Below are positions 1 through 64,000 of a stretch of 64,000 bases of DNA, one piece after another. The position numbers were made by a program, and so were the translations under genes. The notes under the pieces are model-generated. The model worked only from the letters and a program-made list of their open reading frames with translations. It did not search any database and was not told where the DNA came from. How positions within the stretch are numbered: position 1 is the stretch's first letter; each line of letters opens with the position of its first letter. Source of the stretch: Flavobacterium johnsoniae (GTDB lineage Bacteria; Bacteroidota; Bacteroidia; Flavobacteriales; Flavobacteriaceae); assembly GCF_030388325.1 (NCBI RefSeq), contig NZ_CP103794.1, forward strand, positions 2,790,001-2,854,000, written 5' to 3'.

Positions 1-1350
1 AATCCAATGATGCACTTGAGCTTTCCAATCATCTAAACTCATACACCATTTTGGACTCGAAGCCATCATATCGGCTGGGCAATAATCATATCCAATTTCA
101 AAAAGACCTTTATTGACAAGTCCAGCAAATTTTTGAAAATAAATTCTGGTTTCATCTCTAAAAACTTCATTTACATTTTCGTAAACAATAGCATTATCTT
201 GATCGGTATGCAACATTTGTTCACCTCTTCCTTGACTTCCCATTGCTAGCCAGGCAAATTTTACTGGTGGAGGACTACTCATTTTATCGATACAAATTTC
301 GATTACACGAGTAGTGCAAGCTTCATTTAGTTCTGTAATAATTTTGGTAATTAAGGTCATCGGAATATTTTGATCCAAATAGCCTTGCAACAATTGCATT
401 ATTTGGTTTCGAATCGGTTTTATTTCCTTGATTTTTTTGGTACGTTTTAAAGCTTTTATTAAAACCGCAGGATTGTTTCCAAGCGCAACCATAACATCAT
501 GTTTCGATAAAATACCAACAGCTTTTGTATTTACAGTTCCGTCTTTGGTTAAACATAAATGGCTGATATTGCTTTTCATCATCGCCATTTGAGCTTCGGT
601 AACGGTCATTTTTTTGGGATACGTAATAACAGGTTTTGTCATTATCGTTTCGGCTGTTGTTGTAATTGGGAAATCTCCAGTTACAATTTTATTACGAAGA
701 TCTTTGTCGGTCAAAATACCGATTGGAAGCATTTCATCTACAATCAGAATGGCTCCAACTTTCTTTTTATTCATAATGATAGCAACATCGCGAACGGTTG
801 TAGACGGACTGCAAGTCACAATTTTTTTAGAATATTTTATAGGAGCTAAATCAAAAGAATGATTGTTAGAATGAAGATTATCATCTAACAAATCATCACC
901 GTATAATTTATCTTTATGAATGTCAGAATACGGATTTCGAGTATTTGAAGCGTAACTTTCAATCAAGAAATTACCAACATTTCTGTTTTCGAGCGCATAA
1001 GGTTTAAAAACCGCAATTGGAATAGCGTACAAAATACTTTCCTCGTGCGCGACGGCTTCCATAATATAATTTTCTTGTGCCAAAAGCGGACGAAGACCGA
1101 AAATATCACCTTCATCGCACATGTCTAAAACGGTATTTTTAGTGCTTTTTTTTAGAGCAACAGCGCCTTTGTGAACCACATAAAAAGAATCGTGAGTTTT
1201 GTCGTTTTCTGCAAATATAACGGCATCTTTTTCTTTATAAATAATAGAAATCTGTTCGGACAGTTTTTCTAAATCTTTCTGATGTAAAAAATTAAAGGGC
1301 GGATAACCTTTTAAAAAGTCAGCAACTCTCTGCGAAATGGTATTTTTCAT
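1..1350 (-). CDS. cNMP-binding / CBS / DUF294 nucleotidyltransferase-like protein (partial)
   Basis: My translation from the ATG at 1350 runs open for 450 codons to the window edge, so the C-terminus is missing. Domains in order are a cyclic-nucleotide-binding fold (about residues 20-125), a pair of CBS repeats (about 165-290, with the motif ILTDKDLR) and a DUF294-type nucleotidyltransferase. The last carries GSQGRGEQ followed by HTDQDNA, the signature of GlnD-like transferases. Family knowledge suggests a signalling or uridylyltransferase-like role, but the substrate is unknown. It is probably cytoplasmic because no signal peptide or membrane segment is visible. The call is firm for the domains and open for the function. 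Confidence 0.88.
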   Translation of the reverse strand, partial: MKNTISQRVADFLKGYPPFNFLHQKDLEKLSEQISIIYKEKDAVIFAENDKTHDSFYVVHKGAVALKKSTKNTVLDMCDEGDIFGLRPLLAQENYIMEAVAHEESILYAIPIAVFKPYALENRNVGNFLIESYASNTRNPYSDIHKDKLYGDDLLDDNLHSNNHSFDLAPIKYSKKIVTCSPSTTVRDVAIIMNKKKVGAILIVDEMLPIGILTDKDLRNKIVTGDFPITTTAETIMTKPVITYPKKMTVTEAQMAMMKSNISHLCLTKDGTVNTKAVGILSKHDVMVALGNNPAVLIKALKRTKKIKEIKPIRNQIMQLLQGYLDQNIPMTLITKIITELNEACTTRVIEICIDKMSSPPPVKFAWLAMGSQGRGEQMLHTDQDNAIVYENVNEVFRDETRIYFQKFAGLVNKGLFEIGYDYCPADMMASSPKWCMSLDDWKAQVHHWI

Positions 1351-1468
1351 GTGGCTAGATTAAAGTTCTAAAGTACTATTTTAAATAGAAATGTAAAAGA
1401 AACACGTTTATTTTTTGAGTGACAAAGGGACAGAGTTGCAAAGAGACAAAGGTTTTGCTCACAGTTTT

Positions 1469-1512
1469 GTCATCCCGAGGAACGAGGGATCTTCACAAGT
1501 AACTCAATAAAG
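1469..1512. repeat. REP-like intergenic element with ATCCC...GGGAT hairpin
   Basis: The stretch contains CATCCCGAGGAACGAGGGAT, which folds as a short hairpin and is followed by CTTCACAAGTAACTC. From memory, near-identical stretches are scattered between genes in Flavobacterium and relatives. Only one copy is visible here, so its repeat status is recalled, not shown. Confidence 0.45.
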
Positions 1513-1523
1513 TTTTTCAATCC

Positions 1524-1549
1524 AAAAAAAAGCTCCTAAAATGGAGCTT
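1524..1549 (-). terminator. rho-independent terminator
   Basis: Arms AAGCTCC (1530-1536) and GGAGCTT (1543-1549) enclose a six-base loop. The A-run at 1524-1530 becomes the U-tract on the minus strand, just beyond the end of the small lipoprotein gene. Confidence 0.75.
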
Positions 1550-1570
1550 AAATTTTTATAAAATCAAGAA

Positions 1571-1942
1571 TTATTCAACTTTATGAACTGTGCCGCGCTG
1601 TTTTTCTTCAGAGCCGACCATTCCAAATTCAAAAGTATAGGAATCTTTAGAAGTCGTTAAAATTTTCATGCTGATAGCTTTTTCTTCAGCCATGTTTTTG
1701 GGATGCTTTTTTTGCAGAATATATTCGCAATCACTTACCCAACGAATGGTTGCGGTATCTGTTTTTCCTTCAAAAGTTTCGATTTCGATATCATCTTTGC
1801 GTTCAAAAAAAGTTGTTTTTTTTACGCCATTTACTTCGTATTCAAATTTAAATTTTCCGGTTTTAAAATCTTTGCAATTGTGTTCGGCATTATAACAAGA
1901 AACTAATGCCAAAAAAGGAAATAAGAATATAATTTTTTTCAT
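1571..1942 (-). CDS. small lipoprotein, function unknown
   Basis: The 123-residue protein starts with a lipoprotein signal peptide ending in the lipobox LVSC (cysteine at 16), so it should be lipid-anchored outside the cytoplasm. The mature part is short, charged and rich in threonine, with one later cysteine (WVSDCEYI). I recall very similar flavobacterial proteins being database-labelled 'DNA topoisomerase IV', which this sequence does not support. It is followed by its own terminator and stands alone. No function can be assigned. Confidence 0.75.
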   Translation of the reverse strand: MKKIIFLFPFLALVSCYNAEHNCKDFKTGKFKFEYEVNGVKKTTFFERKDDIEIETFEGKTDTATIRWVSDCEYILQKKHPKNMAEEKAISMKILTTSKDSYTFEFGMVGSEEKQRGTVHKVE

Positions 1943-1949
1943 TTTTTTT

Positions 1950-2036
1950 ATGCTTTAAGCTTTAGGCAATAGGCTTTAAGCTCGATTAATAAGCGGTTTT
2001 GCTTATTGCATATAGCGTAAAGCTTATAGCTTTTAT
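1950..2036. repeat. intergenic hairpin built from an AGCTTTA/TAAAGCT word
   Basis: CTTTAAGCTTTAGGC and AGGCTTTAAGCTC on the left face TAAAGCTTATAGCTTTT on the right, around AATAAGCGGTTTTGCTTATT. The whole gap can fold into a long imperfect hairpin. It lies between the ends of two minus-strand genes and has the same architecture as the other word-hairpins in this window. Confidence 0.5.
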
Positions 2037-2611
2037 CATTTCAGTCTTTTTAATTCATCGTCAGTAAAGTTCTTAATTTCTTTTTCTTTGGCAAACTTTT
2101 CAGCGTTGTAATTTCCTGATTTATTTTTCGGAATCGATAAACTGTTCCATTCGCCTTTTTTCAATTGTTTGGCATAAAAAACAATCTGTCCGATATGATA
2201 TGGATAATGTGCCAATTGACGATTTATGGCTTCGATAACTGTATGTCCTTCGTTTCTAATATAAATGATGTCTGAAAGCTGCGCTGGAGTTAAATTTTCT
2301 AAAGCATTTTCAAGGCAATTCCAGCCTTTATTCCAAAGTTCTAAAACTTCTTCTTTTGATTTTAAATCATTTTCGAATTCAGAATCTCGGTTTCGCCATT
2401 CTTTTTCTCCATCTGTGGTTAAAAAATCGGTCCAACGCGAAAGCATATTTCCTGAAATGTGTTTTATAATCGTAGCAATGCTGTTTGTGTCTTCATTAAA
2501 AGCAATAAAAAGCTGTTCTGGCTCAAGTTGATTTATTGCTTTTTCGCCAAGCATTTTATAATACAAAAATTGCTTTTTGGCACTTTCTAAATAAGAAAAA
2601 TCAGCACTCAT
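2036..2611 (-). CDS. DinB-like DUF1572 family protein
   Basis: The 191-residue protein has the DUF1572/DinB four-helix pattern, with histidines at HISGNM (about residue 50) and HYPYHIGQIVFYAKQL (about 133-148). In DinB-fold enzymes such histidines bind a divalent metal. The family has thiol- and metal-dependent members, but no substrate can be named. It begins two bases after the pentapeptide-repeat gene ends, so the two are almost certainly co-transcribed and may be translationally coupled. Probably cytoplasmic. Confidence 0.82.
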   Translation of the reverse strand: MSADFSYLESAKKQFLYYKMLGEKAINQLEPEQLFIAFNEDTNSIATIIKHISGNMLSRWTDFLTTDGEKEWRNRDSEFENDLKSKEEVLELWNKGWNCLENALENLTPAQLSDIIYIRNEGHTVIEAINRQLAHYPYHIGQIVFYAKQLKKGEWNSLSIPKNKSGNYNAEKFAKEKEIKNFTDDELKRLK

Positions 2612-2613
2612 AT

Positions 2614-3186
2614 TTATACAATTTTAATGTCATATTTATCCAGAAGCCCGACAATTCCTTCATTAGAAAATTGCGCTTTTTTCATCGGATTAAATTCAGG
2701 ATCGATTTTGTAATTGTAAGCCGTTTTAAAGTTAACTCCCGCCAATTGTGTCTCGTTGAAAATAGCTCCGTCAAGATTGCAATTGTCAAAAACAGAACTT
2801 GTTAAATTCGTTCCGATAAAAGTTACTTCGCGAACCGAAGAATTGATGAATTTAGTTTTAGGCATTTTTTTGTTTGAAAATAAAGCGTAATCTAAAACGC
2901 ATTCTTCAAACTGGACTTGAAATAAGAAATCGTCACATTCGTTAAAAGCGATTCCAAGAAGTTTACAGTTTCTAAAAGTGACATTTTTTAAACTAGTTCC
3001 CGCTAGACTTGTCATAGATAAATTGCAGTCAATAAATTCGCAATCTAAAAAAGTATTGGAACCAAAATTGCTGCTAGAAAAATCACAATTTTTAAAAACA
3101 CAATCTTCAAACTCTCGATTATTTATTTTTTTGTTGATGTAAACAACTTTTTCAAATGTTTTCTGAATGTGAATTATATCTTCCAT
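2614..3186 (-). CDS. pentapeptide-repeat protein
   Basis: The 190 residues are dominated by A(D/N)LxX-type pentapeptides (for example FEDCVF, CDFSSSNF, CEFIDCNL, CNLDGAIF) from about residue 22 to 155. They should form a right-handed quadrilateral beta-helix. A non-repeat tail, ending LLDKYDIKIV, may dimerise as in Qnr/MfpA proteins. Those relatives mimic DNA and bind gyrase, but whether this one does is unknown. Its start lies 13 bases inside the end of the upstream toxin gene, so translation is probably coupled. See the finding on a possible gyrase link. Confidence 0.85.
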   Translation of the reverse strand: MEDIIHIQKTFEKVVYINKKINNREFEDCVFKNCDFSSSNFGSNTFLDCEFIDCNLSMTSLAGTSLKNVTFRNCKLLGIAFNECDDFLFQVQFEECVLDYALFSNKKMPKTKFINSSVREVTFIGTNLTSSVFDNCNLDGAIFNETQLAGVNFKTAYNYKIDPEFNPMKKAQFSNEGIVGLLDKYDIKIV

Positions 3187-3488
3187 GAATGTTTTTTTGA
3201 TTTTCGAGCATTATGGCGAACTCGCAAAATGTAAATTGAGTCGACAGTTATTTGATAAGAAATACTATATTCATAAACAGAATAAACTCTGAAAGTACCA
3301 TCATTATTAGTTTTCTGTTTATCTAGTTTGTAAATTTCAGATTGTGTTTTAAGTATTTCGGTACTTTCAAACACGGTATTAATTACTTTATCTGCAATTT
3401 TGATAGATTTACTTTCGAAGAAAATATAAAAATGAATGTCTTCTAATTGATTCAAAGCATTGCTTGACCAAATTATTTTCTTCCCCAT
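3174..3488 (-). CDS. RelE/ParE-family toxin
   Basis: The 104-residue protein matches the RelE/ParE fold: an N-terminal WSSNALNQLEDIHFYI helix pair, a central FRVYSVYEYSISYQI strand region and a terminal YILRVRHNARKSKKH. That ending resembles ParE-type toxins and lacks an obvious RelE catalytic set. ParE members poison DNA gyrase and RelE members cut ribosome-bound mRNA. I favour ParE-like, without proof. It overlaps the upstream antitoxin by 16 bases and the downstream pentapeptide gene by 13. Confidence 0.8.
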   Translation of the reverse strand: MGKKIIWSSNALNQLEDIHFYIFFESKSIKIADKVINTVFESTEILKTQSEIYKLDKQKTNNDGTFRVYSVYEYSISYQITVDSIYILRVRHNARKSKKHSWKI

Positions 3489-3703
3489 TTTTTCGCAATT
3501 TCTTTAGCCTGATCTTCGGTATAGAAATCACCTTTTTTGATACTATCTAAGGCATTTTCTATATCTAAATTATAAGCTGCATCCGAGTCAATTGCGGTAT
3601 TATTAATTGAAAGTAAAAGGTTTTTTAGTTTTTCTACAAAAGAGGGATCTTTTACTTTATCAATTTCTTGATGAATCCAGTTAATTTCTGCTTGTATATC
3701 CAT
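3473..3703 (-). CDS. antitoxin of the RelE/ParE module
   Basis: This is a small acidic and basic helical protein of 76 residues. An N-terminal helix (AEINWIHQEIDKVKD) is followed by a segment rich in D and N, and the basic C-terminus ends WGRK. Size, position directly before the toxin and the 16-base overlap identify it as the cognate antitoxin. Sequence similarity alone would be weak. Such antitoxins usually autoregulate the operon, but I see no clear operator palindrome upstream. Confidence 0.75.
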   Translation of the reverse strand: MDIQAEINWIHQEIDKVKDPSFVEKLKNLLLSINNTAIDSDAAYNLDIENALDSIKKGDFYTEDQAKEIAKKWGRK

Positions 3704-3730
3704 AACAAAGAATTTTAGTAAAGATACAAA

Positions 3731-3952
3731 TTAGTCGTTAAATATACCTTTCATGATGATTTTCAATCCCAAAAAGATTAAAAACATAGAAGACAAACAA
3801 GCTACAATTCCAATTCCTAAAACAAGATAATGCCAATTTGTATGCTGATTCATAAATGCATTATAAATCATTGATGGCCCAAGAAACATCAGAGGCAAAG
3901 CGCCAGTTAGATATTTAACTCCTTTTCTTAGTAATTCTTTATTTGTTGCCAT
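3731..3952 (-). CDS. DUF6095 family small membrane protein
   Basis: I place the start at the ATG at 3952 (MATNKELLRKGVKYL) rather than the one five codons earlier, because flavobacterial members of this family begin this way. The 73-residue product has two membrane helices (about 13-34 and 44-68, the second LVLGIGIVACLSSMFLIFLGL) and short charged ends. It is probably an inner-membrane protein. No function is known. It stands between the toxin-antitoxin cluster and murQ. Confidence 0.78.
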   Translation of the reverse strand: MATNKELLRKGVKYLTGALPLMFLGPSMIYNAFMNQHTNWHYLVLGIGIVACLSSMFLIFLGLKIIMKGIFND

Positions 3953-4008
3953 GACTTTTTGTTTCAAGTTTTCTTTGTTTCAAGTTTCAACTTACTTGAC
4001 TTGTATTG

Positions 4009-4125
4009 AACCGCAAAGTACGCAAAGTTTTTTTAGATTAGAAACTTTAAATAAAGCGAAAAGTTCGCAAAGCTTTAAGAAAAAACCTTGCGAACCTTGC
4101 GTAAACCTTTGCGAACTTAGCGGTT
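4009..4125. repeat. long palindromic intergenic element with AACCGC...GCGGTT ends
   Basis: The left end AACCGCAAAGTACGCAAAG pairs with the right end CTTTGCGAACTTAGCGGTT with two mismatches. The interior repeats GCAAAG/CTTGCG words. The element sits directly after murQ on the minus strand and could act as a terminator or mRNA 3' hairpin. One copy is present here. I recall similar sequences elsewhere in Flavobacterium but cannot verify this. Confidence 0.6.
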
Positions 4126-4135
4126 AAATTATTAG

Positions 4136-4948
4136 TTAAGAATTATAATTATCGACAGCATTTCTAACGCTGCCATATTTTTTCAATAATTCTGATGCAA
4201 CTTCATAAGAAACAGGAATTTCTCCCATAATCATTTTTACGCCGCGATCAACTAACTTAATGTTGCTCAATTGCATATCGACCATTTTGTTTCCGCGGAC
4301 TTTGCCAAGCTGAATCATTGCTGCGGTCGAAATCATATTTAGTACCAATTTCTGAGCCGTTCCAGCTTTCATTCTCGAACTTCCTGTAATAAATTCTGGT
4401 CCGACAACAACTTCAATCGGAAATTGTGCTGTCAGAGCCAACGGACTTCCTGCGTTACAAGTAATACAACCCGTTATAATATTGTTTTGATTGCATGTTT
4501 CTAAACCTCCAATTACGTAAGGAGTTGTGCCAGAAGCCGCAATTCCAATCACGACATCATTAGAAGTAATATTATGATTCTGAAGATCAATCCAAGCTTG
4601 CGTCGGGTTGTCTTCGGCATTTTCTACAGCGCGTCTTATAGCGGTGTCGCCACCTGCAATAATACCATTTACTAAATCGAAAGGAACACCAAAAGTTGGC
4701 GGACATTCCGAAGCATCAACAACACCGAGACGTCCAGAAGTTCCAGCTCCAATATAAAACAATCTGCCTCCTAATTTTAGTTTTTCAACTATTTGCGGAA
4801 TCAAAGCTTCTATTTGAGGCAAAGCTTTTTCGACCGCATAAGGAACGGTTTTGTCTTCTTGATTAATATTGGATAACAATTCATGAACAGACATTTTTTC
4901 TAAATGTTCATATTTTGATGTTTGTTCAGTAGTTTTCGTAAATGTCAT
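4136..4948 (-). CDS. murQ: N-acetylmuramic acid 6-phosphate etherase
   Basis: MurQ cleaves the lactyl ether of MurNAc-6-phosphate to give GlcNAc-6-phosphate and D-lactate in peptidoglycan recycling. The 270-residue protein has the SIS fold, with FYIGAGTSGRLGVVDASECPP at about 64-84. E81 corresponds to the catalytic glutamate, and a second SIS signature, GSSRMKAGTAQKLVLNM, lies further on. It is slightly shorter than the E. coli enzyme at the C-terminus, as is usual in this group. No anmK or transporter lies next to it here. Confidence 0.94.
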   Translation of the reverse strand: MTFTKTTEQTSKYEHLEKMSVHELLSNINQEDKTVPYAVEKALPQIEALIPQIVEKLKLGGRLFYIGAGTSGRLGVVDASECPPTFGVPFDLVNGIIAGGDTAIRRAVENAEDNPTQAWIDLQNHNITSNDVVIGIAASGTTPYVIGGLETCNQNNIITGCITCNAGSPLALTAQFPIEVVVGPEFITGSSRMKAGTAQKLVLNMISTAAMIQLGKVRGNKMVDMQLSNIKLVDRGVKMIMGEIPVSYEVASELLKKYGSVRNAVDNYNS

Positions 4949-5116
4949 TTTTATCGTTATTTAGACTGGTCAAAATTAACATTTTTTATCTCAATTTTGA
5001 AATTTAGTATACAAACTCACAAAGATTTAAAGTTTTGTTTGTCCTGTTGCGAATGCTTTCTTACATCTTCATTAAAAGAACTAAAATATTATATTTGTTA
5101 AAATTTTAAAAGATAA

Positions 5117-6259
5117 ATGGATAAAATAGATTTATTGCAGGGAATTGGTCGAATTTCAGTTTTTGTTTCGTTATTGCTTGCATTTTTTTTATTAACTGTC
5201 AAAACCGAAAATAAATTGGCAAACCGATTATTTGCCTGTTTTTTTATTTGTTCGGCTATTGATCTTAGCGGTTTTTTTATTGAAGCAACTAATAGATTTG
5301 AACTTAATTTAGAGATTTTTAGATCTACTGCTTGTCTACTGGCAATGCCATTATTTTATCTTTTCGTCTTGGCAGTCTGTTATTCTGATTTTAAATTAAA
5401 ATGGAAACATCTTGCGCATTTGATTCCATTTGTAGTGGTAAATCTGGTTTTTATACCCAGAATTTATCTGAGTTTTGACTTGACTTTAGAAGAATTTTTA
5501 AAGACTTTAAATCTAAAACCTGAAATTTACTTTATTCAGATTTTAATTGAATTTCAATATGCTTTCTATATTATAAGTGTCTTTTTGATTTTGCGAAAAT
5601 ACAGAGAAATCTATCTAGAAAATTATGCGAATCCAAGTTCAGCGACTTATAAATGGCTTTTTCAAATAACTTGTGTTTTTCTTATTTCGCATTCTGTTGT
5701 TGCTTTAAAAAATATATTGCGTTATAGCGGTTTTAAAGAAATATTTCTTTGGGCAAATGTATTAGTCGGAAGTATTGCTTTGTTTATAACATGTTGGTTT
5801 ATAATGAAAGCACTTAATCATCCGGAGCTTTTTAGAGGAGTTAATTCTAAATTGAAATTAGCGAAAGACATTCTTCCTGAGGTTGAAGAAAAAACAGAAT
5901 CAGTAGAAGAACAAAACGATTTGATCAAGATTCAGATTTTAAATTTGAAACAATATATGATCGAAAAAGAGCCTTTTCTAGATCCTTCGTTGACGATTCA
6001 GGAACTGAGCAATCAGATTAATATTCCTGTTCGAGAATTATCTATTTTGATTAATCATCATATGGATCAGCATTTTTTTGATTTTGTGAATGAATATCGA
6101 ATTCAAAAAGCAATGCATCTTTTAAAAGATGAATCGAAAAAACAATTAACCGTTCTAGAAATTTTATACGAAGTAGGTTTTAACTCGAAATCTTCTTTTA
6201 ATACTTCTTTCAAAAAATATACAAATTTAACGCCGACAGCTTATAGAAATGCTTTGTGA
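5117..6259 (+). CDS. membrane-anchored AraC-family regulator (copy 1)
   Basis: The 380-residue protein has an N-terminal half of about seven hydrophobic helices (residues 8-235). A linker follows, then an AraC-type double helix-turn-helix (about 275-378) with RIQKAMHLLKDE and YEVGFNSKSSFNTSFKKYTN. The layout suggests a membrane sensor that contacts DNA directly. The neighbouring gene is a close paralogue, and the two C-terminal domains are nearly identical while the membrane halves have diverged. The ligand is unknown. Confidence 0.88.
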   Translation: MDKIDLLQGIGRISVFVSLLLAFFLLTVKTENKLANRLFACFFICSAIDLSGFFIEATNRFELNLEIFRSTACLLAMPLFYLFVLAVCYSDFKLKWKHLAHLIPFVVVNLVFIPRIYLSFDLTLEEFLKTLNLKPEIYFIQILIEFQYAFYIISVFLILRKYREIYLENYANPSSATYKWLFQITCVFLISHSVVALKNILRYSGFKEIFLWANVLVGSIALFITCWFIMKALNHPELFRGVNSKLKLAKDILPEVEEKTESVEEQNDLIKIQILNLKQYMIEKEPFLDPSLTIQELSNQINIPVRELSILINHHMDQHFFDFVNEYRIQKAMHLLKDESKKQLTVLEILYEVGFNSKSSFNTSFKKYTNLTPTAYRNAL

Positions 6260-6321
6260 TTTTAATTCTAAAATGTAAACTCTTAAATTTCTATTTTTGT
6301 AAAGATGCTTAAAAATAATTA

Positions 6322-7470
6322 ATGGATATAATTAGCTTTTTAACTGGCATGGCCAAAATATCAGTTTTTGTTTCTTTATTGTTAGCAATTTTTTTGCTAA
6401 CAGTAAAAACAAAAAATAAATTAGCAAACAGCCTATTTGCTTTGTATTTGATATTTTTTGCGATTGATAACAGCGGTATTTTCATCGATGACAACTTCAT
6501 TAAAAACCATTTTAATTTAGAGTTTTTCAGATGGACTATTTGCGCTCTCATTCTGCCTGCTTTCTATTTATATGTGCTGTCAGTTTGTTTTGCAGATTTT
6601 AGATTAAAAGCGAAACATTTATGGCATCTAATTCCATTTATAATTACAAATGCGGTTTTTTTATTCAGGCTATATCTTTTAAATGATGGAGCAAAAATGC
6701 TTTTTTATAACCATCGCGATCAATCGCCAGAAATGTCTTTTTTGTTTCTTGTTTTAGGTCTTCAAACTATATTATATAGTATAGGAGTGTTTTTGATTCT
6801 TAAAAAGTATCGAACAATCTATCAGGAAAACTATACTAATCCTAGAACTTCTATTTTTAAGTGGCTGTTTCAAATTGCAATTGTACTTTTTGTTTTGTAT
6901 TATTTATCGATACTTAAAAATCTTGTGAGATATGCCAACCTTGATTTTTTATGGATTTGGTCTAATACAATCTTGCAATTTCTTGTTCTAACAGTAACTT
7001 GTTGGTTTGTTTTAAAGGCTTTAAACTATCCAGAACTTTTTAGAGGAATCGATTCTAAATTGCTATTAACGAAAGATATTCTTTCTAAAGAAAATGAAAA
7101 TCTTGCTGAAAAAAAAGAAAATCAAAACGATGCGATTACGAATCAAATTTTGATGTTGAAACAATATATGATCGAAAAAGAACCTTTTCTAGATCCGTCG
7201 CTTACAATTCAGCAACTTTCTAGTCAGATTGATATTCCGGTTCGAGAATTATCGATTTTGATTAATCATCATATGAACCAGCATTTTTTTGATTTTGTAA
7301 ACGAACATCGAATTCAAAAAGCGATGAAGATCTTAAAAGATAAATCAAAAAATCAGCTTACGGTTTTAGAAATTTTGTATGAAGTTGGTTTTAATTCAAA
7401 ATCTTCTTTTAATACTTCTTTCAAAAAATATACAAATTTAACGCCAACAGCTTACAGAAACGCTTCATAA
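6322..7470 (+). CDS. membrane-anchored AraC-family regulator (copy 2)
   Basis: The 382-residue protein has the same layout as the gene 62 bases upstream: seven or so membrane helices, then an AraC DNA-binding domain. Blocks such as LKQYMIEKEPFLDPSLTI and YEVGFNSKSSFNTSFKKYTN are identical in both. This is a tandem duplication. The membrane part differs in about half of its positions by eye, so the two may sense different signals but bind the same DNA. A strong terminator follows. Confidence 0.88.
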   Translation: MDIISFLTGMAKISVFVSLLLAIFLLTVKTKNKLANSLFALYLIFFAIDNSGIFIDDNFIKNHFNLEFFRWTICALILPAFYLYVLSVCFADFRLKAKHLWHLIPFIITNAVFLFRLYLLNDGAKMLFYNHRDQSPEMSFLFLVLGLQTILYSIGVFLILKKYRTIYQENYTNPRTSIFKWLFQIAIVLFVLYYLSILKNLVRYANLDFLWIWSNTILQFLVLTVTCWFVLKALNYPELFRGIDSKLLLTKDILSKENENLAEKKENQNDAITNQILMLKQYMIEKEPFLDPSLTIQQLSSQIDIPVRELSILINHHMNQHFFDFVNEHRIQKAMKILKDKSKNQLTVLEILYEVGFNSKSSFNTSFKKYTNLTPTAYRNAS

Positions 7471-7506
7471 TTAAGGTTTTGTAAAAAGTCGTACTTCATG
7501 CTGAAT

Positions 7507-7552
7507 AAAGTCGAACCAATTTCTAATCCAGAAATTGGTTCGACTTTTTTTT
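7507..7552 (+). terminator. strong rho-independent terminator
   Basis: The arms at 7507-7524 and 7530-7547 form a perfect 18-bp stem with a five-base loop and run into eight T residues. It separates the second AraC gene from the outer-membrane protein gene, so the latter has its own promoter. Confidence 0.9.
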
Positions 7553-7625
7553 GTCGGTCGCGTACTCAGGATTTCTAAGGCAACTTTGCTTCAAATTAAT
7601 CAAACAAGTTTAAAATTTAGAAATC

Positions 7626-10013
7626 ATGAAAAAAACGAACCTGCTTATTTTTTTATTATTGCCTCTTTTTTGTTTGTCACAAACGTCATTTAAATTAAGT
7701 GGAAAAATTGCCGACGAAAAAGCACCGATAGCATGGACAGATGTCATAGTCTTAAATCAAGAAGGAAAAATCATAAACGGAATTACAACAAAAGAAGACG
7801 GTAGTTTTGAATTAATTCTTGACAAAGGATTTTGTAAAATAAAAATAAGTCCGATTGGATATTCGGAATTTGAAAAAGATATGACAATTGAAAAAGACGC
7901 CAATCTAGGCTTGATTATTTTTAAAGAAAAAGTGACAAATCTGGGCGAAGTTGTCATTCAAACTAAAAAAAATACCATCGAACAAAAAACAGATCGTTTG
8001 GTTTATAATCTTGAAAATAACGTAACAAATACTGGAGGCGATGCTTTGAGTGCTATAAATACAGCGCCAGGTGTTGCAGTACAAAACAATGCAATTAATA
8101 TTCTTGGAAAAGGAGTTTCGAGAGTTATGATTGATGGAAGAATGATAGAATTAACGGGTGAAGAACTGAATAATTTCCTGAAATCTATTTCGGCTAGCGA
8201 TATTAAAAATATAGAAATTATTAGTAATCCTTCGTCAAAATACGAAGCCGAAGGAACTGGCGGACTTATTAATGTTGTGATGAAAAAAGGAGCTCGAAAT
8301 TCTTGGAAAAACTCAACGACAGCTTCATACGATCAAAATAAATATGGAATTTATGCTTTGAGAAATAACTTTTTTTATAATAAAGATAAGTTTCGATTTT
8401 CGGCAAGTATTAATGGAAAAGGAGGTTACAGAAGTATTAAAGAATCACTGGATATGTATTTTACTGAAGGACCTTCGAAGATGAAAGCGGGAACAAAATT
8501 AAATGAAGAAAATTTATCTGGTAAAATTGCTTTAGATTATGATCTTTCTGAAAAAACGACGATTGGTTTTCAGATTTTAAAAGATAAAAGCAATCCAGAT
8601 TTTGACACAGATATTAGAATTAATAACTACAATTCTCAAAATCAATTGAATAATTATATAATTAATGAAAGTTTTTTGGATAGAAAATCTGGTAATGAAA
8701 CTTATAACGTTCATTTAATTACAAAACTCGATTCTCTAAACCGTAAATTATCATTTGATGCAGATTATTTTAATTACAACTCACAATTTGATAGAGATTT
8801 TGTTGCCAATAATTATGATGCAGATGGAAATTTTGTAGACGTAAATCAGTCAGGGAGAAATCTTTCGAATCAAGATATTGATAATTTGAGTTTTAAGGTA
8901 GATATGGAACATCCGTTTAAGGCTTTAAATCTATCTTATGGCGCAAAAATGAGCTTTACAAAAAGCAACAGTAATGTCGTTTTTTACAATACGATTACAG
9001 GAACTCCGGTTTTAGATTCTAATCAGACAAATCAATTTAGATATACAGAAAATAATCAGGCGGTTTATATTAGCGGAGATAAAAAAATCAATGAAAAATG
9101 GAATTTTCAATTAGGATTTCGATTAGAAAATACGCAAACAAAAGGATTTTCAGAAACCTTAAATCAAGAAACTGTAAATAATTATTTTAAATTGTTTCCG
9201 ACTTTTTATACTTCTTATCAAAGAAATGAAAACAATAGTTTTAGTTTTAATTATGGAAAAAGAATTCGCAGACCTGGTTTTTCGATGCTGAATCCGTTTC
9301 GAGTTTACATCAGCAGTAATAGTTATTCTGAGGGAAATCCGTTTTTGAAACCTTCTTTTAACGATAATTTTGAATTTACGCATTCGTATAAAAAAACATT
9401 GAGAACGAGTATTTTTTTAAATTCGATTAAAGATGGTTATGGCGTGATATTTACTTCGAATCCAGAAACAATGACACAGATTATAACTAGAGAGAATTAT
9501 TTTAAAGGTCTTAATTACGGAATTGGAGAAACTTATTCAGTTAGTATCGCAAATTGGTGGGAAAGTGAGAATTCGTTATATCTTTTAGGATCTGATATTA
9601 AATTTATAAAAGATATTAATGCAACGCCTGTAAATGGTCTTCAGCTTGATTTTTCAACAAATAACACTTTTTCATTAGGTAAAAATTCTAAACTGCAAAT
9701 TGATTTTAATTATACATCGCCATACAAAAGCGGATTGTATGATACAGGTTACACATCGAGTTTGAACATTGGTTTTAAACAAGATTTATTGAATAAAGCA
9801 ATGCAGATTTCTTTTTTACTGAATGATGTTTTCTATACTTCTTATTTAAAAAATGACGTTTCGATTGTAAATGGTGTAAAACAAGTTTACAGTCAAAAAG
9901 AAAGTAACCGATTTGTTCGTTTAACTGTTGTTTACAATTTTGGAAATAATAAAATCAATGTAAAAGAACGTGCTTTTGGAAATCAAGACGAGAAGAAAAG
10001 AACGGGGAATTAG
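7626..10013 (+). CDS. outer-membrane beta-barrel protein, TonB-dependent-receptor-like
   Basis: The 795-residue protein begins with a signal peptide (MKKTNLLIFLLLPLFCLSQ). It continues with a carboxypeptidase-regulatory-like beta sandwich (about 20-105) and a plug-like region (about 125-220, with GGDALSAINTAPGVAV and YEAEGTGGLINVVMKKG). The rest is a long aromatic-rich barrel of the OMP_b-brl_3 type. Such proteins import ligands across the outer membrane or act in its maintenance. No partner lipoprotein lies next to it, so the substrate is unknown. The two upstream AraC regulators are candidate controllers by position only. Confidence 0.87.
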   Translation: MKKTNLLIFLLLPLFCLSQTSFKLSGKIADEKAPIAWTDVIVLNQEGKIINGITTKEDGSFELILDKGFCKIKISPIGYSEFEKDMTIEKDANLGLIIFKEKVTNLGEVVIQTKKNTIEQKTDRLVYNLENNVTNTGGDALSAINTAPGVAVQNNAINILGKGVSRVMIDGRMIELTGEELNNFLKSISASDIKNIEIISNPSSKYEAEGTGGLINVVMKKGARNSWKNSTTASYDQNKYGIYALRNNFFYNKDKFRFSASINGKGGYRSIKESLDMYFTEGPSKMKAGTKLNEENLSGKIALDYDLSEKTTIGFQILKDKSNPDFDTDIRINNYNSQNQLNNYIINESFLDRKSGNETYNVHLITKLDSLNRKLSFDADYFNYNSQFDRDFVANNYDADGNFVDVNQSGRNLSNQDIDNLSFKVDMEHPFKALNLSYGAKMSFTKSNSNVVFYNTITGTPVLDSNQTNQFRYTENNQAVYISGDKKINEKWNFQLGFRLENTQTKGFSETLNQETVNNYFKLFPTFYTSYQRNENNSFSFNYGKRIRRPGFSMLNPFRVYISSNSYSEGNPFLKPSFNDNFEFTHSYKKTLRTSIFLNSIKDGYGVIFTSNPETMTQIITRENYFKGLNYGIGETYSVSIANWWESENSLYLLGSDIKFIKDINATPVNGLQLDFSTNNTFSLGKNSKLQIDFNYTSPYKSGLYDTGYTSSLNIGFKQDLLNKAMQISFLLNDVFYTSYLKNDVSIVNGVKQVYSQKESNRFVRLTVVYNFGNNKINVKERAFGNQDEKKRTGN

Positions 10014-10067
10014 GTAGTTATTAATTTTTACCAGAAATATAAAACCTAAAATCCATAACAGCAGTGA

Positions 10068-10129
10068 TGTCACTCTGAGCGAAGTCGAAGAGCACAACGT
10101 AAAGGGCTTCGACTTCGCTCAGCCTGACA
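10068..10129. repeat. REP-like inverted repeat (CTGAGCGAAGTCGAAG)
   Basis: TGTCACTCTGAGCGAAGTCGAAG-like and CTTCGACTTCGCTCAG-like arms form a long stem with only a few mismatches around a 16-base loop. It lies between the ends of convergent genes. I recall this sequence as a common extragenic repeat of Flavobacterium and relatives. A single copy is visible here. Confidence 0.65.
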
Positions 10130-10177
10130 CTGTGAACAGAACTTGAAACCTGAAATTTAAAACTTGAAACTTTTTTT

Positions 10178-10290
10178 GCGTGAGGGATAGGAGCAAATTA
10201 CCGAAGTAATGCGGATAGCCCGACCGAATTTGCGAAAGGCGCACATAAGCGGTTTGCTGAATAGCGCCTTTTGTGAATTTGGTCACGCCC
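10178..10290 (+). ncRNA. structured intergenic element, possibly Flavo-1-like RNA
   Basis: The element begins GCGTGAGGGATAG and ends GGTCACGCCC. GCGTGA can pair with TCACGC at the far end. Inside are the hairpin ATTAC-CGAA-GTAAT and a 21-bp stem between 10222-10242 and 10264-10284. Four of those pairs are G-T on the plus strand, which would be A-C mismatches on the other strand, so the folded RNA is read from the plus strand. I recall GCGTGAGGGAT...ATAGCCCGACC...CACGCCC recurring in flavobacterial intergenic regions. Identity with the Rfam Flavo-1 motif is a guess. Confidence 0.55.
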
Positions 10291-10293
10291 TAA

Positions 10294-10962
10294 TTATAAA
10301 AAGAACGCCAATAAAATTCCGAGAACTATCATAGAAACTTTAGCAACATTGAATTTGTGTCCTTCACTGCTTTCAAAAATTATAGTTGATGAAATGTGGA
10401 ATAAAATACCAATTACGATTGCTGTTATTTCGGTGTAATAATCGTTTAAAATAGGTAGAAATTCAGAAGCAACAGTTCCTAACGGAGTCATAATTGCGAA
10501 AGTTAACATGAAGGCAAAAATGGCTTTTTTATTTAAATCGGCATTGATGAAAAATGTCGTTAAAATTACGGCAATCGGTAAATGATGAATGGCAATTCCG
10601 ATTGCAAGACCTTGATGATGGCTTACCGGAAATCCTTCTAAAAAAGCATGAATACATAAACTGATAAACAAAAGCCACGGAATTTGCGACATTTTTGCAT
10701 GACCGTGAACGTGTCCGTGTTCGGCGCCTTTTGAGAAAAATTCGAGCACAATCTGAAATAAAATTCCGATCATAATAAAGATTCCAATATTATGATTATG
10801 AGATTCGTAAACCTCAGGAAGAAGATGCATTACAGTTAAAGACAATAAAAAAGAACCGCTAAATGCCAGCAGTAATTTTAAATTGGTTTTGTTTTTTGGT
10901 TTAATAAACAAAGCCACGCCATATCCTAAAAGTACAGAAAATAAGGGTAGTAAATAGTTCAT
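10294..10962 (-). CDS. ZIP-family divalent metal transporter
   Basis: The 222-residue inner-membrane protein has about seven to eight helices. A histidine-rich cytoplasmic loop (HGHVHGHAK, about residue 84) and the ZIP metal-site helices (HAFLEGFPVSHHQGLAIGIAIHHLPIAVIL, given here by its short signatures HAFLEG and HHLP) are clear. It should move zinc, iron or a similar ion into the cytoplasm. The gene stands alone. A word-hairpin lies just upstream of its start and the structured element just downstream of its end. Confidence 0.88.
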   Translation of the reverse strand: MNYLLPLFSVLLGYGVALFIKPKNKTNLKLLLAFSGSFLLSLTVMHLLPEVYESHNHNIGIFIMIGILFQIVLEFFSKGAEHGHVHGHAKMSQIPWLLFISLCIHAFLEGFPVSHHQGLAIGIAIHHLPIAVILTTFFINADLNKKAIFAFMLTFAIMTPLGTVASEFLPILNDYYTEITAIVIGILFHISSTIIFESSEGHKFNVAKVSMIVLGILLAFFL

Positions 10963-10967
10963 TTTTT

Positions 10968-11051
10968 ATTGTTTAATCGTTGATTTGTTAATCGGATAAT
11001 TGTTTTTTTGTTTAGCGATTAAACGGTTAAACAATTAAACGATTAATCAAT
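10968..11051. repeat. intergenic hairpin built from a GTTTAATCG word
   Basis: ATTGTTTAATCGTTGATTTG on the left faces ACAATTAAACGATTAATCAA on the right. Between them lie AATTGTTTTTTTG and GATTAAACGGTTAAAC. It fills the gap between the ZIP gene start and the end of the upstream methyltransferase gene. Confidence 0.5.
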
Positions 11052-11816
11052 TTACTTAAAAATCATGATTAATCTTTCGCTTTCGGTTTTGTGGAATTTT
11101 TTAAGCTTGTAATCTCCGAAAATATCTAGAAGATAAATTCCAGCTTCGTCCATCAAATCCTGAAAGTCTTTCAAAGTTAGTGCTTTTACTTTTTCTGTAA
11201 AATGATATTTTCTGCCTTGATCTTCAAAATCAATTTCTTTAAAAATATGTCCATCTTCAACATATCTTTTAATATGAAAATCAATGTCTTCAACCGTTTT
11301 CACTTCTTCTGGCACAAGATTTTCAATCACATTTGCTACGTTCATGAAATCAATTACAGCGAATCCGTATTCTGATAAACTTTCTTTAATTGCTTTTAAA
11401 GTTGTCAGGTTATCATCATCATTTTCGAAATAACCAAAACTGGTAAAAAGATTGAAAATAGCATCAAATTTTTCTTCAAAAGGTTCGCGCATGTCGTGCA
11501 CTTTAAAGTGAAGTGTTTCGTTGCTGTTTTTACTGGCTTCTTCGATACTGTTTTCAGATAAATCTGCACCTAAGACATTATATCCTAATTGATTTAAATA
11601 AATAGAATGACGACCTTTTCCGCAAGCTAAATCCAATACTTTTGCTTTTTCAGGCAAATTAAGATAGTGCGTTAAATTGTCCATGAAAATTTGAGCTTCA
11701 CGGTAATTTCGATCCTTATAAAGAATGTGATAATATGGGGTGTCAAACCACGAAGAATACCAGTTTTGATCGTGGCCTTCCGGATTTAGGTTTGATTCGT
11801 TATGCTTTTCAGACAT
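11052..11816 (-). CDS. class I SAM-dependent methyltransferase
   Basis: The 254-residue protein has the Rossmann motif VLDLACGKGRHSIYL (about 60-74), the acidic residue after strand 2 (GADLS) and the post-motif FDAIFNLFTSFGYF. This marks a small-molecule or lipid methyltransferase of the Methyltransf_25 type. The substrate cannot be inferred. It is transcribed divergently from the THUMP methyltransferase, and back-to-back TAnnTTTG words lie in the 111-base gap. Confidence 0.85.
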   Translation of the reverse strand: MSEKHNESNLNPEGHDQNWYSSWFDTPYYHILYKDRNYREAQIFMDNLTHYLNLPEKAKVLDLACGKGRHSIYLNQLGYNVLGADLSENSIEEASKNSNETLHFKVHDMREPFEEKFDAIFNLFTSFGYFENDDDNLTTLKAIKESLSEYGFAVIDFMNVANVIENLVPEEVKTVEDIDFHIKRYVEDGHIFKEIDFEDQGRKYHFTEKVKALTLKDFQDLMDEAGIYLLDIFGDYKLKKFHKTESERLIMIFK

Positions 11817-11846
11817 TTATTCTATTTCAATTAATTCAAAGTCCGG

Positions 11847-11865
11847 CAAATTTAGTGTATTTTTG
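11847..11865. promoter_or_regulatory. divergent flavobacterial -7 elements
   Basis: CAAATTTA (11847-11854) is TAAATTTG on the minus strand and faces the small methyltransferase. TATTTTTG (11858-11865) on the plus strand faces the THUMP methyltransferase. Both match TAnnTTTG and are three bases apart. Confidence 0.6.
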
Positions 11866-11927
11866 CCGAAAAATAACTATTTCGCTGTTATAGGTATTAG
11901 CGATTAGCTTTTTTTAATTGAAAAGAA

Positions 11928-13091
11928 ATGGAAGAAAATTTTAAAATGATTGCCAAATGTTTTTTTGGCTTTGAAGAAATATTAGAAAAAGAATTACGCG
12001 CACTTGGAGCTCAAGATGTTGAAAGAGGCGTGAGAATGGTGAGCTTTAAAGGAGATAAAGGTTTTATGTATAAAGCCAATTTGTCTTTACGTACGGCGCT
12101 AAAAGTCTTAAAACCTATTTACTCTTTTAGAGCAAATAACGAACAGGCACTATATAAAGGGATTTCTGGTGTGAATTGGTCTAAACTTTTAAATGCAAAT
12201 CAGACTTTTGTAATAGATTCGACGGTTCATTCTACTTATTTCAACCATTCTGAATTTGTTTCTCAAAAATGTAAAGATGCAATTGTAGATCAGTTTAGAG
12301 AAAGAACAGGTCAGCGCCCTAGTATTGATAAACAATATCCGGATTTACGAATTAATATTCATATTGATAAAGATCAGGTTTCTGTTGCTTTAGATACTTC
12401 AGGAGCTTCTCTTCATCAGCGTGGTTATAGAACAGCAACCAATATTGCTCCGATTAATGAGGTTTTGGCAGCAGGAATTCTTTTGCTTTCTGGCTGGGAT
12501 GGTCAAAGTCATTTTTTAGATCCAATGTGCGGTTCTGGAACTTTCTTGGCAGAGGCGGCTATGATTGCTTGCAATATTCCGGCTAACATTAACAGAAAAG
12601 AATTTGCTTTTGAAAAATGGAAAGACTGGGATAATGATTTATTTGATACTATTATCGAGAGTTTAATGAAAAAAACGAGAGAGTTTCATTATACAATTAA
12701 AGGTTTTGATAAAGCTCCAAGTGCTGTTAGTAAAGCAAAAGACAATATCAGAAATGCCAATTTAGAAGATTATATATCGATTAGCGAAGATAATTTCTTC
12801 GATACTGAAAAAGAAGTGGAAGGGAAACTTCATATCGTTTTCAATCCGCCTTACGATGAGCGTTTGGATATTCATATGGAAAGATTTTACGCTAATATCG
12901 GAGATACTTTAAAGAAAAATTATCCAGGAACAAACGCTTGGTTTATTACAGCAAATCTAGAAGCGCTAAAATTTGTTGGATTAAAACCTTCAAGAAAAAT
13001 CAAACTTTTCAACGGAAGCCTTGAAGCTCGTTTGGTAAAATACGAAATGTACGAAGGAAGCAAGAGAACGAAATTTCAGGTTTCTGAATAA
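11928..13091 (+). CDS. THUMP-domain 23S rRNA (guanine-N2) methyltransferase, RlmL-like
   Basis: The 387-residue protein has an N-terminal ferredoxin-like/THUMP RNA-binding part (about 5-165) and a Rossmann methyltransferase with DPMCGSGTFLAEAAM (about 198-212). The N6/N2-type catalytic motif is FNPPYDERL (about 305). It corresponds to the N-terminal half of E. coli RlmL, which makes m2G2445 in 23S rRNA. The RlmK half is absent, as is usual in this group. It could start at the second ATG (MIAKCFFG) six codons on. Confidence 0.88.
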   Translation: MEENFKMIAKCFFGFEEILEKELRALGAQDVERGVRMVSFKGDKGFMYKANLSLRTALKVLKPIYSFRANNEQALYKGISGVNWSKLLNANQTFVIDSTVHSTYFNHSEFVSQKCKDAIVDQFRERTGQRPSIDKQYPDLRINIHIDKDQVSVALDTSGASLHQRGYRTATNIAPINEVLAAGILLLSGWDGQSHFLDPMCGSGTFLAEAAMIACNIPANINRKEFAFEKWKDWDNDLFDTIIESLMKKTREFHYTIKGFDKAPSAVSKAKDNIRNANLEDYISISEDNFFDTEKEVEGKLHIVFNPPYDERLDIHMERFYANIGDTLKKNYPGTNAWFITANLEALKFVGLKPSRKIKLFNGSLEARLVKYEMYEGSKRTKFQVSE

Positions 13092-13205
13092 GGTTCTAAG
13101 AGATTTAGTTTACGAAATTAGTAATAACACAATTTAGGTTCGAAATTTAAGTTCTAAAGTAAAAACCTTAGAACCTTAGCATCAGAACCTCAGTAACTTT
13201 TAAAA
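13090..13205. repeat. intergenic hairpin built from an AAGGTTCTAAG word
   Basis: AAGGTTCTAAGAG and TAGGTTCGAAATTTAAG on the left face CCTTAGAACCTTAGC and CAGAACCTCAG on the right. It starts at the stop codon of the methyltransferase gene. Confidence 0.5.
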
Positions 13206-13208
13206 AAC

Positions 13209-13445
13209 ATGTCAAAATTACAATTAAGAGCTTTTTTATATCAATTAGGCGCATTTGCAGTCCTTTTTCTAGCATTCCGATATTTGATTGACGCTTATAC
13301 TGGATTAACAGGATTCTGGATTCCGATGACTGCATTTATTGTGGGAACTATTGTTGGTCCAAAATTTCAAGCCGTAAGAACTAAAGACGGAGAAAAGCTT
13401 TTTATGAAATGGCTTTTTATTAAAGGAATTAAAGAAATCGGATAA
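13209..13445 (+). CDS. small two-helix membrane protein, unknown
   Basis: The 78-residue protein has two hydrophobic segments (about 9-27, FLYQLGAFAVLFLAFRYLI, and 33-52, GLTGFWIPMTAFIVGTIVG) and a basic C-terminus. The start has no competing upstream ATG. The reading frame is complete and bounded by a terminator, and its AT-rich codon use matches the neighbours. I recognise no named family. Confidence 0.68.
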   Translation: MSKLQLRAFLYQLGAFAVLFLAFRYLIDAYTGLTGFWIPMTAFIVGTIVGPKFQAVRTKDGEKLFMKWLFIKGIKEIG

Positions 13446-13504
13446 TGTTTCTTTTTGTAACGCTACTTTGATTCATACGCAATCAGCAATTAATTTTCAG
13501 TTAA

Positions 13505-13634
13505 TTTGGTTTAGGTACTCAGGTTCTAAGCCACTAAGGTTCTAAGTTTTAATCTTAACAAAATAAAAAAAGCGGTAAATTCAACTTGAATTTACCGCTT
13601 TTTTATCTTAGTATCTCAGTATCTTAGCATCTTA
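13505..13634. repeat. word-hairpin flanking a terminator
   Basis: TACTCAGGTTCTAAGCC and ACTAAGGTTCTAAG on the left, and TCTTAGTATCTCAG and TATCTTAGCATCTTAA on the right, form an outer imperfect stem. It surrounds the perfect terminator hairpin at 13571-13599. Confidence 0.45.
13571..13604. terminator. bidirectional terminator
   Basis: AGCGGTAAATTCAA and TTGAATTTACCGCT form a perfect 14-bp stem. Seven A residues precede it and six T residues follow. It lies between the convergent small membrane gene and the DUF6048 gene. Confidence 0.88.
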
Positions 13635-13642
13635 AAAAAAAA

Positions 13643-14482
13643 CTATTTTTTCTTCTTAGCTGTTTCTTTTACTACTTCAGAAGCCATTGTTTTCTTTTTG
13701 TAGATTGGAATAAAGTAGGAAACAGTATAATTAAATCCAACTCCAAAACTTCCGTCATACGTTCTGTTAAAACCTGGAATGTATAGGTTTTCAAAATCAG
13801 AAGGTTCGTTATTCATAACCAAAAGCTTAAGCTGAACTCCAAAACCAACAAAAACGTTTCTTACAACTTGCGCTTTCAGTCCTAAACCAACTTCTAACCA
13901 ACCAGCAGTTAAACCGCTATATTTTTGATCTTTAGATATTTCAGGAAGTTCTCCCCAATACGGATTCGGATTGTAGATTTTATAGCTATGCAATTCTTGG
14001 TTAAAAGTACTAAAGCCGCCTCGCATTCCAATCGTGATAAGATTTTCCATATCCAGCCAGTTTTGGTAGAAGTTATAATCAAATCCACCTTTTATGTAAG
14101 TTCCAGAAGCCGAAGAAGTTAATCTATCATCGTTTGTTGTTTTATCTTCATAACCTAATTCGGCTGCTAAATAGTATTTTTTGGTTAATCTCCAATCTCC
14201 AACAAATTCAATTCCTTTATAATCTTTATCATAAAGTCCGCGAGTAAGTTTGTATAAATCTACACCTACGCGAAGCCCATAGCGATCTGTTTTTACTACG
14301 CTGTCTTTTTTTACATCCTGAACCTCTTTTTTTACAGTTTCAGTTTGCGGTTTTTGGGTTTTTACTTCTGTATCTTTTTTGTCTTTTTTATCTTTTGAAA
14401 TCTCTGGTACGTCTTGAGCTTGTAATAAAAATACCGAAAATAATAAACAAATACTAGTAATAAACTTCAACGTGTGTTTCAT
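13643..14482 (-). CDS. DUF6048 family outer-membrane-like protein
   Basis: The 279-residue protein has a signal peptide (to about LLQAQ, residue 22). A lysine-rich, low-complexity stretch of KDKKDTEVK type follows (about 27-62). Then come alternating strands with aromatic residues, which suggest a small outer-membrane beta-barrel (RYGLRVGVDLYKL to FNYTVSYFIPIY). Its start overlaps the end of the DUF6452 gene by 29 bases. I recall the order rlmD - DUF6452 - DUF6048 as conserved in Flavobacterium. Function unknown. Confidence 0.8.
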   Translation of the reverse strand: MKHTLKFITSICLLFSVFLLQAQDVPEISKDKKDKKDTEVKTQKPQTETVKKEVQDVKKDSVVKTDRYGLRVGVDLYKLTRGLYDKDYKGIEFVGDWRLTKKYYLAAELGYEDKTTNDDRLTSSASGTYIKGGFDYNFYQNWLDMENLITIGMRGGFSTFNQELHSYKIYNPNPYWGELPEISKDQKYSGLTAGWLEVGLGLKAQVVRNVFVGFGVQLKLLVMNNEPSDFENLYIPGFNRTYDGSFGVGFNYTVSYFIPIYKKKTMASEVVKETAKKKK

Positions 14483-14954
14483 TTTCAGAGTCGATATTTG
14501 GGTTAATTAATTGAACTGTAGACATCCAAACGGTGTCTCCATCTGGGTCTGTACGAGCAATTGACTTTACATTAAAAATAGTTTTAAAACCGCAAGCTCT
14601 CGATACATATACATTTTGAGTACTATAATTAATAGTCAAAACATCTGTATTTCTTTCTGCAGGAATGGTACTAGTAGCGTTATAAATTAATCTATAAGTT
14701 GTAATACTGTCATTAACTTTTAATGGTAATTGTATTTTGCTTACACCTGCAAAAGTAAGTCCAGTTGCTACATCCTTACCTTCACCAACAGCTGTTAAAT
14801 TTGTTATTTTTCTTTCTACAGTTGGGTCGTCACTATAGTAAAATGTAATAACCAATCTAGGTGTAGTTGGTGTATTGGCATCGCAGATATCATCTTTCTC
14901 GCAGCTAGATAAGCCAAAAGTAAAAAGCAATAACAGAGAGACTAGTTTTTTCAT
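14454..14954 (-). CDS. DUF6452 family lipoprotein
   Basis: The 166-residue protein has a lipobox-type signal (FTFGLSSC, cysteine at 18) and a beta-rich mature domain of about 130 residues with two further cysteines (ICDANT, RACGFK). It starts ten bases after rlmD ends and overlaps the DUF6048 gene, so the three form one transcription unit. The shared order suggests an envelope role together with the DUF6048 barrel, but none is demonstrated. Confidence 0.8.
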   Translation of the reverse strand: MKKLVSLLLLFTFGLSSCEKDDICDANTPTTPRLVITFYYSDDPTVERKITNLTAVGEGKDVATGLTFAGVSKIQLPLKVNDSITTYRLIYNATSTIPAERNTDVLTINYSTQNVYVSRACGFKTIFNVKSIARTDPDGDTVWMSTVQLINPNIDSENETHVEVYY

Positions 14955-14963
14955 CTATATTTT

Positions 14964-16376
14964 TTATCGAAGTTCTAAAAGTACAACATTTTCAACATGA
15001 TGTGTCTGCGGAAACATATCAACAGGTCTAACACGCGTTACTTTGTATTTTTCATCCATTAAAGCCAAGTCACGTGCCTGTGTTGCAGAATTACAGCTAA
15101 CATAAACCACTTTTTTTGGAGCAATTTTTAAAATTTGTTCTACAACATCTTTATGCATTCCGTCACGAGGCGGATCTGTTATAATAACATCTGGTTTTCC
15201 GTGCTGTGCAATAAAAGCTTCATTAAAGACTACCTTCATGTCTCCAACAAAAAACTCACAATTGGTAATATTATTGCGTTCTGCATTGGCTTTAGCGTCA
15301 ATAATTGCTTCAGGAACACTTTCTACTCCGATTACTTTTTTTGCTTTTTTCGATACAAATTGTGCAATTGTTCCTGTTCCTGTGTATAAATCGTAAACTG
15401 TTTCGTTTCCAGTCAGGCCAGCAAATTCTCTCGTAATTTTGTATAATTCGTAAGCTTGGTCAGAATTAGTTTGGTAGAAAGATTTAGCATTAATACTAAA
15501 TTTTAAACCTTCCATTTCTTCCAATATATAATTTCTTCCTTTATAAAGAATAACTTCTTGATCGTAAATTGTATCGTTTGGTTTTCCGTTTACAACATAT
15601 TGTAATGAAGTAATTTGAGGGAATTTCTCGTATAAATGATCTAGAATTAATTCTCTGTTTGCTTTATCTTCTTCGAAAAACTGAATTAAAACCATAATCT
15701 CGCCAGTAGAAACTGTACGAATCATTACGGTTCTCAATAATCCAGAATGTTCTCTCGGATTGAAAAAAGCAAGATTATTTTCATTTGCAAATGCTCTGAT
15801 TTCGTTACGAATCGCATTAGAAGGATCTTCTTGTAGATGACATTTATTAATATCAAGAATTTTATCCCACATTTTCGGAATATGAAAACCTAAAGCATTT
15901 CTGTTTCCTAAATCTTCAGTGCTTCCAATTTCTTTTTCAGTTAACCAACGGCTGTTCGAAAAAGAAAATTCCATTTTATTTCTGTAGAAAAACTGTTTTT
16001 CAGAACCTAAAATATCTTCAAATTCTGGAAGTTCGATTTTTCCTATTCTTTGCAAATGATTTTTAACTTCATTTTGTTTAAAAGCAAGCTGTTGGCCATA
16101 CTTCATATTCTGCCATTTACATCCTCCACAAACGCCAAAATGTTCGCAAATCGGATCTACTCTGTAGTCAGATAATTCATGAAATTTTACGGCTTTACCT
16201 TCGTAATAAGCCTTTCTTTTTTTAAATGTCTGTACGTCCACAACATCTCCAGGTACCACATTCGGAATAAAGATTACTTTTCCGTCAGGTGCTTTGGCTA
16301 CTGAAACGCCTTTTGCACCAGCGTCAAGAACTTGAATTTGATGAAAGACAACTTTGTCTGTATTTTTTCTTCCCAT
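14964..16376 (-). CDS. rlmD: 23S rRNA (uracil-5-)-methyltransferase RlmD
   Basis: RlmD makes m5U1939 in 23S rRNA. The 470-residue protein has an N-terminal TRAM domain (about 6-65) and the iron-sulfur cysteines CEHFGVCGGCKWQNM (about 77-91). A Rossmann motif, VYDLYTGTGTIAQF, follows, then the catalytic region DPPRDGMHKDV and VYVSCNSATQARDL with the nucleophilic cysteine. It is of usual length and is the first gene of the rlmD-DUF6452-DUF6048 unit. A good promoter sits right before the start. Confidence 0.92.
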   Translation of the reverse strand: MGRKNTDKVVFHQIQVLDAGAKGVSVAKAPDGKVIFIPNVVPGDVVDVQTFKKRKAYYEGKAVKFHELSDYRVDPICEHFGVCGGCKWQNMKYGQQLAFKQNEVKNHLQRIGKIELPEFEDILGSEKQFFYRNKMEFSFSNSRWLTEKEIGSTEDLGNRNALGFHIPKMWDKILDINKCHLQEDPSNAIRNEIRAFANENNLAFFNPREHSGLLRTVMIRTVSTGEIMVLIQFFEEDKANRELILDHLYEKFPQITSLQYVVNGKPNDTIYDQEVILYKGRNYILEEMEGLKFSINAKSFYQTNSDQAYELYKITREFAGLTGNETVYDLYTGTGTIAQFVSKKAKKVIGVESVPEAIIDAKANAERNNITNCEFFVGDMKVVFNEAFIAQHGKPDVIITDPPRDGMHKDVVEQILKIAPKKVVYVSCNSATQARDLALMDEKYKVTRVRPVDMFPQTHHVENVVLLELR

Positions 16377-16380
16377 AGCG

Positions 16381-16410
16381 CAAAAATAAGCCTTTGAAAA
16401 CTTTTACAAA
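16381..16410 (-). promoter_or_regulatory. promoter of rlmD
   Basis: Read on the minus strand, TTTG (16410-16407), 18 bases of spacer and TATTTTTG (16388-16381) match the Bacteroidota -33/-7 promoter. The start codon follows five bases later, so the message may be almost leaderless. Confidence 0.72.
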
Positions 16411-16470
16411 TTTTATTTATAAAATTTTTTAGAAATTCTTTAAAAAATTAGTTTACTTCAGTTTAAAAGT

Positions 16471-16478
16471 TAATTTTG
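16471..16478 (+). promoter_or_regulatory. -7 element before the histidine kinase
   Basis: TAATTTTG matches TAnnTTTG and lies 54 bases before the kinase start. No clear -33 TTG is seen at the usual distance. Confidence 0.5.
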
Positions 16479-16532
16479 TTTGTGTAATAAACCCAAAGAA
16501 TTACAGTTTTAACCTACTATTATTGTTGCTTT

Positions 16533-17582
16533 ATGAAGTTGTATCATACGCTCTCTCAAATAAGCTTTCTTAAAAGAAGTTATGCTTTTAAATTTCTATT
16601 TGTTGCATTTATCGGTATTCATATTCCTTTAATCGGAATTTTGTTTTTTGTACTTTATTTTCAGCACAATATTTCGCCAACATCCATTCTTGTTTTTTCT
16701 TTGGTAATGACGCTTATTGCAACTGGATTGACACTTCTTATTTTAAATCGATTAATAAAACCAATTCAGACAGCATCTAAAGCATTGGCCGATTACAGAA
16801 ATTCACGAAAATTATCGGCATTACCAACAGAATATACAGACGAAGCCGGTTTATTAATGTGTAATATTCAAGAATCTATTTATGAGGCAGAAGGTTTTAT
16901 TAATGAAAAACAAGATTTAATTTATATGCTTTCGCATGATTTGAAAAACTTTGCTGGAAATCCGCAAGGTTTGGCTAAATTGATCATAAGCGAAGAACCT
17001 ACCGATTCTGTAAAAAATCTCGCTGAATTAATCTGTGAATCTACGAATCTTCAATTTAGATATATTGAAAATTTCATCAAGCTTTTAAAAGAACAAGATG
17101 AAGTGGTAAAAATCAATCAAGACATTAAAACCATTTTATTTCCAAATATACTTCCTTTTATTAATGAACAAGTTGAACAACGTTTATTAGACAAAAAAAT
17201 AAAACTGAATTTAGTTTTAGAATGTGTCGAGGCTAAACTTAAAATTGATGAAGGTTTATTAATTCAGGTTTTAGTGAATTTGATCAGTAATGCCGTTAAG
17301 TTTTCTTATTTTGAAAGTGAGATTAAAGTCCGAATTTTTGCAGAAGATTCAAAGCTGATTTTGACTGTAAAAGACAGCGGAATTGGTTTTGATAAACATC
17401 AAATAGAAGAATTATTTAAGAAATTTACCAAAATGAGCCGTCTCGGAACCGCAAATGAAGGTTCTACCGGAATTGGACTGTATCTCTGCAAAAAAATAAT
17501 AGAACGAAATAAAGGTCGATTGACAGCATCGAGCGACGGAAAAAATAGAGGTGCCGAATTTAGAATCGAGTTTGATATCTAA
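16533..17582 (+). CDS. sensor histidine kinase
   Basis: The 349-residue protein has two membrane helices (about 20-43 and 50-72) with almost no external loop, so there is no large periplasmic sensor. A HAMP-like linker follows. The HisKA box is LSHDLKNFAG with phospho-acceptor H135. The ATPase has N (NLISNAVKFSY), G1 (DSGIGFD), F and G2 (GSTGIGLYLCKKI) boxes. No response regulator gene is adjacent, so it is an orphan kinase. The stimulus probably comes from the membrane or the cytoplasm. Confidence 0.9.
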   Translation: MKLYHTLSQISFLKRSYAFKFLFVAFIGIHIPLIGILFFVLYFQHNISPTSILVFSLVMTLIATGLTLLILNRLIKPIQTASKALADYRNSRKLSALPTEYTDEAGLLMCNIQESIYEAEGFINEKQDLIYMLSHDLKNFAGNPQGLAKLIISEEPTDSVKNLAELICESTNLQFRYIENFIKLLKEQDEVVKINQDIKTILFPNILPFINEQVEQRLLDKKIKLNLVLECVEAKLKIDEGLLIQVLVNLISNAVKFSYFESEIKVRIFAEDSKLILTVKDSGIGFDKHQIEELFKKFTKMSRLGTANEGSTGIGLYLCKKIIERNKGRLTASSDGKNRGAEFRIEFDI

Positions 17583-17595
17583 TTTTCGTTCGTTT

Positions 17596-17997
17596 TTAGT
17601 ACAATGCTTTTGCGTAACTTAATTTAGGTTTTCCATCAACACAATCTACCCCGGTTGGTGGTATTATAACTTCGCAGGTTGACATTATATTCCATTTTAT
17701 GTCATATGCAGTTTGTGCGTCGGTGTATGCTTTTACTTTGGCAAGAAATGCTTCTTTGTTTATTTTTTTTGAGTATGGAATGTAAAGTGCTACGCCTCCA
17801 CAAGCCTTAGTGCCAAGTGGAGTAAAATCCCAATCTTTTGCATCGGTACATGATTGCGTAGTGGCCAGAGAAAGCGTAATAATCTCCTGATGCATTTTTT
17901 CTAGTTTTGCTGCATCTTGTTCTTGAGTTGTGGCTTCATCATTTGTACAAGAAGCTAAAAATAAAGTTGCAAGTAAAATAAAACTTAGTCTTTTCAT
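17596..17997 (-). CDS. small lipoprotein, unknown
   Basis: The 133-residue protein has a lipobox signal (LATLFLASC, cysteine at 17). The mature part holds five further cysteines (QSCTD, KACGG, STCEV, GVDCVD and so on), which suggests disulfides. It is convergent with the histidine kinase, with 13 bases between the ends. No family is recognised. Confidence 0.72.
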   Translation of the reverse strand: MKRLSFILLATLFLASCTNDEATTQEQDAAKLEKMHQEIITLSLATTQSCTDAKDWDFTPLGTKACGGVALYIPYSKKINKEAFLAKVKAYTDAQTAYDIKWNIMSTCEVIIPPTGVDCVDGKPKLSYAKALY

Positions 17998-18062
17998 GGT
18001 TAGTGATTTTATAGTTAGTTTTATTATTAGATGCGGTGATTCACAAATGGTTGCGTGAATCT

Positions 18063-18107
18063 AAAAAAAAACTGAGATACATGAACAAAAAAAATGCAGT
18101 ATCTCAG
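18063..18107 (-). terminator. terminator of the aldo/keto reductase gene
   Basis: CTGAGATAC (18072-18080) pairs with GTATCTCAG (18099-18107). The A-run at 18063-18071 is the U-tract on the minus strand. Confidence 0.7.
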
Positions 18108-18128
18108 ATTTAAAATATCTTTAAGAAA

Positions 18129-19115
18129 TTACCAAAGCTGGTGAACAGCTGGTTTTATAAGATCGTTATAAATTTTATTCATTTCAGAAATTTGTTCTGA
18201 AGTTAATTTCGGAGTATCGTAAACCGATAAATTTGATAAAACATGATCTGTTTTAGATGCGCCAGGAATAATACAGCTAACTTCATTAAAACTCAAAATC
18301 CATTGCAGCGCGATTGGAGCAAGGTTTTGCGATTCTGGAAATAGCGCCTTTAAAGCTTCAACAGCTTTTAAACCTAAATCATAATCAATTCCAGAGAAAG
18401 TTTCTCCTTTATCAAAAGCTTCGCCGTTTCGGTTAAAATTACGGTGATCTTGAGAATCGAAAGTTGTTTTTGAATCAAATTTACCTGTTAAAAGTCCGCT
18501 TGCTAGAGGAACTCTCGCAATAATTCCGATGTCTTTCTTTTTTGCTTCAGAGAAAAATAATTCTGAAGGACGCTGACGAAATAAATTGAAAATAATCTGA
18601 ACCGTAGTTACATTGTCATATTCAATTGCTTTTAATGCTTCTTCAACTTTTTCGACACTTACACCAAGATTAAGGATTTTTCCCTGTTCTTTTAATCGGT
18701 CGAAAAGTTCAAATATTTCAGGACGATAATATACTTCTGTTGGCGGACAATGTAATTGAATCAAATCCAAAGTTTCTAAACCAGTTCTTTTCAAACTGTC
18801 TTCTACAAATTTTTGAAGCACTTTTGGGGAATAACCTTCATTTACGTGAGGATTAATCTGTCGTCCGCATTTTGTGGCAACAAAAATTCGTTCAGAACGA
18901 GAGCGAACAACTCTTCCAACGGCAGTTTCGCTTAAGCCATTTTCATAAACATCGGCAGTATCAATAAAATTAACGCCATTGTCAATCGCAGTATTCAAAA
19001 GTTCGTCGGCAGTTTTATCATCAAATCCCGATCCCCATTTTCCGCCAACTTGCCAAGTTCCAAGTGAGATTTCAGATATATTAAAGTTTGTTTTTCCTAG
19101 TTTTCTGTAGTTCAT
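18129..19115 (-). CDS. aldo/keto reductase
   Basis: The 328-residue NADPH-dependent oxidoreductase has a TIM barrel. The catalytic tetrad is visible as D and Y in FIDTADVYENG (about 50-60), K in FVATKCG and H in LIQLHCPP. A cofactor motif, IPGASK, lies near the C-terminus. It is of usual length. The physiological carbonyl substrate is unknown. The gene is separate from cysM, with a word-hairpin between them. Confidence 0.9.
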   Translation of the reverse strand: MNYRKLGKTNFNISEISLGTWQVGGKWGSGFDDKTADELLNTAIDNGVNFIDTADVYENGLSETAVGRVVRSRSERIFVATKCGRQINPHVNEGYSPKVLQKFVEDSLKRTGLETLDLIQLHCPPTEVYYRPEIFELFDRLKEQGKILNLGVSVEKVEEALKAIEYDNVTTVQIIFNLFRQRPSELFFSEAKKKDIGIIARVPLASGLLTGKFDSKTTFDSQDHRNFNRNGEAFDKGETFSGIDYDLGLKAVEALKALFPESQNLAPIALQWILSFNEVSCIIPGASKTDHVLSNLSVYDTPKLTSEQISEMNKIYNDLIKPAVHQLW

Positions 19116-19123
19116 TTTTTTCT

Positions 19124-19257
19124 TTTAAGGTTCAAAGGTTCAGAGATGCAAAGCGGCAAAGGTTTTTTTTGTTTCAAAGGTTTGGAAAGAGGCAAAGTTT
19201 TTTTACTACGTTTAAAAACCTTTGAACCTCTGAGCCTTTGTAACTTTGAACCTTTTA
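19124..19257. repeat. intergenic hairpin built from an AAGGTTCAAAGG word
   Basis: AAGGTTCAAAGGTTCAGAG on the left faces CCTTTGAACCTCTGAGCC and CTTTGAACCTTTTAA on the right, with GCAAAGGTTT copies inside. It fills the whole gap between the aldo/keto reductase start and the cysM stop, which it overlaps. Confidence 0.55.
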
Positions 19258-20142
19258 ATCGAACAAATCCGAAGATAAATAACGATCGCCTCTATCGCAG
19301 ATAACGGCAACGATAACTCCAGATTCTAATTTTTCGGCAATTTTTAAGGCAACTGCAACAGAACCTCCGCTGCTCATTCCTGCAAAAACACCTTCTTCAA
19401 GCGCTAATCTTTTGGTCATTTCTCGAGCTTCTTCTTCGCTTACATCGACAACGGTGTCAACTTTAGAAGCATCAAAAATTTTCGGAAGATATTCTTGTGG
19501 CCATTTACGAATTCCAGGAATCTGAGAACCGTCGCTCGGTTGTGCGCCAACAATCTGAACATTAGGATTTTTTTCTTTTAAATAAGTAGAAGTTCCAATA
19601 ATAGTTCCTGTTGTTCCCATTGCGGAAACGAAATGCGTTACAGTTCCGTCAGTATCGTTCCATATTTCGGGACCAGTTGTTTTATAATGTGCTTTCCAGT
19701 TGTCGTCGTTTGCAAATTGATTCAGCATTAAATAACCGCCTTGTGCTACTTTTTTATCTGCATAATCTCTAGAGCCAATAATTCCTTCGCTGGCAGGCGT
19801 TAAAATAACAGTTGCACCGTAAGCACGCATAGTTTGAGTTCTTTCTTTTGTTGAATCTTCAGGAAGAACTAATTCTATTTCTATACCAAATAATTGAGCA
19901 ATCATTGCAAGTGCAATTCCAGTATTTCCGCTCGTTGCTTCAATTAATTTATCACCTTTTTTAATTTCGCCTCTTTCTAAAGCAGCCGCAATCATATTAT
20001 AAGCAGCTCGGTCCTTTACACTTCCTCCAGGATTATTTCCTTCGAGTTTAAGCAAAAGCTTTACATTTTTATTTTTAACCAAATTGACCGTTTCCATTAA
20101 CGGAGTATTGCCAATCAGGTTTAGTAACTTATGTGAATTCAT
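19255..20142 (-). CDS. cysM: O-acetylserine sulfhydrylase (cysteine synthase B type)
   Basis: The enzyme makes L-cysteine from O-acetylserine and sulfide using PLP. The 295-residue protein shows GGSVKDRAAYN with the Schiff-base lysine (about K42), the asparagine loop TSGNTG (about 69-74), the phosphate loop SAMGTTGT and SSGGS near the C-terminus. Length and sequence fit CysM. The serine acetyltransferase gene ends two bases upstream, so the two steps of cysteine synthesis are co-transcribed. Confidence 0.93.
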   Translation of the reverse strand: MNSHKLLNLIGNTPLMETVNLVKNKNVKLLLKLEGNNPGGSVKDRAAYNMIAAALERGEIKKGDKLIEATSGNTGIALAMIAQLFGIEIELVLPEDSTKERTQTMRAYGATVILTPASEGIIGSRDYADKKVAQGGYLMLNQFANDDNWKAHYKTTGPEIWNDTDGTVTHFVSAMGTTGTIIGTSTYLKEKNPNVQIVGAQPSDGSQIPGIRKWPQEYLPKIFDASKVDTVVDVSEEEAREMTKRLALEEGVFAGMSSGGSVAVALKIAEKLESGVIVAVICDRGDRYLSSDLFD

Positions 20143-20143
20143 T

Positions 20144-20935
20144 TTATTTTTTTTCTTTGATTTTAACTTCAGTTGTAGTGGTATTCAAAACGATAGAATC
20201 TGCTGGAACAGATTTTGTAATCCAAGCATTTCCTCCAACAACACTATTTTTTCCGATTGTAGTTTTGCCTCCCAAAATGGTTGCGTTGGCGTAAATACAG
20301 ACATTATCTTCAACTGTTGGATGCCTTTTTGCATTCTTCATTTCTTTACTTACGCTCAAAGCTCCAAGCGTAACACCTTGATAGATTTTTACATGTTTTT
20401 TGATAACAGTTGTTTCACCAATTACAATTCCGGTAGCATGATCTATAAAAAATGGCGATTCGATACTAGCGCCGGCATGAATATCAGTTCCTGTAATTCT
20501 ATGCGCATATTCGCTCATTAAACGAGAAAAAAGCAATAAATCTAAGTGATACAATTCATGGCTTAACCTGTAAATAGCAATCGCATAAAATCCAGGATAA
20601 CCTAGATAAACTTCATCAATACTATTAGAAGCTGGATCATTTTCTAAAATATATTCGGCATCTTGATTTAATTTTTCTAAAACGCCAGGAAGTTTTTCAA
20701 GAAATCTTTCCCAAATAGATCCGCATAAATTTTGCGGTTTTTTACAAGCTAAAACAGCGATTTCTTTAAAACGGATTTCTAACTCACTAATGCTTTCGTC
20801 TAAAGCTGCATTTGAATCAAAAAGGGTGTAAAAAAGCTTCTCTGTAAAATCTTCTGTTTTTGTTTTAATGCCGTAATTTATGTGCGAATGGCTCTTTAAA
20901 GCCTTTATATTTTGTATGATATTGTCTTTTGTCAC
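20144..20935 (-). CDS. cysE: serine O-acetyltransferase
   Basis: The enzyme activates serine with acetyl-CoA to form O-acetylserine for CysM. An N-terminal helical domain (about 1-160) precedes a left-handed hexapeptide helix with SPFFIDHATGIVIGETTVI, then YQGVTLGA and GGNAWIT. I favour the GTG at 20935 (VTKDNIIQNIK). The open frame extends to an ATG at 21001, but those 22 residues are hydrophobic and atypical. The long N-terminal domain resembles the EpsC/SRPBCC-less flavobacterial type. Confidence 0.88.
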   Translation of the reverse strand: MTKDNIIQNIKALKSHSHINYGIKTKTEDFTEKLFYTLFDSNAALDESISELEIRFKEIAVLACKKPQNLCGSIWERFLEKLPGVLEKLNQDAEYILENDPASNSIDEVYLGYPGFYAIAIYRLSHELYHLDLLLFSRLMSEYAHRITGTDIHAGASIESPFFIDHATGIVIGETTVIKKHVKIYQGVTLGALSVSKEMKNAKRHPTVEDNVCIYANATILGGKTTIGKNSVVGGNAWITKSVPADSIVLNTTTTEVKIKEKK

Positions 20936-21125
20936 AATGGTAAGAATGAATGAATAATTTTGGAACGTTAAAAGTAAGGTGTTTTTTGGAAATAAAGTCA
21001 CGATTTAACTAAAGAAATTTTCTCTAGAATATCATATTTGTGATAAAAAAGTAATTGTAAACGAGATCTTTTTATATCATTCTTAAGAAGTTATTTACGT
21101 AAATTAGCCTATAAAATTTACAAAA

Positions 21126-21827
21126 ATGAAAAACAATCAAACATTTAAAAGCGCTATTTCGGGGCTTTCTTTTTCTGAAAACGAGAAAATCTACGGGAAA
21201 TCTATTCATGATCCAATTTTGGGTTTAATTAAAAAAGAATTTCCCGATTTTAATGATGATGATTGTATCGCCGTAAACGAGTTGAATTTGTATCGTCAAA
21301 AGTACATTTCGAATTACCTTTCAACAGAAATTGGAGCGCTTTCGGCTATGGAGAAAAGCGTTATTTCTTCTTTAAAAGATGATAAATCTATTGTAAGCAC
21401 TGTAGAAGATGAGGAAGAAACACGAAATCTCGGACAAAGAGTGGCAGATCGAGTAGCAGATTTTGGAGGAAGCTGGACTTTTATTATCTCTTTTGTTGTT
21501 TTTATCACTATTTGGATCAGTTCAAATGTTTTAATTTTTCAAAATAAAGGTTTCGATCCATATCCGTTTATTCTCTTAAATTTAATTCTTTCTTGCGTTG
21601 CAGCTTTGCAAGCGCCGGTGATTATGATGAGTCAGAATCGTCAGGAAGAAAAAGATAGAAATCGAGCTAAAAAAGATTATATGATTAACCTAAAATCGGA
21701 ATTAGAAATCAGAATGATTCATGATAAAATTGATCATTTGATTATGCATCAACAACAAGAATTAATCGAAATTCAGAAAGTTCAAATTGAGATGATGAAT
21801 GATATTTTGGATCAGATTAAGAAATAA
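21126..21827 (+). CDS. DUF1003 family membrane protein
   Basis: The 233-residue protein has a variable N-terminal part and then the DUF1003 core: GQRVADRVADFGGSWTFI (about 101-118), two membrane helices (about 117-160) and the NRQEEKDRNRAKKDY amphipathic stretch. A C-terminal coiled coil follows (about 185-233). It is an inner-membrane protein of unknown function. It stands alone, divergent from cysE. Confidence 0.87.
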   Translation: MKNNQTFKSAISGLSFSENEKIYGKSIHDPILGLIKKEFPDFNDDDCIAVNELNLYRQKYISNYLSTEIGALSAMEKSVISSLKDDKSIVSTVEDEEETRNLGQRVADRVADFGGSWTFIISFVVFITIWISSNVLIFQNKGFDPYPFILLNLILSCVAALQAPVIMMSQNRQEEKDRNRAKKDYMINLKSELEIRMIHDKIDHLIMHQQQELIEIQKVQIEMMNDILDQIKK

Positions 21828-21853
21828 AAGAGAATTAAAATTTTAATTTTTTA

Positions 21854-21934
21854 TCCCGAAGTTTCGGGACCAAATTCAAAAAAGGAGCAAAGCGACTTTT
21901 AGAAAATCTAAAATCTAATCCCGAGGCTTCGGGA
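21854..21934. repeat. two TCCCGAAG-CTTCGGGA palindromes
   Basis: TCCCGAAGTTTCGGGA (21854-21869) and TCCCGAGGCTTCGGGA (21919-21934) lie between the converging ends of the DUF1003 and DUF2752 genes. A third copy of the palindrome is at 58215-58230. Each flank carries AAATCTAAAATC-like words. Confidence 0.7.
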
Positions 21935-21941
21935 CTAAAAT

Positions 21942-22226
21942 CTAAAAATAAAAGTGTTTTAAGTAATAACCTCCAAGCATAAAAAAGAGGTTTAAAATTG
22001 ACATTCTCCAAATCAGTTTTTTATAGTTTTTAGATTTGTCTAAAAAATGAAGCGCTATAAAGCCGAAGAGCAAAAGGCAAGAAAATATCGCTGGATACTT
22101 TTTAAAAGCTGCTAAAAATTCGCCTTGAAAAAGTAAGAATAAAGAACGCTGAAAACCACAGCCCAAACAGTCAAAACCGAAGATGGATTTGAAGAGGCAA
22201 GGAATCATATATCGCTCTAAATTCAT
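21942..22226 (-). CDS. DUF2752 family membrane protein
   Basis: I choose the ATG at 22226 (MNLERYMIPCLFKSIFGF). The frame is open to 22265, but the extra 13 residues are unlike the family. The 94-residue product carries the DUF2752 signature CLGCGFQRSL followed by two membrane helices (about 39-56 and 69-90). It is an inner-membrane protein of unknown function. The cysteine pair CxxC after the first segment is the only notable motif. Confidence 0.82.
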   Translation of the reverse strand: MNLERYMIPCLFKSIFGFDCLGCGFQRSLFLLFQGEFLAAFKKYPAIFSCLLLFGFIALHFLDKSKNYKKLIWRMSILNLFFMLGGYYLKHFYF

Positions 22227-22332
22227 TGTAATTATTTTTGCAATTTTACTAAAAAAATATGACAAACGATTGGAGTAGAATGGAAGTGCTATTTGAAAGT
22301 TTTATACTTTTGAGATCTTAAACTTTGAATGA

Positions 22333-22500
22333 ATGAAAGCTTTTAAAATTATAATAATGATTCTTGCGATTTCGGTTGCGTTGTATGAGCAAGTTTCAAA
22401 AGAAAAAAATATCTATATCATGATTGTTGCGATTGTAGTTTTCATGTTTGGAATGATGCAGCTGAGCGCAAAAACGCCAAGTAAAAATAACGATAAATAA
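22333..22500 (+). CDS. 55-residue membrane peptide upstream of the Smr gene
   Basis: An ATG at 22333 opens 55 codons with two hydrophobic helices (IIIMILAISVAL and IYIMIVAIVVFMFGMMQL) and a polar tail ending KNNDK. The stop lies seven bases before the Smr-domain gene. The spacing suggests co-transcription and supports a real gene. I recall a similar short membrane protein at this place in other Flavobacterium genomes. Function unknown. Confidence 0.65.
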   Translation: MKAFKIIIMILAISVALYEQVSKEKNIYIMIVAIVVFMFGMMQLSAKTPSKNNDK

Positions 22501-22507
22501 GAGTAGG

Positions 22508-23059
22508 ATGTTGGTAAAAGGAGATAAGGTTTCGGTACTCGACGAAGCCATAAACGGAACAGTTGTTTCGGTCAAAAACAATGAAGTTTTAATAGAAACT
22601 ACAGATGGATTTATGATGACATTTTTTGTCAATGAATTGATTAAAATACAGGATTCCAGTAATTTAATGAATTCTATTAAAAGAATTAATTTAGATGAAG
22701 TTTCGAAAGAAAAAACAGAGCCAAAACCGAGAAGTTTTGTTAAAGAAAAGAAAGATAAACGTGATTTTGGAGTTCCAGAATTTGATCTTCATATAGAAAA
22801 ATTAGTTCCAAATAAACGCGGAATGTCGAATTATGATATTTTGACTTTGCAGACCGAAACTGCAAAAAAACATATCGAATTTGCTATAAGAAACCGCATT
22901 CCGAAAATCGTTTTTATTCATGGCGTTGGCGAAGGAATTTTAAAAGCCGAACTAGATTTTTTATTAGGGCGTTATGACGGAATTGATTTTCAAGATGCCA
23001 ATTATCAAAAATATGGTCTTGGCGCAACAGAAGTTTATTTTAAACAAAACAATAAATAA
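22508..23059 (+). CDS. Smr-domain protein
   Basis: The 183-residue protein has a small N-terminal beta-barrel-like part (about 1-50, LVKGDKVSVLDEAINGTVVSV), a basic linker and a C-terminal Smr domain (about 90-180). The Smr domain carries FDLHIEKL and the loop HGVGEGILKAEL. Smr domains are DNA- or RNA-cleaving modules also found at the end of MutS2. There is no MutS ATPase here, so a mismatch-repair label would be wrong. A 55-codon membrane gene precedes it. Confidence 0.86.
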   Translation: MLVKGDKVSVLDEAINGTVVSVKNNEVLIETTDGFMMTFFVNELIKIQDSSNLMNSIKRINLDEVSKEKTEPKPRSFVKEKKDKRDFGVPEFDLHIEKLVPNKRGMSNYDILTLQTETAKKHIEFAIRNRIPKIVFIHGVGEGILKAELDFLLGRYDGIDFQDANYQKYGLGATEVYFKQNNK

Positions 23060-23099
23060 AATAAATTTCGAGTGCTTTAAAAGGTTCTTTTTAGGACAT

Positions 23100-23162
23100 A
23101 AAAAACGTCTGTTTTTCGATCTGATTTATCTTAAAATCAGCTTCAGAAAACAGACGTTTTTT
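23100..23162. terminator. bidirectional terminator with extended stem
   Basis: AAAAAACGTCTGTTTT pairs with AAAACAGACGTTTTTT, enclosing a second hairpin CTGATTT...AAATCAG. It separates the Smr gene from the convergent lipoprotein gene. Confidence 0.85.
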
Positions 23163-23204
23163 GTAAGAATATTTTATTTGGATTTCTGTAGAAATCTGCT
23201 CGTT

Positions 23205-24185
23205 TTATAAAGGCGCACTTTTAGTAATTGTTCCAAGAACGAAACTGGTTCCAAGTTTAAAAGAGGTTTTTCCTTTTTTCAAAACTACATTTTTAAGTAC
23301 TATAGTATGTATAAGATTTTGTGCTACTCTTTCGGTCGAAACTTCTATAATGCCACCTAATTGTCCTTCCCATGTTTGATCAACAGTTGGAGTTTCTGGC
23401 TTTTTTTCTGCACAGATTGCAGCGTCTGTAAAAATACCTGTACCCGATTTTACTGTTCGATAATATACATTATTTTTTGTTGCTGTAATTGCGCTTTGAT
23501 TAGGCTTATCAACAGGGGTAGCTTGAGTTCCAAATAAAGTTGTATCAATGTTTTCAACAGATAGGTAGAAAGAAGTATTGAAATTATAAATTCCGTTCAT
23601 ATAAGAACATTCTCTAACAGGCTGATCGACTACAAATGTTAAATTTGCCGCAGGTACGTTAGTAACATAATTTCCAAAAACAAATTTTTCGTTAGTTTGA
23701 ACCCCAGAAGGTTTAGAAAATGTGATGTTTCTAAAAATTACACTGTGCGTGTATCCTGTTATTCGTGAACTTCCATCGGTTGCATTAGGAATTTCATTTG
23801 CATTACTCTCAATTTCTATTACTCCGTCTGTACCAATCCATTCTTCTGTTATTTTTGGAGTACTCGGCGGAATTGTGCCGCAAATGTTTGTAGCAGCTAC
23901 AGTTCCATCGTATGCTCTATAAACTGCTCGATAAGAACCGTTTCCTTTTGCATCTATAGTGTAAGTATAAATAGAATCATTTTCATTTCTGAACGATCCC
24001 ACTGGCATTTGAAGCAAAAGAGCTTCCTGAGTTTTTAATTTATAAACTAAAGTGCTAGTCGCTGCATCGCCGCAGGCTTCAGCTTCAGTTGTATCTCCAA
24101 AATCTATAGTATCTACAGTTAAATCTCCATCATCGCATCCATTCAAAATAAGAGCAAATAATAAGAGGGCAGCATATTTTTTCAT
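23205..24185 (-). CDS. lipoprotein, unknown
   Basis: I start at the ATG at 24185 (MKKYAALLLFALILNGC). The frame is open to 24248, but a -7 element lies in that extension and the chosen start gives a proper lipobox (ILNGC). The 326-residue protein has two similar halves, each with a pattern of CG..PP.TP / CAEKKPETP followed by EEWIGTDGVIEIE or QTWEGQLGGIIEV. An internal duplication of a beta domain is therefore likely. It is anchored at the cell surface or in the periplasm. No family is recognised. Confidence 0.78.
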   Translation of the reverse strand: MKKYAALLLFALILNGCDDGDLTVDTIDFGDTTEAEACGDAATSTLVYKLKTQEALLLQMPVGSFRNENDSIYTYTIDAKGNGSYRAVYRAYDGTVAATNICGTIPPSTPKITEEWIGTDGVIEIESNANEIPNATDGSSRITGYTHSVIFRNITFSKPSGVQTNEKFVFGNYVTNVPAANLTFVVDQPVRECSYMNGIYNFNTSFYLSVENIDTTLFGTQATPVDKPNQSAITATKNNVYYRTVKSGTGIFTDAAICAEKKPETPTVDQTWEGQLGGIIEVSTERVAQNLIHTIVLKNVVLKKGKTSFKLGTSFVLGTITKSAPL

Positions 24186-24203
24186 TGTAAAATTTATTTT
24201 GGT

Positions 24204-24211
24204 CAAAAATA
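24204..24211 (-). promoter_or_regulatory. -7 element of the lipoprotein gene
   Basis: CAAAAATA reads TATTTTTG on the minus strand and lies 18 bases before the ATG at 24185. This supports that start over the upstream one. Confidence 0.58.
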
Positions 24212-24259
24212 GTGAAAAAAATGCCAAATGATATTTAAGATTTGACAATTGATATTTCT

Positions 24260-24267
24260 TAACTTTG
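24260..24267 (+). promoter_or_regulatory. -7 element of the cysteine desulfurase gene
   Basis: TAACTTTG lies 5 bases before the ATG at 24273. A TTTG is found 15 bases upstream, a little close for a -33 element. The message would be nearly leaderless. Confidence 0.58.
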
Positions 24268-24272
24268 CAGCA

Positions 24273-25403
24273 ATGAAAAAAGTATATCTAGATAACGCCT
24301 CAACAACAGCAATGCGTCCTGAAGTAGTTCAGGAAATGACTAAAATAATGCTGGAGGATTATGGAAATCCATCTTCTACGCATAGTTTCGGACGAAACGG
24401 TAAAACTATTATAGAGCTTTCTAGAAAAAGTATTGCTAAGTATTTAAATTGTACTGCTCAGGAAATTATTTTTACTTCTGGCGGAACGGAAGCTGATAAT
24501 TGGATTCTTCGCTCGGCTGTAGAAGATTTAAAAATAGAAAGAATTATTACTTCAAAAATAGAACATCATGCCGTTTTGCATACGGTTTGGACGCTTAAAG
24601 AAGAATACAATATTCAAGTTGATTATGTAAATGTAAATGCTGACGGAAGTTTGGATTTAACGCATTTATCTAATTTGTTATCCGATGAAAAGAAAACTTT
24701 GGTGAGCTTAATGCATGTAAACAACGAAACTGGAGCTATTTTAGATTTAGATCGCGTTAGTTTGATTTGCAAGCAATACAATGCATTATTTCATTCGGAT
24801 ACGGTTCAGTCTATCGGAAAAACAGAAATAGATCTGCAAAAAACTCCAGTTGACTTTATTCTGGCAAGTGCACATAAATTTCACGGACCAAAAGGAATTG
24901 GATTTGCTTTTGTTCGAAAAAATTCTGGTCTGCAGCCGTTGCTTTTTGGAGGAGAACAGGAAAAAGGACTTCGCGCTGGAACAGAAGCCGTGCATCAAAT
25001 TGCTGGAATGGCAAAAGCTTTGGTTATTTCTTATGAAAAACTAGACGAAGAAAGAGCCTACATAACAGAACTAAAAAACTATCTAGTTGAACAATTAGAA
25101 ATTCATTTTCCAGATTTTAGAATTAATGGAAAAAAAGACGATTTTTATAATATCGTAAACATTATTCTGCCTTTTTCATCTGATAAAACATCGATGCTTC
25201 TTTTTAGTTTAGATATGAAAGGAATTGCGGTTTCTCGAGGAAGCGCCTGTCAATCTGGAAGTATAAAACCTTCACATGTTTTAAACGAAATGCTTTCTGA
25301 TGAGGATTTAAAATTACCAAATCTCCGAATTTCATTTAGCCATTATAACACCAAAGAAGATATCGATTGGCTTATTGAAAGCCTTAAAGAAATTGATAAT
25401 TGA
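24273..25403 (+). CDS. cysteine desulfurase family protein
   Basis: The start is the ATG at 24273 (MKKVYLDNASTT), just after the -7 element. The frame is open eight codons further up, but that part is not family-like. The 376-residue PLP enzyme shows FTSGGTEADNW (about 69-79), the lysine motif ASAHKFHGPKG (about 200-210) and the catalytic cysteine loop SRGSACQSGS (about 326-335). It mobilises sulfur from cysteine for Fe-S clusters or tRNA thiolation. No isc or suf genes are adjacent, so the acceptor is unknown. Confidence 0.9.
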   Translation: MKKVYLDNASTTAMRPEVVQEMTKIMLEDYGNPSSTHSFGRNGKTIIELSRKSIAKYLNCTAQEIIFTSGGTEADNWILRSAVEDLKIERIITSKIEHHAVLHTVWTLKEEYNIQVDYVNVNADGSLDLTHLSNLLSDEKKTLVSLMHVNNETGAILDLDRVSLICKQYNALFHSDTVQSIGKTEIDLQKTPVDFILASAHKFHGPKGIGFAFVRKNSGLQPLLFGGEQEKGLRAGTEAVHQIAGMAKALVISYEKLDEERAYITELKNYLVEQLEIHFPDFRINGKKDDFYNIVNIILPFSSDKTSMLLFSLDMKGIAVSRGSACQSGSIKPSHVLNEMLSDEDLKLPNLRISFSHYNTKEDIDWLIESLKEIDN

Positions 25404-25430
25404 TAATTGATAATTATCAATTATCAATTA
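25397..25430. terminator. 34-bp perfect palindrome holding both stop codons
   Basis: TAATTGATAATTGATAA is followed directly by its exact reverse complement. The last codons and stop of the cysteine desulfurase gene (ending 25403) and the stop of the convergent TsaC gene (ending 25428) both lie inside the palindrome. It lacks GC pairs, so termination strength is uncertain. Confidence 0.6.
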
Positions 25431-25988
25431 TTTACGAATAACCTTAACCTGCGAATCGTTTGTTAATTTGATAATAGTTGAAGATTTTCCGTTGATTTTA
25501 TCTTGGTTTAGGTTTACAACATAATCAACACCATTTATGATTTCTGGACTAATGTCTTTGAAAGCAATCGGTGTTGGCTGACCTGAAATGTTAGCAGAAG
25601 TTGAAACCAAAGGTTTTTTCATTCTCTCCATCAATTTATAGCAAAAAGGTTCTTTTACCAATCGAACGCCCAACGATTTGTCGGCAGCAATAATATTTGG
25701 AGCGACATTTCTAGCATCATCAAGAATTAAAGTAGTAGGTTTGTCTGATAAATCCCAGATTTGCCAAGCAACTTCAGGAATGTTTTTAAAAACATTGTAC
25801 ATCATCTTTTCTCCATTCATCAAAACAATCATGCTTTGGGTTTCTGCACGTTGTTTTAATTTATAAATTTTAGCAACAGCATCGGCATTAGTAGCATCGC
25901 AGCCAATTCCCCAAACAGTATCAGTCGGATAAAGAATGATTCCGCCTTCTTTAATCACTTCGTATGCTTTAATTATTTCTTCGTTCAT
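25428..25988 (-). CDS. L-threonylcarbamoyladenylate synthase family protein
   Basis: The enzyme family (TsaC/Sua5/YciO) makes threonylcarbamoyl-AMP for t6A37 in tRNA. The 186-residue protein from the ATG at 25988 has YPTDTVWGIGCDA (about 20-32), KLKQRAETQSMIVL and the region VRLVKEPFCYKLM...SANISGQPTP. An ATG ten codons upstream lies within the -7 element and is rejected. It lacks the C-terminal Sua5 domain, so it is TsaC/YciO type. Which of the two cannot be decided. Confidence 0.88.
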   Translation of the reverse strand: MNEEIIKAYEVIKEGGIILYPTDTVWGIGCDATNADAVAKIYKLKQRAETQSMIVLMNGEKMMYNVFKNIPEVAWQIWDLSDKPTTLILDDARNVAPNIIAADKSLGVRLVKEPFCYKLMERMKKPLVSTSANISGQPTPIAFKDISPEIINGVDYVVNLNQDKINGKSSTIIKLTNDSQVKVIRK

Positions 25989-26015
25989 TGTAAACAGCAA
26001 TATATAATTCAGTTG

Positions 26016-26023
26016 CAAAAATA
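26016..26023 (-). promoter_or_regulatory. -7 element of the TsaC-family gene
   Basis: CAAAAATA reads TATTTTTG on the minus strand, 27 bases before the ATG at 25988. It decides that start. Confidence 0.58.
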
Positions 26024-26151
26024 ATCTTTATAGTTGGTAAAAAGTTTAAATTTAATTGACAATAATTAAGTTTTTGTGATTTATAAGATTATTTTTGTTG
26101 CTTAAGATAGAAGGTCAGGAAAAACAGACAATATAAAGCGCTAATTTTGTT

Positions 26152-26159
26152 TCGCTTTT
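26152..26159 (+). promoter_or_regulatory. -7 element of the DUF5672 gene
   Basis: TAATTTTG lies 35 bases before the start codon at 26195. Confidence 0.55.
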
Positions 26160-26194
26160 TTACTTCTTAATTATGAATAATCTTAAAATACCAC

Positions 26195-26980
26195 ATGGAT
26201 AAAAAAGCAGCAAAAATTGTTATTCCTGTATACAAGGAATATTTTGGAGAACTTGAAGAAAAATCATTTTTACAATGCTGTAAAGTTTTAAAAGATTATG
26301 AAATTGTAATCGTGCATCCAGAAGGATTAAATTGTACTTATCTAACAGAAAAGTATAATAATTTAAGCTTTAAAAGTTTTTCTAAACACTATTTTGCTAC
26401 GATTGACGGGTACAATGAATTGCTGTTGTCTTCTATATTTTACGAAAGTTTTTTAGATGCTGAATATATTTTAATTTATCAGCTTGACGCTTTTGTTTTT
26501 AGAGATGATTTGATGAAATGGTGTCAAAAAGGTTATGATTACATTGGTGCGCCTTGGATTGCCACTTCTACAGATTCTTTCGGAATGAATATTTTTAATA
26601 AAGTAGCAAGATTGTTTAGATCGAAAAAGAAAAATGCTCGCGAACAGACTTTCTTTAAAGTAGGTAATGGCGGTTTTTCTTTGCGCAAAGTAGCTTCACA
26701 TTATAACATTTCAAAAGAGCAGCAACAGTTTATAACTGAAGTTTTAAACGAAACGGATAAAAAAATCTACGCTATAGAAGATGTTTTCTGGTCGTTGAAA
26801 GCAATTGAATTTGATCCTAATTTTACAATTCCTGATTATAATGAGGCAGTTTATTTTGCTATTGATCGTAAACCAAATTTGGCAATGAAATTAACAAATA
26901 ATGAACTTCCTTTTGGCTGTCACGCCATTAATAAACCAAAAGTAATTGACTTTTGGAAACCTATAATTGATCAATATTAG
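26195..26980 (+). CDS. DUF5672 family protein, glycosyltransferase-like
   Basis: The 261-residue protein matches DUF5672. It has a GT-A-like beginning (AAKIVIPVYKEYF), a DxD-like acidic site in YILIYQLDAFVFRDDL (about 89-104) and YDYIGAPW, then GNGGFSLRK and a conserved EDVFWS. These features recall nucleotide-sugar transferases acting on surface glycans. Its position at the head of a glycan gene set agrees. The sugar and acceptor are unknown. It is convergent with the GT4 gene, which it overlaps by four bases. Confidence 0.84.
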   Translation: MDKKAAKIVIPVYKEYFGELEEKSFLQCCKVLKDYEIVIVHPEGLNCTYLTEKYNNLSFKSFSKHYFATIDGYNELLLSSIFYESFLDAEYILIYQLDAFVFRDDLMKWCQKGYDYIGAPWIATSTDSFGMNIFNKVARLFRSKKKNAREQTFFKVGNGGFSLRKVASHYNISKEQQQFITEVLNETDKKIYAIEDVFWSLKAIEFDPNFTIPDYNEAVYFAIDRKPNLAMKLTNNELPFGCHAINKPKVIDFWKPIIDQY

Positions 26981-28073
26981 ATAATACTTTTATAAAAAGC
27001 GTAATAATGTTTTTGCATAGTGCTAAGGTCGTGATTCTTTTTAACTAGTTCAAAAGCATTTGATTTTACATATTCGCTTAAATCTGAATTTTTTAAAATT
27101 TCGAGTACTTTTTCAGACAATGTTTCACTGTCTTTGATTGGTGTAAGAAAGCCCGTTTTTCCATCTGCAACGACTTCAGGAATTCCTCCTGCCATAGTAG
27201 AAACAACGGGAACTTTAGATGCAAAAGCTTCATATATTGTTAAAGGGAGTCCTTCAGTCACAGAAGTAAGTAAAAAAACATTAAACTCAGGTAATAAGTC
27301 TATTGTGTTTCTAAAACCGGTAAAATAAATGTCTTTTTTTAAATCATTGGCATCGGCATAATTGATTAGATCATTTTTTAAAGGCCCATCTCCAATAACT
27401 ACAAATTTGATAGTTAAGGAGCAGCTTTTAGCTTTAATTTTTTTTGCTGTATCAATAAAAGTATAAATATCTTTTTGGTTTGTTAATCCAGCGATATTGC
27501 CAATTATCAAGGTTTCTGGAGAAAGACTAAATTCTTTATGAGCAAACTGTAGTTTGTTTTTAGAGAAAATTTTTCTACATCTATTGAATCGTAAATTGTA
27601 ATTAATCGGCTTTTGTCTTTAATTATTTTGTCAAATATAGATTCAACAGCTTTAGAAACACAAATAATCTTCTTAATCCTAGGGTGAGAATATTTGTGTC
27701 TATTTAAAAATTTATCTTTGATTTTGTTGTTTCTTTTTCTGCTCAAAATAAGCGTTATAGATTTATTTAAAAACTTTAAAGCTATTAGAGCAGCATTTAA
27801 TGCAGATGAATCATGTATGTGTAAAATATTGATATTTTCCTTATTGCAAATATTAATTATCGCAAGAGTTAGATTGAATAATTTTAGTCTGTTTTTTGTA
27901 TAAGTGAAATAATCAGCTTTATCATTTTTACAAATTGAAGATAAAATAGAATTATTTGGACATAGAATGTATTGCTTAATATCACTTTTTTCTTTTAATA
28001 GCTTGTAAACGGTGTACATTTGAGCGTCACCACCTCTCAATTCAGTTATTGAAGTGACATTTAATATTTTCAT
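26977..28073 (-). pseudogene. glycosyltransferase family 4, split by a frameshift
   Basis: Two frames cover one GT-B enzyme. 28073-27507 gives the N-terminal half (MKILNVTSITELRGGDAQM...ICVSKAVESIFDKI) and 27510-26977 the C-terminal half (IIGNIAGLTNQKD...FRNTIDLLPEFNVFLLTSVTEGLPLTIYEA...AGGIPEVV). Adding one A to the A5 run at 27557-27561 joins them as SLKNKLQFAHKEFSLSPETLIIGNIAG, with no stop. The expected whole protein is about 365 residues with the GT4 E-x7-E motif. It is either a recent mutation, phase variation or a sequencing error. Confidence 0.85.
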
Positions 28074-28194
28074 TATTTTTTAAATTTTTGCAAAAATATA
28101 AGAAAAATATTACTTTAAAGAATAAATGATTTCTTTTTATTATTCTATGGAAGCATTTAACTATTTTTGAAGTTTTAAAACATAGATACTTATT

Positions 28195-28962
28195 ATGCCT
28201 CTAGAAATTAGCGAAAAATTTAAAGTAGACGAGAAAGATATAAAAGAGATCCTGAATAATTTTAGCTCTTCTGGCGAACTTTTTGGCAACGGTGATCGTA
28301 ATAAAATTAAATTGTTCAAATTAGACGGAAAAACGATTAATATTAAATCATTTAAGATTCCGAATCTAATAAATAAAATTGCTTATAAATATTTTAGAAA
28401 ATCAAAAGCGAGACGTTCTTTCGAGTACGCCACAATTTTATTAGAAAAAGGAATTGGAACTCCAGCACCTCTTGCATTTCTTGAAAATTTTAATTTTTTA
28501 GGTTTAAAAGACAGTTATTATGTAAGCGAGCATTTGATAACAGAATTAACATATAGAGAACTTGTAGAAATTCCTGATTTTCCAGATCATGAAACTATTT
28601 TAAGACAGTTTACTAAGTTTTGTTTCGATCTTCACGAAAAAGGGGTGGAGTTTTTAGATCATTCTCCAGGAAATACTTTAATAAAAAAAATAGACGAGAA
28701 TAATTACGCATTCTTTTTGGTTGATTTAAACCGAATGAATTTTCATAATTCTATGAGTTTTGAACAACGTATGAATAATTTTAGACGTTTAACTCCTAAG
28801 AAAGAAATGATTGCGGTAATGAGTAACGAATATTCTAAATTCTATACCGAGAAAAGCGAAGCCGAAATCTTCGAAAATATGTGGCAAGCTACCGTCGATT
28901 TTCAAGAAAGTTTCGCAAAAAAGAAAAGAATAAAAAAGAAACTTAAATTCTGGAAATCCTAA
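28195..28962 (+). CDS. LPS-kinase-like protein (InaA/KdkA family)
   Basis: The 255-residue protein has a protein-kinase-like fold: a nucleotide-loop-like FGNGDRNKIKLFKLDGKTINIKSF start with lysine (about 45-51), a catalytic-loop-like DLHEKGVEFLDHSPGNTLI (about 145-163) and FFLVDLNRMNF with a DFG-like aspartate (about 172-182). Lipopolysaccharide kinases of this family phosphorylate Kdo or heptose of the inner core. Cytoplasmic side of the inner membrane is expected. The neighbours are glycosyltransferases, which fits. Confidence 0.84.
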   Translation: MPLEISEKFKVDEKDIKEILNNFSSSGELFGNGDRNKIKLFKLDGKTINIKSFKIPNLINKIAYKYFRKSKARRSFEYATILLEKGIGTPAPLAFLENFNFLGLKDSYYVSEHLITELTYRELVEIPDFPDHETILRQFTKFCFDLHEKGVEFLDHSPGNTLIKKIDENNYAFFLVDLNRMNFHNSMSFEQRMNNFRRLTPKKEMIAVMSNEYSKFYTEKSEAEIFENMWQATVDFQESFAKKKRIKKKLKFWKS

Positions 28963-29069
28963 ATTTCGCCGTATTTTTTCGCTTTTTCATGTAAAATATT
29001 TTTCTGTCTAATTATTATCGTAATTGTTGTTCCTGTCTTTATTTTTATATATTTATAAAAAACTAACAA

Positions 29070-29714
29070 ATGAACTACGATAATAAACCAGATTCTTATT
29101 ACAGTAAAATGCGTTTCGAGATGTTAAAATATCTTCCAAAGGATTCGCAAAAAATATTAGAAATCGGCTGTGGAAATGGCTGTTTTGGAGAATATCTTAA
29201 AAAAGAAAATAATAGAGAAGTTTGGGGTATTGAGTTAATGCCAGAAGAAGGCAAAGAAGCAGAAAAAGTTTTAGATAGAGTTTTTATCGGAAAGTGTGAA
29301 GATTTTATTGATCAATTGCCAGATAATTATTTTGATGCCATTTATTGTAATGATGTTTTAGAGCATTTATTTGATCCGTATTCTTTGTTAAAAGATTTAA
29401 AATCAAAACTTTCTAAAAAAGGTGTTGTAATTAGTTCTATTCCAAATATTAGATATCATAATCAATTTAAGATGTTTTTATTTAGTAAAAATTGGAAATA
29501 CCAAGATCACGGTATTATGGATTTTACTCACATGCGATTCTTTACAGGAAAAAGTATAGAAAGAATGTATAAAGACGCAGGATATTTAGTAAAAACTCAC
29601 GAAGGAATAAACAAAACAAAGTCCATAAAACCTTATTTGTTTAATATTTTGTTTTTATTTACGCAGTTGGATATTTTCTATCTTCAATATGCTACAGTTG
29701 CTTCGAAATCCTGA
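29070..29714 (+). CDS. class I SAM-dependent methyltransferase
   Basis: The 214-residue protein has motif I ILEIGCGNGCFGEYL (about 29-43), VWGIELMPEE after strand 2 and YFDAIYCNDVLEHLFDPY (about 89-106). This matches Methyltransf_11/23 proteins common in glycan clusters. A hydrophobic C-terminal helix (about 187-205) may touch the membrane. Its end overlaps the end of the convergent GT2 gene by 23 bases. The acceptor is unknown. Confidence 0.85.
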   Translation: MNYDNKPDSYYSKMRFEMLKYLPKDSQKILEIGCGNGCFGEYLKKENNREVWGIELMPEEGKEAEKVLDRVFIGKCEDFIDQLPDNYFDAIYCNDVLEHLFDPYSLLKDLKSKLSKKGVVISSIPNIRYHNQFKMFLFSKNWKYQDHGIMDFTHMRFFTGKSIERMYKDAGYLVKTHEGINKTKSIKPYLFNILFLFTQLDIFYLQYATVASKS

Positions 29715-30474
29715 TTTTTTTAAGTTCTTGAAAACGAGCTGAAACACTCAAAGCATTTAAATAGCAAATAGTCAAACCCTTTTTGCCGTCCAAAAAACCT
29801 AAACGAATCACAAATTGATTTAAGAATTGATATGCAGGACGGATATAAAAATGAAAAAAATTAGGTTTGGTGTTTTTTGAAAGTTCTTCTTGAGCTTTTA
29901 ATTTTCCGTAAAAAATCATTTTTTGTTTATAATCATCAAAGGTGGAGTAAGAAAAGTGAATTAATTTATTTTTTAATTTTCTTACTTCGCCATTTATAAC
30001 CAGTTTTTCGTGAACGATTTTTTCATGATTATAAAAAGCATTTTCCTTCTTAAAAAGACGAATAATTTTATCAGTCTGCCAACCGCTGAATCTCAGTCTT
30101 TTATCTTTAAACATAAAAGTTCGGTACATAAAATAGGCTACAGCTTTATTTTCTTCATTAATAGCGGTTTCGATTTCTTTTTTTAGATTTGGAGTTACTC
30201 TTTCGTCGGCATCAATAAAAAGAATCCAAGAATTTGAAGCTAAATTTATGGCGTAATTACGTTGAGAAGCAAAGTTTTCAAAAGAATGCTGAACTGTTTT
30301 TACATTCTTGAAAGATGAAGCAATCTCAAATGTTCTGTCAGAACTAAAAGAATCTACTACAATAATTTCGTCGGCAAATGAAAGATTTTCCAAAACATTT
30401 TGAATGTTTTGTTCTTCATTTCGCGTAATAATTAATGCTGATAATAATTGTTTTTCTGAAGAAATCATTGCCAT
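29692..30474 (-). CDS. glycosyltransferase family 2 (lipopolysaccharide-core type)
   Basis: The 260-residue GT-A enzyme has LSALIITRNEEQNIQNVL (about 10-27), DEIIVVDSFSSDRT and the DxD motif in WILFIDADERV. The motif GWQTDKIIRLFKKE and the basic C-terminal half match WaaE/KdtX-like core transferases. It shares one base (30474) with the upstream GT9 gene, so the two are co-transcribed. It should add a sugar to LPS core on the cytoplasmic face. Acceptor inferred from family only. Confidence 0.87.
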   Translation of the reverse strand: MAMISSEKQLLSALIITRNEEQNIQNVLENLSFADEIIVVDSFSSDRTFEIASSFKNVKTVQHSFENFASQRNYAINLASNSWILFIDADERVTPNLKKEIETAINEENKAVAYFMYRTFMFKDKRLRFSGWQTDKIIRLFKKENAFYNHEKIVHEKLVINGEVRKLKNKLIHFSYSTFDDYKQKMIFYGKLKAQEELSKNTKPNFFHFYIRPAYQFLNQFVIRLGFLDGKKGLTICYLNALSVSARFQELKKIRISKQL

Positions 30475-31541
30475 TAATTAAAGCCGTTTTGTTTTAAAAA
30501 CAATTTGATTCTATCTTCAAAAAAATCAGGTAAAAACTTCTCATATAAAGAGAGTGATTCTTTTTTGAGCATTTTCTCTGTTTTGTTTTCAAACAGAGCT
30601 GGTCTATAATCTTTTAAATGAACCGAAAGATGATGAATTCCGTCTTCAAAAGTCGCCCAGATTTTCTTTTCAATCCAAGGAGAAAAAATTATAAAAGAAG
30701 GTTTTTCTAATGCTTTTGCCATATTTATAGCGCCTCCGTCATTTCCGATAATAGCGTCGCATTGATTGACTAATCCAATAAAAGATCTTAAATCTCCGCC
30801 TAATAAATCGAAATAAATCTTGCTTTGTGTAGAAGGTTTACAAGTATTAAAAACAGTTTTAGCTTCTTCTAATTGTTTCGGAAAATAGTTAAAAAGGATA
30901 TTTACGTCAGCATTGTCTGCCACATAATCTACCACTTTCGCCATAAATTCTAGCGGATAAGTTTTAAGTTTTTCGCTTCCTAAAAGGCTTATCATAATTG
31001 TTTTTCTGTTTTTATTAACCTGATGTTTTTCAAAAAGTGCGATTGCATCTTGATTTTCTTTTTCAGAAACAAACAATTTCGGAATTGGGTTAATTTCTGT
31101 TTTAAGATTAAGAGGTTCTAACAAAGAAAGCCTTCTTTCTATTGCAAGTCCAAGATTAGTCTTCGGAAATGGTTCAAACGGAACATTGTCTGTGTATAAA
31201 AAAGTTCTTCCAGGTTTTTTGTACGAAATTTTTCTTTTGGCATTACTAAGTAAAACCAAAATCCAGCTTTCTAATTTCGAATAAGCATCAATTAATATAT
31301 CGTAATTTTCTTTTCGAAGTTGAATTCCTAATTTTAAAAGTTCTTTTTTGCTTTTTCGATGTTTTTCTTCAAATAAAATTACATTGTCAATGCTAGAATT
31401 TCCTTCTAAAACTGGAGTTGTAGAAGTGTAGACTAAATAATCTATTTGCGCATCTGGATAAGCAGTTCGGAGGTTATTGCAAATAATACTGCTTACCAAA
31501 ACATCTCCAATCATTTTTTGTTGGATTACAAGTATCTTCAT
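30474..31541 (-). CDS. glycosyltransferase family 9 (heptosyltransferase-like)
   Basis: The 355-residue GT-B protein starts MKILVIQQKMIGDVLVSSII, the GT9 signature. The nucleotide-binding half has MISLLGSEKLKTYPLEFMAKV and the conserved CDAIIGNDGGAINMAKAL (about 270-287). GT9 enzymes transfer heptose or a similar sugar to the LPS inner core. The gene forms an operon with GT2 downstream. No ADP-heptose genes are in the window, so the donor is uncertain. Confidence 0.89.
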   Translation of the reverse strand: MKILVIQQKMIGDVLVSSIICNNLRTAYPDAQIDYLVYTSTTPVLEGNSSIDNVILFEEKHRKSKKELLKLGIQLRKENYDILIDAYSKLESWILVLLSNAKRKISYKKPGRTFLYTDNVPFEPFPKTNLGLAIERRLSLLEPLNLKTEINPIPKLFVSEKENQDAIALFEKHQVNKNRKTIMISLLGSEKLKTYPLEFMAKVVDYVADNADVNILFNYFPKQLEEAKTVFNTCKPSTQSKIYFDLLGGDLRSFIGLVNQCDAIIGNDGGAINMAKALEKPSFIIFSPWIEKKIWATFEDGIHHLSVHLKDYRPALFENKTEKMLKKESLSLYEKFLPDFFEDRIKLFLKQNGFN

Positions 31542-31580
31542 TTAAAATAAGGATGTATTAATGAACTACAAATTGAAGCA

Positions 31581-31630
31581 AAAAAAATCCAAATTCCAAT
31601 CATTTTATAGAAAGGAATTTGGATTTTTTT
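31581..31630 (-). terminator. terminator of dapD
   Basis: AAAAAAATCCAAATTCC (31581-31597) and its exact complement (31614-31630) form a perfect 17-bp stem with a 16-base loop. The flanking A/T runs allow termination on both strands. It isolates dapD from the GT9 gene. Confidence 0.85.
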
Positions 31631-31658
31631 AAAATTGAAATTTATATACTATAAAATA

Positions 31659-32474
31659 TTAAACCGCAACATCATATTCACGAAGCGCATTGTTTAAAGA
31701 AGTTTTTAAATCTGTAGATGGCTTACGAGTACCAATGATTAAAGCACAAGGAACTTGAAATTCTCCAGCAGCGAATTTTTTAGTATAACTTCCAGGAATA
31801 ACCACTGAACGAGCAGGAACAAAACCTTTCATTTCAACTGGTTCATCACCTGTAACATCGATAATTTTAGTAGAAGCTGTTAAACATACGTTTGCACCAA
31901 GAACTGCTTCTTTACCAACGTGTACACCTTCAACAACGATACAGCGAGAACCGATAAAAGCGCCATCTTCGATAATAACTGGAGCAGCTTGTAGTGGCTC
32001 AAGAACACCACCAATACCAACACCACCGCTTAAGTGTACATTTTTACCAATTTGAGCACAGCTTCCAACAGTTGCCCAAGTGTCAACCATTGTCCCTTCG
32101 TCAACATATGCACCGATGTTTACATAACTTGGCATTAAAATAACACCGCTAGAAATGTAAGCGCCGTAACGAGCAACAGCATTTGGCACAACGCGAATTC
32201 CTTTTGCAGCATAATCTCTTTTTAGTAACATTTTATCGTGATATTCGAAAATACCAGATTCCCATGTTTCCATTTTTTGAATTGGGAAATACATAACAAC
32301 AGCTTTCTTAACCCATTCGTTTACTTGCCATTTGTCACCAACTGGTTCAGCAACACGTAGTTTTCCTGCGTCTACCAATTCGATCACTTCTCTAATGGCG
32401 TCAGTTGTTGTAGTTTCTTGTAATAAAGCTCTGTTTTCCCAAGCTTGTTCAATTATAGTCTGTAAAGAATTCAT
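31659..32474 (-). CDS. dapD: 2,3,4,5-tetrahydropyridine-2,6-dicarboxylate N-succinyltransferase
   Basis: DapD succinylates tetrahydrodipicolinate in the lysine and meso-diaminopimelate pathway. The 271-residue protein has a helical N-terminal domain with a DAGKLRVAEP turn (about 33-42). A left-handed parallel beta-helix follows, with VNIGAYVDEGTMVDTWATVG (about 122-141), VHLSGGVGIGGV and GAFIGSRCIVVEGV. It is of normal length and has its own promoter. Confidence 0.95.
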   Translation of the reverse strand: MNSLQTIIEQAWENRALLQETTTTDAIREVIELVDAGKLRVAEPVGDKWQVNEWVKKAVVMYFPIQKMETWESGIFEYHDKMLLKRDYAAKGIRVVPNAVARYGAYISSGVILMPSYVNIGAYVDEGTMVDTWATVGSCAQIGKNVHLSGGVGIGGVLEPLQAAPVIIEDGAFIGSRCIVVEGVHVGKEAVLGANVCLTASTKIIDVTGDEPVEMKGFVPARSVVIPGSYTKKFAAGEFQVPCALIIGTRKPSTDLKTSLNNALREYDVAV

Positions 32475-32490
32475 ACGTTTTAATTTTTGG

Positions 32491-32498
32491 CAAAGATA
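32491..32498 (-). promoter_or_regulatory. -7 element of dapD
   Basis: CAAAGATA reads TATCTTTG on the minus strand and lies 16 bases before the start codon at 32474. Confidence 0.58.
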
Positions 32499-32736
32499 AG
32501 GTATTTGTAGAAATCGAAAAAAGTAAAACGATTTGAAAATGTTACATATTTAACTTTTTGTTTCTTATTTGTAAGACTTTTTGATATGGTTTATTTAATA
32601 ATTTACACAGTTAGCTCTAAAAGTTTTTTTTATGTCAAAATATGACAAAAGTCAGATTTTGTGCTTTTTCTTCTAAGTAATTTCGCTGTGTTGAAAAACA
32701 TTCCATTCAAACAAAATAATCATATAAGCAGTAAGT

Positions 32737-33366
32737 ATGAATCAAGAAAATCAGTTTCAGAACAGAGTAATCATTGATAAAGAAGTAGCTTGGGACAAAA
32801 CCCGAGTTATTATGAGTAAAACTAATGCCTTTGGTATTATAGAATATGCCAATGAAGTTTTTGTAGATGTTTGTGGTTACGAAGACTACGAATTAATGGG
32901 GCAGCCGCATAATATTATACGTCACCCGGACATGCCGAAAGTTATTTTTAAGGTGCTTTGGGAGAATCTTAAAAACGGAAAAAATTTTCATGCCATTGTA
33001 AAAAACCTTGCAAAATCGGGAAGATATTATTGGGTAATTACCGATTTCGATATTGCTCGAGACGAAAATGATGTAATTGTAAATTACTTTGCTCGTAGAC
33101 AAGCTGTACCGCAAGAAGTAATTGCTGTACATATAGAACCTTTGTACAAAAAGTTACTGCAAATTGAAGCAGCAAGCGGAGTTGAATTTAGTGAGAAATA
33201 CTTAATTGGTTTTCTAGAAGAAAAAAAGAGAACTTACGTAGAATATATTAAGGAGTTGATTTTTGAACACGAAAAATCACAAGCTAAATTTTCGAATTAT
33301 GTAGAAGAAGAGGGGGAGGAAGAAGAGGAACATAGAGGTTTTTTCAGTCGATTGTTCGGAAGATAA
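32737..33366 (+). CDS. single PAS-domain protein (Aer-type PAS)
   Basis: The 209-residue protein has a PAS fold at about 22-130 of the Aer/MCP type: GIIEYANEVFVDVCGYEDYELMGQP and NIIRHPDMP, then KNGKNFHAIVKNLAKSGRYYWV. The rest is helical and ends in an acidic run (EEEGEEEEEH) before GFFSRLFGR. No kinase, HTH, cyclase or chemoreceptor domain follows. The output must be a partner or the protein itself. Aer-type PAS domains often bind FAD and sense redox, but that is not shown here. Confidence 0.82.
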   Translation: MNQENQFQNRVIIDKEVAWDKTRVIMSKTNAFGIIEYANEVFVDVCGYEDYELMGQPHNIIRHPDMPKVIFKVLWENLKNGKNFHAIVKNLAKSGRYYWVITDFDIARDENDVIVNYFARRQAVPQEVIAVHIEPLYKKLLQIEAASGVEFSEKYLIGFLEEKKRTYVEYIKELIFEHEKSQAKFSNYVEEEGEEEEEHRGFFSRLFGR

Positions 33367-33407
33367 ATAGAAGTTATTTTTTAGGTTTTTGAATATTTGG
33401 ATAGAAA

Positions 33408-33438
33408 GTCCGTCTTGAATCTTTCAAGGCGGATTTTT
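33408..33438 (+). terminator. terminator of the PAS gene
   Basis: GTCCGTCTTG and CAAGGCGGAT form a 10-bp stem with two G-U pairs, so the hairpin is better in plus-strand RNA. It is followed by TTTTT. Confidence 0.7.
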
Positions 33439-33509
33439 GGTTTAATTTTTATTTACATTCAAAAGAATAACATTTGTCTTTTGAAATAAAATCATAAAAA
33501 AAATTGAAG

Positions 33510-33517
33510 TAAATTTG
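33510..33517 (+). promoter_or_regulatory. -7 element of ruvX
   Basis: TAAATTTG lies 15 bases before the start at 33533. Confidence 0.58.
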
Positions 33518-33532
33518 CTCAAAACTTGAAAC

Positions 33533-33946
33533 ATGCCAAGAATCCTCTCCATAGATTACGGACAAAAACGCACAGGAATTGCAGTTACAGACGAAATGCA
33601 GATTATCGCTTCGGGGTTAACAACAATTCCAACCCATACTTTGACCGATTTTTTAAAAGATTATTTTTCAAAAGAAAAAGTCGAAGCGGTTTTAATTGGA
33701 GAGCCAAAACAAATGAATGGACTTCCTTCTCAAAGCGCTTCTGTGATTAATGGTTTTGCAAAACATTTTGCGAATTTGTTTCCCGAAATAAAAATAATAA
33801 GAGTAGACGAGCGATTTACCTCAAAAATGGCATTCCAAACTATGATTGACAGTGGCTTAAATAAAAAGCAGCGTCAGAACAAAGGATTAATTGACGAAAT
33901 TTCTGCTACAATTTTGCTTCAAGATTATCTTTCTTCAAAAAAATAA
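33533..33946 (+). CDS. ruvX: Holliday junction resolvase-like protein RuvX/YqgF
   Basis: The 137-residue protein has the RNase-H-like fold: ILSIDYGQKRTGIAV (about 3-17) with the first catalytic aspartate, VLIGEPKQMNG (about 62-72), VDERFTSKMA and DEISATILLQDYL with the last aspartate. In E. coli the family acts in 16S rRNA end processing, and a junction-resolvase role is proposed. It is of usual length. Confidence 0.92.
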   Translation: MPRILSIDYGQKRTGIAVTDEMQIIASGLTTIPTHTLTDFLKDYFSKEKVEAVLIGEPKQMNGLPSQSASVINGFAKHFANLFPEIKIIRVDERFTSKMAFQTMIDSGLNKKQRQNKGLIDEISATILLQDYLSSKK

Positions 33947-34042
33947 CGCTGTAGGACGGTTTTTTTGTTTATAATTTAAAGGTTTTTAGAAATTCCTAAC
34001 TTTTATCATGTAAAAATTAGTTTTTTTTTGCAATTAAAAAAG

Positions 34043-34050
34043 TACCTTTG
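34043..34050 (+). promoter_or_regulatory. -7 element of mqo
   Basis: TACCTTTG lies 22 bases before the ATG at 34073. It rules out an ATG-less or upstream start at 34028. Confidence 0.57.
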
Positions 34051-34072
34051 CACTTTAAATAAAAATACTGTT

Positions 34073-35566
34073 ATGCCTGACGAAACCATACGTTCAAATA
34101 GTGATGTAGTACTCATTGGCGCTGGAATAATGAGTGCCACTCTCGGAGTAATTTTGAAAGAATTACAACCAGATATAAAAATTGAAATTTACGAAAGATT
34201 AGATGTTGCTGCAGCAGAAAGCTCTGATGCTTGGAATAATGCAGGAACTGGTCACTCTGCTTTTTGTGAATTAAATTATACTCCAGAAAAGGCAGACGGA
34301 AGTATAGATCCTAAAAAAGCAATAAGTATTGCAGAATCATTTGAGATTTCTCGCCAATTTTGGTCTTACTTAGTGCAGGAAAATAAAGTTCCTTCTCCAG
34401 ATAATTTTATTAAAAGCGTTCCTCATATGAGTTTTGTATGGGGTGACAAAAACGTTGATTATTTAAAAAAGAGATTCGACGCACTTCAAAGCAATCCGAT
34501 TTTTGCTGACATGACTTTTAGTACCGATTTTGAACAGCTTCAAAAATGGATGCCATTGGTTATGGAAGGACGTAATGCTGACGAAAAATTAGCTGCGACT
34601 CATATGGAAATTGGTACCGATGTAAATTTTGGTGCTTTAACAAGAAGTATGTTTAATTACTTAGAAAAACTAGACGGCGTTTCTTTGTTCTTTAATCATG
34701 AAGTTAAAAAATTAAGACAGCGTGAAGATAAATCTTGGAGAATAAAAATCACAGATTTATCGACTGGAAGAAAACGCAAAGCGTATACTAAATTTGTATT
34801 TATTGGTGCTGGTGGAGGTTCTTTGCCTTTATTAGAAAAAGCAAATGTTCCAGAAGGAAATGGTTACGGAGGTTTTCCAGTAAGTGGACAATGGCTTAAA
34901 TGTACAAATCCAGAAGTAATTGCAAAACACGCAGCAAAAGTTTACGGAAAAGCTAGTGTTGGAGCTCCTCCAATGTCTGTTCCTCATATTGATACTCGTG
35001 TAATTGATGGCGAAAAAGCACTTCTTTTTGGTCCATTTGCAGGATTTTCAACTCGTTTTCTTAAAAACGGATCTTATTTAGATTTGCCTTTATCAATTAA
35101 AGCAAATAACTTAATTCCGATGTTGGCGGCTGGTTATCATAATATTCCACTAACAAAATATTTGATTGAGCAAGTTCGTCAATCTCCAAAAGATAGAATG
35201 AAAGCTTTACGCGAATATCTTCCAACGGCACGTTCTAAAGATTGGAAATTAGAAAAAGCAGGGCAACGTGTTCAGGTTATTAAAAAAGATGAAAAAGAAG
35301 GTGGAGTTTTAGAGTTTGGTACAGAGGTTATTAATACTCACGACGGAACTTTGGCTGTTTTATTAGGTGCGTCTCCAGGAGCTTCTACAGCTGTTGGAAT
35401 TATGGTTGATTTGGTTGGAAGATGTTTTGGAAATCAAATTAAGACGCCAGAATGGGAAGCGAAATTAAAAACAATGATCCCTTCTTATGGTCAGAAGTTA
35501 AATGAAAAACCAGAGCTTTTGGCAGAGGTTAGAAAACATACAGCAGAAGTTTTAAAAATAAAATAA
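34073..35566 (+). CDS. mqo: malate:quinone oxidoreductase
   Basis: Mqo oxidises malate to oxaloacetate with FAD at the membrane and passes electrons to quinone. The 497-residue protein from the ATG at 34073 shows the dinucleotide fold SDVVLIGAGIMSATLGVIL (about 8-26), SDAWNNAGTGHSAFCELNYTP (given by its signature NNAGTGHSA), FIGAGGGSLPLLEKA and a C-terminal LLGASPGASTAVGIM. It is of usual length. It stands alone with its own promoter and replaces or complements a soluble malate dehydrogenase. Confidence 0.94.
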   Translation: MPDETIRSNSDVVLIGAGIMSATLGVILKELQPDIKIEIYERLDVAAAESSDAWNNAGTGHSAFCELNYTPEKADGSIDPKKAISIAESFEISRQFWSYLVQENKVPSPDNFIKSVPHMSFVWGDKNVDYLKKRFDALQSNPIFADMTFSTDFEQLQKWMPLVMEGRNADEKLAATHMEIGTDVNFGALTRSMFNYLEKLDGVSLFFNHEVKKLRQREDKSWRIKITDLSTGRKRKAYTKFVFIGAGGGSLPLLEKANVPEGNGYGGFPVSGQWLKCTNPEVIAKHAAKVYGKASVGAPPMSVPHIDTRVIDGEKALLFGPFAGFSTRFLKNGSYLDLPLSIKANNLIPMLAAGYHNIPLTKYLIEQVRQSPKDRMKALREYLPTARSKDWKLEKAGQRVQVIKKDEKEGGVLEFGTEVINTHDGTLAVLLGASPGASTAVGIMVDLVGRCFGNQIKTPEWEAKLKTMIPSYGQKLNEKPELLAEVRKHTAEVLKIK

Positions 35567-35590
35567 GCTTCTCAATTATTTAGAATAAAA

Positions 35591-35622
35591 AACAAATCCA
35601 GATTAATTAATCTGGATTTGTT
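35591..35622. terminator. 32-bp perfect palindrome overlapping the end of the FUSC gene
   Basis: AACAAATCCAGATTAA is followed by its exact complement. It ends mqo on the plus strand. Its right half encodes the last codons (TNPD and stop) of the minus-strand FUSC gene, which ends at 35607. Confidence 0.82.
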
Positions 35623-37829
35623 GCTTTTAGATCGGTTGTGTTTTTTAGAATTTTTTCGGCAAGATTACTCATCCAAATTAATTGCTCAATAACCATAGAT
35701 GCTTCTTGCATTTTAGCTTGACGCGTTTCTTTGTCCAAATCATCATCTTCGGCAAGACGCGTGAAGTTTTTTCTTTTTAATTCTTCAAATTGTAGCGTCA
35801 CATCTTCTTTTTCAAAAAAAGTATCTTTCAAAATAACTTCATTTCTTAAAACAGCAATGGCATGATCAAGATTGGCTAAAATTGTTTTTATAATATAATT
35901 GAATGATTCTGAAGCAGAAGTCGTTTGGTGCGACTGAATATAGGTTGAAAGTGAAGCTAAAGCTGATAATAAAGAGTGATTTAAAACCACTAATTTATTA
36001 ACCAACGGCATAGTTTTTTGCTTCGATTTTGGTTCTTGCATCATTCGCTGAAAAGAAGTCATTAAATTGCCAATTTCAACAAAAGCATTTTTTCTCGCTA
36101 AACGATAAGATGTTGGAACTTCTCCTTTTTTATTATAAAAATCAGCAATTTCTTTTAAATACGTTCTGTTGGCGCGAATTGAATTTTCAATATGAATTGG
36201 CGTATTAATAAATTCCCAAGCTGGCCATAAAAAGTGATTGGCAATAAAAGCCAAAATTGCACCCGCAAGCGAATCTAATATTCTGTACTGAATTACTTCG
36301 TTAATATCTGGAGTTAGAATTCCGTAAATAAAAACAACATACATTGTCACAAACGTGGCGCTTATTTTATAATTAATCTGTGTAAATGAAATTCCCAAAA
36401 GCATACAAACAATAGAGAAAATACTCAGCGCAACGTGGTTTTGAATAACAGATACAATTCCAAAAGCTATCAGTCCGCCCAAAACCGTTCCGAAAATTCT
36501 ATTGTAAGATCGTTCTTTTGTGAGTCCGTAACCAGGTCGCATGATTACAACTATGGTTAATAAAATCCAATATACATTTTGAAAAGGCAGTACTTGTCCG
36601 AGGAAAAATCCAATCAAAATCGTAATAGTTAACCTTATCGAATGTCTAAAAATAGATGAAGAATAACTTAAGTTCTCGATTAAAGTTCGTAACGGATAAT
36701 ATTGCGGAGTCAAGAATTTCTCAAGCTCTTTATCTTTATCTTTTAATTTATAAGACTGCATCGCCAAAGAAAATGCTCGCTGAATAATTTTGATTTTTCC
36801 AACCTGATTTTTGGCGTATTTCAGCATATTTGTCAGCATCAAAACACCTTCTGCGGCTTCTTCTTTTCCTAATGTTTTTTCGTAATCAAAAATGGCAAAT
36901 TCTAGAGCGTCCAATTCATTTTTCAAATCGTGTTTGTCAACATATACACTAATATGACGAACATTTTTAGAAAGCTTTTTTAAAGTCGAAGCTAGTTTGT
37001 AAGCAACATTTTGATACGTTCTTAAAACATCTGGATGTTTAGCAAACTTTTCATGAAGTTTACTATGGTCGAAAGATGTATAAAGAGCAAGTTCCTGAAT
37101 TTCAACCAAAGTAATAAAAACCAAAAGCATCTTTCTATTCTGACTCGTGATTCCAGAAGCATTCTGATTTCCAATAAGCATTTTTCTTAAATCTTCATGT
37201 ATAAGATTTAATTCTACCTGAACAGCCAGTTGTTTTTCAATAATTGCTCTCCTATTGGCTTCTGGACTCCATAAATCGCCTCTTAATTTTAAATATTTGG
37301 CGGTCAGTTTTATTCCCTCAGCAATTTGAAGTTCTACATATTTATAAGGTTGTACAAAATGAAATACAAGTGATACAATTAAATATAAAATTCCTCCAAT
37401 AAATATAAAACCCGAATATTCAAAAGCTTCCCAGCCTTCATGCAAATGCCCAAAAGAAAGCGAAATCGATAGTAAAGCGGAGAAAGAAATCAAAGTTGCG
37501 CGCTGTCCGTAGACCGAAATCATGGAACATATAAAAAGAAGAAATCCTAAAAAGATATAAAAAAGAAAAGGATACGGATAAACCAGATTTACAAGTAAGT
37601 TTACTCCAGAAACGATAAAAGATGCGGCAATTAATCCTTTAATTTTATGGCTAAGAGAACTCGGTATATCGCTGGGATATGTGTAAAAAGCTCCAAGCGC
37701 AATAGTAAAACCAATTTCGAAATGACCCAAAAAATTTAAAACCAAAACAGGAACAACAGAAGCGATAGTTACTTTTGAGGCATTGAAAAATGAAGTACTG
37801 TTAGTAAATTTTGAAATTTTATCAATCAT
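35607..37829 (-). CDS. FUSC-family inner-membrane protein (YccS-like)
   Basis: The 740-residue protein has two six-helix membrane bundles (about 15-165 and 395-525). Each is followed by a cytoplasmic helical part, the YccS/FUSC layout. The second bundle has FQNVYWILLTIVVIMRPGYGLTKERSYNRIFGTVLGG (signature MRPGYGLTKERSYNR). Relatives include aromatic-acid exporters such as AaeB, but no substrate is shown. The gene stands alone between mqo and def. Confidence 0.9.
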   Translation of the reverse strand: MIDKISKFTNSTSFFNASKVTIASVVPVLVLNFLGHFEIGFTIALGAFYTYPSDIPSSLSHKIKGLIAASFIVSGVNLLVNLVYPYPFLFYIFLGFLLFICSMISVYGQRATLISFSALLSISLSFGHLHEGWEAFEYSGFIFIGGILYLIVSLVFHFVQPYKYVELQIAEGIKLTAKYLKLRGDLWSPEANRRAIIEKQLAVQVELNLIHEDLRKMLIGNQNASGITSQNRKMLLVFITLVEIQELALYTSFDHSKLHEKFAKHPDVLRTYQNVAYKLASTLKKLSKNVRHISVYVDKHDLKNELDALEFAIFDYEKTLGKEEAAEGVLMLTNMLKYAKNQVGKIKIIQRAFSLAMQSYKLKDKDKELEKFLTPQYYPLRTLIENLSYSSSIFRHSIRLTITILIGFFLGQVLPFQNVYWILLTIVVIMRPGYGLTKERSYNRIFGTVLGGLIAFGIVSVIQNHVALSIFSIVCMLLGISFTQINYKISATFVTMYVVFIYGILTPDINEVIQYRILDSLAGAILAFIANHFLWPAWEFINTPIHIENSIRANRTYLKEIADFYNKKGEVPTSYRLARKNAFVEIGNLMTSFQRMMQEPKSKQKTMPLVNKLVVLNHSLLSALASLSTYIQSHQTTSASESFNYIIKTILANLDHAIAVLRNEVILKDTFFEKEDVTLQFEELKRKNFTRLAEDDDLDKETRQAKMQEASMVIEQLIWMSNLAEKILKNTTDLKATNPD

Positions 37830-37959
37830 AAATAGCCGTTTACTAGCAAAGGTAAGAATTGTAAGAGTGATTTTGGCATAATTATAGCTGAGATTTCTAA
37901 CGACAATTAAAAAATATGATATAAAATAGTATAAGAATTATTCATTGACTATTTTTTAC

Positions 37960-37967
37960 TATTTTTG
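37960..37967 (+). promoter_or_regulatory. -7 element of def
   Basis: TATTTTTG lies 63 bases before the start at 38031, which gives a longer leader than its neighbours have. Confidence 0.5.
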
Positions 37968-38030
37968 CCAGCTGAATTATCAGAACTTTAATTCTGTTTT
38001 TTTACAGCTTAAAAATATAAACAAAAACAA

Positions 38031-38621
38031 ATGATTTTACCAATTGTAGGATACGGTGATCCTGTTTTAAGAAAAGTTGGGCAGGACATTACGCCAGAAT
38101 ATCCAAACCTAAAAGAAACAATCGCAAATATGTACGAGACTATGTATAATGCGTACGGAGTTGGGCTTGCTGCACCGCAGGTTGGACTTCCGATTCGTTT
38201 GTTTGTAATTGATACAACGCCTTTTAGCGATGACGATGATCTTCCTTCAGAAGAACAAAAAGATTTGAAAGGTTTTAAAAAGACTTTTATCAACGCTAAA
38301 ATCGTAAAAGAAGAAGGTGAGGAATGGGGTTTTAACGAAGGCTGTTTGAGTATTCCGGATGTACGTGAAGATGTTTACAGAAAACCAACCGTTACAATCG
38401 AATATTGCGAAGAGGATTTTGTAATGAAAACGGAAGTATTTGACGGTTTAATCGCAAGAGTTATTCAGCACGAATATGATCATATTGAAGGAATTTTGTT
38501 TACAGATAAAATTTCGTCTCTTAAAAAACGTCTGATTCAAAAGAAACTAAAAAATATTACTGAAGGAAAAACGTTTCAGGAATATAGAATGAAGTTTTTC
38601 GCAGCAAAAAAAGGAAGATAA
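38031..38621 (+). CDS. def: peptide deformylase
   Basis: Def removes the N-formyl group from nascent proteins. The 196-residue protein has all three motifs: GVGLAAPQVG (about 43-52), EGCLSIPD (about 102-109, metal cysteine) and QHEYDHIEG (about 145-153, two metal histidines and the catalytic glutamate). An insertion with SDDDDLPSEEQKD lies after motif 1, as is common in Bacteroidota. It is followed by the DUF5606 and mazG genes on the same strand. Confidence 0.95.
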   Translation: MILPIVGYGDPVLRKVGQDITPEYPNLKETIANMYETMYNAYGVGLAAPQVGLPIRLFVIDTTPFSDDDDLPSEEQKDLKGFKKTFINAKIVKEEGEEWGFNEGCLSIPDVREDVYRKPTVTIEYCEEDFVMKTEVFDGLIARVIQHEYDHIEGILFTDKISSLKKRLIQKKLKNITEGKTFQEYRMKFFAAKKGR

Positions 38622-38682
38622 AATTTCTAAAGTATCTTTAGAAAAAAAATAAAGCAAATTCTTAATACTAATTTTAATAAAA

Positions 38683-39171
38683 ATGAATTTAACGAAAATT
38701 TTAGCCATTTCAGGAAAACCAGGTTTATATGAGTTAAAAGTTCAAACTCGTACAGGTTTTGTGGCGGAATCATTAATTGATGGAAAGAAAATTACTGTAA
38801 ATCTAAAAAGCAATGTAAGTTTATTGTCTGAAATTTCGATTTACACTTATGCAGGTGAGAAACCGTTAACTGAAGTAATGCAGCAGATTGCCGTTAAAGA
38901 AAACAAAGGTCAAGCAATTTCTCACAAAGAAGACAATGCTACTTTAGCAGCTTATTTTAAACAAATTCTTCCAGATTACGATGAAGAAAGAGTTTATCCA
39001 TCAGATATTAAAAAAGTATTAAACTGGTATAATACACTTCAAGCAAAAGGTTTAGTAACAGATTTAGCTCCTGCGGTTGAAGAACCAAAAGAAGAAGCTC
39101 CAGCTGCTGCAGAAAAACCTAAAAAAGCTCCAGCTGCAAAAAAAGCAAAAGCTAAAAAAGAAGAAGAATAA
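38683..39171 (+). CDS. DUF5606 family protein
   Basis: The 162-residue protein begins MNLTKILAISGKPGLYELK and has two small domains: a beta-rich N-terminus (about 1-60) and a helical part (about 85-130, DYDEERVYPSDIKKVLNWYN). A tail rich in A, K, P and E follows. The tail looks disordered and could bind nucleic acid or a partner. The family is flavobacterial and unstudied. It lies between def and mazG, an order I recall as common. Confidence 0.83.
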   Translation: MNLTKILAISGKPGLYELKVQTRTGFVAESLIDGKKITVNLKSNVSLLSEISIYTYAGEKPLTEVMQQIAVKENKGQAISHKEDNATLAAYFKQILPDYDEERVYPSDIKKVLNWYNTLQAKGLVTDLAPAVEEPKEEAPAAAEKPKKAPAAKKAKAKKEEE

Positions 39172-39196
39172 AAACTTTTCTTTTTGAATATATAAT

Positions 39197-39230
39197 ATCC
39201 TGTTAAGATGTTTTCTTGACAGGATTTTTT
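39197..39230 (+). terminator. terminator after the DUF5606 gene
   Basis: ATCCTGTTAA and TTGACAGGAT form a 10-bp stem with one G-U pair, followed by TTTTTT. mazG probably has another promoter or depends on read-through. Confidence 0.75.
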
Positions 39231-39269
39231 AATTTTACACAATCGAGTTTAAATCTAAAGAACTTCAAA

Positions 39270-40040
39270 ATGAATAGACAAAATCAGTTAAAAGCGTTTG
39301 AAAGATTATTAAATATCATGGACGAACTTCGTGAACAATGTCCGTGGGATAAAAAGCAAACCCTACAGACATTGAGACATTTAACGATTGAAGAAACCTA
39401 CGAATTAGGCGATGCTATTTTGGATAATGATTTAAATGAAGTTAAAAAAGAACTTGGAGATTTGTTGCTTCACATTGTTTTTTACGCTAAAATCGGTAGC
39501 GAAACCAGTGATTTTGATATTGCAGACGTTTGCAATGAAATCTGCGAAAAACTAATTCATCGCCATCCTCATATTTACGGAGATGTAAAAGTGGAGAATG
39601 AAGAAGAAGTAAAACAAAACTGGGAAAAGTTAAAACTAAAAGAAGGAAAAAAATCTGTTTTAGAAGGAGTTCCAAGAAGTCTTCCTGCATTGGTAAAAGC
39701 GAGCAGAATTCAAGATAAGGTAAAAGGTGTAGGTTTTGACTGGGAAGAACCTCATCAAGTTTGGGATAAAGTTCAAGAAGAATTACAAGAACTGCAAGAG
39801 GAAGTTCAATCTGGAAACCAAGATAAAATAGAAGATGAGTTCGGCGATGTATTATTCTCGATGATTAATTACGCTCGATTTTTAAATGTAAATCCAGAAG
39901 ATGCTTTAGAAAGAACCAATAAAAAGTTTATTAAACGTTTTCAATATCTTGAAGGCAAAGCAGATGAATTAGGAAAACCACTAATGGATATGACACTCGC
40001 AGAAATGGATGTTTTCTGGAATGAAGCTAAAAAGCTTTAA
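39270..40040 (+). CDS. mazG: nucleoside triphosphate pyrophosphohydrolase
   Basis: MazG hydrolyses NTPs or dNTPs to monophosphates and pyrophosphate. I start at the ATG at 39270 (MNRQNQLKAFERLL). An earlier ATG at 39216 lies in the terminator arm. The 256-residue protein has two MazG repeats: PWDKKQTLQTLRHLTIEETYELGDAI with EExxE-type metal ligands (about 28-53) and the second around EELQELQEEVQSG...EDEFGDVLFS (about 170-200). Its last four bases overlap the convergent FNR-like gene. Confidence 0.93.
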   Translation: MNRQNQLKAFERLLNIMDELREQCPWDKKQTLQTLRHLTIEETYELGDAILDNDLNEVKKELGDLLLHIVFYAKIGSETSDFDIADVCNEICEKLIHRHPHIYGDVKVENEEEVKQNWEKLKLKEGKKSVLEGVPRSLPALVKASRIQDKVKGVGFDWEEPHQVWDKVQEELQELQEEVQSGNQDKIEDEFGDVLFSMINYARFLNVNPEDALERTNKKFIKRFQYLEGKADELGKPLMDMTLAEMDVFWNEAKKL

Positions 40041-40720
40041 TTATCGGCTAATTTCTTTAAAGCGCGAACGTCTTTAAGCATAATTTTTTTTCCAACCAAT
40101 TCAATTAAACCTAATTTATTAAAATCAGATAATAGACGAATACAGCTTTCTGTTGCCGTACCGATAATTCCAGCTAATTCTTCTCTGGTCAATTGCACTT
40201 TTAATGTTTTATCAGTGTCTTCACCAAATTCATCGTGTAAATGAAGCAAAGTTTCGGCAAGTCGCTGTTTAACTGTTTTTTGAACTAAAGCAATTTTCTC
40301 ATTTTCAGATTCTTTCAAATCTTCGCAGACAGATTGCATCATATTCAAAGAAAACTGATTATTGCTGTTAAAGAAATTTATGATTTCTGTTTTCGGAATA
40401 AAACAAACTTCCATATCTGCAATTGCTTTTGCTGTCAAGTTTGCAGGCTCATTACTAATCATCGAGCGCTGTCCAAGAAGTTCACCAGATTTTACCAGTT
40501 TTACAATTTGATCTTTTCCGTTTGCGCTCAATTTAGAAAGTTTTCCAACGCCATCTTTTACACAAAAAACACCATTGGTAACTTCGCCTTCTTCAAAAAG
40601 CGCTTCACCTTTTTTAATTTTATAAGTGGTTTTGCTGTTTGCTAATTTTATAACTTCCTCTTTATTAAGTGCTTTTAAAGAGCTTAGCTGACGTACAATG
40701 CATTGATCACATTTATTCAT
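40037..40720 (-). CDS. FNR/CRP-family transcription regulator
   Basis: I start at the ATG at 40720 (MNKCDQCIVRQLSSL). The frame is open seven codons higher but overlaps the promoter. The 227-residue protein has a cNMP-binding-like domain (about 15-130) and a winged HTH with LTREELAGIIGTATESCIRLLSDF (about 168-192). The pair CDQC at 4-7 and later cysteines (about 48, 94, 125) could hold an Fe-S cluster, but the spacing differs from E. coli FNR. It is divergent from the cco cluster, whose promoters carry FNR-like boxes, and is the obvious regulator. Confidence 0.87.
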   Translation of the reverse strand: MNKCDQCIVRQLSSLKALNKEEVIKLANSKTTYKIKKGEALFEEGEVTNGVFCVKDGVGKLSKLSANGKDQIVKLVKSGELLGQRSMISNEPANLTAKAIADMEVCFIPKTEIINFFNSNNQFSLNMMQSVCEDLKESENEKIALVQKTVKQRLAETLLHLHDEFGEDTDKTLKVQLTREELAGIIGTATESCIRLLSDFNKLGLIELVGKKIMLKDVRALKKLADN

Positions 40721-40738
40721 GACAATAGTTGTTTGCTG

Positions 40739-40746
40739 CAAAAATA
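40739..40746 (-). promoter_or_regulatory. -7 element of the FNR-like gene
   Basis: CAAAAATA reads TATTTTTG on the minus strand, 19 bases before the ATG at 40720. No FNR-like box lies at the activating distance, so the gene is probably not self-activated. Confidence 0.57.
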
Positions 40747-40858
40747 AGGATATTTAAGGTTTTGAAGCAGTATTACATGATAAAATTATAATAAAATAAG
40801 GCACATCTTAATTTGGACTCTTTTATTTTATTAAATTAGAATTCAATTTCAATAGAAC

Positions 40859-40872
40859 ATGACAATTATCAT
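40859..40872 (+). promoter_or_regulatory. FNR-like box before ccoI
   Basis: ATGACAATTATCAT has the TGA(C/T)-N4-(A/G)TCA half-site layout of FNR boxes. Its centre is 36.5 bases from the end of GAAATTTG (40895-40902), a near match to TAnnTTTG. The same distance occurs at the other two boxes, which fits class II activation. Confidence 0.72.
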
Positions 40873-40922
40873 CTTAATAATTGTGCTTTAATTGGAAATT
40901 TGCGACAAATAAAAACAAGTTT

Positions 40923-43310
40923 ATGAGGGAGCAAAGTTGTTTTCATTGTGGTTTATCTATTGAACAAAATGAAGAAATTGAGTTTGATGATAAGAAGTTT
41001 TGTTGTACAGGCTGTAAAACGGTTTACGAAATTTTCAGCGTTAATGACTTGACCTCTTATTATGATTTTGAAAAATCGCCTGGTGCCACGCCGCTTGACA
41101 TCAAAGGCAAATACGACTTTTTAGAGAACGAATCGATACTTTCTAAAATTTTAGAATTTCAGGAAGGAAATACAGCAATTGTTTCTTTAAATATTCCACA
41201 CATTCATTGCAGTTCTTGTATTTGGATTTTAGAAAATCTAAACCGTCTTCAGTCAGGAATCAGTATTTCTCAGGTTAATTTCCATGAAAAGAAAGTTCGA
41301 ATTACGTTTAACTCAAATATAGTTTCTTTAAAAGAGATTGTTTATTTATTGAGTTCAATCGGCTATGAACCCTATATTAGTTTAGAAAATTATGGAAATG
41401 CAAAGGCAAAGGTTGACAGAAGTTTAACGTATAAGCTAGGAGTTGCTTTTTTCTGTTTTGGAAATATTATGCTGCTTTCATTTCCAGAATATTTCGAAAT
41501 GAAAGAATTTTGGCTAGATAGTTACAAACCATTTTTTAGACTGCTTATTTTTCTTTTAGCATTACCAAGTTTTTTATATTCGGCGAGTGGTTATTATGTT
41601 TCTGCTTATCATAGCATTAAAACTAGAATGCTTAATATTGATATTCCAATTGCATTAGGAATTATTGTAATGTTTATTCGAAGCACTTACGATATGTTAA
41701 TGGATCACGGACCTGGTTTTTTTGACAGTTTAGCCAGTTTAGTATTTTTCATGCTTCTTGGTAAAATGTTTCAGATTAAAACATATAGTTTTTTAAGTTT
41801 CGAAAGGGATTTTAAATCGTATTTTCCAATTGCTGTTACAAAAATAAATAAAGATACTTCAGAAGATAATGTTGCCATTTATGATGTTATAAAAGGCGAT
41901 CGTTTATTGATTCGCAACCAAGAACTTATTCCAGTTGATGGAATATTGATAAGTGAAAATGCCGAAATTGATTATAGTTTTGTGACTGGAGAAGCTGTTC
42001 CGATTACTAAAAAATCTGGTGATAAGATTTTTGCAGGAGGAAAACAAATTGGAAAAGTCATAGAAATGGAAGTTTTGCATTCGGTTTCACAAAGTTATTT
42101 GACTCAATTATGGAGTAACGAGATTTTTCAGAAGAAAGTAGATCAAAAACACAAAACCATAACAGATGCGATAAGCCGTTATTTTACACCAATACTATTA
42201 TTGATTGCCTTTGCTGGTTTTGGTTACTGGGTATCTATAGATGCAAATATTGCTTTTAATGTATTTACTGCGGTTTTAATTGTTGCTTGTCCTTGCGCGT
42301 TAGCATTAACGGCTCCATTTACTTTTGGTAATATTTTGAGAATTTTAGGAAAGAAGAAATTCTATCTGAAAAACGCCGTCGTGATAGAACAGCTGGCTAA
42401 AGTTGATACGATTGTTTTTGATAAAACGGGAACTATTACAACCAATAAAAAATCAAATATTCTTTACGAAGGAAATACTATTTCTGACGAGAATATCATT
42501 TTGATTAAGAATGTTTTACGAGGTTCAAATCATCCGTTAAGCCGCATGCTTTACGATTTTCTGCCAGAAACAAAACGCATTGCTGTAGAGAGTTTTCAAG
42601 AAATTACTGGAAAAGGAATTTTGGCTGTAATTGAAACTAAGGAAATTAAGATTGGTTCAGGTCAATTTGTACATGATATAGCTACAGATGGTTCGGAAAT
42701 TGAGAAAACAGCTTTACATATTAAAATAGGAGGGATTTATTTTGGAAAATTTACTTTTCAAAATCAGTATCGTGAAGGTTTAGAAAAACTCTTTTCGACC
42801 TTGAGTAAAGATTATAAGATTAAAGTACTTTCAGGAGATAATGACGGTGAAAGGGCGAATTTAGAAGCGATTCTTCCTAAAGGCACTGAATTGATTTTCA
42901 ACCAGAAACCTGAACAAAAACTCGAATTCATCAAAAAGCTTCAAGATCAAGGACAAAATGTAATGATGGTCGGCGATGGACTAAATGACGCTGGTGCATT
43001 AGCGCAAAGTAATGTTGGAATTTCTATTTCAGAGAATGTAAATGTGTTTTCTCCAGCATGTGATGCGATATTAGATGCTACAGAGTTTTCACGTTTAAAT
43101 TATTTTTTAAAACTTTCAAAAAAAGCAATTTTTATCATTAAGATGAGCTTTACTTTATCATTGCTTTACAACGTTGTTGGGCTAGCGTTTGCAGTCACAG
43201 GAAACCTTCAGCCTTTGGTTGCGGCAATCATAATGCCATTGAGTACAATCACTATTGTAAGTTTTGTAACTTTTATGTCTAACTATTTCAGTAACAGAAA
43301 TTTAGAATAG
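40923..43310 (+). CDS. ccoI: copper-translocating P-type ATPase for cbb3 oxidase assembly
   Basis: CcoI supplies copper for cbb3 oxidase. I start at the ATG at 40923 (MREQSCFHCGLSI). The 795-residue protein has an N-terminal cysteine-rich part (CFHCG, CCTGCKTVYEIF), an HMA domain with HCSSCIWILEN (about 95) and eight membrane helices. It also has the actuator TGEAVP, the ion site ACPCALAL (about 455), the phosphorylation site DKTGTITTN (D about 499) and GDGLNDAG. It leads the cco cluster. A gap of 114 bases with a second FNR-like box separates it from ccoS. Confidence 0.93.
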   Translation: MREQSCFHCGLSIEQNEEIEFDDKKFCCTGCKTVYEIFSVNDLTSYYDFEKSPGATPLDIKGKYDFLENESILSKILEFQEGNTAIVSLNIPHIHCSSCIWILENLNRLQSGISISQVNFHEKKVRITFNSNIVSLKEIVYLLSSIGYEPYISLENYGNAKAKVDRSLTYKLGVAFFCFGNIMLLSFPEYFEMKEFWLDSYKPFFRLLIFLLALPSFLYSASGYYVSAYHSIKTRMLNIDIPIALGIIVMFIRSTYDMLMDHGPGFFDSLASLVFFMLLGKMFQIKTYSFLSFERDFKSYFPIAVTKINKDTSEDNVAIYDVIKGDRLLIRNQELIPVDGILISENAEIDYSFVTGEAVPITKKSGDKIFAGGKQIGKVIEMEVLHSVSQSYLTQLWSNEIFQKKVDQKHKTITDAISRYFTPILLLIAFAGFGYWVSIDANIAFNVFTAVLIVACPCALALTAPFTFGNILRILGKKKFYLKNAVVIEQLAKVDTIVFDKTGTITTNKKSNILYEGNTISDENIILIKNVLRGSNHPLSRMLYDFLPETKRIAVESFQEITGKGILAVIETKEIKIGSGQFVHDIATDGSEIEKTALHIKIGGIYFGKFTFQNQYREGLEKLFSTLSKDYKIKVLSGDNDGERANLEAILPKGTELIFNQKPEQKLEFIKKLQDQGQNVMMVGDGLNDAGALAQSNVGISISENVNVFSPACDAILDATEFSRLNYFLKLSKKAIFIIKMSFTLSLLYNVVGLAFAVTGNLQPLVAAIIMPLSTITIVSFVTFMSNYFSNRNLE

Positions 43311-43362
43311 TTATAAATAATTCAAAAGATATTTTTTTTAATTTTATTATTCTTCTCTAAGC

Positions 43363-43376
43363 ATGATAATTATCAT
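43363..43376 (+). promoter_or_regulatory. FNR-like box before ccoS
   Basis: ATGATAATTATCAT is a perfect 14-base palindrome. Its centre is 36.5 bases from the end of the -7 element at 43399-43406. Confidence 0.78.
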
Positions 43377-43398
43377 ATTTTAAACGCCGATTGCCTAG

Positions 43399-43406
43399 TA
43401 ATTTTG
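43399..43406 (+). promoter_or_regulatory. -7 element of the ccoS-NOQPGH operon
   Basis: TAATTTTG lies 18 bases before the ccoS start. The usual -33 TTG is not seen, which fits a promoter that needs an activator. Confidence 0.68.
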
Positions 43407-43424
43407 TTAACATAAATTTACGGT

Positions 43425-43616
43425 ATGAGTGTTATTTATCTTTTAATTTCAGTAAGTATTTTCGTGGCAATTTGTTTCTTCATTGCTTTCATTATTGCTG
43501 TCAAATCTGGCCAGTACGACGACGATTATACACCTTCTGTCAGAATTCTTTTTGACGATGAGACCAAAATTATTTCCCAAAATAATAATTCACCAATAGA
43601 AGAAAAACAAGTATAA
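43425..43616 (+). CDS. ccoS: cbb3 oxidase maturation protein CcoS
   Basis: The 63-residue protein has one membrane helix (about 3-27) and the family motif AVKSGQYDDDYTP (about 29-41). CcoS is needed for cofactor insertion into cbb3 oxidase. The gene ends two bases before ccoNO. Confidence 0.9.
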   Translation: MSVIYLLISVSIFVAICFFIAFIIAVKSGQYDDDYTPSVRILFDDETKIISQNNNSPIEEKQV

Positions 43617-43618
43617 TT

Positions 43619-45802
43619 ATGGAAATGGAACAGTTTTATTACGACAACAAAATTGTAAAAAAATTCATTTATGCCACAATACTCTTTGGAGTTGTGGGTA
43701 TGTTAGTAGGGCTTACCTTGGCGGTAATGTACCTTTTTCCCAACATAACAGATGGGATTTCGTGGCTTAGTTACGGTCGTTTAAGACCATTACACACCAA
43801 TGCCGTTATTTTTGCCTTTGTGGGTAACGCATTCTTTGCCGGAATGTATTATTCTATGCAGAGATTATTAAAAGCCAGAATGTTTAGTGATTTTTTAAGT
43901 AACCTTCATTTCTGGGGCTGGCAGTTAATTATTGTTGCTGCAGCGATTACACTTCCGTTAGGTTATACTTCTTCTAAAGAATATGCAGAGCTGGAGTGGC
44001 CAATTGATATTGCAATCGCTTTAATTTGGGTTGTAATGGGGATTAACATGATTGGTACAATGTTACGCCGTAGAGAGCGCCATCTATATGTAGCAATCTG
44101 GTTTTATCTTGCAACATTTGTAACAGTAGCGGTACTGCACATTTTTAACAATATCGAAATTCCAGTTTCGGCTTTAAAAAGTTATTCTGTTTACGCTGGT
44201 GTTCAAGATGCACTTGTACAATGGTGGTACGGACACAATGCGGTGGCATTTTTCCTTACAACTCCGTTTTTAGGATTAATGTATTATTTCGTTCCTAAAA
44301 TTGCCAATAGACCTGTTTACTCATATAGATTATCTATTATTCACTTTTGGTCTTTAATCTTTATTTATATCTGGGCTGGGCCTCACCATTTATTATATTC
44401 TGCTTTGCCAAACTGGGCACAGAATTTAGGAGTTGCATTCTCAGTAATGTTAATTGCTCCATCTTGGGGAGGTATGATTAATGGACTTTTAACGCTGAGA
44501 GGTGCTTGGGATAAAGTTCGTGAAGAACCAGTTTTAAAATTCTTTGTAGTAGCAATTACAGGTTACGGAATGGCAACGTTTGAGGGACCAATGCTTTCTC
44601 TTAAAAATGTAAATGCTATCGCGCACTATACTGACTGGATCGTTGCTCACGTACACGTTGGAGCGTTGGCTTGGAATGGTTTTATGTCGTTTGCTATTAT
44701 TTATTGGTTAATTCCTCGAATGACAAAAACCGATTTGTTCTCTAAGAAATTAGCAAACTTCCATTTCTGGATTGGAACTTTAGGTATTATCGTTTATACA
44801 ATTCCATTATATGTAGCAGGTTTTCAACAAGCTTCTATGTGGAAACAGTTTAATCCAGACGGGACTTTAACTTATGGTAACTTCCTTGAAACCGTAACGG
44901 CTATTATGCCAATGTATTGGATGAGAGCTATCGGTGGTAGTTTATACTTAATTGGTATGCTGACATTGGTTTACAATATCATAATGACAGTTAAACAAGG
45001 TTCTCCAGTTGAAGACGAATTAGCTCAGGCTCCTGCTTTGCAAAGAATCAGCAGCGGAAGAGTGAGAGGGGAGAAATTCCACTCTTGGTTAGAAAGAAAA
45101 CCAATTCAATTAACAATTTTAGCGACGATTGCTATTTTAATTGGAGGTGTCATTCAGATTGTACCAACGATTATGGTGAAATCAAATATTCCGACAATTT
45201 CGAGTGTAAAACCATACACACCTTTAGAATTAGAAGGGCGTGATTTATACATCAGAGAAGGTTGTGTAGGATGTCACTCTCAATCAGTTCGTCCATTCAG
45301 AAGTGAAGTTGAGCGTTATGGTGTTCAATCTAAAGCGGGTGAATTTGTTTACGACCATCCATTCTTATGGGGATCAAAACGTACAGGTCCTGATTTATTG
45401 AGAGTTGGAGGAAAATACAACGACAACTGGCACTTTAACCATATGTGGAATCCACAAAGTACGTCTGCAGGATCTATTATGCCAGGTTATAAATGGCTTT
45501 TTGATAATAAACCAATGGATATTTCATTGACGCAAAAGAAAATGCAGGCCATGATTTCATTAGGTGTCCCATATTCTCCAGCAGATGTTGCAAATGCACA
45601 AAGAACTTTAAGAGAACAGGCGGTTAAAATTGAAAAAAGCTTAGAAAGTGATCCTGATTTTGTGAAAAGTTATGAAGACAGCAAGAAAAAAGCTGTTGCA
45701 AAAGGAGAGAAATTCATTCCGATGAATGAAAGAGAAATCGTTGCTTTGATCGCTTATATTCAAAGACTTGGTACTGATATTAAAGTAAAAGAAACTAAAT
45801 AA
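43619..45802 (+). CDS. ccoNO: cbb3 oxidase subunits I and II fused (CcoNO)
   Basis: The 727-residue protein joins the heme-copper catalytic subunit (about 1-490, 12 or more helices) to the membrane-bound monoheme cytochrome c subunit. Ligands visible include LHTNAVIF (heme b), WWYGHNAVAFFL and GPHHLLY (CuB) and AHVHVGALAWNG (heme b3 and heme b). The CcoO part follows with one helix and CVGCHSQSVRPF (about 548). It reduces oxygen at high affinity and pumps protons. In proteobacteria the two subunits are separate. The fusion is typical of Bacteroidota. Confidence 0.94.
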   Translation: MEMEQFYYDNKIVKKFIYATILFGVVGMLVGLTLAVMYLFPNITDGISWLSYGRLRPLHTNAVIFAFVGNAFFAGMYYSMQRLLKARMFSDFLSNLHFWGWQLIIVAAAITLPLGYTSSKEYAELEWPIDIAIALIWVVMGINMIGTMLRRRERHLYVAIWFYLATFVTVAVLHIFNNIEIPVSALKSYSVYAGVQDALVQWWYGHNAVAFFLTTPFLGLMYYFVPKIANRPVYSYRLSIIHFWSLIFIYIWAGPHHLLYSALPNWAQNLGVAFSVMLIAPSWGGMINGLLTLRGAWDKVREEPVLKFFVVAITGYGMATFEGPMLSLKNVNAIAHYTDWIVAHVHVGALAWNGFMSFAIIYWLIPRMTKTDLFSKKLANFHFWIGTLGIIVYTIPLYVAGFQQASMWKQFNPDGTLTYGNFLETVTAIMPMYWMRAIGGSLYLIGMLTLVYNIIMTVKQGSPVEDELAQAPALQRISSGRVRGEKFHSWLERKPIQLTILATIAILIGGVIQIVPTIMVKSNIPTISSVKPYTPLELEGRDLYIREGCVGCHSQSVRPFRSEVERYGVQSKAGEFVYDHPFLWGSKRTGPDLLRVGGKYNDNWHFNHMWNPQSTSAGSIMPGYKWLFDNKPMDISLTQKKMQAMISLGVPYSPADVANAQRTLREQAVKIEKSLESDPDFVKSYEDSKKKAVAKGEKFIPMNEREIVALIAYIQRLGTDIKVKETK

Positions 45803-45809
45803 CAGCATT

Positions 45810-46004
45810 ATGTTCGAACAAATAAAACACAATATGGAAACAATATCGGGTGTAGAATTATACCCGATTATTTCCCTCTTGATTTTCTTCTTCTTCTTTG
45901 TAGGATTGGGCATTTGGGTATTCTCTTATAGAAAAGAAAAAATTCAGGAAATGAGTAATATACCTTTAGATGAAGGACTTAGTGTAATTACAAAAGAGAT
46001 ATAA
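45810..46004 (+). CDS. ccoQ: CcoQ/FixQ-like small oxidase subunit
   Basis: The 64-residue protein has a single membrane helix (about 19-38) and a short charged tail (FSYRKEKIQEMSNIPLDEG). The position between ccoNO and ccoP (7 and 2 bases) identifies it. CcoQ stabilises the complex in other bacteria. Confidence 0.82.
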   Translation: MFEQIKHNMETISGVELYPIISLLIFFFFFVGLGIWVFSYRKEKIQEMSNIPLDEGLSVITKEI

Positions 46005-46006
46005 AA

Positions 46007-46948
46007 ATGAAAAAGTTTTTCCCAGTATATGTTAGATTACCGTTGATTTTTTTCATCGTATTTGGTTTGATGGAGTATTTTATTGACTCTGGAGATAAAC
46101 CAGGGTTTGTAAAATTTCCGATGGTTTCCGTTTTCTTGTTTGTCTTCTTATTCATTTTAATTGCTATTGAAATTACGCTTAGCGCTGTAAACCGTGTTAT
46201 GTATCAATTAATGACACCAGAAGAAAAAGCGAAAAAAGAATATGAAGAAAGTTTAAGCTTAAAAGAAAGCACATGGTTTAAAAACCTAATTCAAAGGCTA
46301 ACGAAAACATCACCAATTGAAAAAGAAGGCGAACTTTTAATGGATCATGATTATGATGGAATTAAAGAACTTGACAACAATTTACCGCCTTGGTGGGTGT
46401 ATTTGTTCTATATCTGTATCATTTTCGGTGTAATCTATGTTGTTCGTTACGATGTTCTTGGAGCTGACAATCAAGAAATGGAGTTGAAGAAAGAGATGGC
46501 TCAGGCAAAAATTGATGTTGAAGAATATCTAAAAACAGCACCAGATTTAATGGATGAAAAAACAGTTGTTCTACTTACCGATGAACCAAGTTTAGCAACC
46601 GGAAAAGAAATTTTTACAACAAACTGTGCGGCTTGCCACAGAGCAGATGGAGGGGGACAAATTGGACCAAACTTAACAGATGACCGCTGGATTTTAGGAG
46701 GAGGAATTAAAAATCTATTCCACACCATTACAAACGGAGGTAGAGACGGTAAAGGTATGATTTCGTGGAAAGGAACTCTTAAACCAAAAGAAATTCAGAA
46801 GGTTGCCAGTTATATTTTGTCTTTACAAGGAAGTAATCCGAAAGATCCAAAAGAACCAGAAGGAGAGGTTTGGGTAGATGAAAGCGCTCCAATAAACGAT
46901 GCAACAGCTGTTGCTCCGAAAACAGATACCACACAAGTTAAAAAATAA
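46007..46948 (+). CDS. ccoP: cbb3 oxidase subunit III (CcoP), monoheme
   Basis: The 313-residue protein has two membrane helices at the N-terminus (about 10-60) and the FixP_N domain with DGIKELDNNLPPWWVYLFY (about 117-135). One cytochrome c domain follows with CAACHRADGGGQIGPNL (about 207) and a distal methionine candidate in GKGMISWKG. Typical CcoP has two CxxCH motifs and this has only one. The acidic tail ends TDTTQVKK. It donates electrons from periplasmic cytochrome c. Confidence 0.92.
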   Translation: MKKFFPVYVRLPLIFFIVFGLMEYFIDSGDKPGFVKFPMVSVFLFVFLFILIAIEITLSAVNRVMYQLMTPEEKAKKEYEESLSLKESTWFKNLIQRLTKTSPIEKEGELLMDHDYDGIKELDNNLPPWWVYLFYICIIFGVIYVVRYDVLGADNQEMELKKEMAQAKIDVEEYLKTAPDLMDEKTVVLLTDEPSLATGKEIFTTNCAACHRADGGGQIGPNLTDDRWILGGGIKNLFHTITNGGRDGKGMISWKGTLKPKEIQKVASYILSLQGSNPKDPKEPEGEVWVDESAPINDATAVAPKTDTTQVKK

Positions 46949-46964
46949 TTAGAATACAAATATC

Positions 46965-48383
46965 ATGTCAAATTTACCAGACGAAGCGTTTAGAGATACC
47001 ATCGGAACTATAGATGAAGGTGGTAAACGGAAATTTATTTTCCCTAAAAAACCGTCTGGTAAATTTTATGATTATAGAAAGATTGTCAGTTACGTTTTAC
47101 TCGCAATTTTATTCATAAATCCGTTTATAAAAGTAAACGGAAACCAGTTTATGATGTTCAATATTTTAGAACGTCGTTTTAATATTTTTGGATTTCCTTT
47201 TTGGCCGCAGGATTTTTATCTTTTTGTGATTTCAATGCTTATCGGTGTTGTTTTCATACTTTTATTTACGGTTGTTTTTGGAAGGATTTTTTGCGGCTGG
47301 ATTTGCCCGCAAACCATTTTTCTTGAGCTGGTTTTTCGTCGTATCGAATATTGGATTGATGGAGATCGCGGTGCGCAAACTCGTTTGGCAAGGCAAGAAT
47401 GGAATGCAGAAAAAATTAGAAAAAGGTTCGTAAAATGGACTATTTTCTTTTTAATTTCTTTCCTTATTGCAAATGTCTTTTTAGCATATTTAGTTGGAAG
47501 CGACAAATTGTTTTTAATGATAGAACAAGGTCCAATTTCGCAGGCAAGTAATTTTATTGCACTTCTTATTTTTACAGGCGTTTTTTACTTCGTTTTTGTT
47601 TGGTTTCGCGAACAGGTTTGTATTATTGCCTGTCCGTACGGGAGATTGCAAGGAGTTCTTTTAGATAATAAATCGATTAATGTGGCTTATGATTTTGTGC
47701 GAGGAGAAAAAGAAGAAGGGCGTGCAAAATTCAAAAAAAATGAAGATCGAGCTTTAACAGGAAAAGGAGATTGTATAGACTGTCTTCAGTGTGTTCATGT
47801 ATGTCCGATGGGAATTGACATCAGAAACGGAACACAATTAGAATGTACAAATTGTACAGCTTGTATCGATGAATGCGATCATATTATGGAATCTGTTGGA
47901 TTACCAAAAGGTCTTATTCGATATGCTTCTGAAGACGAAATTGCTAAAAAAGAACCTTTCAAGTTTACAGCAAGAATGAAAGGGTATTCTGCAGTTCTCT
48001 TCATCTTACTAAGCATTTTTGTCGGAATGCTATTTTTAAGAACAGATGTTCAAGCAGTTGTTTTACGTTTACCTGGGCAGTTATTTCAGCATAATGGAGA
48101 TAAAATCAGTAATGTTTACACTTATAAAATTGTAAACAAAACAATGAAAGATTACAATGATATTCATTTTGGATTGATCGATCAAAAGGGAACAATTAAA
48201 AATGTTGGGAAACAGCATTTTAAAGTTGCTAAAGAAGGAATTTCTCAAGGAACATTATTTATAGAAATCAATGAAGTTCTCTTAGAAAGCGATAAAACAA
48301 AAGTCAAAATAGGAGTTTATAATGGTTCTGAACTCATAGAAACTACAACAACAAATTTCTTAGGACCACGCAGTTTTAATTAA
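46965..48383 (+). CDS. ccoG: cytochrome c oxidase accessory protein CcoG
   Basis: The 472-residue membrane protein has five or so helices and the cysteine signatures CGWICPQTIF and CIIACPYGR. A two-cluster ferredoxin domain (CIDCLQCVHVCPMG and CTNCTACIDECDHIM, about 266-310) follows, then a C-terminal immunoglobulin-like domain (about 370-472). CcoG is proposed to reduce copper for CcoI. The gene lies 16 bases after ccoP in the same operon. Confidence 0.92.
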   Translation: MSNLPDEAFRDTIGTIDEGGKRKFIFPKKPSGKFYDYRKIVSYVLLAILFINPFIKVNGNQFMMFNILERRFNIFGFPFWPQDFYLFVISMLIGVVFILLFTVVFGRIFCGWICPQTIFLELVFRRIEYWIDGDRGAQTRLARQEWNAEKIRKRFVKWTIFFLISFLIANVFLAYLVGSDKLFLMIEQGPISQASNFIALLIFTGVFYFVFVWFREQVCIIACPYGRLQGVLLDNKSINVAYDFVRGEKEEGRAKFKKNEDRALTGKGDCIDCLQCVHVCPMGIDIRNGTQLECTNCTACIDECDHIMESVGLPKGLIRYASEDEIAKKEPFKFTARMKGYSAVLFILLSIFVGMLFLRTDVQAVVLRLPGQLFQHNGDKISNVYTYKIVNKTMKDYNDIHFGLIDQKGTIKNVGKQHFKVAKEGISQGTLFIEINEVLLESDKTKVKIGVYNGSELIETTTTNFLGPRSFN

Positions 48384-48394
48384 AATATATTATT

Positions 48395-48847
48395 ATGAAA
48401 ATTAATTGGGGAACAGGAATAGTCATTGCATTCGGATTGTTTATGACATTTATTTTATATTTTGTTTTTGAAGTGCAATCAAATTCTAAATACGATAATG
48501 ATTTGGTTGTCGAAGAATATTATAAACATGACACGCACTTTCAGGAAGAAATGGCGAGAATTCAAAATGCGCATGATTTACAGCATAAACCGTCAATAAA
48601 ATATACAGAGAATAACGGTGTATCCGTAACTTTTCCTGCTGGATTCGAAAGCGAAAAAGTAAAAGGAAATATTTTGTTATACAGACCTTCAAATAAAAAG
48701 TTTGATTTTAATACTCAGATAGCTTTGACCAATTCTTCATTGATAATTCCGCAGAAAAAACTAATTAAAGGACGCTGGGATGTTAATATGGAATGGCAGT
48801 ACGAAGGCAAAAAATATTTAACTAAAGAAGTGATTTACGTAAACTAA
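48395..48847 (+). CDS. ccoH: FixH/CcoH family protein
   Basis: The 150-residue protein has one N-terminal membrane helix (about 6-27) and a periplasmic beta domain ending KGRWDVNMEWQYEGKKYLTKE, the FixH signature. CcoH aids cbb3 assembly. It begins 11 bases after ccoG. Confidence 0.88.
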   Translation: MKINWGTGIVIAFGLFMTFILYFVFEVQSNSKYDNDLVVEEYYKHDTHFQEEMARIQNAHDLQHKPSIKYTENNGVSVTFPAGFESEKVKGNILLYRPSNKKFDFNTQIALTNSSLIIPQKKLIKGRWDVNMEWQYEGKKYLTKEVIYVN

Positions 48848-48854
48848 TCTCAAA

Positions 48855-49556
48855 ATGTTATTCTCAGCATTCTTTTTAGGTCTTATCAGTAGTCTGCATT
48901 GCGTTGGAATGTGCGGACCAATTGCTATGATGCTTCCTGTAGACAGGCAAAATGAAGCAAAAAAGATAACGCAGATCATGACATATCATTTCGGTCGTTT
49001 GGCGGCTTACGCTACAATCGGATTAATTTTTGGATTATTAGGAAGAGGCTTTTTTCTTGCCGGATTACAGCAAAAAATGTCCATAATAATTGGTATAATT
49101 ATGATTGTTGTGGTTTTAATTCCAGAGAAGAGATTTGCGAATTATAATTTTTCAAAACCTGTTTACAAAATCATTTCAAAAATCAAATCAAATTTAGGAA
49201 GCCAGTTTAAAAACAAAAGTTATAAATCTCTTTTTACAATTGGTTTGTTAAATGGCTTTTTACCATGCGGAATGGTTTACGTTGCTTTATTTGGAGCAAT
49301 TGCAATGCAGAGCGCTAGTTTTGGTGTTCTTTATATGCTTTTATTTGGAATAGGAACGATACCGTTGATGACAGTTGTAGTTTATGTGAATTCATTGCTA
49401 AAATTGCCTTTCAGAAACAAAATCCAAAAGGCAATTCCGTATGTAGCTGTAATTATTGGAGTCTTATTTATTCTCAGAGGATTAGGACTTGGAATTCCTT
49501 ATGTTTCACCATCTAATATGAGTTTATTTGTGCAACAGACTCCAAATTGTCATTAA
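48855..49556 (+). CDS. TauE/SafE-like (heavy-metal transport) membrane protein
   Basis: The 233-residue protein has six helices and the motif SSLHCVGMCGPIAMMLP (about 11-27), repeated as NGFLPCGMVYVALFGA (about 129). This defines the SafE/HMA-type group often found at the end of cco operons (called CcoS or SenC-associated in some databases). It probably exports or shuttles copper during oxidase assembly, inferred from position. It starts eight bases after ccoH. Confidence 0.86.
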   Translation: MLFSAFFLGLISSLHCVGMCGPIAMMLPVDRQNEAKKITQIMTYHFGRLAAYATIGLIFGLLGRGFFLAGLQQKMSIIIGIIMIVVVLIPEKRFANYNFSKPVYKIISKIKSNLGSQFKNKSYKSLFTIGLLNGFLPCGMVYVALFGAIAMQSASFGVLYMLLFGIGTIPLMTVVVYVNSLLKLPFRNKIQKAIPYVAVIIGVLFILRGLGLGIPYVSPSNMSLFVQQTPNCH

Positions 49557-49573
49557 AAATATATCTTACTTAA

Positions 49574-50938
49574 TTATACAGTCATCGAAAACAGATTTGT
49601 TTCCGGTGACTTTCTTTTTAGATGCAAGTCAAAAGCCATGCAGATGTTACGTACAAAAGGTCTTCCTTCTTCTGTAATTTTAATTGAATTTTCTTCAATG
49701 ACAATTAAACCATCATTTTCTATTTCTTTTAAAGCAATTAAAACTTCAGGAAGTTCTTGAAAATTTAGATATTCTTTTGTCCAAGAAGTTTCTAGTTCAC
49801 AAGTTAAATTCAAAATATGTTTTCTGATAATTAAATCTTCTTTATTTAAAATATGCCCTTTTACGACAGGAAGTTTATCCCATTCTAATAATTGATAATA
49901 ATCTTCTAGATTTTTAGTGTTTTGAGCAAAACTATACCAGCTGTCACTGATGGAAGAAACTCCCAAACCAATCATAACTTGTGTTTTAGAAGCACTATAT
50001 CCCATAAAATTTCTGTGTAAATTACCATTATGAGCTGCTTTAAATAAACTATCTGTTTCTAAAGCAAAATGATCCATTCCTATTTCATGATAACCATTTT
50101 GTGAAAGCAGTTTTTTCCCTATTTCATAAAGCTGTCTTTTTTCGGCATCTTTCGGAAGATTTTCTTCATTAAAACCGCGTTGTCCGTTGCCCTTTATCCA
50201 AGGTACATGAGCATAGCTGTAAAAAGCTAATCGATCTGGTTTTAAAGAATTTGTTTTTTCAACTGTATCAATAACATCTTCAATAGTTTGAAATGGAAGT
50301 CCGAAAATAATATCGTGACCAATAGAAGTATAACCAATTTCTTTTGCCCAAAAAGTCACTTTGGCAACATTATGAAACGGCTGAATTCTATTAATAGCTT
50401 TTTGAACAGTAGCAGAATAATCCTGAACACCAAAACTTACTCGGCGAAAGCCCAAATCATATAATTTTTTTAGCTGTTCGTGAGTCGTATTATTTGGATG
50501 TCCTTCAAAACTAAATTCATGATTTTCTGCTTTTACAGCATAGCTGAAAATTCCAGTGATCAGCAATTCCAGATTTTCTTTAGAAAAGAAAGTTGGAGTT
50601 CCTCCGCCTAAATGTATTTCTTTAATAATAGGTTTTTCTGGAAGTATTTTGCAATATAAATGCCATTCTTTTAAAAGCGCTTTAATATAAGTTTCTTCAA
50701 CAGAATGGTTTTTAGTAATGCGTTTATTGCATCCGCAAAAGGTACACATGCTTTCGCAGAAAGGCAGATGAATGTATAAACTAATTCCGTTTTTTGAATT
50801 GCTTTCTGAGAATGATTTTTGCAAAGAAGTGATCCATTTTTCAGTTGTGAAATCAGCTTCATTCCAATACGGAACTGTCGGATAGCTTGTATATCTTGGG
50901 CCTGGAACATTGTACTTTTGTGTCAAAGAGATTTTCAT
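49574..50938 (-). CDS. hemN: oxygen-independent coproporphyrinogen III dehydrogenase
   Basis: HemN forms protoporphyrinogen IX anaerobically. The 454-residue radical SAM enzyme has PGPRYTSYPT (about 12-21) and the cluster motif C61-x3-C65-x2-C68-x-C70, with a HemN-type extra cysteine at C70. GGGTPTFF, HPNNTT and GFRRVSFGVQDYS also match. The promoter carries an FNR-like box, so heme synthesis switches with the cbb3 oxidase. It is convergent with the cco operon. Confidence 0.94.
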   Translation of the reverse strand: MKISLTQKYNVPGPRYTSYPTVPYWNEADFTTEKWITSLQKSFSESNSKNGISLYIHLPFCESMCTFCGCNKRITKNHSVEETYIKALLKEWHLYCKILPEKPIIKEIHLGGGTPTFFSKENLELLITGIFSYAVKAENHEFSFEGHPNNTTHEQLKKLYDLGFRRVSFGVQDYSATVQKAINRIQPFHNVAKVTFWAKEIGYTSIGHDIIFGLPFQTIEDVIDTVEKTNSLKPDRLAFYSYAHVPWIKGNGQRGFNEENLPKDAEKRQLYEIGKKLLSQNGYHEIGMDHFALETDSLFKAAHNGNLHRNFMGYSASKTQVMIGLGVSSISDSWYSFAQNTKNLEDYYQLLEWDKLPVVKGHILNKEDLIIRKHILNLTCELETSWTKEYLNFQELPEVLIALKEIENDGLIVIEENSIKITEEGRPFVRNICMAFDLHLKRKSPETNLFSMTV

Positions 50939-50959
50939 AATGACGGATTTAGTTTACAT

Positions 50960-50967
50960 CAAAATTA
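50960..50967 (-). promoter_or_regulatory. -7 element of hemN
   Basis: CAAAATTA reads TAATTTTG on the minus strand, 21 bases before the start at 50938. Confidence 0.68.
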
Positions 50968-50989
50968 AAACTTCAACGACGGAGATAAA

Positions 50990-51003
50990 ATGACAAATAT
51001 CAT
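50990..51003 (-). promoter_or_regulatory. FNR-like box before hemN
   Basis: ATGACAAATATCAT (reverse ATGATATTTGTCAT) matches the boxes before ccoI and ccoS. Its centre is again 36.5 bases from the end of the -7 element. Confidence 0.75.
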
Positions 51004-51012
51004 GTAAAGGGC

Positions 51013-51043
51013 AAAAAAAAGAGGCTCAAATTTGAGCCTCTTT
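51013..51043 (-). terminator. terminator of the 158-residue protein gene
   Basis: AAAGAGGCTCAAA and its complement form a perfect 26-bp palindrome (51018-51043). The A-run 51013-51020 gives the U-tract on the minus strand. Confidence 0.82.
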
Positions 51044-51058
51044 AGTTGAATTAAATAA

Positions 51059-51535
51059 CTAACGTGAAATAGAATCTTGGATGATTTTAAGCCATTTTTT
51101 TGCAAACTGATGATCTTGATAGACACTAATCTGTTTGATGCGGTCGTCATCAAAATCATAGAATGGAATTATTATCTTTTTAGATGTTTCTTTGTCCTGA
51201 AATTCGAAATCAATTTTAATAATGGTATTCGAATGTGCGTCTGTAGTTGGAATTAATTTACATGAATCAATTGTATTTAAATCAACATAAATTGATTCTT
51301 GCTGATTTGGATTGAAATTCATCAGAATGAATTTATTATTTTTTTGATCCAGTGTTAATGTTTTATTGTTGATCGATTCTGTCAAATCAAAACTTTCTGG
51401 ATTAGAAGGATTAAATCTCTTTTTAATATTTAAAATTCTCGATTTACTTGCAGCGCTTGAACGTGCAGAAAAATATACTGGAATTGCGACAATAATTAAA
51501 ATCACAATCCCCATAATGGTTGTTGTAGTTTCCAT
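51059..51535 (-). CDS. membrane-anchored protein, unknown
   Basis: The 158-residue protein has one N-terminal membrane helix (about 5-25, TTIMGIVILIIVAIPVYFSA). A soluble domain follows that looks beta-rich first (KTLTLDQKNNKFILMNFNPN) and helical at the end (QFAKKWLKIIQDSIS). It is probably membrane-bound with the domain in the cytoplasm. No family is recognised. It has its own terminator. Confidence 0.7.
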   Translation of the reverse strand: METTTTIMGIVILIIVAIPVYFSARSSAASKSRILNIKKRFNPSNPESFDLTESINNKTLTLDQKNNKFILMNFNPNQQESIYVDLNTIDSCKLIPTTDAHSNTIIKIDFEFQDKETSKKIIIPFYDFDDDRIKQISVYQDHQFAKKWLKIIQDSISR

Positions 51536-51631
51536 AATGTTTTAATGAAATAAATAAATGATATACACCGGCTTTTCGTTAGAAAGCGGTTATAGTTTGA
51601 AGAATAATCTTCGTCTAAAATCAAATTTTAT

Positions 51632-51979
51632 TTACCAGAAAAAATGGAAAGCATAAAGTATGACTGAAACTTTTTTACTTTGAGTAGTAAATAGTTTTGT
51701 GTATGCTGAAGTAGATGTAATTGTTTGATGTTGTGGGATAAGAGGTAGAAAAGAATCTAAACACTTTAATATCCCAGATGAAGTGGTTTTGATATTCGCT
51801 GCAAACTGATAACTTCCTTGCGGCTGTATAAATGCAGATGAATCTCCAATTTCTTTGCAGAAATTAGAATCCGTTTTTTGTGTCTCATTTATGTGCACAG
51901 AGGCTGTGTCTGCCTGATAAGCAAACAAACCTGCAATCAAAAGTGCAATAAATACAACGGTTTTACGAATCCAATTCAT
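51632..51979 (-). CDS. small exported protein, unknown
   Basis: The 115-residue protein has a signal peptide or membrane anchor (about 7-24, TVVFIALLIAGLFAYQAD). A short Thr/Ser-rich mature part with cysteines at FCKEIG and LKCLDS follows, and it ends in an unusual aromatic tail (LYAFHFFW). The gene is closed by its own stop and has no frame competitor. No family is recognised. Confidence 0.6.
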   Translation of the reverse strand: MNWIRKTVVFIALLIAGLFAYQADTASVHINETQKTDSNFCKEIGDSSAFIQPQGSYQFAANIKTTSSGILKCLDSFLPLIPQHQTITSTSAYTKLFTTQSKKVSVILYAFHFFW

Positions 51980-52040
51980 TTCGGCGAATTTAAGTCATAA
52001 AACACAATTAATGAAATTTTATAGAATTAATTAACACTCA

Positions 52041-52080
52041 AAAAAAATCCTCAGTATTTTATTTAAAAAACTGAGGATTT
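52041..52080 (-). terminator. terminator of the DoxX gene
   Basis: AAATCCTCAGT (52045-52055) pairs with ACTGAGGATTT (52070-52080). The A-run 52041-52047 is the U-tract. Confidence 0.8.
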
Positions 52081-52086
52081 AAGATG

Positions 52087-52509
52087 TTATTGTTGCATTT
52101 TAAAATAGTAATCTGCAGAATGTTTGCCACTTCCGTAAAAGAGGAAGAAAATACAGATAAATAAAACGACTAAAGCTAAAACTAAACTTTCAGAGTGCAT
52201 TTTTCCCATAAAGTTTACGAGAACTGCACCAAATAAAATAGGCAATTGAGCCGCGATTGCCCAACGTGTCAATAGCCCGAAAATAATCATTATACCACCA
52301 ATCATATGAGCAGGAGCAATGTAATGCAGCATAAACATTCCTCCTCCAAATTTATCAATAGGGGAAATTAAATCATGCAGGTATTGAATATTGGTGACAA
52401 ACGAGACACCTTTCATAAATAAAAATCCACCCAAAACAATACGTACTAAATCAACTGGTAAATAAGTGTGCGAATTCGCCCATTTATTCAAACTTTTTAC
52501 ATTTTCCAT
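52087..52509 (-). CDS. DoxX family membrane protein
   Basis: The 140-residue protein has four membrane helices with the DoxX pattern (VDLVRIVLGGFLFMKGVSFV, IAPAHMIGGIMIIFGLLTRWAIAAQLPILFGA by its parts HMIGGIMIIFGLLTR). The family is found near redox and thiol-stress genes, but no role can be assigned here. It stands alone. Confidence 0.83.
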   Translation of the reverse strand: MENVKSLNKWANSHTYLPVDLVRIVLGGFLFMKGVSFVTNIQYLHDLISPIDKFGGGMFMLHYIAPAHMIGGIMIIFGLLTRWAIAAQLPILFGAVLVNFMGKMHSESLVLALVVLFICIFFLFYGSGKHSADYYFKMQQ

Positions 52510-52629
52510 GATGCTGTGTGATTAAAAATTATATACTAAGTTACTAATTTTTAATGATATGTGTATTTTAAATAGCTTTAAAATGAGTTTTTTGCTTTTT
52601 ATTTAACGTATTGTTGAGAATTCTTAATT

Positions 52630-54258
52630 CTAAACTTGAATTACACCCAGATTAAATGGTTTTTGAATAGGAGCGTGGTTGGCAGCTTCGATTCCCATTG
52701 AGATCCAGGTTCTGGTATCTAAAGGATCGATTATGGCATCTGTCCACAATCTAGAAGCTGCATAATAAGGCGAAGTTTGTTCGTCGTAACGTCCTTTTAT
52801 TTTATTGAAAAGTTCCGTTTCTTTTTCTTCATCAACTATTTCTCCTTTCGCTTTAAGCGAAGAAGCTTCAATTTGTGCTAAAACTTTTGCAGCTTGAGTT
52901 CCGCCCATAACAGCCAATTCAGCGCTTGGCCACGCAAAAATTAATCTCGGATCATAAGCTTTTCCGCACATGGCATAATTTCCTGCTCCGTAAGAATTTC
53001 CGACAATAACCGTAAATTTAGGTACAACAGAATTACTCACCGCATTTACCATTTTGGCACCATCTTTAATAATGCCGCCATGTTCCGATTTTGAGCCGAC
53101 CATAAAACCAGTTACATCTTGAAGAAAAACTAATGGAATTTTTTTCTGATTGCAATTTGCTATAAAACGAGTTGCTTTATCTGCGCTATCAGAATAAATT
53201 ACGCCTCCAAATTGCATTTCGCCTTTTTTGGTTTTGACCACTTTTCTTTGATTGGCAACAATTCCAACTGCCCAACCGTCAATTCTGGCATAACCCGTAA
53301 TAAGAGATTGTCCGTAGCCGTCTTTGTAAGCTTCAAATTCTGAATTATCAACCAAACGTTTAATGATTTCCATCATATCGTATTGTTCGGTTCTTGCTTT
53401 CGGAAGAATTCCGTAAATATCATTTGGCTCTAAAGCAGGTTTTTCTGATTTGATTCGGCTGTAACCTGCTTTATCAAAATCACCAATTTTATCTACAATA
53501 TTTTTGATTTTATCTAAAGCGTCTTTGTCGTCTTTCGCTTTATAATCGGTTACACCTGAAATTTCACAATGCGTTGTAGCGCCGCCAAGAGTTTCGTTAT
53601 CGATAGTTTCGCCAATCGCTGCTTTTACCAAATAACTTCCCGCAAGAAAAATACTTCCTGTCTTGTCAACGATTAAAGCTTCGTCACTCATAATCGGAAG
53701 ATAAGCACCGCCAGCAACACAGCTTCCCATAACGGCAGCAATTTGCGTAATTCCCATACTGCTCATTTGCGCATTATTTCTAAAAATACGTCCAAAATGT
53801 TCTTTATCTGGAAAAATCTCATCTTGCATTGGCAGATAAACTCCTGCGCTGTCTACAAGATAAATAATAGGAAGTCGGTTTTCCATTGCGATTTCTTGCG
53901 CGCGAAGGTTTTTCTTTCCCGTGATTGGAAACCAAGCTCCAGCCTTTACAGTAGCGTCATTGGCAACTACAATGCATTGTTTTCCTTTAATATATCCGAT
54001 TTTTACAACAACGCCTCCAGATGGACAACCGCCGTGTTCTGGATACATTCCTTCTCCAGCAAAACCTCCAATTTCAAGACTTTTAGAATTTTCATCCAAT
54101 AAATAAGCAATTCTTTCGCGAGCCGTCATTTTGCCTTCAGAATGCAGTTTTTCGATTCGTTTTTCGCCACCGCCTAATTTTACTTTGGCAAATTTTTGTT
54201 TTAATTCTGAAAGAAGCAGTTTATTGTGATCTTCGTTTTTATTGAAGTTTAAATCCAT
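52630..54258 (-). CDS. acyl-CoA carboxylase beta subunit (carboxyltransferase)
   Basis: The 542-residue protein is the carboxyltransferase of a biotin-dependent acyl-CoA carboxylase. It has two crotonase-like halves, with MTARERIAYLLD, GCPSGGVVVKIG and VMGSCVAGGAYLPIMSDEA in the first and FLQDVTGFMVGSKSEHGGI, VIVGNSYGAGNYAMCG and AWPSAELAVMGG in the second. The overall pattern is closest to methylcrotonyl- or geranyl-CoA carboxylases rather than to propionyl-CoA ones. No alpha or biotin-carrier gene is adjacent, so the substrate is open. Confidence 0.9.
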   Translation of the reverse strand: MDLNFNKNEDHNKLLLSELKQKFAKVKLGGGEKRIEKLHSEGKMTARERIAYLLDENSKSLEIGGFAGEGMYPEHGGCPSGGVVVKIGYIKGKQCIVVANDATVKAGAWFPITGKKNLRAQEIAMENRLPIIYLVDSAGVYLPMQDEIFPDKEHFGRIFRNNAQMSSMGITQIAAVMGSCVAGGAYLPIMSDEALIVDKTGSIFLAGSYLVKAAIGETIDNETLGGATTHCEISGVTDYKAKDDKDALDKIKNIVDKIGDFDKAGYSRIKSEKPALEPNDIYGILPKARTEQYDMMEIIKRLVDNSEFEAYKDGYGQSLITGYARIDGWAVGIVANQRKVVKTKKGEMQFGGVIYSDSADKATRFIANCNQKKIPLVFLQDVTGFMVGSKSEHGGIIKDGAKMVNAVSNSVVPKFTVIVGNSYGAGNYAMCGKAYDPRLIFAWPSAELAVMGGTQAAKVLAQIEASSLKAKGEIVDEEKETELFNKIKGRYDEQTSPYYAASRLWTDAIIDPLDTRTWISMGIEAANHAPIQKPFNLGVIQV

Positions 54259-54353
54259 GATATAGTATTGATTTTACAAAATAGTGTTGGCTAATTTACA
54301 AAATCGATTGAAATAAACCGATTGCTTTGTGATGAACTTAGTTGCTGTTTTTA

Positions 54354-54494
54354 TTTAAACACATAGAATTTATAATTTAAAGAAGGAAATAAAAAGAAAC
54401 TAGTTTCTAACACATAGCGAACCTAACTCTATGTTTGTTGCAATAAATGAAACGCCTTTTTACATATTCTGAATCTATGTTTCTATGTGTTAAA
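54354..54494. repeat. palindromic element, copy A (AACACATAG ends)
   Basis: The element starts TTTAAACACATAGAA and ends CTATGTTTCTATGTGTTAAA. Inside are ACACATAGCG and CTCTATGTTTGTTGCA. It matches the reverse complement of 56255-56398 over most of its length, including ATGAAA.GCCTTTT. It lies between the acyl-CoA carboxylase start and tetR and could carry a promoter or a hairpin. Confidence 0.7.
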
Positions 54495-54534
54495 AAATTA
54501 TAACCCAATTATTTTTCTTTAATTTGCTATTTCA

Positions 54535-54546
54535 TACTAATTAGTA
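54535..54546 (+). promoter_or_regulatory. TetR operator in the tetR promoter
   Basis: TACTAATTAGTA is a perfect 12-base palindrome, 6 bases before the tetR start. The 14-mer CATACTAATTAGTA is repeated exactly at 55159-55172. Confidence 0.72.
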
Positions 54547-54552
54547 ATTTTT

Positions 54553-55143
54553 ATGTCAAAAGCAGCAAATACACGACTAACCATTCTGCATAAAGCATTT
54601 GAATTGATTTATACCAAAGGATATCAAACTACAAGTATTGATGAAATTATTGCGACTACCCAAGTTACAAAAGGAGCTTTTTATTATCATTTTAAAAACA
54701 AAGACGAAATGGGAGTTGCAATTATTGAAGAGATTTTGAAACCAACAATGCAAGAACATTTTATAAAGCCAACGGAAGCTTCTCAAAATCCGATTGAAGA
54801 TTTTTATGATATGATTTCGTATTTATTGCTTGAAGATCCTTTTTTGCAGGTAAAATATGGATGTCCAGTTGGAAATCTTACACAAGAAATGACGCCGTGG
54901 AATACAAAATTTAGCGAAGCATTAACTGAATTGGTCGATTTGTGGAAAGCAACCATGATAAATTCAATTAAAAAAGGAAAGGAATCTGGCTTGATTCGGA
55001 AAGATGTTATAGGTGAACAGGTCGCATTTTTTATTTTATCGGGCTATTGGGGAATAAGAAATTTCGGAAAACTTCAAAATAATAATTCTTCTTATCTAAT
55101 TTATTTAAAGGAACTTAAGAGTTATTTAAATGGTTTAAAATAA
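54553..55143 (+). CDS. TetR/AcrR-family repressor
   Basis: The 196-residue protein has an N-terminal HTH (about 10-55, RLTILHKAFELIYTKGYQTTSIDEIIATTQVTKGAFYYHF, by its signature TKGAFYYHF). The C-terminal ligand domain contains CPVGNLTQEMTPWN, seen in TetR_C_11/13 groups. It likely represses itself and the following membrane-protein operon, because both promoters carry the same palindrome. The ligand is unknown. Confidence 0.89.
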   Translation: MSKAANTRLTILHKAFELIYTKGYQTTSIDEIIATTQVTKGAFYYHFKNKDEMGVAIIEEILKPTMQEHFIKPTEASQNPIEDFYDMISYLLLEDPFLQVKYGCPVGNLTQEMTPWNTKFSEALTELVDLWKATMINSIKKGKESGLIRKDVIGEQVAFFILSGYWGIRNFGKLQNNNSSYLIYLKELKSYLNGLK

Positions 55144-55148
55144 ATTAT

Positions 55149-55184
55149 TATTCAAAAACATACTAATTAGTATGTTTTTGAATA
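55149..55184. promoter_or_regulatory. 36-bp palindrome: TetR operator and possible terminator
   Basis: Centred on TACTAATTAGTA (55161-55172), the whole 36 bases are a perfect palindrome. Its outer arms contain CAAAAACA and TGTTTTTG. It lies directly after tetR and just before the -7 element of the next operon, so it can block that promoter and may also end tetR transcription. Confidence 0.72.
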
Positions 55185-55190
55185 TATTTG
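55183..55190 (+). promoter_or_regulatory. -7 element of the TetR-controlled operon
   Basis: TATATTTG overlaps the last two bases of the palindrome and lies 21 bases before the ATG at 55212. Confidence 0.62.
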
Positions 55191-55211
55191 CATTATCTAA
55201 ATCAAAAAACA

Positions 55212-55670
55212 ATGTATCAAACACTTTTAGAAGGCCATTCTTTTATGCGATGGCTTGTATTGTTGAGCTTATTATATTCTATTTTTATTGCTTATAAAGG
55301 CTATTCGCAAAAACTTCCTTTTACAAAAAAGAATAATCTCCTGCGTCATTGGACGGCTACAATTGCTCATATTCAGCTTCTTTTCGGGATTTTGGTTTAT
55401 TTGCAAAGTCCGATTGTGAAATATTTCTGGAGAAATTATAAAGAAGAATTTCAAAATTTGGATGCTTCATTTTTCGGTCTAATTCACATCTTTTTGATGT
55501 TGATTGCCATAATTTTAATTACAATTGGTTCTGCTTTATCAAAAAGAAAACTTTCTGATGAAGAGAAGTTCAAAACTATGCTTATTTGGTTTTCTATTGC
55601 TTTAATTATCATTTTCATTGCCATTCCGTGGCCATTTTCACCTCTTGCCAACCGACCTTATTTTAGATAA
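55212..55670 (+). CDS. four-helix membrane protein, unknown
   Basis: The 152-residue protein starts at 55212 (MYQTLLEGHSFMRWL), after the -7 element. An ATG at 55188 lies within the promoter and is rejected. It has four hydrophobic segments (about 12-30, 43-62, 85-108 and 120-142). The motif GHSFMRWLVLL and a conserved histidine-rich pattern (HWTATIAHIQLL) recall cytochrome b561-like proteins, but no firm family is recognised. It is the first gene of the TetR-controlled operon. Confidence 0.72.
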   Translation: MYQTLLEGHSFMRWLVLLSLLYSIFIAYKGYSQKLPFTKKNNLLRHWTATIAHIQLLFGILVYLQSPIVKYFWRNYKEEFQNLDASFFGLIHIFLMLIAIILITIGSALSKRKLSDEEKFKTMLIWFSIALIIIFIAIPWPFSPLANRPYFR

Positions 55671-55672
55671 TT

Positions 55673-55984
55673 ATGAAATACTTATTTCAAACAAATACCG
55701 GACGTTTAAGAATTATTGGGTTCTTGGAAGGAACATCACTTTTGATTTTACTTTTTATAGCAATGCCTATGAAATATGTTTTTGAAATGCCATTTCTGAC
55801 TAGACCGGTAGGAACAATTCACGGCGCTTTATTTCTACTTTTTATATTTAATACAATAAGCGTTGGAGTAGAACAGAATTGGAAATTTAAGGATACAACA
55901 TGGAAAGTTCTCTTGGCATGTATAATACCATTCGGGACTTTTTATATTGATTCTAAAATTTTAAGTAAAATTAAAAACGAATAA
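55673..55984 (+). CDS. DUF3817 family membrane protein
   Basis: The 103-residue protein has the DUF3817 pattern: FLEGTSLLILLFIAMPMKY (about 15-33), then PVGTIHGALFLLF and a third helix FGTFYIDSKIL. Three membrane helices. It begins two bases after the preceding gene. Family function is unknown. Confidence 0.85.
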   Translation: MKYLFQTNTGRLRIIGFLEGTSLLILLFIAMPMKYVFEMPFLTRPVGTIHGALFLLFIFNTISVGVEQNWKFKDTTWKVLLACIIPFGTFYIDSKILSKIKNE

Positions 55985-55988
55985 AAAT

Positions 55989-56195
55989 ATGATTTTTGTA
56001 TTCAAAACAAATGTTGACAGTATTTCGAAAGTGAAGAAAATCACACCCAAACTGAATCGATTATTTCCAGATTCGAAGTGGAATTTTGATCTTGAAGACT
56101 GCGATAATATTCTAAGATTTGAATGTAAAGATGATATTATCGAAAAAGTAATTTTCCTGATGAAAGTTATTGGCTTTGAATGTGAAGCTTTATAA
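55989..56195 (+). CDS. 68-residue protein, unknown
   Basis: A small soluble protein of 68 residues with a beta-alpha-beta pattern (MIFVFKTNVDSISKVKKITPKL...ILRFECKDDIIEKVIFLMKVIGFECE, by its parts). The size and the ending recall heavy-metal-associated domains, but the metal motif CxxC is missing. It follows DUF3817 after four bases and precedes a strong terminator. Confidence 0.68.
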   Translation: MIFVFKTNVDSISKVKKITPKLNRLFPDSKWNFDLEDCDNILRFECKDDIIEKVIFLMKVIGFECEAL

Positions 56196-56200
56196 AACAA

Positions 56201-56230
56201 AAAAAACATCCGCTATAGCGGATGTTTTTT
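56201..56230. terminator. perfect 30-bp palindromic terminator
   Basis: AAAAAACATCCGCTA and its exact complement end the TetR-controlled operon. Confidence 0.88.
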
Positions 56231-56254
56231 ATATAAACGATTACGTGTAATTAA

Positions 56255-56398
56255 TTTAAACACATAGAAACATAGGTTTTGTTTCTGTAAAAGGCATTTC
56301 ATTTGCATTAACAAACATAGCTATGTGTAAATGATGTGTCATTTATTTTAATCTCTAACAAATTGAAACGATATAAATCTATGTTTCTATGTGTTTAA
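56255..56398. repeat. palindromic element, copy B (AACACATAG ends), inverted
   Basis: It starts TTTAAACACATAGAAACATAG and ends CTATGTTTCTATGTGTTTAAA. The reverse complement aligns with 54354-54494, including ACACATAGC, CTATGTTTGTT and AATGAAA.GCCTTTTACA. It lies between the terminator of the TetR operon and the end of the lpxD-like gene. Confidence 0.7.
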
Positions 56399-56417
56399 AA
56401 ATATTTTAATTTGCAGA

Positions 56418-57422
56418 TTATTTTTTAGTTGCACAAACCATTCGTTTTAAGATTGCCCATTGCTTTAATGCATCACGAGCTTCAACGGCAGGATAACCTA
56501 ACATTGTTTTTCCTGCAGGCACATCTCCTGTAACTCCAGATCCTGCACCAATTACAGCTCCGTCGCCTATACAAGTATGATCTTTTATAGATGCGCTTCC
56601 GCCGATGATAACTCCATTTCCTAAAGTTACAGAACCTGCTAAACCGCTATTTCCTGCCATAATGCAGAACTTTCCAAGTTTACTGTTATGTCCAATCTGA
56701 ACTAAATTATCGATTTTACAGCCGTCTCCCAGAATTGTAGAGCTAAATTTTCCGCGATCAACGCATGAATTTGCGCCAATTTCTACACCATTGCCAATAA
56801 TTACATTTCCGATTTGCGGAATTTTTACTAATCCTTTTTCTGTACAAGGACGAAATCCGAAGCCATCAGCGCCAATTGTAGCATTTGGGTGAATGATGCA
56901 ATCATTTCCAATATGGCAACGCTCCCGAATAACAGTTCCTGACCAAATAATGGTATTTATTCCAACTGTTGATTCGTCTAAAATAGTCACATTTGGATAA
57001 ATTATTGCGTAAGCACCAATTTTTACTTTTGGACCAATATAGCAGCCAGCACCAATTTTAGCGCCTTCGCCAATTATAGCAGTTTCGTCTATCGTGGCAG
57101 TTTTATGAATATTGTTATGAAAGATTGGGGCAGGCGGGGCAAAAAGGGCTAAAATTTGCGACATTGCCAAATCGGCATTTTTTACTTTTATAAAAGCACG
57201 GTTTTCTCCAGGTTCAATTGAAATATCTTCATTTACCACAGCAATTGAAGCATTAGATGTAGACCAATATTTCTCGTATTTTTTATTTCCGATAAATGAG
57301 ATTTCCGAAGTTGTTGCTTTTTCTAATTGTTCTGTGGCAGTAATGCTTTGTGAAGTGCTGCCGTAAATCACGCCATTAATAACTTCGTTAATTTCTTGAA
57401 TTGAATAGGATCTCATTGACAA
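56418..57422 (-). CDS. LpxD-like N-acyltransferase
   Basis: The 334-residue protein has an N-terminal uridine-binding-like domain (about 1-100) and a left-handed beta-helix of hexapeptides (about 103-300). The catalytic histidine is in VQIGHNSKLG (about 242), and IGADGFGFRPC matches LpxD. LpxD adds the 3-hydroxyacyl chain at N2 in lipid A synthesis. In Flavobacteriia the usual lpxD lies with lpxA/lpxC, which are absent here, so this may be a paralogue. The start could be M3. Confidence 0.85.
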   Translation of the reverse strand: MSMRSYSIQEINEVINGVIYGSTSQSITATEQLEKATTSEISFIGNKKYEKYWSTSNASIAVVNEDISIEPGENRAFIKVKNADLAMSQILALFAPPAPIFHNNIHKTATIDETAIIGEGAKIGAGCYIGPKVKIGAYAIIYPNVTILDESTVGINTIIWSGTVIRERCHIGNDCIIHPNATIGADGFGFRPCTEKGLVKIPQIGNVIIGNGVEIGANSCVDRGKFSSTILGDGCKIDNLVQIGHNSKLGKFCIMAGNSGLAGSVTLGNGVIIGGSASIKDHTCIGDGAVIGAGSGVTGDVPAGKTMLGYPAVEARDALKQWAILKRMVCATKK

Positions 57423-57704
57423 ATTTTAATCGACTTAGGGTTATTTTTTGCCAAATAAAATGAATTAGATTTTAATTACCTAATTAATTTTTTCTGTTTC
57501 TTAATAATTGTTTAAAATAAAGATGTGATTTTTGAAAAATTAACATTAAAAATATTAATTAAGTGAAAGTTTTTTAATGTCTAGAAAGGCTTGTGATTAG
57601 ATTTAGCATGAAAAAACTAAAATTTTGAAGCTAAAAAATAAATAATTTAATTGTTAAGTGATAGCTTACATTTGTTTTGTTAAATCATTTATATTGTGAT
57701 GATT
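57423..57704. other. AT-rich gap without a gene
   Basis: Between the lpxD-like start and the msrB terminator I find no frame of useful length. A TACATTTG word at 57667-57674 on the plus strand resembles a -7 element but points only into the terminator. It is probably chance or a very short transcript. Confidence 0.5.
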
Positions 57705-57741
57705 AAAAAAAAGCGATTCACTATTTTTAGGAATCGCTTTT
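57705..57741 (-). terminator. terminator of msrB
   Basis: AAAAGCGATTC (57709-57719) pairs with GAATCGCTTTT (57731-57741). The A-run 57705-57712 gives the U-tract on the minus strand. Confidence 0.83.
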
Positions 57742-57745
57742 GTAA

Positions 57746-58192
57746 TTATTCTTTGATTTTTGATAATGAAACCGCATTGATGCAATAACGTAATCCGCTT
57801 GGCGGAGGTCCGTCGGGAAAAATGTGACCTAAATGAGCATCACAAACATTGCAGACAACTTCAACGCGAACCATTCCGTAGGATCTGTCGGCATGGTAAG
57901 CAATTGCATTTTCTTTAATTGGTTGAGTAAAAGATGGCCAGCCTGTTCCAGATTCGAATTTTTCGCTAGCATCAAAAAGAACCGTTCCGCAGCATTTACA
58001 TTCGTAAATTCCAGGATCAAACAAACTGCATAATTCAGAACTAAAAGATCTTTCAGTTCCTTTTAAACGAGTAACCTGAAATTCTTCTGGAGTTAAGATT
58101 TGTTTCCATTCTTCCTCCGTTTTTTCCACTCTCTTTTCGGGAGCTGGATTTCCTTTATTTGTAAAATGAATTACATCTGCCCATTTTATCAT
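57746..58192 (-). CDS. msrB: peptide-methionine (R)-S-oxide reductase
   Basis: MsrB repairs methionine-R-sulfoxide. The 148-residue protein has two zinc CxxC motifs (CKCCG, about 64, and CNVCDAHLGH, about 112), GTGWPSF and RYCINAVSL with the catalytic cysteine near the end. It is a single-domain enzyme without MsrA. A CCCGAAGC palindrome and word repeats precede the start. Confidence 0.94.
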   Translation of the reverse strand: MIKWADVIHFTNKGNPAPEKRVEKTEEEWKQILTPEEFQVTRLKGTERSFSSELCSLFDPGIYECKCCGTVLFDASEKFESGTGWPSFTQPIKENAIAYHADRSYGMVRVEVVCNVCDAHLGHIFPDGPPPSGLRYCINAVSLSKIKE

Positions 58193-58204
58193 AACTTTTT
58201 TGTT

Positions 58205-58318
58205 TTAAAGTTTCTCCCGAAGCTTCGGGATCAGGTTTCAAGTTTCAGGTTTCAAGTTTACTGTGACTGCAAACTGCGACTGAAGACTAAAAAACTGAAT
58301 ACTGAATACTGAGACTGT
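58205..58318. repeat. intergenic repeats: CCCGAAGCTTCGGG palindrome and GTTTCAAGTTTCAGG words
   Basis: TCCCGAAGCTTCGGGA (58215-58230) is followed by GTTTCAAGTTTCAGGTTTCA and later GACTGCAAACTGCGACTG and ACTGAATACTGAATACTGAG. They fill the gap between msrB and prfB. Confidence 0.6.
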
Positions 58319-58319
58319 T

Positions 58320-59418
58320 TTACTCTTCCTCTTTCTGTCCCATCATCATTAGATAAGCTTTCAAGAAAGGATCAATATTTCCGTTCATTACGCCATCAAC
58401 ATCGCTGGTTTCGTAACCTGTACGAACGTCTTTTACTAATTTATAAGGTTGCATAACGTAATTACGAATTTGCGAACCCCATTCGATTTTCATTTTTCCA
58501 GCTTCAATATCAGCGCGTTGTGCTTGCTGTTTCTTCAACTCAATTTCATACAATTGAGAACGAAGCATTTGCATAGCGCGTTGTCTATTGTCTTGTTGCG
58601 ATCTTGTTTCAGAACATTGAATCTGAATTCCTGTTGGTTTGTGAACTAACTGAACTTTAGTTTCAACCTTGTTTACATTCTGTCCACCAGCACCACTCGA
58701 ACGAGAAGTTGTAATTTCGATATCGGCAGGATTAATGTCGATTTCGATACTATCATCTACAAGCGGATAAACGTAAACAGATACGAAAGAAGTATGACGT
58801 TTTGCATTACTGTCAAATGGTGAAATTCGAACCAAACGATGTACACCATTTTCTCCTTTCAGATATCCAAAAGAATAATCTCCCTCGAACTCTAAAGTTA
58901 CAGTTTTAATTCCGGCAACGTCACCTTCTTGAAAGTTAAGTTCTTTTATTTTGTAGCCATAACTTTCTCCCCACATCATGTACATACGCATTAGCATTCC
59001 TGCCCAGTCGCAACTTTCTGTTCCTCCAGCGCCAGCAGTAATCTGAACAACAGCACTTAAACTGTCGCCTTCATCAGAAAGCATATTTTTGAATTCGATA
59101 TTTTCAATATGCGATTGTGCCGAATCGAATTGTTCGTCTAGTTCTTCAACTGTAAGTTCTCCTTCTTTATAAAAATCATAAGCAAGCTGTAATTCTTCTG
59201 TTAGAGAAACAGCTTTATCATAATCTTCAATCCATTTTTTCTTGTTTCGAAGATTTTTTACAATGTTTTCGGCATCTTTTGGATTATTCCAAAAATCGGG
59301 TGCAAAAGTTTTTTCTTCTTCGTTTGCGATTTCGATTAGCTTGGCATCAACGTCAAAGATACCTCCTCAACGCACCAAGGCGCTCCACAATACCTTTTAC
59401 TTGTTCGGCTGTTGTCAT
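58320..59418 (-). CDS. prfB: peptide chain release factor 2, with programmed +1 frameshift
   Basis: RF2 ends translation at UGA and UAA. The first frame starts at 59418 ([21 protein letters not shown]) and meets TGA at 59355-59353. A shift from CTT to the +1 frame continues as [13 protein letters not shown]. The site is AGGAGG, then TATCTTTGAC, the canonical arrangement by which RF2 controls its own level. The full protein is about 365 residues. It has the SPF-type recognition region ([16 protein letters not shown]) and the catalytic GGQ in [13 protein letters not shown]. Confidence 0.95.
59353..59367 (-). promoter_or_regulatory. RF2 programmed frameshift site
   Basis: On the minus strand AGGAGG (59367-59362), a three-base gap, CTT (59358-59356) and TGA (59355-59353) form the conserved signal. 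Confidence 0.93.
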
Positions 59419-59531
59419 AAATTAATTAATAGGTTTTATATGTTTTTTAGAATTATTACGTTAATTTGGTCTAGAGAAACCAGCGAGTTAAATTTTACTA
59501 AAACTTACTGAGAATAACTATTTGTAATACG

Positions 59532-59539
59532 TAATTTTG
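59532..59539 (+). promoter_or_regulatory. -7 element of the threonine aldolase gene
   Basis: TAATTTTG lies 30 bases before the start at 59570. Confidence 0.55.
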
Positions 59540-59569
59540 CATACAAAAATAAGATATAGTTTTTAGAAT

Positions 59570-60589
59570 ATGGAAATAAATTTAATCAGCGATACCATAA
59601 CCAAGCCTACTTATGAAATGCTGCAGTATATGTTTAACGCCCAAGTTGGTGATGATGTATACAAACAGGACCCAACGGTGATTGAATTAGAAAATAGAAC
59701 AGCAGAGTTTTTTGGTATGGAAGCTGGGCTTTTTTTTCCGTCTGGAACTATGGCAAATCAGACGGCAATTAAACTTCATACGCAGCCTGGCGAGCAATTA
59801 ATTGCTGATAAATATGCTCACGTTTATCATTATGAAGGCGGAGGAGTTTCTTTTAATAGCGGCGTTTCTTGCTGTCTTTTAGATGGAAATCGTGGAATGA
59901 TAACTGCTGCACAAGTTAAAGCTGCTATAAATGATCCTGAATTTTATCATAGTCCGCTAACAAGTTTGGTTTGTGTAGAAAATACAACAAACAAAGGTGG
60001 CGGAGCGTGTTACGAATTAGAAGATTTAAGAGAAATAAAAAAGGTTTGCGATGCTAATAATTTGAAATTTCATCTTGATGGTGCGAGAATTTGGAATGCC
60101 TTAGTAGCTAAAAGGCAGAATCCTAGAGAATTTGGAGCTATCTTCGATACCATTTCAGTTTGTTTGTCTAAAGGTTTAGGTGCACCAATTGGTTCTGTAC
60201 TGCTTGGAAGTAAAGCTGATATTCACAGAGCGTTGAGAATCAGAAAGATACTCGGTGGGGGAATGCGTCAAGTTGGATATTTAGCAGCAGCAGGACTGTA
60301 TGCTTTAGCTCATAATATCGAAAGATTGGCAGAAGATCATCGCAGAGCAAAAGAAATTGCAAAAATACTAAGCACAAAACCTTGGATTGCATCCATCGAA
60401 CCAGTAGAAACGAATATTTTAATTTTTTCATTAGCAGAAGGTTATAGCGACCAATTACTAATTGAAAAATTAAAACAGAAAAATATATTGATAAGTTCTT
60501 TAGGTCATAATAAACTTCGTATTGTAACACATCTAGACTATAAAGAAGTGATGCATACGTATGTGCTGGAAACGCTTTCGAAGTTTTAA
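59570..60589 (+). CDS. low-specificity L-threonine aldolase
   Basis: The PLP enzyme splits threonine or allo-threonine to glycine and acetaldehyde. The 339-residue protein has SDTITKPTYEMLQ (about 7-19), FFPSGTMANQTAI, the aspartate in FHLDGARIWNA (about 166-176) and the lysine in SVCLSKGLGAPIGSVL (about 190-205). It is of usual length. Confidence 0.92.
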   Translation: MEINLISDTITKPTYEMLQYMFNAQVGDDVYKQDPTVIELENRTAEFFGMEAGLFFPSGTMANQTAIKLHTQPGEQLIADKYAHVYHYEGGGVSFNSGVSCCLLDGNRGMITAAQVKAAINDPEFYHSPLTSLVCVENTTNKGGGACYELEDLREIKKVCDANNLKFHLDGARIWNALVAKRQNPREFGAIFDTISVCLSKGLGAPIGSVLLGSKADIHRALRIRKILGGGMRQVGYLAAAGLYALAHNIERLAEDHRRAKEIAKILSTKPWIASIEPVETNILIFSLAEGYSDQLLIEKLKQKNILISSLGHNKLRIVTHLDYKEVMHTYVLETLSKF

Positions 60590-60592
60590 AGA

Positions 60593-60725
60593 GAGGTTCA
60601 AAGGAGCAAAGGCTCAAAGGAACAAAGGAACAAAGGATAAAAAAAGGAGAATGTTTTTACATCCTCCTTTTTTTGTGACAAAGAAAGTAAACCTTTGAAC
60701 CTTTGCCTCTCTGTACCTTTGTCCC
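60593..60725. repeat. intergenic hairpin built from an AAGGAACAAAGG word
   Basis: GAGGTTCAAAGGAGCAAAGG and GGAACAAAGGAACAAAGGA on the left face CTTTGAACCTTTGCCTCTC and ACCTTTGTCCC on the right, with a bidirectional terminator in the middle. It fills the gap between threonine aldolase and ybaB. Confidence 0.58.
60639..60674. terminator. bidirectional terminator inside the word-hairpin
   Basis: AAAAAAAGGAG-A-ATGT pairs with ACAT-C-CTCCTTTTTTT with one mismatch around a TTTT loop. Confidence 0.85.
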
Positions 60726-61046
60726 TTATTTAAAAAGATTATCCATTCCAGGAATAGAAGGCATATCCATTCTGGCAACAGCGTCTAATTCTCTTTCGTT
60801 TACATTTGTAGCTTTTTCAATTGCTTTGTTTAAAGTTACAATCAGGTAATCTTCTAGTTGTTCTTTATCTTCTAATAAAGAATCATCAATAGAAAGTGAT
60901 TTTATTTTTCTGCTTGCAGTAATAGTAACTTTTAATAATCCGTCAGCGCTTTGTTCATCAATTAAAACAGTATCTAAACGCTTTTTAGTATCTTCAATTT
61001 TTTGTTGGGTTTCTTTAAGTTTGCCCATCATTCCCATTAAATCCAT
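60726..61046 (-). CDS. YbaB/EbfC-family nucleoid-associated protein
   Basis: The 106-residue protein matches YbaB/Ebf[24 protein letters not shown] (about 5-27, amphipathic helix), then [21 protein letters not shown] and a C-terminal helix. It binds DNA as a dimer. There is no dnaX/recR context here. A TTG-N19-TAATTTTG promoter lies upstream. Confidence 0.92.
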
Positions 61047-61074
61047 TTTTGTTGATTTTTTAAATTATTTCAGA

Positions 61075-61104
61075 CAAAATTAGTATATTGCTGTATTAAT
61101 TCAA
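61075..61104 (-). promoter_or_regulatory. promoter of the ybaB-like gene
   Basis: On the minus strand TTG (61104-61102), 19 bases and TAATTTTG (61082-61075) match the Bacteroidota promoter, 29 bases before the start. Confidence 0.66.
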
Positions 61105-61115
61105 TAGAATATTTT

Positions 61116-63251
61116 ATGAAAAAATTAATTTTGTTCTGTTGGCTTTATGCTATTTTTGCGTCTTCATATTTAAAAATTAATGCTCAATCAATGCAAAATG
61201 ATATATCGGCTCCAAAGGCTAAAATAATTCCAAAAACACTAAAAAAACATAAAGAATCCAGAGTTGACAACTATTTCTGGCTGAATGACAGAGAAAATTC
61301 AGAAGTAATAGATTATCTAAATCAAGAGAATGCTTATTATGAGAATATGACTGCTCATACTAAGGATTTAAAAGATAATCTGTTTGAAGAAATGAAAGGG
61401 AGAATAAAAGAAGACGATTCTTCGGTTCCTTACTTTTATAATGGATATTTTTATATTACACGTTTTGAAACAGGTCAGGATTACCCAATTTTCGCCAGAA
61501 AAAAAGGAAGCCTTTCTGCCGAAGAAGAAATTCTTTTCAATTGTAATGAAATGGCAAAAGGACATGCTTATTTCAAATTAGGAGGTTTGAGTATCAGTCC
61601 TGATAATAAATTTGCCAGTTTTGGAGTAGATATTGTTGGTAGAAGAATCTATACTATTCAAGTTAAGAATTTAGAAACCGGCGAAATTTTAGCAGATAAA
61701 GTAGAAAATGTTACAGGAGCATCTGTTTGGGCAAATGATAACAATACTATTTTTTATGTTAGACAAGATGAAACGACGCTAAGAGCAGACAAAGTTTTTA
61801 GGCATCAATTAAATACAGCTTCAGATAAAGATGTTTTGGTTTATGATGAAGTTGATGATACTTTTAATGTTTCAATCAGTAAAGAAAAATCAAGAAAATA
61901 CATCGTTATTGGTTCTGGAAGCACATTGACGACAGAATATAGAATTTTGAATTCTAATGATCCAGACGGAGAATTTGTTGTTTTTCAGCCACGTGTACGC
62001 GGGTTAGAATACAGTATTTCGCATTACGAAGATTCGTTTTATATTTTAACTAATAAAGATAAAGCGACGAATTTCAAGTTAATGAAAACGCCTGAAAACA
62101 AAACAGGAAAGAAAAACTGGGTAGATCTTATTCCGCACAGAGAAGATGTTTTGTTGGAAGATATCGAAATCTTTAAAAATTATTTAGTTGTAGAAGAGCG
62201 TTCGAATGGATTAAACCACATTCGAATCATGCCTTGGAACGGTGAATCGGATTATTATCTTCCTTTTGGCAGTGAAACCTACAATGCTTACACAACAACA
62301 AACGTAGATTTTGACACCGATATTTTGCGTTATAGTTATCAATCATTGGCAACGCCGTCTTCTATAATTGATTTTAATATGAAGACTAAAACCAAAGAAA
62401 TCTTAAAAGAACAACAGGTTTTAGGCGGAAAATTTGATAAAGAGAATTATGTAGAAGAACGAGTTTGGGCAACGGCAAGAGACGGCGTAAAAGTGCCAAT
62501 TTCGATGATTTATAGAAAAGGATTAGAGAAAAATGGTAAAAATCCGTTATTGCTTTATGCTTATGGTTCGTACGGAATTACGATGGATACTTATTTTTCT
62601 TCAACAAGATTATCGCTTCTTGATCGCGGATTTATTTATGCAATCGCGCATATTAGAGGAGGAGAAGATCTAGGGAGACAATGGTATGAAGATGGAAAAC
62701 TGTTAAAAAAGAAAAATACCTTTACAGATTTCATCGATTGCTCTAAATTTGTAATAGACCAAAAGTATACTTCTCCAGAGCATTTATATGCGGAGGGAGG
62801 ATCTGCAGGCGGACTTTTAATGGGAGTTATTGTTAATGAAGCTCCAAAGTTATATAATGGAGTCATCGCTCAGGTGCCTTTTGTAGACGTAATTACCACA
62901 ATGCTGGATGACAGCATTCCGCTTACAACTGGAGAGTATGACGAATGGGGGAACCCAAATAACAAAAAATATTACGATTATATGTTATCGTATTCACCTT
63001 ACGATAATGTAAAAGCGCAGGAATATCCTAACATGTACGTGTCTACCGGATTGCATGATTCGCAGGTACAGTATTGGGAGCCAGCTAAGTGGGTTGCAAA
63101 ATTGAGAGATTTGAAAACAAATGATAAACTTTTGTTTTTAGATACCAACATGGATGCAGGACACGGCGGGGCTTCGGGACGTTTTGAGGCTTTGAAAGAC
63201 TTAGCAAAAGAATTTAGTTTTTTGTTAGATTTAGAAAAAATTAAAAGCTAA
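61116..63251 (+). CDS. prolyl oligopeptidase family (S9A, oligopeptidase-B-like) peptidase
   Basis: The 711-residue protein starts with a signal peptide (to about NAQ, residue 24), so it is periplasmic or exported. A seven-blade beta-propeller (about 90-430) precedes the alpha/beta-hydrolase domain. The nucleophile is in [12 protein letters not shown] (serine about 562). The aspartate region is [14 protein letters not shown] and the histidine is in DAGHGG (about 682). The LYAYGSYG and [13 protein letters not shown] signatures are those of oligopeptidase B. It cuts short peptides, perhaps after basic residues. Confidence 0.9.
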
Positions 63252-63266
63252 TTAGATTTTTTTTGT

Positions 63267-63274
63267 TAAATTTG
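63267..63274 (+). promoter_or_regulatory. -7 element of the last gene
   Basis: TAAATTTG lies 48 bases before the ATG at 63323. Confidence 0.52.
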
Positions 63275-63322
63275 CAACCTATCAAGGTTAATTTAAAAAG
63301 GCCTTTGATTAACTATTTTTTT

Positions 63323-64000
63323 ATGAAAGAAGAAATAACCGCTTATAATAATGTTTTAGAGTTAATAGGTAACACCCCGCTTATTAAACTAAATAAAATC
63401 ACCGAAGAGTTAGAAGGGAATTTCTACGCAAAGGTAGAAGCTTTCAATCCAGGTCATTCCTCAAAAGATAGAATAGCATTGTATATTATTGAAGAAGCCG
63501 AGAAACGAGGAATTCTTTCGCCAGGAGATACCATTATTGAGACAACATCTGGAAATACAGGATTTAGTTTAGCAATGGTAAGCATTATTAAAGGTTACAA
63601 TTGTATTTTAGCAGTAAGTTCAAAATCATCAAAAGATAAAATTGACATGCTAAGAAGTTTAGGAGCTAAAGTGTATGTATGTCCAGCTCACGTTTCTGCA
63701 GATGATGAAAGATCATACTATAATGTAGCAAAACGTTTACACGAAGAAACAAAAGGGTCAGTTTATATTAATCAATATTTTAACCAATTAAATATTGATG
63801 CTCACTACAACACTACCGGTCCAGAAATTTGGGAACAAACAAAAGGACAGATCACGCACTTAATTGCTTGCAGCGGAACAGGAGGAACTATCTCTGGAAC
63901 TGCAAAATTCTTAAAAGAAAAAAATCCAAATATTAGAATTCTAGGAGTTGATGCTTTTGGATCTGTATTGAAAAAATACCACGAAACAAAAGAATTTGAC
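63323..64000 (+). CDS. PLP-dependent cysteine synthase family protein (partial)
   Basis: The ATG at 63323 opens 226 codons to the window edge without a stop. My translation shows [26 protein letters not shown] with the PLP lysine (about K49), [13 protein letters not shown] (about 72-84) and [14 protein letters not shown]. It is closer to cystathionine beta-synthase-like proteins than the cysM at 19255-20142 is. It makes cysteine or cystathionine, and which one cannot be decided from the part seen. The C-terminus is missing. Confidence 0.87.

Follow-up and report, generated by a model that had tools for sequence, protein, structure and literature searches.

FNR-like boxes at an identical distance from the -7 element precede genes for cbb3 oxidase assembly, the cbb3 oxidase and anaerobic heme synthesis in Flavobacterium johnsoniae

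Introduction

FNR reads TTGAT-N4-ATCAA through an E-x-x-S-R helix, and the proteobacterial regulators FnrN, FnrL, FixK and ANR have hemN among their targets. FNR of Escherichia coli and Aliivibrio fischeri (PDB 5CVR and kin) combines a Crp fold with a C-x2-C-x5-C plus beta-roll cysteine pattern, has its dimerisation governed by an oxygen-labile [4Fe-4S] cluster, and serves sigma-70 -10 promoters of oxidase and heme genes from the class II position, -41.5. FNR-type control of cbb3 genes (ccoNOQP, fixNOQP) by FnrN, FnrL, FixK or ANR is on record, and FixK2 is negatively autoregulated according to PMC9104804. Cluster ligands may differ from those of E. coli, as in the Fnr of Bacillus subtilis, for which PMC3520743 gives three C-terminal cysteines and an aspartate.

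Bacteroidota promoters are unlike the textbook type, and the literature we searched says little on where activators sit relative to their -7 element. Start-site maps of F. psychrophilum put TAnnTTTG at -12 to -5, and the cbb3 oxidase and heme-biosynthesis enzymes were strongly induced by oxygen limitation in that species (both from PMC9723704). We analysed a window of 64,000 nucleotides from F. johnsoniae in which FNR-like boxes precede ccoI, ccoS and hemN. We conclude that these boxes are probably class II operators of an FNR-like neighbour with a putative Fe-S cluster, forming a low-oxygen switch for ccoI, the cbb3 oxidase and hemN. Points that appear to be new are a series of box placements between fnr and ccoI, a ccoI -7 element lacking its first T, and the apparent replacement of FNR by REC-CRP fusions in some genera.

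Results and discussion

Spacing of the three boxes

All three boxes proposed in the sequence-only reading are present at their coordinates (Table 1), with centres at 40865.5 (ccoI), 43369.5 (ccoS) and 50996.5 (hemN). The identical spacing that it claimed, for two boxes on the plus strand and one on the minus, was confirmed by measurement; 36.5 bases separate the box centre from the final G of the -7 element in every case, which equals a gap of 23 between box and -7 octamer in the searches below. The -7 elements named for ccoS and hemN follow the consensus, whereas that of ccoI is a conserved variant. The -33 TTG, reported missing at ccoS and hemN, is indeed missing there and likewise at ccoI.

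Table 1. Boxes, promoter elements and genes of the locus (window coordinates)
Feature	Position	Strand	Remarks
fnr-like Crp/Fnr regulator gene	40037..40720	-	227 aa; divergent from ccoI
-7 element of fnr-like gene	40739..40746	-	TATTTTTG
FNR-like box of ccoI	40859..40872	+	ATGACAATTATCAT; in the intergenic region of ccoI (+) and the fnr-like gene (-), which diverge
-7 element of ccoI	40895..40902	+	GAAATTTG; conserved VAnnTTTG type, first T avoided
ccoI	40923..43310	+	795 aa, P-type ATPase (cbb3 assembly type); Pfam E1-E2_ATPase, Hydrolase, ATPase-cat_bd; place in cbb3 cluster
FNR-like box upstream of ccoS	43363..43376	+	ATGATAATTATCAT, perfect palindrome
-7 element of ccoS	43399..43406	+	TAATTTTG
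ccoS (FixS)	43425..43616	+	Pfam FixS
ccoNO fusion	43619..45802	+	cbb3 catalytic and mono-heme subunits; Pfam COX1 + FixO
ccoP	46007..46948	+	Pfam FixP_N, Cytochrome_CBB3
ccoG (FixG), ccoH (FixH), DsbD_2-type membrane protein	46965..49556	+	Pfam
hemN	49574..50938	-	oxygen-independent coproporphyrinogen III oxidase; NCBIfam TIGR00538, 425.7 bits (cut-off 324.95)
-7 element of hemN	50960..50967	-	TAATTTTG
FNR-like box of hemN	50990..51003	-	minus-strand reading ATGATATTTGTCAT

Because the measured distance is 36.5 bases and the published position of TAnnTTTG is -12 to -5, the box centre would fall at -41.5. The class II placement suggested from sequence is thus supported by the spacing, by the F. 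psychrophilum -7 position and by conservation across many genera. The three promoters would fit the class II Crp/Fnr type, with the box at -41.5 and no -33 TTG, and these data, together with the induction of cbb3 and heme enzymes in F. psychrophilum, support a predicted regulon of cbb3 assembly, oxidase operon and heme synthesis under FNR-like control.

Conservation at orthologous promoters

Footprints were collected from 80 related cbb3 loci. A box was found upstream of 62 of 76 ccoS genes, followed by TAnnTTTG at gap 23 in 42, by TAnnTTTA at gap 23 in 10, by TAnnTTTG at gap 22 in 3 and by neither in 7; TAnnTTTR at gap 23 thus accompanies 52 of the 62. Among 33 hemN genes 21 carried the box, and TAnnTTTG stood at gap 23 in all 21 (35 found, 34 examined; row L096, whose start lies off the contig, was dropped). 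For ccoI the count was 52 of 62 upstream regions (66 found), one of the 52 being an artefact (row L107, start off the contig). Matches with query start >60 were skipped for both ccoI and hemN. The -7 element of ccoI is conserved as VAnnTTTG, without the first T, in relatives (49 ccoI rows, for which query start had to be ≤30 and the box no more than 110 bases away; L051 was excluded, a second box having been taken there).

When promoters with nAnnTTTG at gap 23, and only those, were aligned, the box appeared as a symmetric 14-mer with a TGAY-N4-RTCA core, extended to ATGAY-N4-RTCAT, and an outer base A or C. The core agrees with the TGAT-N4-ATCA of FNR, whose outer base is T; the -7 element TAnnTTTG takes the place of the sigma-70 -10. 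A T-rich stretch covers -33 to -30, and the TTG consensus at -33 was absent from the 43 ccoS, 20 hemN and 39 ccoI promoters.

Recurrence in the genome and across the class

The exact box pattern occurs at four places in the 5.32-Mb genome, and each has a -7-like octamer at the same gap on one strand (TAATTTTG twice, GAAATTTG and TAAATTTA, the last on the strand complementary to the pattern match). The genome search for the box and its distance to TAnnTTTG, proposed as a check, was run with TGAYN4RTCA-N{10,34}-TANNTTTG and gave 26 matches. The spacing was not random; nine matches fell at gap 23 and five at gap 24, with at most two at each of the remaining 23 gaps. Promoters with gap 23 include those of a Cu nitrite reductase, a NarK-like transporter, UspA and YceI. 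In 197 genomes of the class, gap 23 gave 677 matches in 162 genomes. The backward pattern at gap 23 gave 16, but this control makes the contrast look too favourable, TAnnTTTG being a promoter element in its own right; we therefore used gap 18, five bases shorter, which gave 59 matches in 49 genomes (rows counted by hand). Mean matches per genome, uncorrected for kinship, were 0.58 without a Crp-like hit (n = 26) vs 3.87 with one (n = 171). A box centred 36.5 bases ahead of the G of TAnnTTTG thus emerges as a class-wide rule that would make low-oxygen regulons readable from sequence.

The FNR-like neighbour

The start codon of the fnr-like gene was set at ATG 40720 rather than TTG 40741. Its product matched the Pfam cNMP_binding beta-roll (66.6 bits) and HTH_Crp_2 (63.0 bits); the NCBIfam Fnr model NF008365 scored 83 bits against a cut-off of 228 and was nevertheless the top NCBIfam match. 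Exactly four cysteines, C4, C7, C53 and C106, are invariant in 34 aligned rows (the window protein and 33 of 39 locus proteins). In the alignment C4-x2-C7 and C106, which belongs to a VC-x-IP motif of the beta-roll, match the FNR cysteines C20, C23 and C122. Those three FNR cysteines are cluster ligands. The position of the third N-terminal FNR cysteine, C29, is Ser13 in the window protein and Ser, Thr or Asn in 30 class-level rows (L138-L167, L138 being the window's own gene), and the invariant C53 aligns with an Ala of FNR. The recognition helix, TESCIR, is of the E-x-x-I-R type (E191, I194, R195) and not the E-x-x-S-R type of FNR. An FNR-like neighbour with N-terminal CxxC, as the sequence-only reading had it, is therefore present, but one ligand cysteine of E. 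coli FNR is missing from it, which makes it a variant of FNR and not plain FNR. The candidate ligands would be two N-terminal and two beta-roll cysteines, a set that also differs from that of Bacillus Fnr. In 20 of 29 class-level homologues an extra cysteine lies 9 or 11 residues past C7; these may therefore have a third N-terminal ligand, and C53 would not have to be one. For biochemical work the protein offers a candidate oxygen sensor whose set of cysteines is unusual.

Which regulator reads the box

The adjacent gene was proposed as the regulator. We compared 59 loci that contain ccoI plus at least 1.5 kb beyond. Box and spacing occurred without an adjacent four-Cys FNR in nine, and the reverse was seen in ten (Fisher p = 0.016). 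Among the ten loci with FNR and no TAnnTTTG promoter at ccoS, seven have TAnnTTTA at gap 23, L098 has TTAATTTG, and L105 and L119 are boxless. Adjacency is thus a weak link to regulator identity, and for this reason a helix comparison and a test of the paralogue L133 were added. The ccoS box was present in 39 of 42 rows with E-x-x-I-R and 0 of 5 with E-x-x-S-R, a comparison close to one event, the five being all Sphingobacteriales by their record titles. The window's own genome has seven HTH_Crp_2 matches, six besides the fnr-like gene; one (L137) is below the cut-off and Lrp-like in appearance, and L133 and L136 also carry E-x-x-I-R. L133 has its own C-x2-C-x4-C. A search of 20 genomes, each with the ccoS box, found a close L133 relative (66-80% identity) in only 2, so L133 cannot be the general reader.

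Psychroflexus, Aequorivita and Aquimarina keep box and spacing with no four-Cys FNR detected, and have REC-CRP fusions with an E-x-x-I-R helix. By these motifs, the fusion apparently serves as box reader in genomes without FNR. Full-length REC-CRP matches occurred in 9 of 80 loci, each beside an open reading frame with a kinase H-box motif; a Pfam check covered five of the kinases and two of the fusions, a PAS histidine kinase standing beside receiver and Crp domains. The arrangement resembles rhizobial FixL-FixJ-FixK in its PAS histidine kinase and receiver-linked Crp output beside cbb3 and heme genes, but here receiver and Crp domain form one polypeptide. No frame of REC-CRP length, and no such fusion, was present among the other Crp-type matches of the window's genome (156-250 aa). 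Synteny, the box over the gene's own promoter in many relatives and the patchy L133 favour the adjacent gene as regulator; the genomes that keep the box without FNR do not.

Mechanism and alternatives

In the mechanism we propose, a Crp/Fnr-type activator, most likely encoded by the fnr-like neighbour, would bind each box as a dimer centred at -41.5, at promoters with the Bacteroidota -7 element and no -33 TTG. At low oxygen C4, C7, C106 and probably C53 would ligate an Fe-S cluster in this activator, which would then switch on the CcoI ATPase, the operon of the cbb3 oxidase and heme synthesis without oxygen. It would also repress its own gene through the shared box in roughly one half of the relatives. 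The setting differs from FnrN, FnrL, FixK and ANR in phylum and -10 element, and here ccoI has its own box with the regulator divergent from it.

Fur sites have a 7-1-7 arrangement. The ccoS box ATGATAATTATCAT is superficially like part of a Fur box, but the half-sites are TGAT-N4-ATCA, and this half-site spacing ruled out Fur; chance AT-rich palindromes were excluded because the spacing peaks at one value in this genome, across the 197 genomes and at orthologous promoters. With the distance to the -7 element fixed across genera and peaking genome-wide, a Fur or chance origin of the boxes is scarcely credible. A different objection concerns the signal. The invariant cysteines might form a thiol/disulfide switch, in which case the protein would respond to redox state and not to oxygen itself, a reading to which the non-cysteine third ligand position lends itself; C53 and C106 presumably lie on neighbouring strands of the Crp beta-roll, so that a disulfide between them is possible. 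The alignment of C4-x2-C7 and C106 with FNR cysteines, the exactly four invariant cysteines in 34 rows and the existence of ligand sets unlike that of E. coli, as in B. subtilis, make such a switch unlikely.

The box could also be read by another Crp/Fnr paralogue, controlled by NO, redox state or a kinase, with the fnr-like gene either uninvolved or only one reader among several. The six further HTH_Crp_2 matches, the E-x-x-I-R helices of L133 and L136 and the three genera with REC-CRP in place of a detected FNR would suit this, and an NO or nitrite signal would likewise agree with the Cu nitrite reductase and NarK-like gene among the targets. We nevertheless find it distinctly improbable, given the rarity of close L133 relatives in the 20 box-bearing genomes searched, the want of any own-genome Crp-type match long enough for REC-CRP, and the overlap of the box with the fnr-like gene's own promoter in relatives.

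The shared fnr/ccoI box

Among 40 four-Cys rows, 19 have the shared box centred at -27.5 to -32.5 of the fnr promoter. About half of the relatives are of this overlap type, in which the box covers the fnr promoter, and autorepression of fnr is predicted for them. In Maribacter/Arenibacter kin the box sits at -41.5 of the fnr promoter. In the window its centre is -131.5 from the inferred start of the fnr-like gene, and throughout the window's clade it lies near -131 (-131.5, -130.5), the overlap being gone. These loci offer a natural promoter series, in which one box would overlap, activate or ignore its own regulator gene. A broader picture, which we hold tentatively and with somewhat more doubt than belief, is that of a Bacteroidota-own Fe-S FNR subtype with one ligand moved to a beta-strand (C4, C7, C53, C106). 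The -41.5 operator would be an old, fixed cis code with exchangeable sensors (PAS-kinase/REC-CRP with the same E-x-x-I-R helix in genera without FNR, the box unmoved), and fnr autoregulation would flip between repression and activation as the -7 element slides along the shared box.

A conserved leader, AGGTA...GAGCAAAT, ahead of ccoI first looked like a separate element; a similar string recurs at other places in these loci and there resembles start-codon context.

Spacing of the FNR-like boxes

The genome is a single contig of 5.32 Mb, and by kinship its source is a Flavobacterium, with F. circumlabens and F. shii as the closest fnr rows. The gene order, with families from Pfam and NCBIfam, is a Crp/Fnr gene (minus strand, here fnr), ccoI, ccoS, a ccoNO fusion, ccoP, ccoG, ccoH and a DsbD_2-type gene (plus strand), and hemN (minus strand). 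Re-reading the sequence confirmed the observation of the sequence-only reading: each of the three boxes has its -7 element, and in every case the box centre lies 36.5 bases from the G of that element, equal to 23 bases between the TGAYN4RTCA core and TAnnTTTG (gap 23).

Random spacing of such boxes elsewhere, which would speak against a shared promoter architecture, was not found; gap 23 peaks both in the window's own genome and in genomes of the class. The exact pattern, for which that reading had proposed a genome search, occurs at four places in the own genome, the fourth upstream of the gene for a 352-aa protein with TAAATTTA at the identical gap. With a looser box and gaps of 10–34 allowed, gap 23 was taken by 9 of 26 matches (binomial 4e-7 for gap 23 alone, gaps assumed equal) and gap 24 by 5. 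At class level there were 677 matches at gap 23 (162/197 genomes) and 59 at the control gap of 18 (49/197 genomes). Among cbb3 loci (the best 80 of at least 591 candidates, related by descent, with promoter counts that are not independent), 62 of 76 ccoS genes had a box, followed by TAnnTTTR at gap 23 in 52, TAnnTTTG at gap 22 in 3 and neither in 7; hemN had one at 21/33 genes, always at gap 23. Gap-23 rows span Flavobacterium, Tenacibaculum, Winogradskyella, Chryseobacterium, Psychroflexus and Aquimarina, among others.

In the own genome, gap-23 sites precede ccoS, hemN and the gene for a Cu nitrite reductase that scores above the TIGR02376 cut-off. Other gap-23 sites lie before genes for an MFS transporter resembling NarK (below cut-off), UspA, a YceI protein, a member of the VF530 family, a polyprenyl synthetase and a cNMP-binding protein of 189 aa. 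Gap-24 sites precede genes for a U32/UbiU-like protein (under the UbiU cut-off), a bacterial globin and a 95-aa protein of no family; two more have no ORF within 300 bases. Part of these sites are surely due to chance or owned by paralogues.

Coordinates of boxes, promoter elements and genes
Feature	Location	Remark
FNR-like box, ccoI	window 40859-40872	
FNR-like box, ccoS	window 43363-43376	
FNR-like box, hemN	window 50990-51003	minus strand
ccoI -7 elements	window 40895-40902; L051-L130 (cbb3 loci of relatives)	AnnTTTG kept, T at -12 avoided; ccoS and hemN differ
fnr	window 40037..40720	minus strand, 227 aa
TAnnTTTA (A at -5), ccoS	L055, L058, L061, L062, L068, L069, L071, L080, L082, L088	gap 23 unchanged
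REC-cNMP-HTH_Crp fusion with adjoining histidine kinase	L074:4751-7041; L090:18321-20608; L110, L115, L116, L120, L121, L124, L130	within cbb3 locus
Crp/Fnr paralogue	L133:1474-2175	own contig (G000:C1) near 4600500
Single TGAC-N4-GTCA box	L038/L039, G000:C1:3223498-3223573	
TGATTTAAATCA boxes	L040, L041, L043; G000:C1:3372034-3372115, 3392671	

Promoter position and the ccoI deviation

The main text of PMC9723704 gives TAnnTTTG at -12 to -5 as the sigma-A consensus of F. psychrophilum. Because its G is then at -5 and the box centre lies 36.5 bases upstream, the centre falls at -41.5, which supports the class II placing proposed from sequence alone. According to the same main text, which does not contain the word fnr, oxygen limitation strongly raises cbb3 oxidase and heme-biosynthesis enzymes in that species. 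In aligned promoters selected for nAnnTTTG at gap 23 (43 ccoS, 20 hemN, 39 ccoI), the symmetric 14-mer spans -48 to -35 and a T-rich run takes the place of TTG around -33. T at -12, the base left free, was found in 43/43 ccoS, 20/20 hemN and 3/39 ccoI promoters; across the 49 ccoI rows counted, nAnnTTTG stood at gap 23 in 38/49 and TAnnTTTG in just 3/49. We infer that the full -7 consensus is avoided at ccoI so that ATPase production requires the activator. Many ccoI leaders of L051-L130 carry AGGTA...GAGCAAAT between the -7 element and the start codon, resembling a start-codon context; the stretch is missing from the window's leader.

A four-cysteine FNR variant

The divergent gene product is a Crp/Fnr protein. 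In a 34-row alignment (the window's protein plus 33 of the 39 encoded at the loci), C4, C7, C53 and C106 were invariant, and no other cysteine was. C4, C7 and C106 align with cysteines in A. fischeri FNR structures, residues that serve as ligands in FNR; the third N-terminal cysteine of that FNR meets a non-Cys position and C53 lies opposite Ala. C53 and C106 are presumably neighbours, given the Crp topology. The FNR-like reader proposed earlier therefore stands as a Crp/Fnr protein with three of its cysteines on those of FNR, not as a plain FNR, and the interpretation is supported with an FNR variant in that role. All four cysteines are present in 30/30 class-level rows (L138-L167), the best-scoring 30 of 171 genomes with a match, the window's own gene (L138) included. 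An additional Cys 9 or 11 residues past C7 occurs in 20 of the other 29, and in none of the rows nearest the window (L139-L143); therefore proteins from outside Flavobacterium may still have a third ligand near the N-terminus.

The recognition helix is E-x-x-I-R. In the 47 loci that have both ccoS and a Crp-like protein, the ccoS box accompanied I-R in 39/42 and the E-x-x-S-R variant in 0/5. The S-R rows, however, come without exception from Sphingobacteriales, and in two of them (L115, L130) a gene other than ccoS is preceded by a box and, at gap 23, by TAnnTTTG. The own-genome paralogues L133 and L136 share E-x-x-I-R, and L133 has its own C-x2-C-x4-C and VLC. As a general reader of the box L133 was ruled out: a close relative (66–80% identity) is present in 2/20 box-bearing genomes, the other 18 giving 24–32% matches or, in one genome, none.

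The mechanism class is already known; unexpected to a specialist would be the cysteine set, the ccoI promoter deviation, and the proposed exchange of sensors and sliding autoregulation of fnr. In the open-licence literature searched, we found no Bacteroidota description of the box, regulator or cysteine set. PMC8510549 attributes carbon sensing of the MalR-like kind to Crp/Fnr homologues in a MAG of the Flavobacteriales, a proposal distinct from the four-Cys protein here, and PMC1274295 treats HcpR in Bacteroides and lacks the word cbb3.

Possible sensor exchange

Nine loci had the ccoS promoter and no four-Cys FNR in the fetched stretch. In a genome search taking in these nine and eight others (17/18 genomes searched), one of the nine (L102) proved to have a four-Cys protein away from the fetched stretch; because some of the nine are MAGs, absence in these genomes is no proof. 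REC-CRP fusions (receiver, cNMP-binding and HTH_Crp in one polypeptide), all with E-x-x-I-R, were read in five (L077, L090, L096, L109, L117). The genome of L089 gave a candidate match in a similar 376-aa frame, L099 a fragment, and that of L106 nothing. L090 alone among the nine has the fusion at the cbb3 locus itself. A full-length fusion stood beside a kinase at 9/80 cbb3 loci, and PAS, HisKA and HATPase_c were found in 5/5 kinases scanned; the fusion is possibly a one-protein equivalent of FixJ plus FixK. Four-Cys FNR and the kinase/REC-CRP system are not mutually exclusive. Both occur at a single locus in Mariniflexile L074, and four genomes encoding the four-Cys FNR (L057, L064, L069, L093) show matches in 353-363 aa frames that may be such fusions. 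In loci of this set a gap-23 box also lies upstream of hemN (L077, L089) and UspA genes (L074, L090), and a gap-24 box upstream of an Aquimarina kinase gene. Tandem boxes precede ccoS in L102, L109 and L117 (22 bp apart) and L106 (36 bp), the downstream box being the -41.5 one.

Predicted autoregulation of fnr and putative boxes of paralogues

The box shared by fnr and ccoI could act in both directions. In 19/40 four-Cys rows the fnr -7 element is close, the box centre at -27.5 to -32.5 covering the -33 region, and repression of fnr is predicted; at -41.5 (4/40) activation is predicted. The centre lies at -52.5 in 3/40 and at -130.5 to -131.5 in 3/40 (the window, F. circumlabens and F. shii); 7/40 have a box without TAnnTTTG at those gaps and 4/40 no box. 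The three far rows form a single clade (100/100) in the protein tree. The four -41.5 rows all fall within one 8-row clade (100/100; Maribacter, Arenibacter, Croceivirga, Nonlabens), where three changes are needed because its other rows differ.

The TGAC-N4-GTCA box of L038/L039 lies between two divergent genes, at gap 23 on the side of the 189-aa cNMP-binding protein and at gap 25 on that of a 198-aa protein; the two may make up a small regulon under a Crp paralogue. The recurring TGATTTAAATCA boxes, one upstream of a 227-aa Crp-like gene, are perhaps the site of another paralogue.
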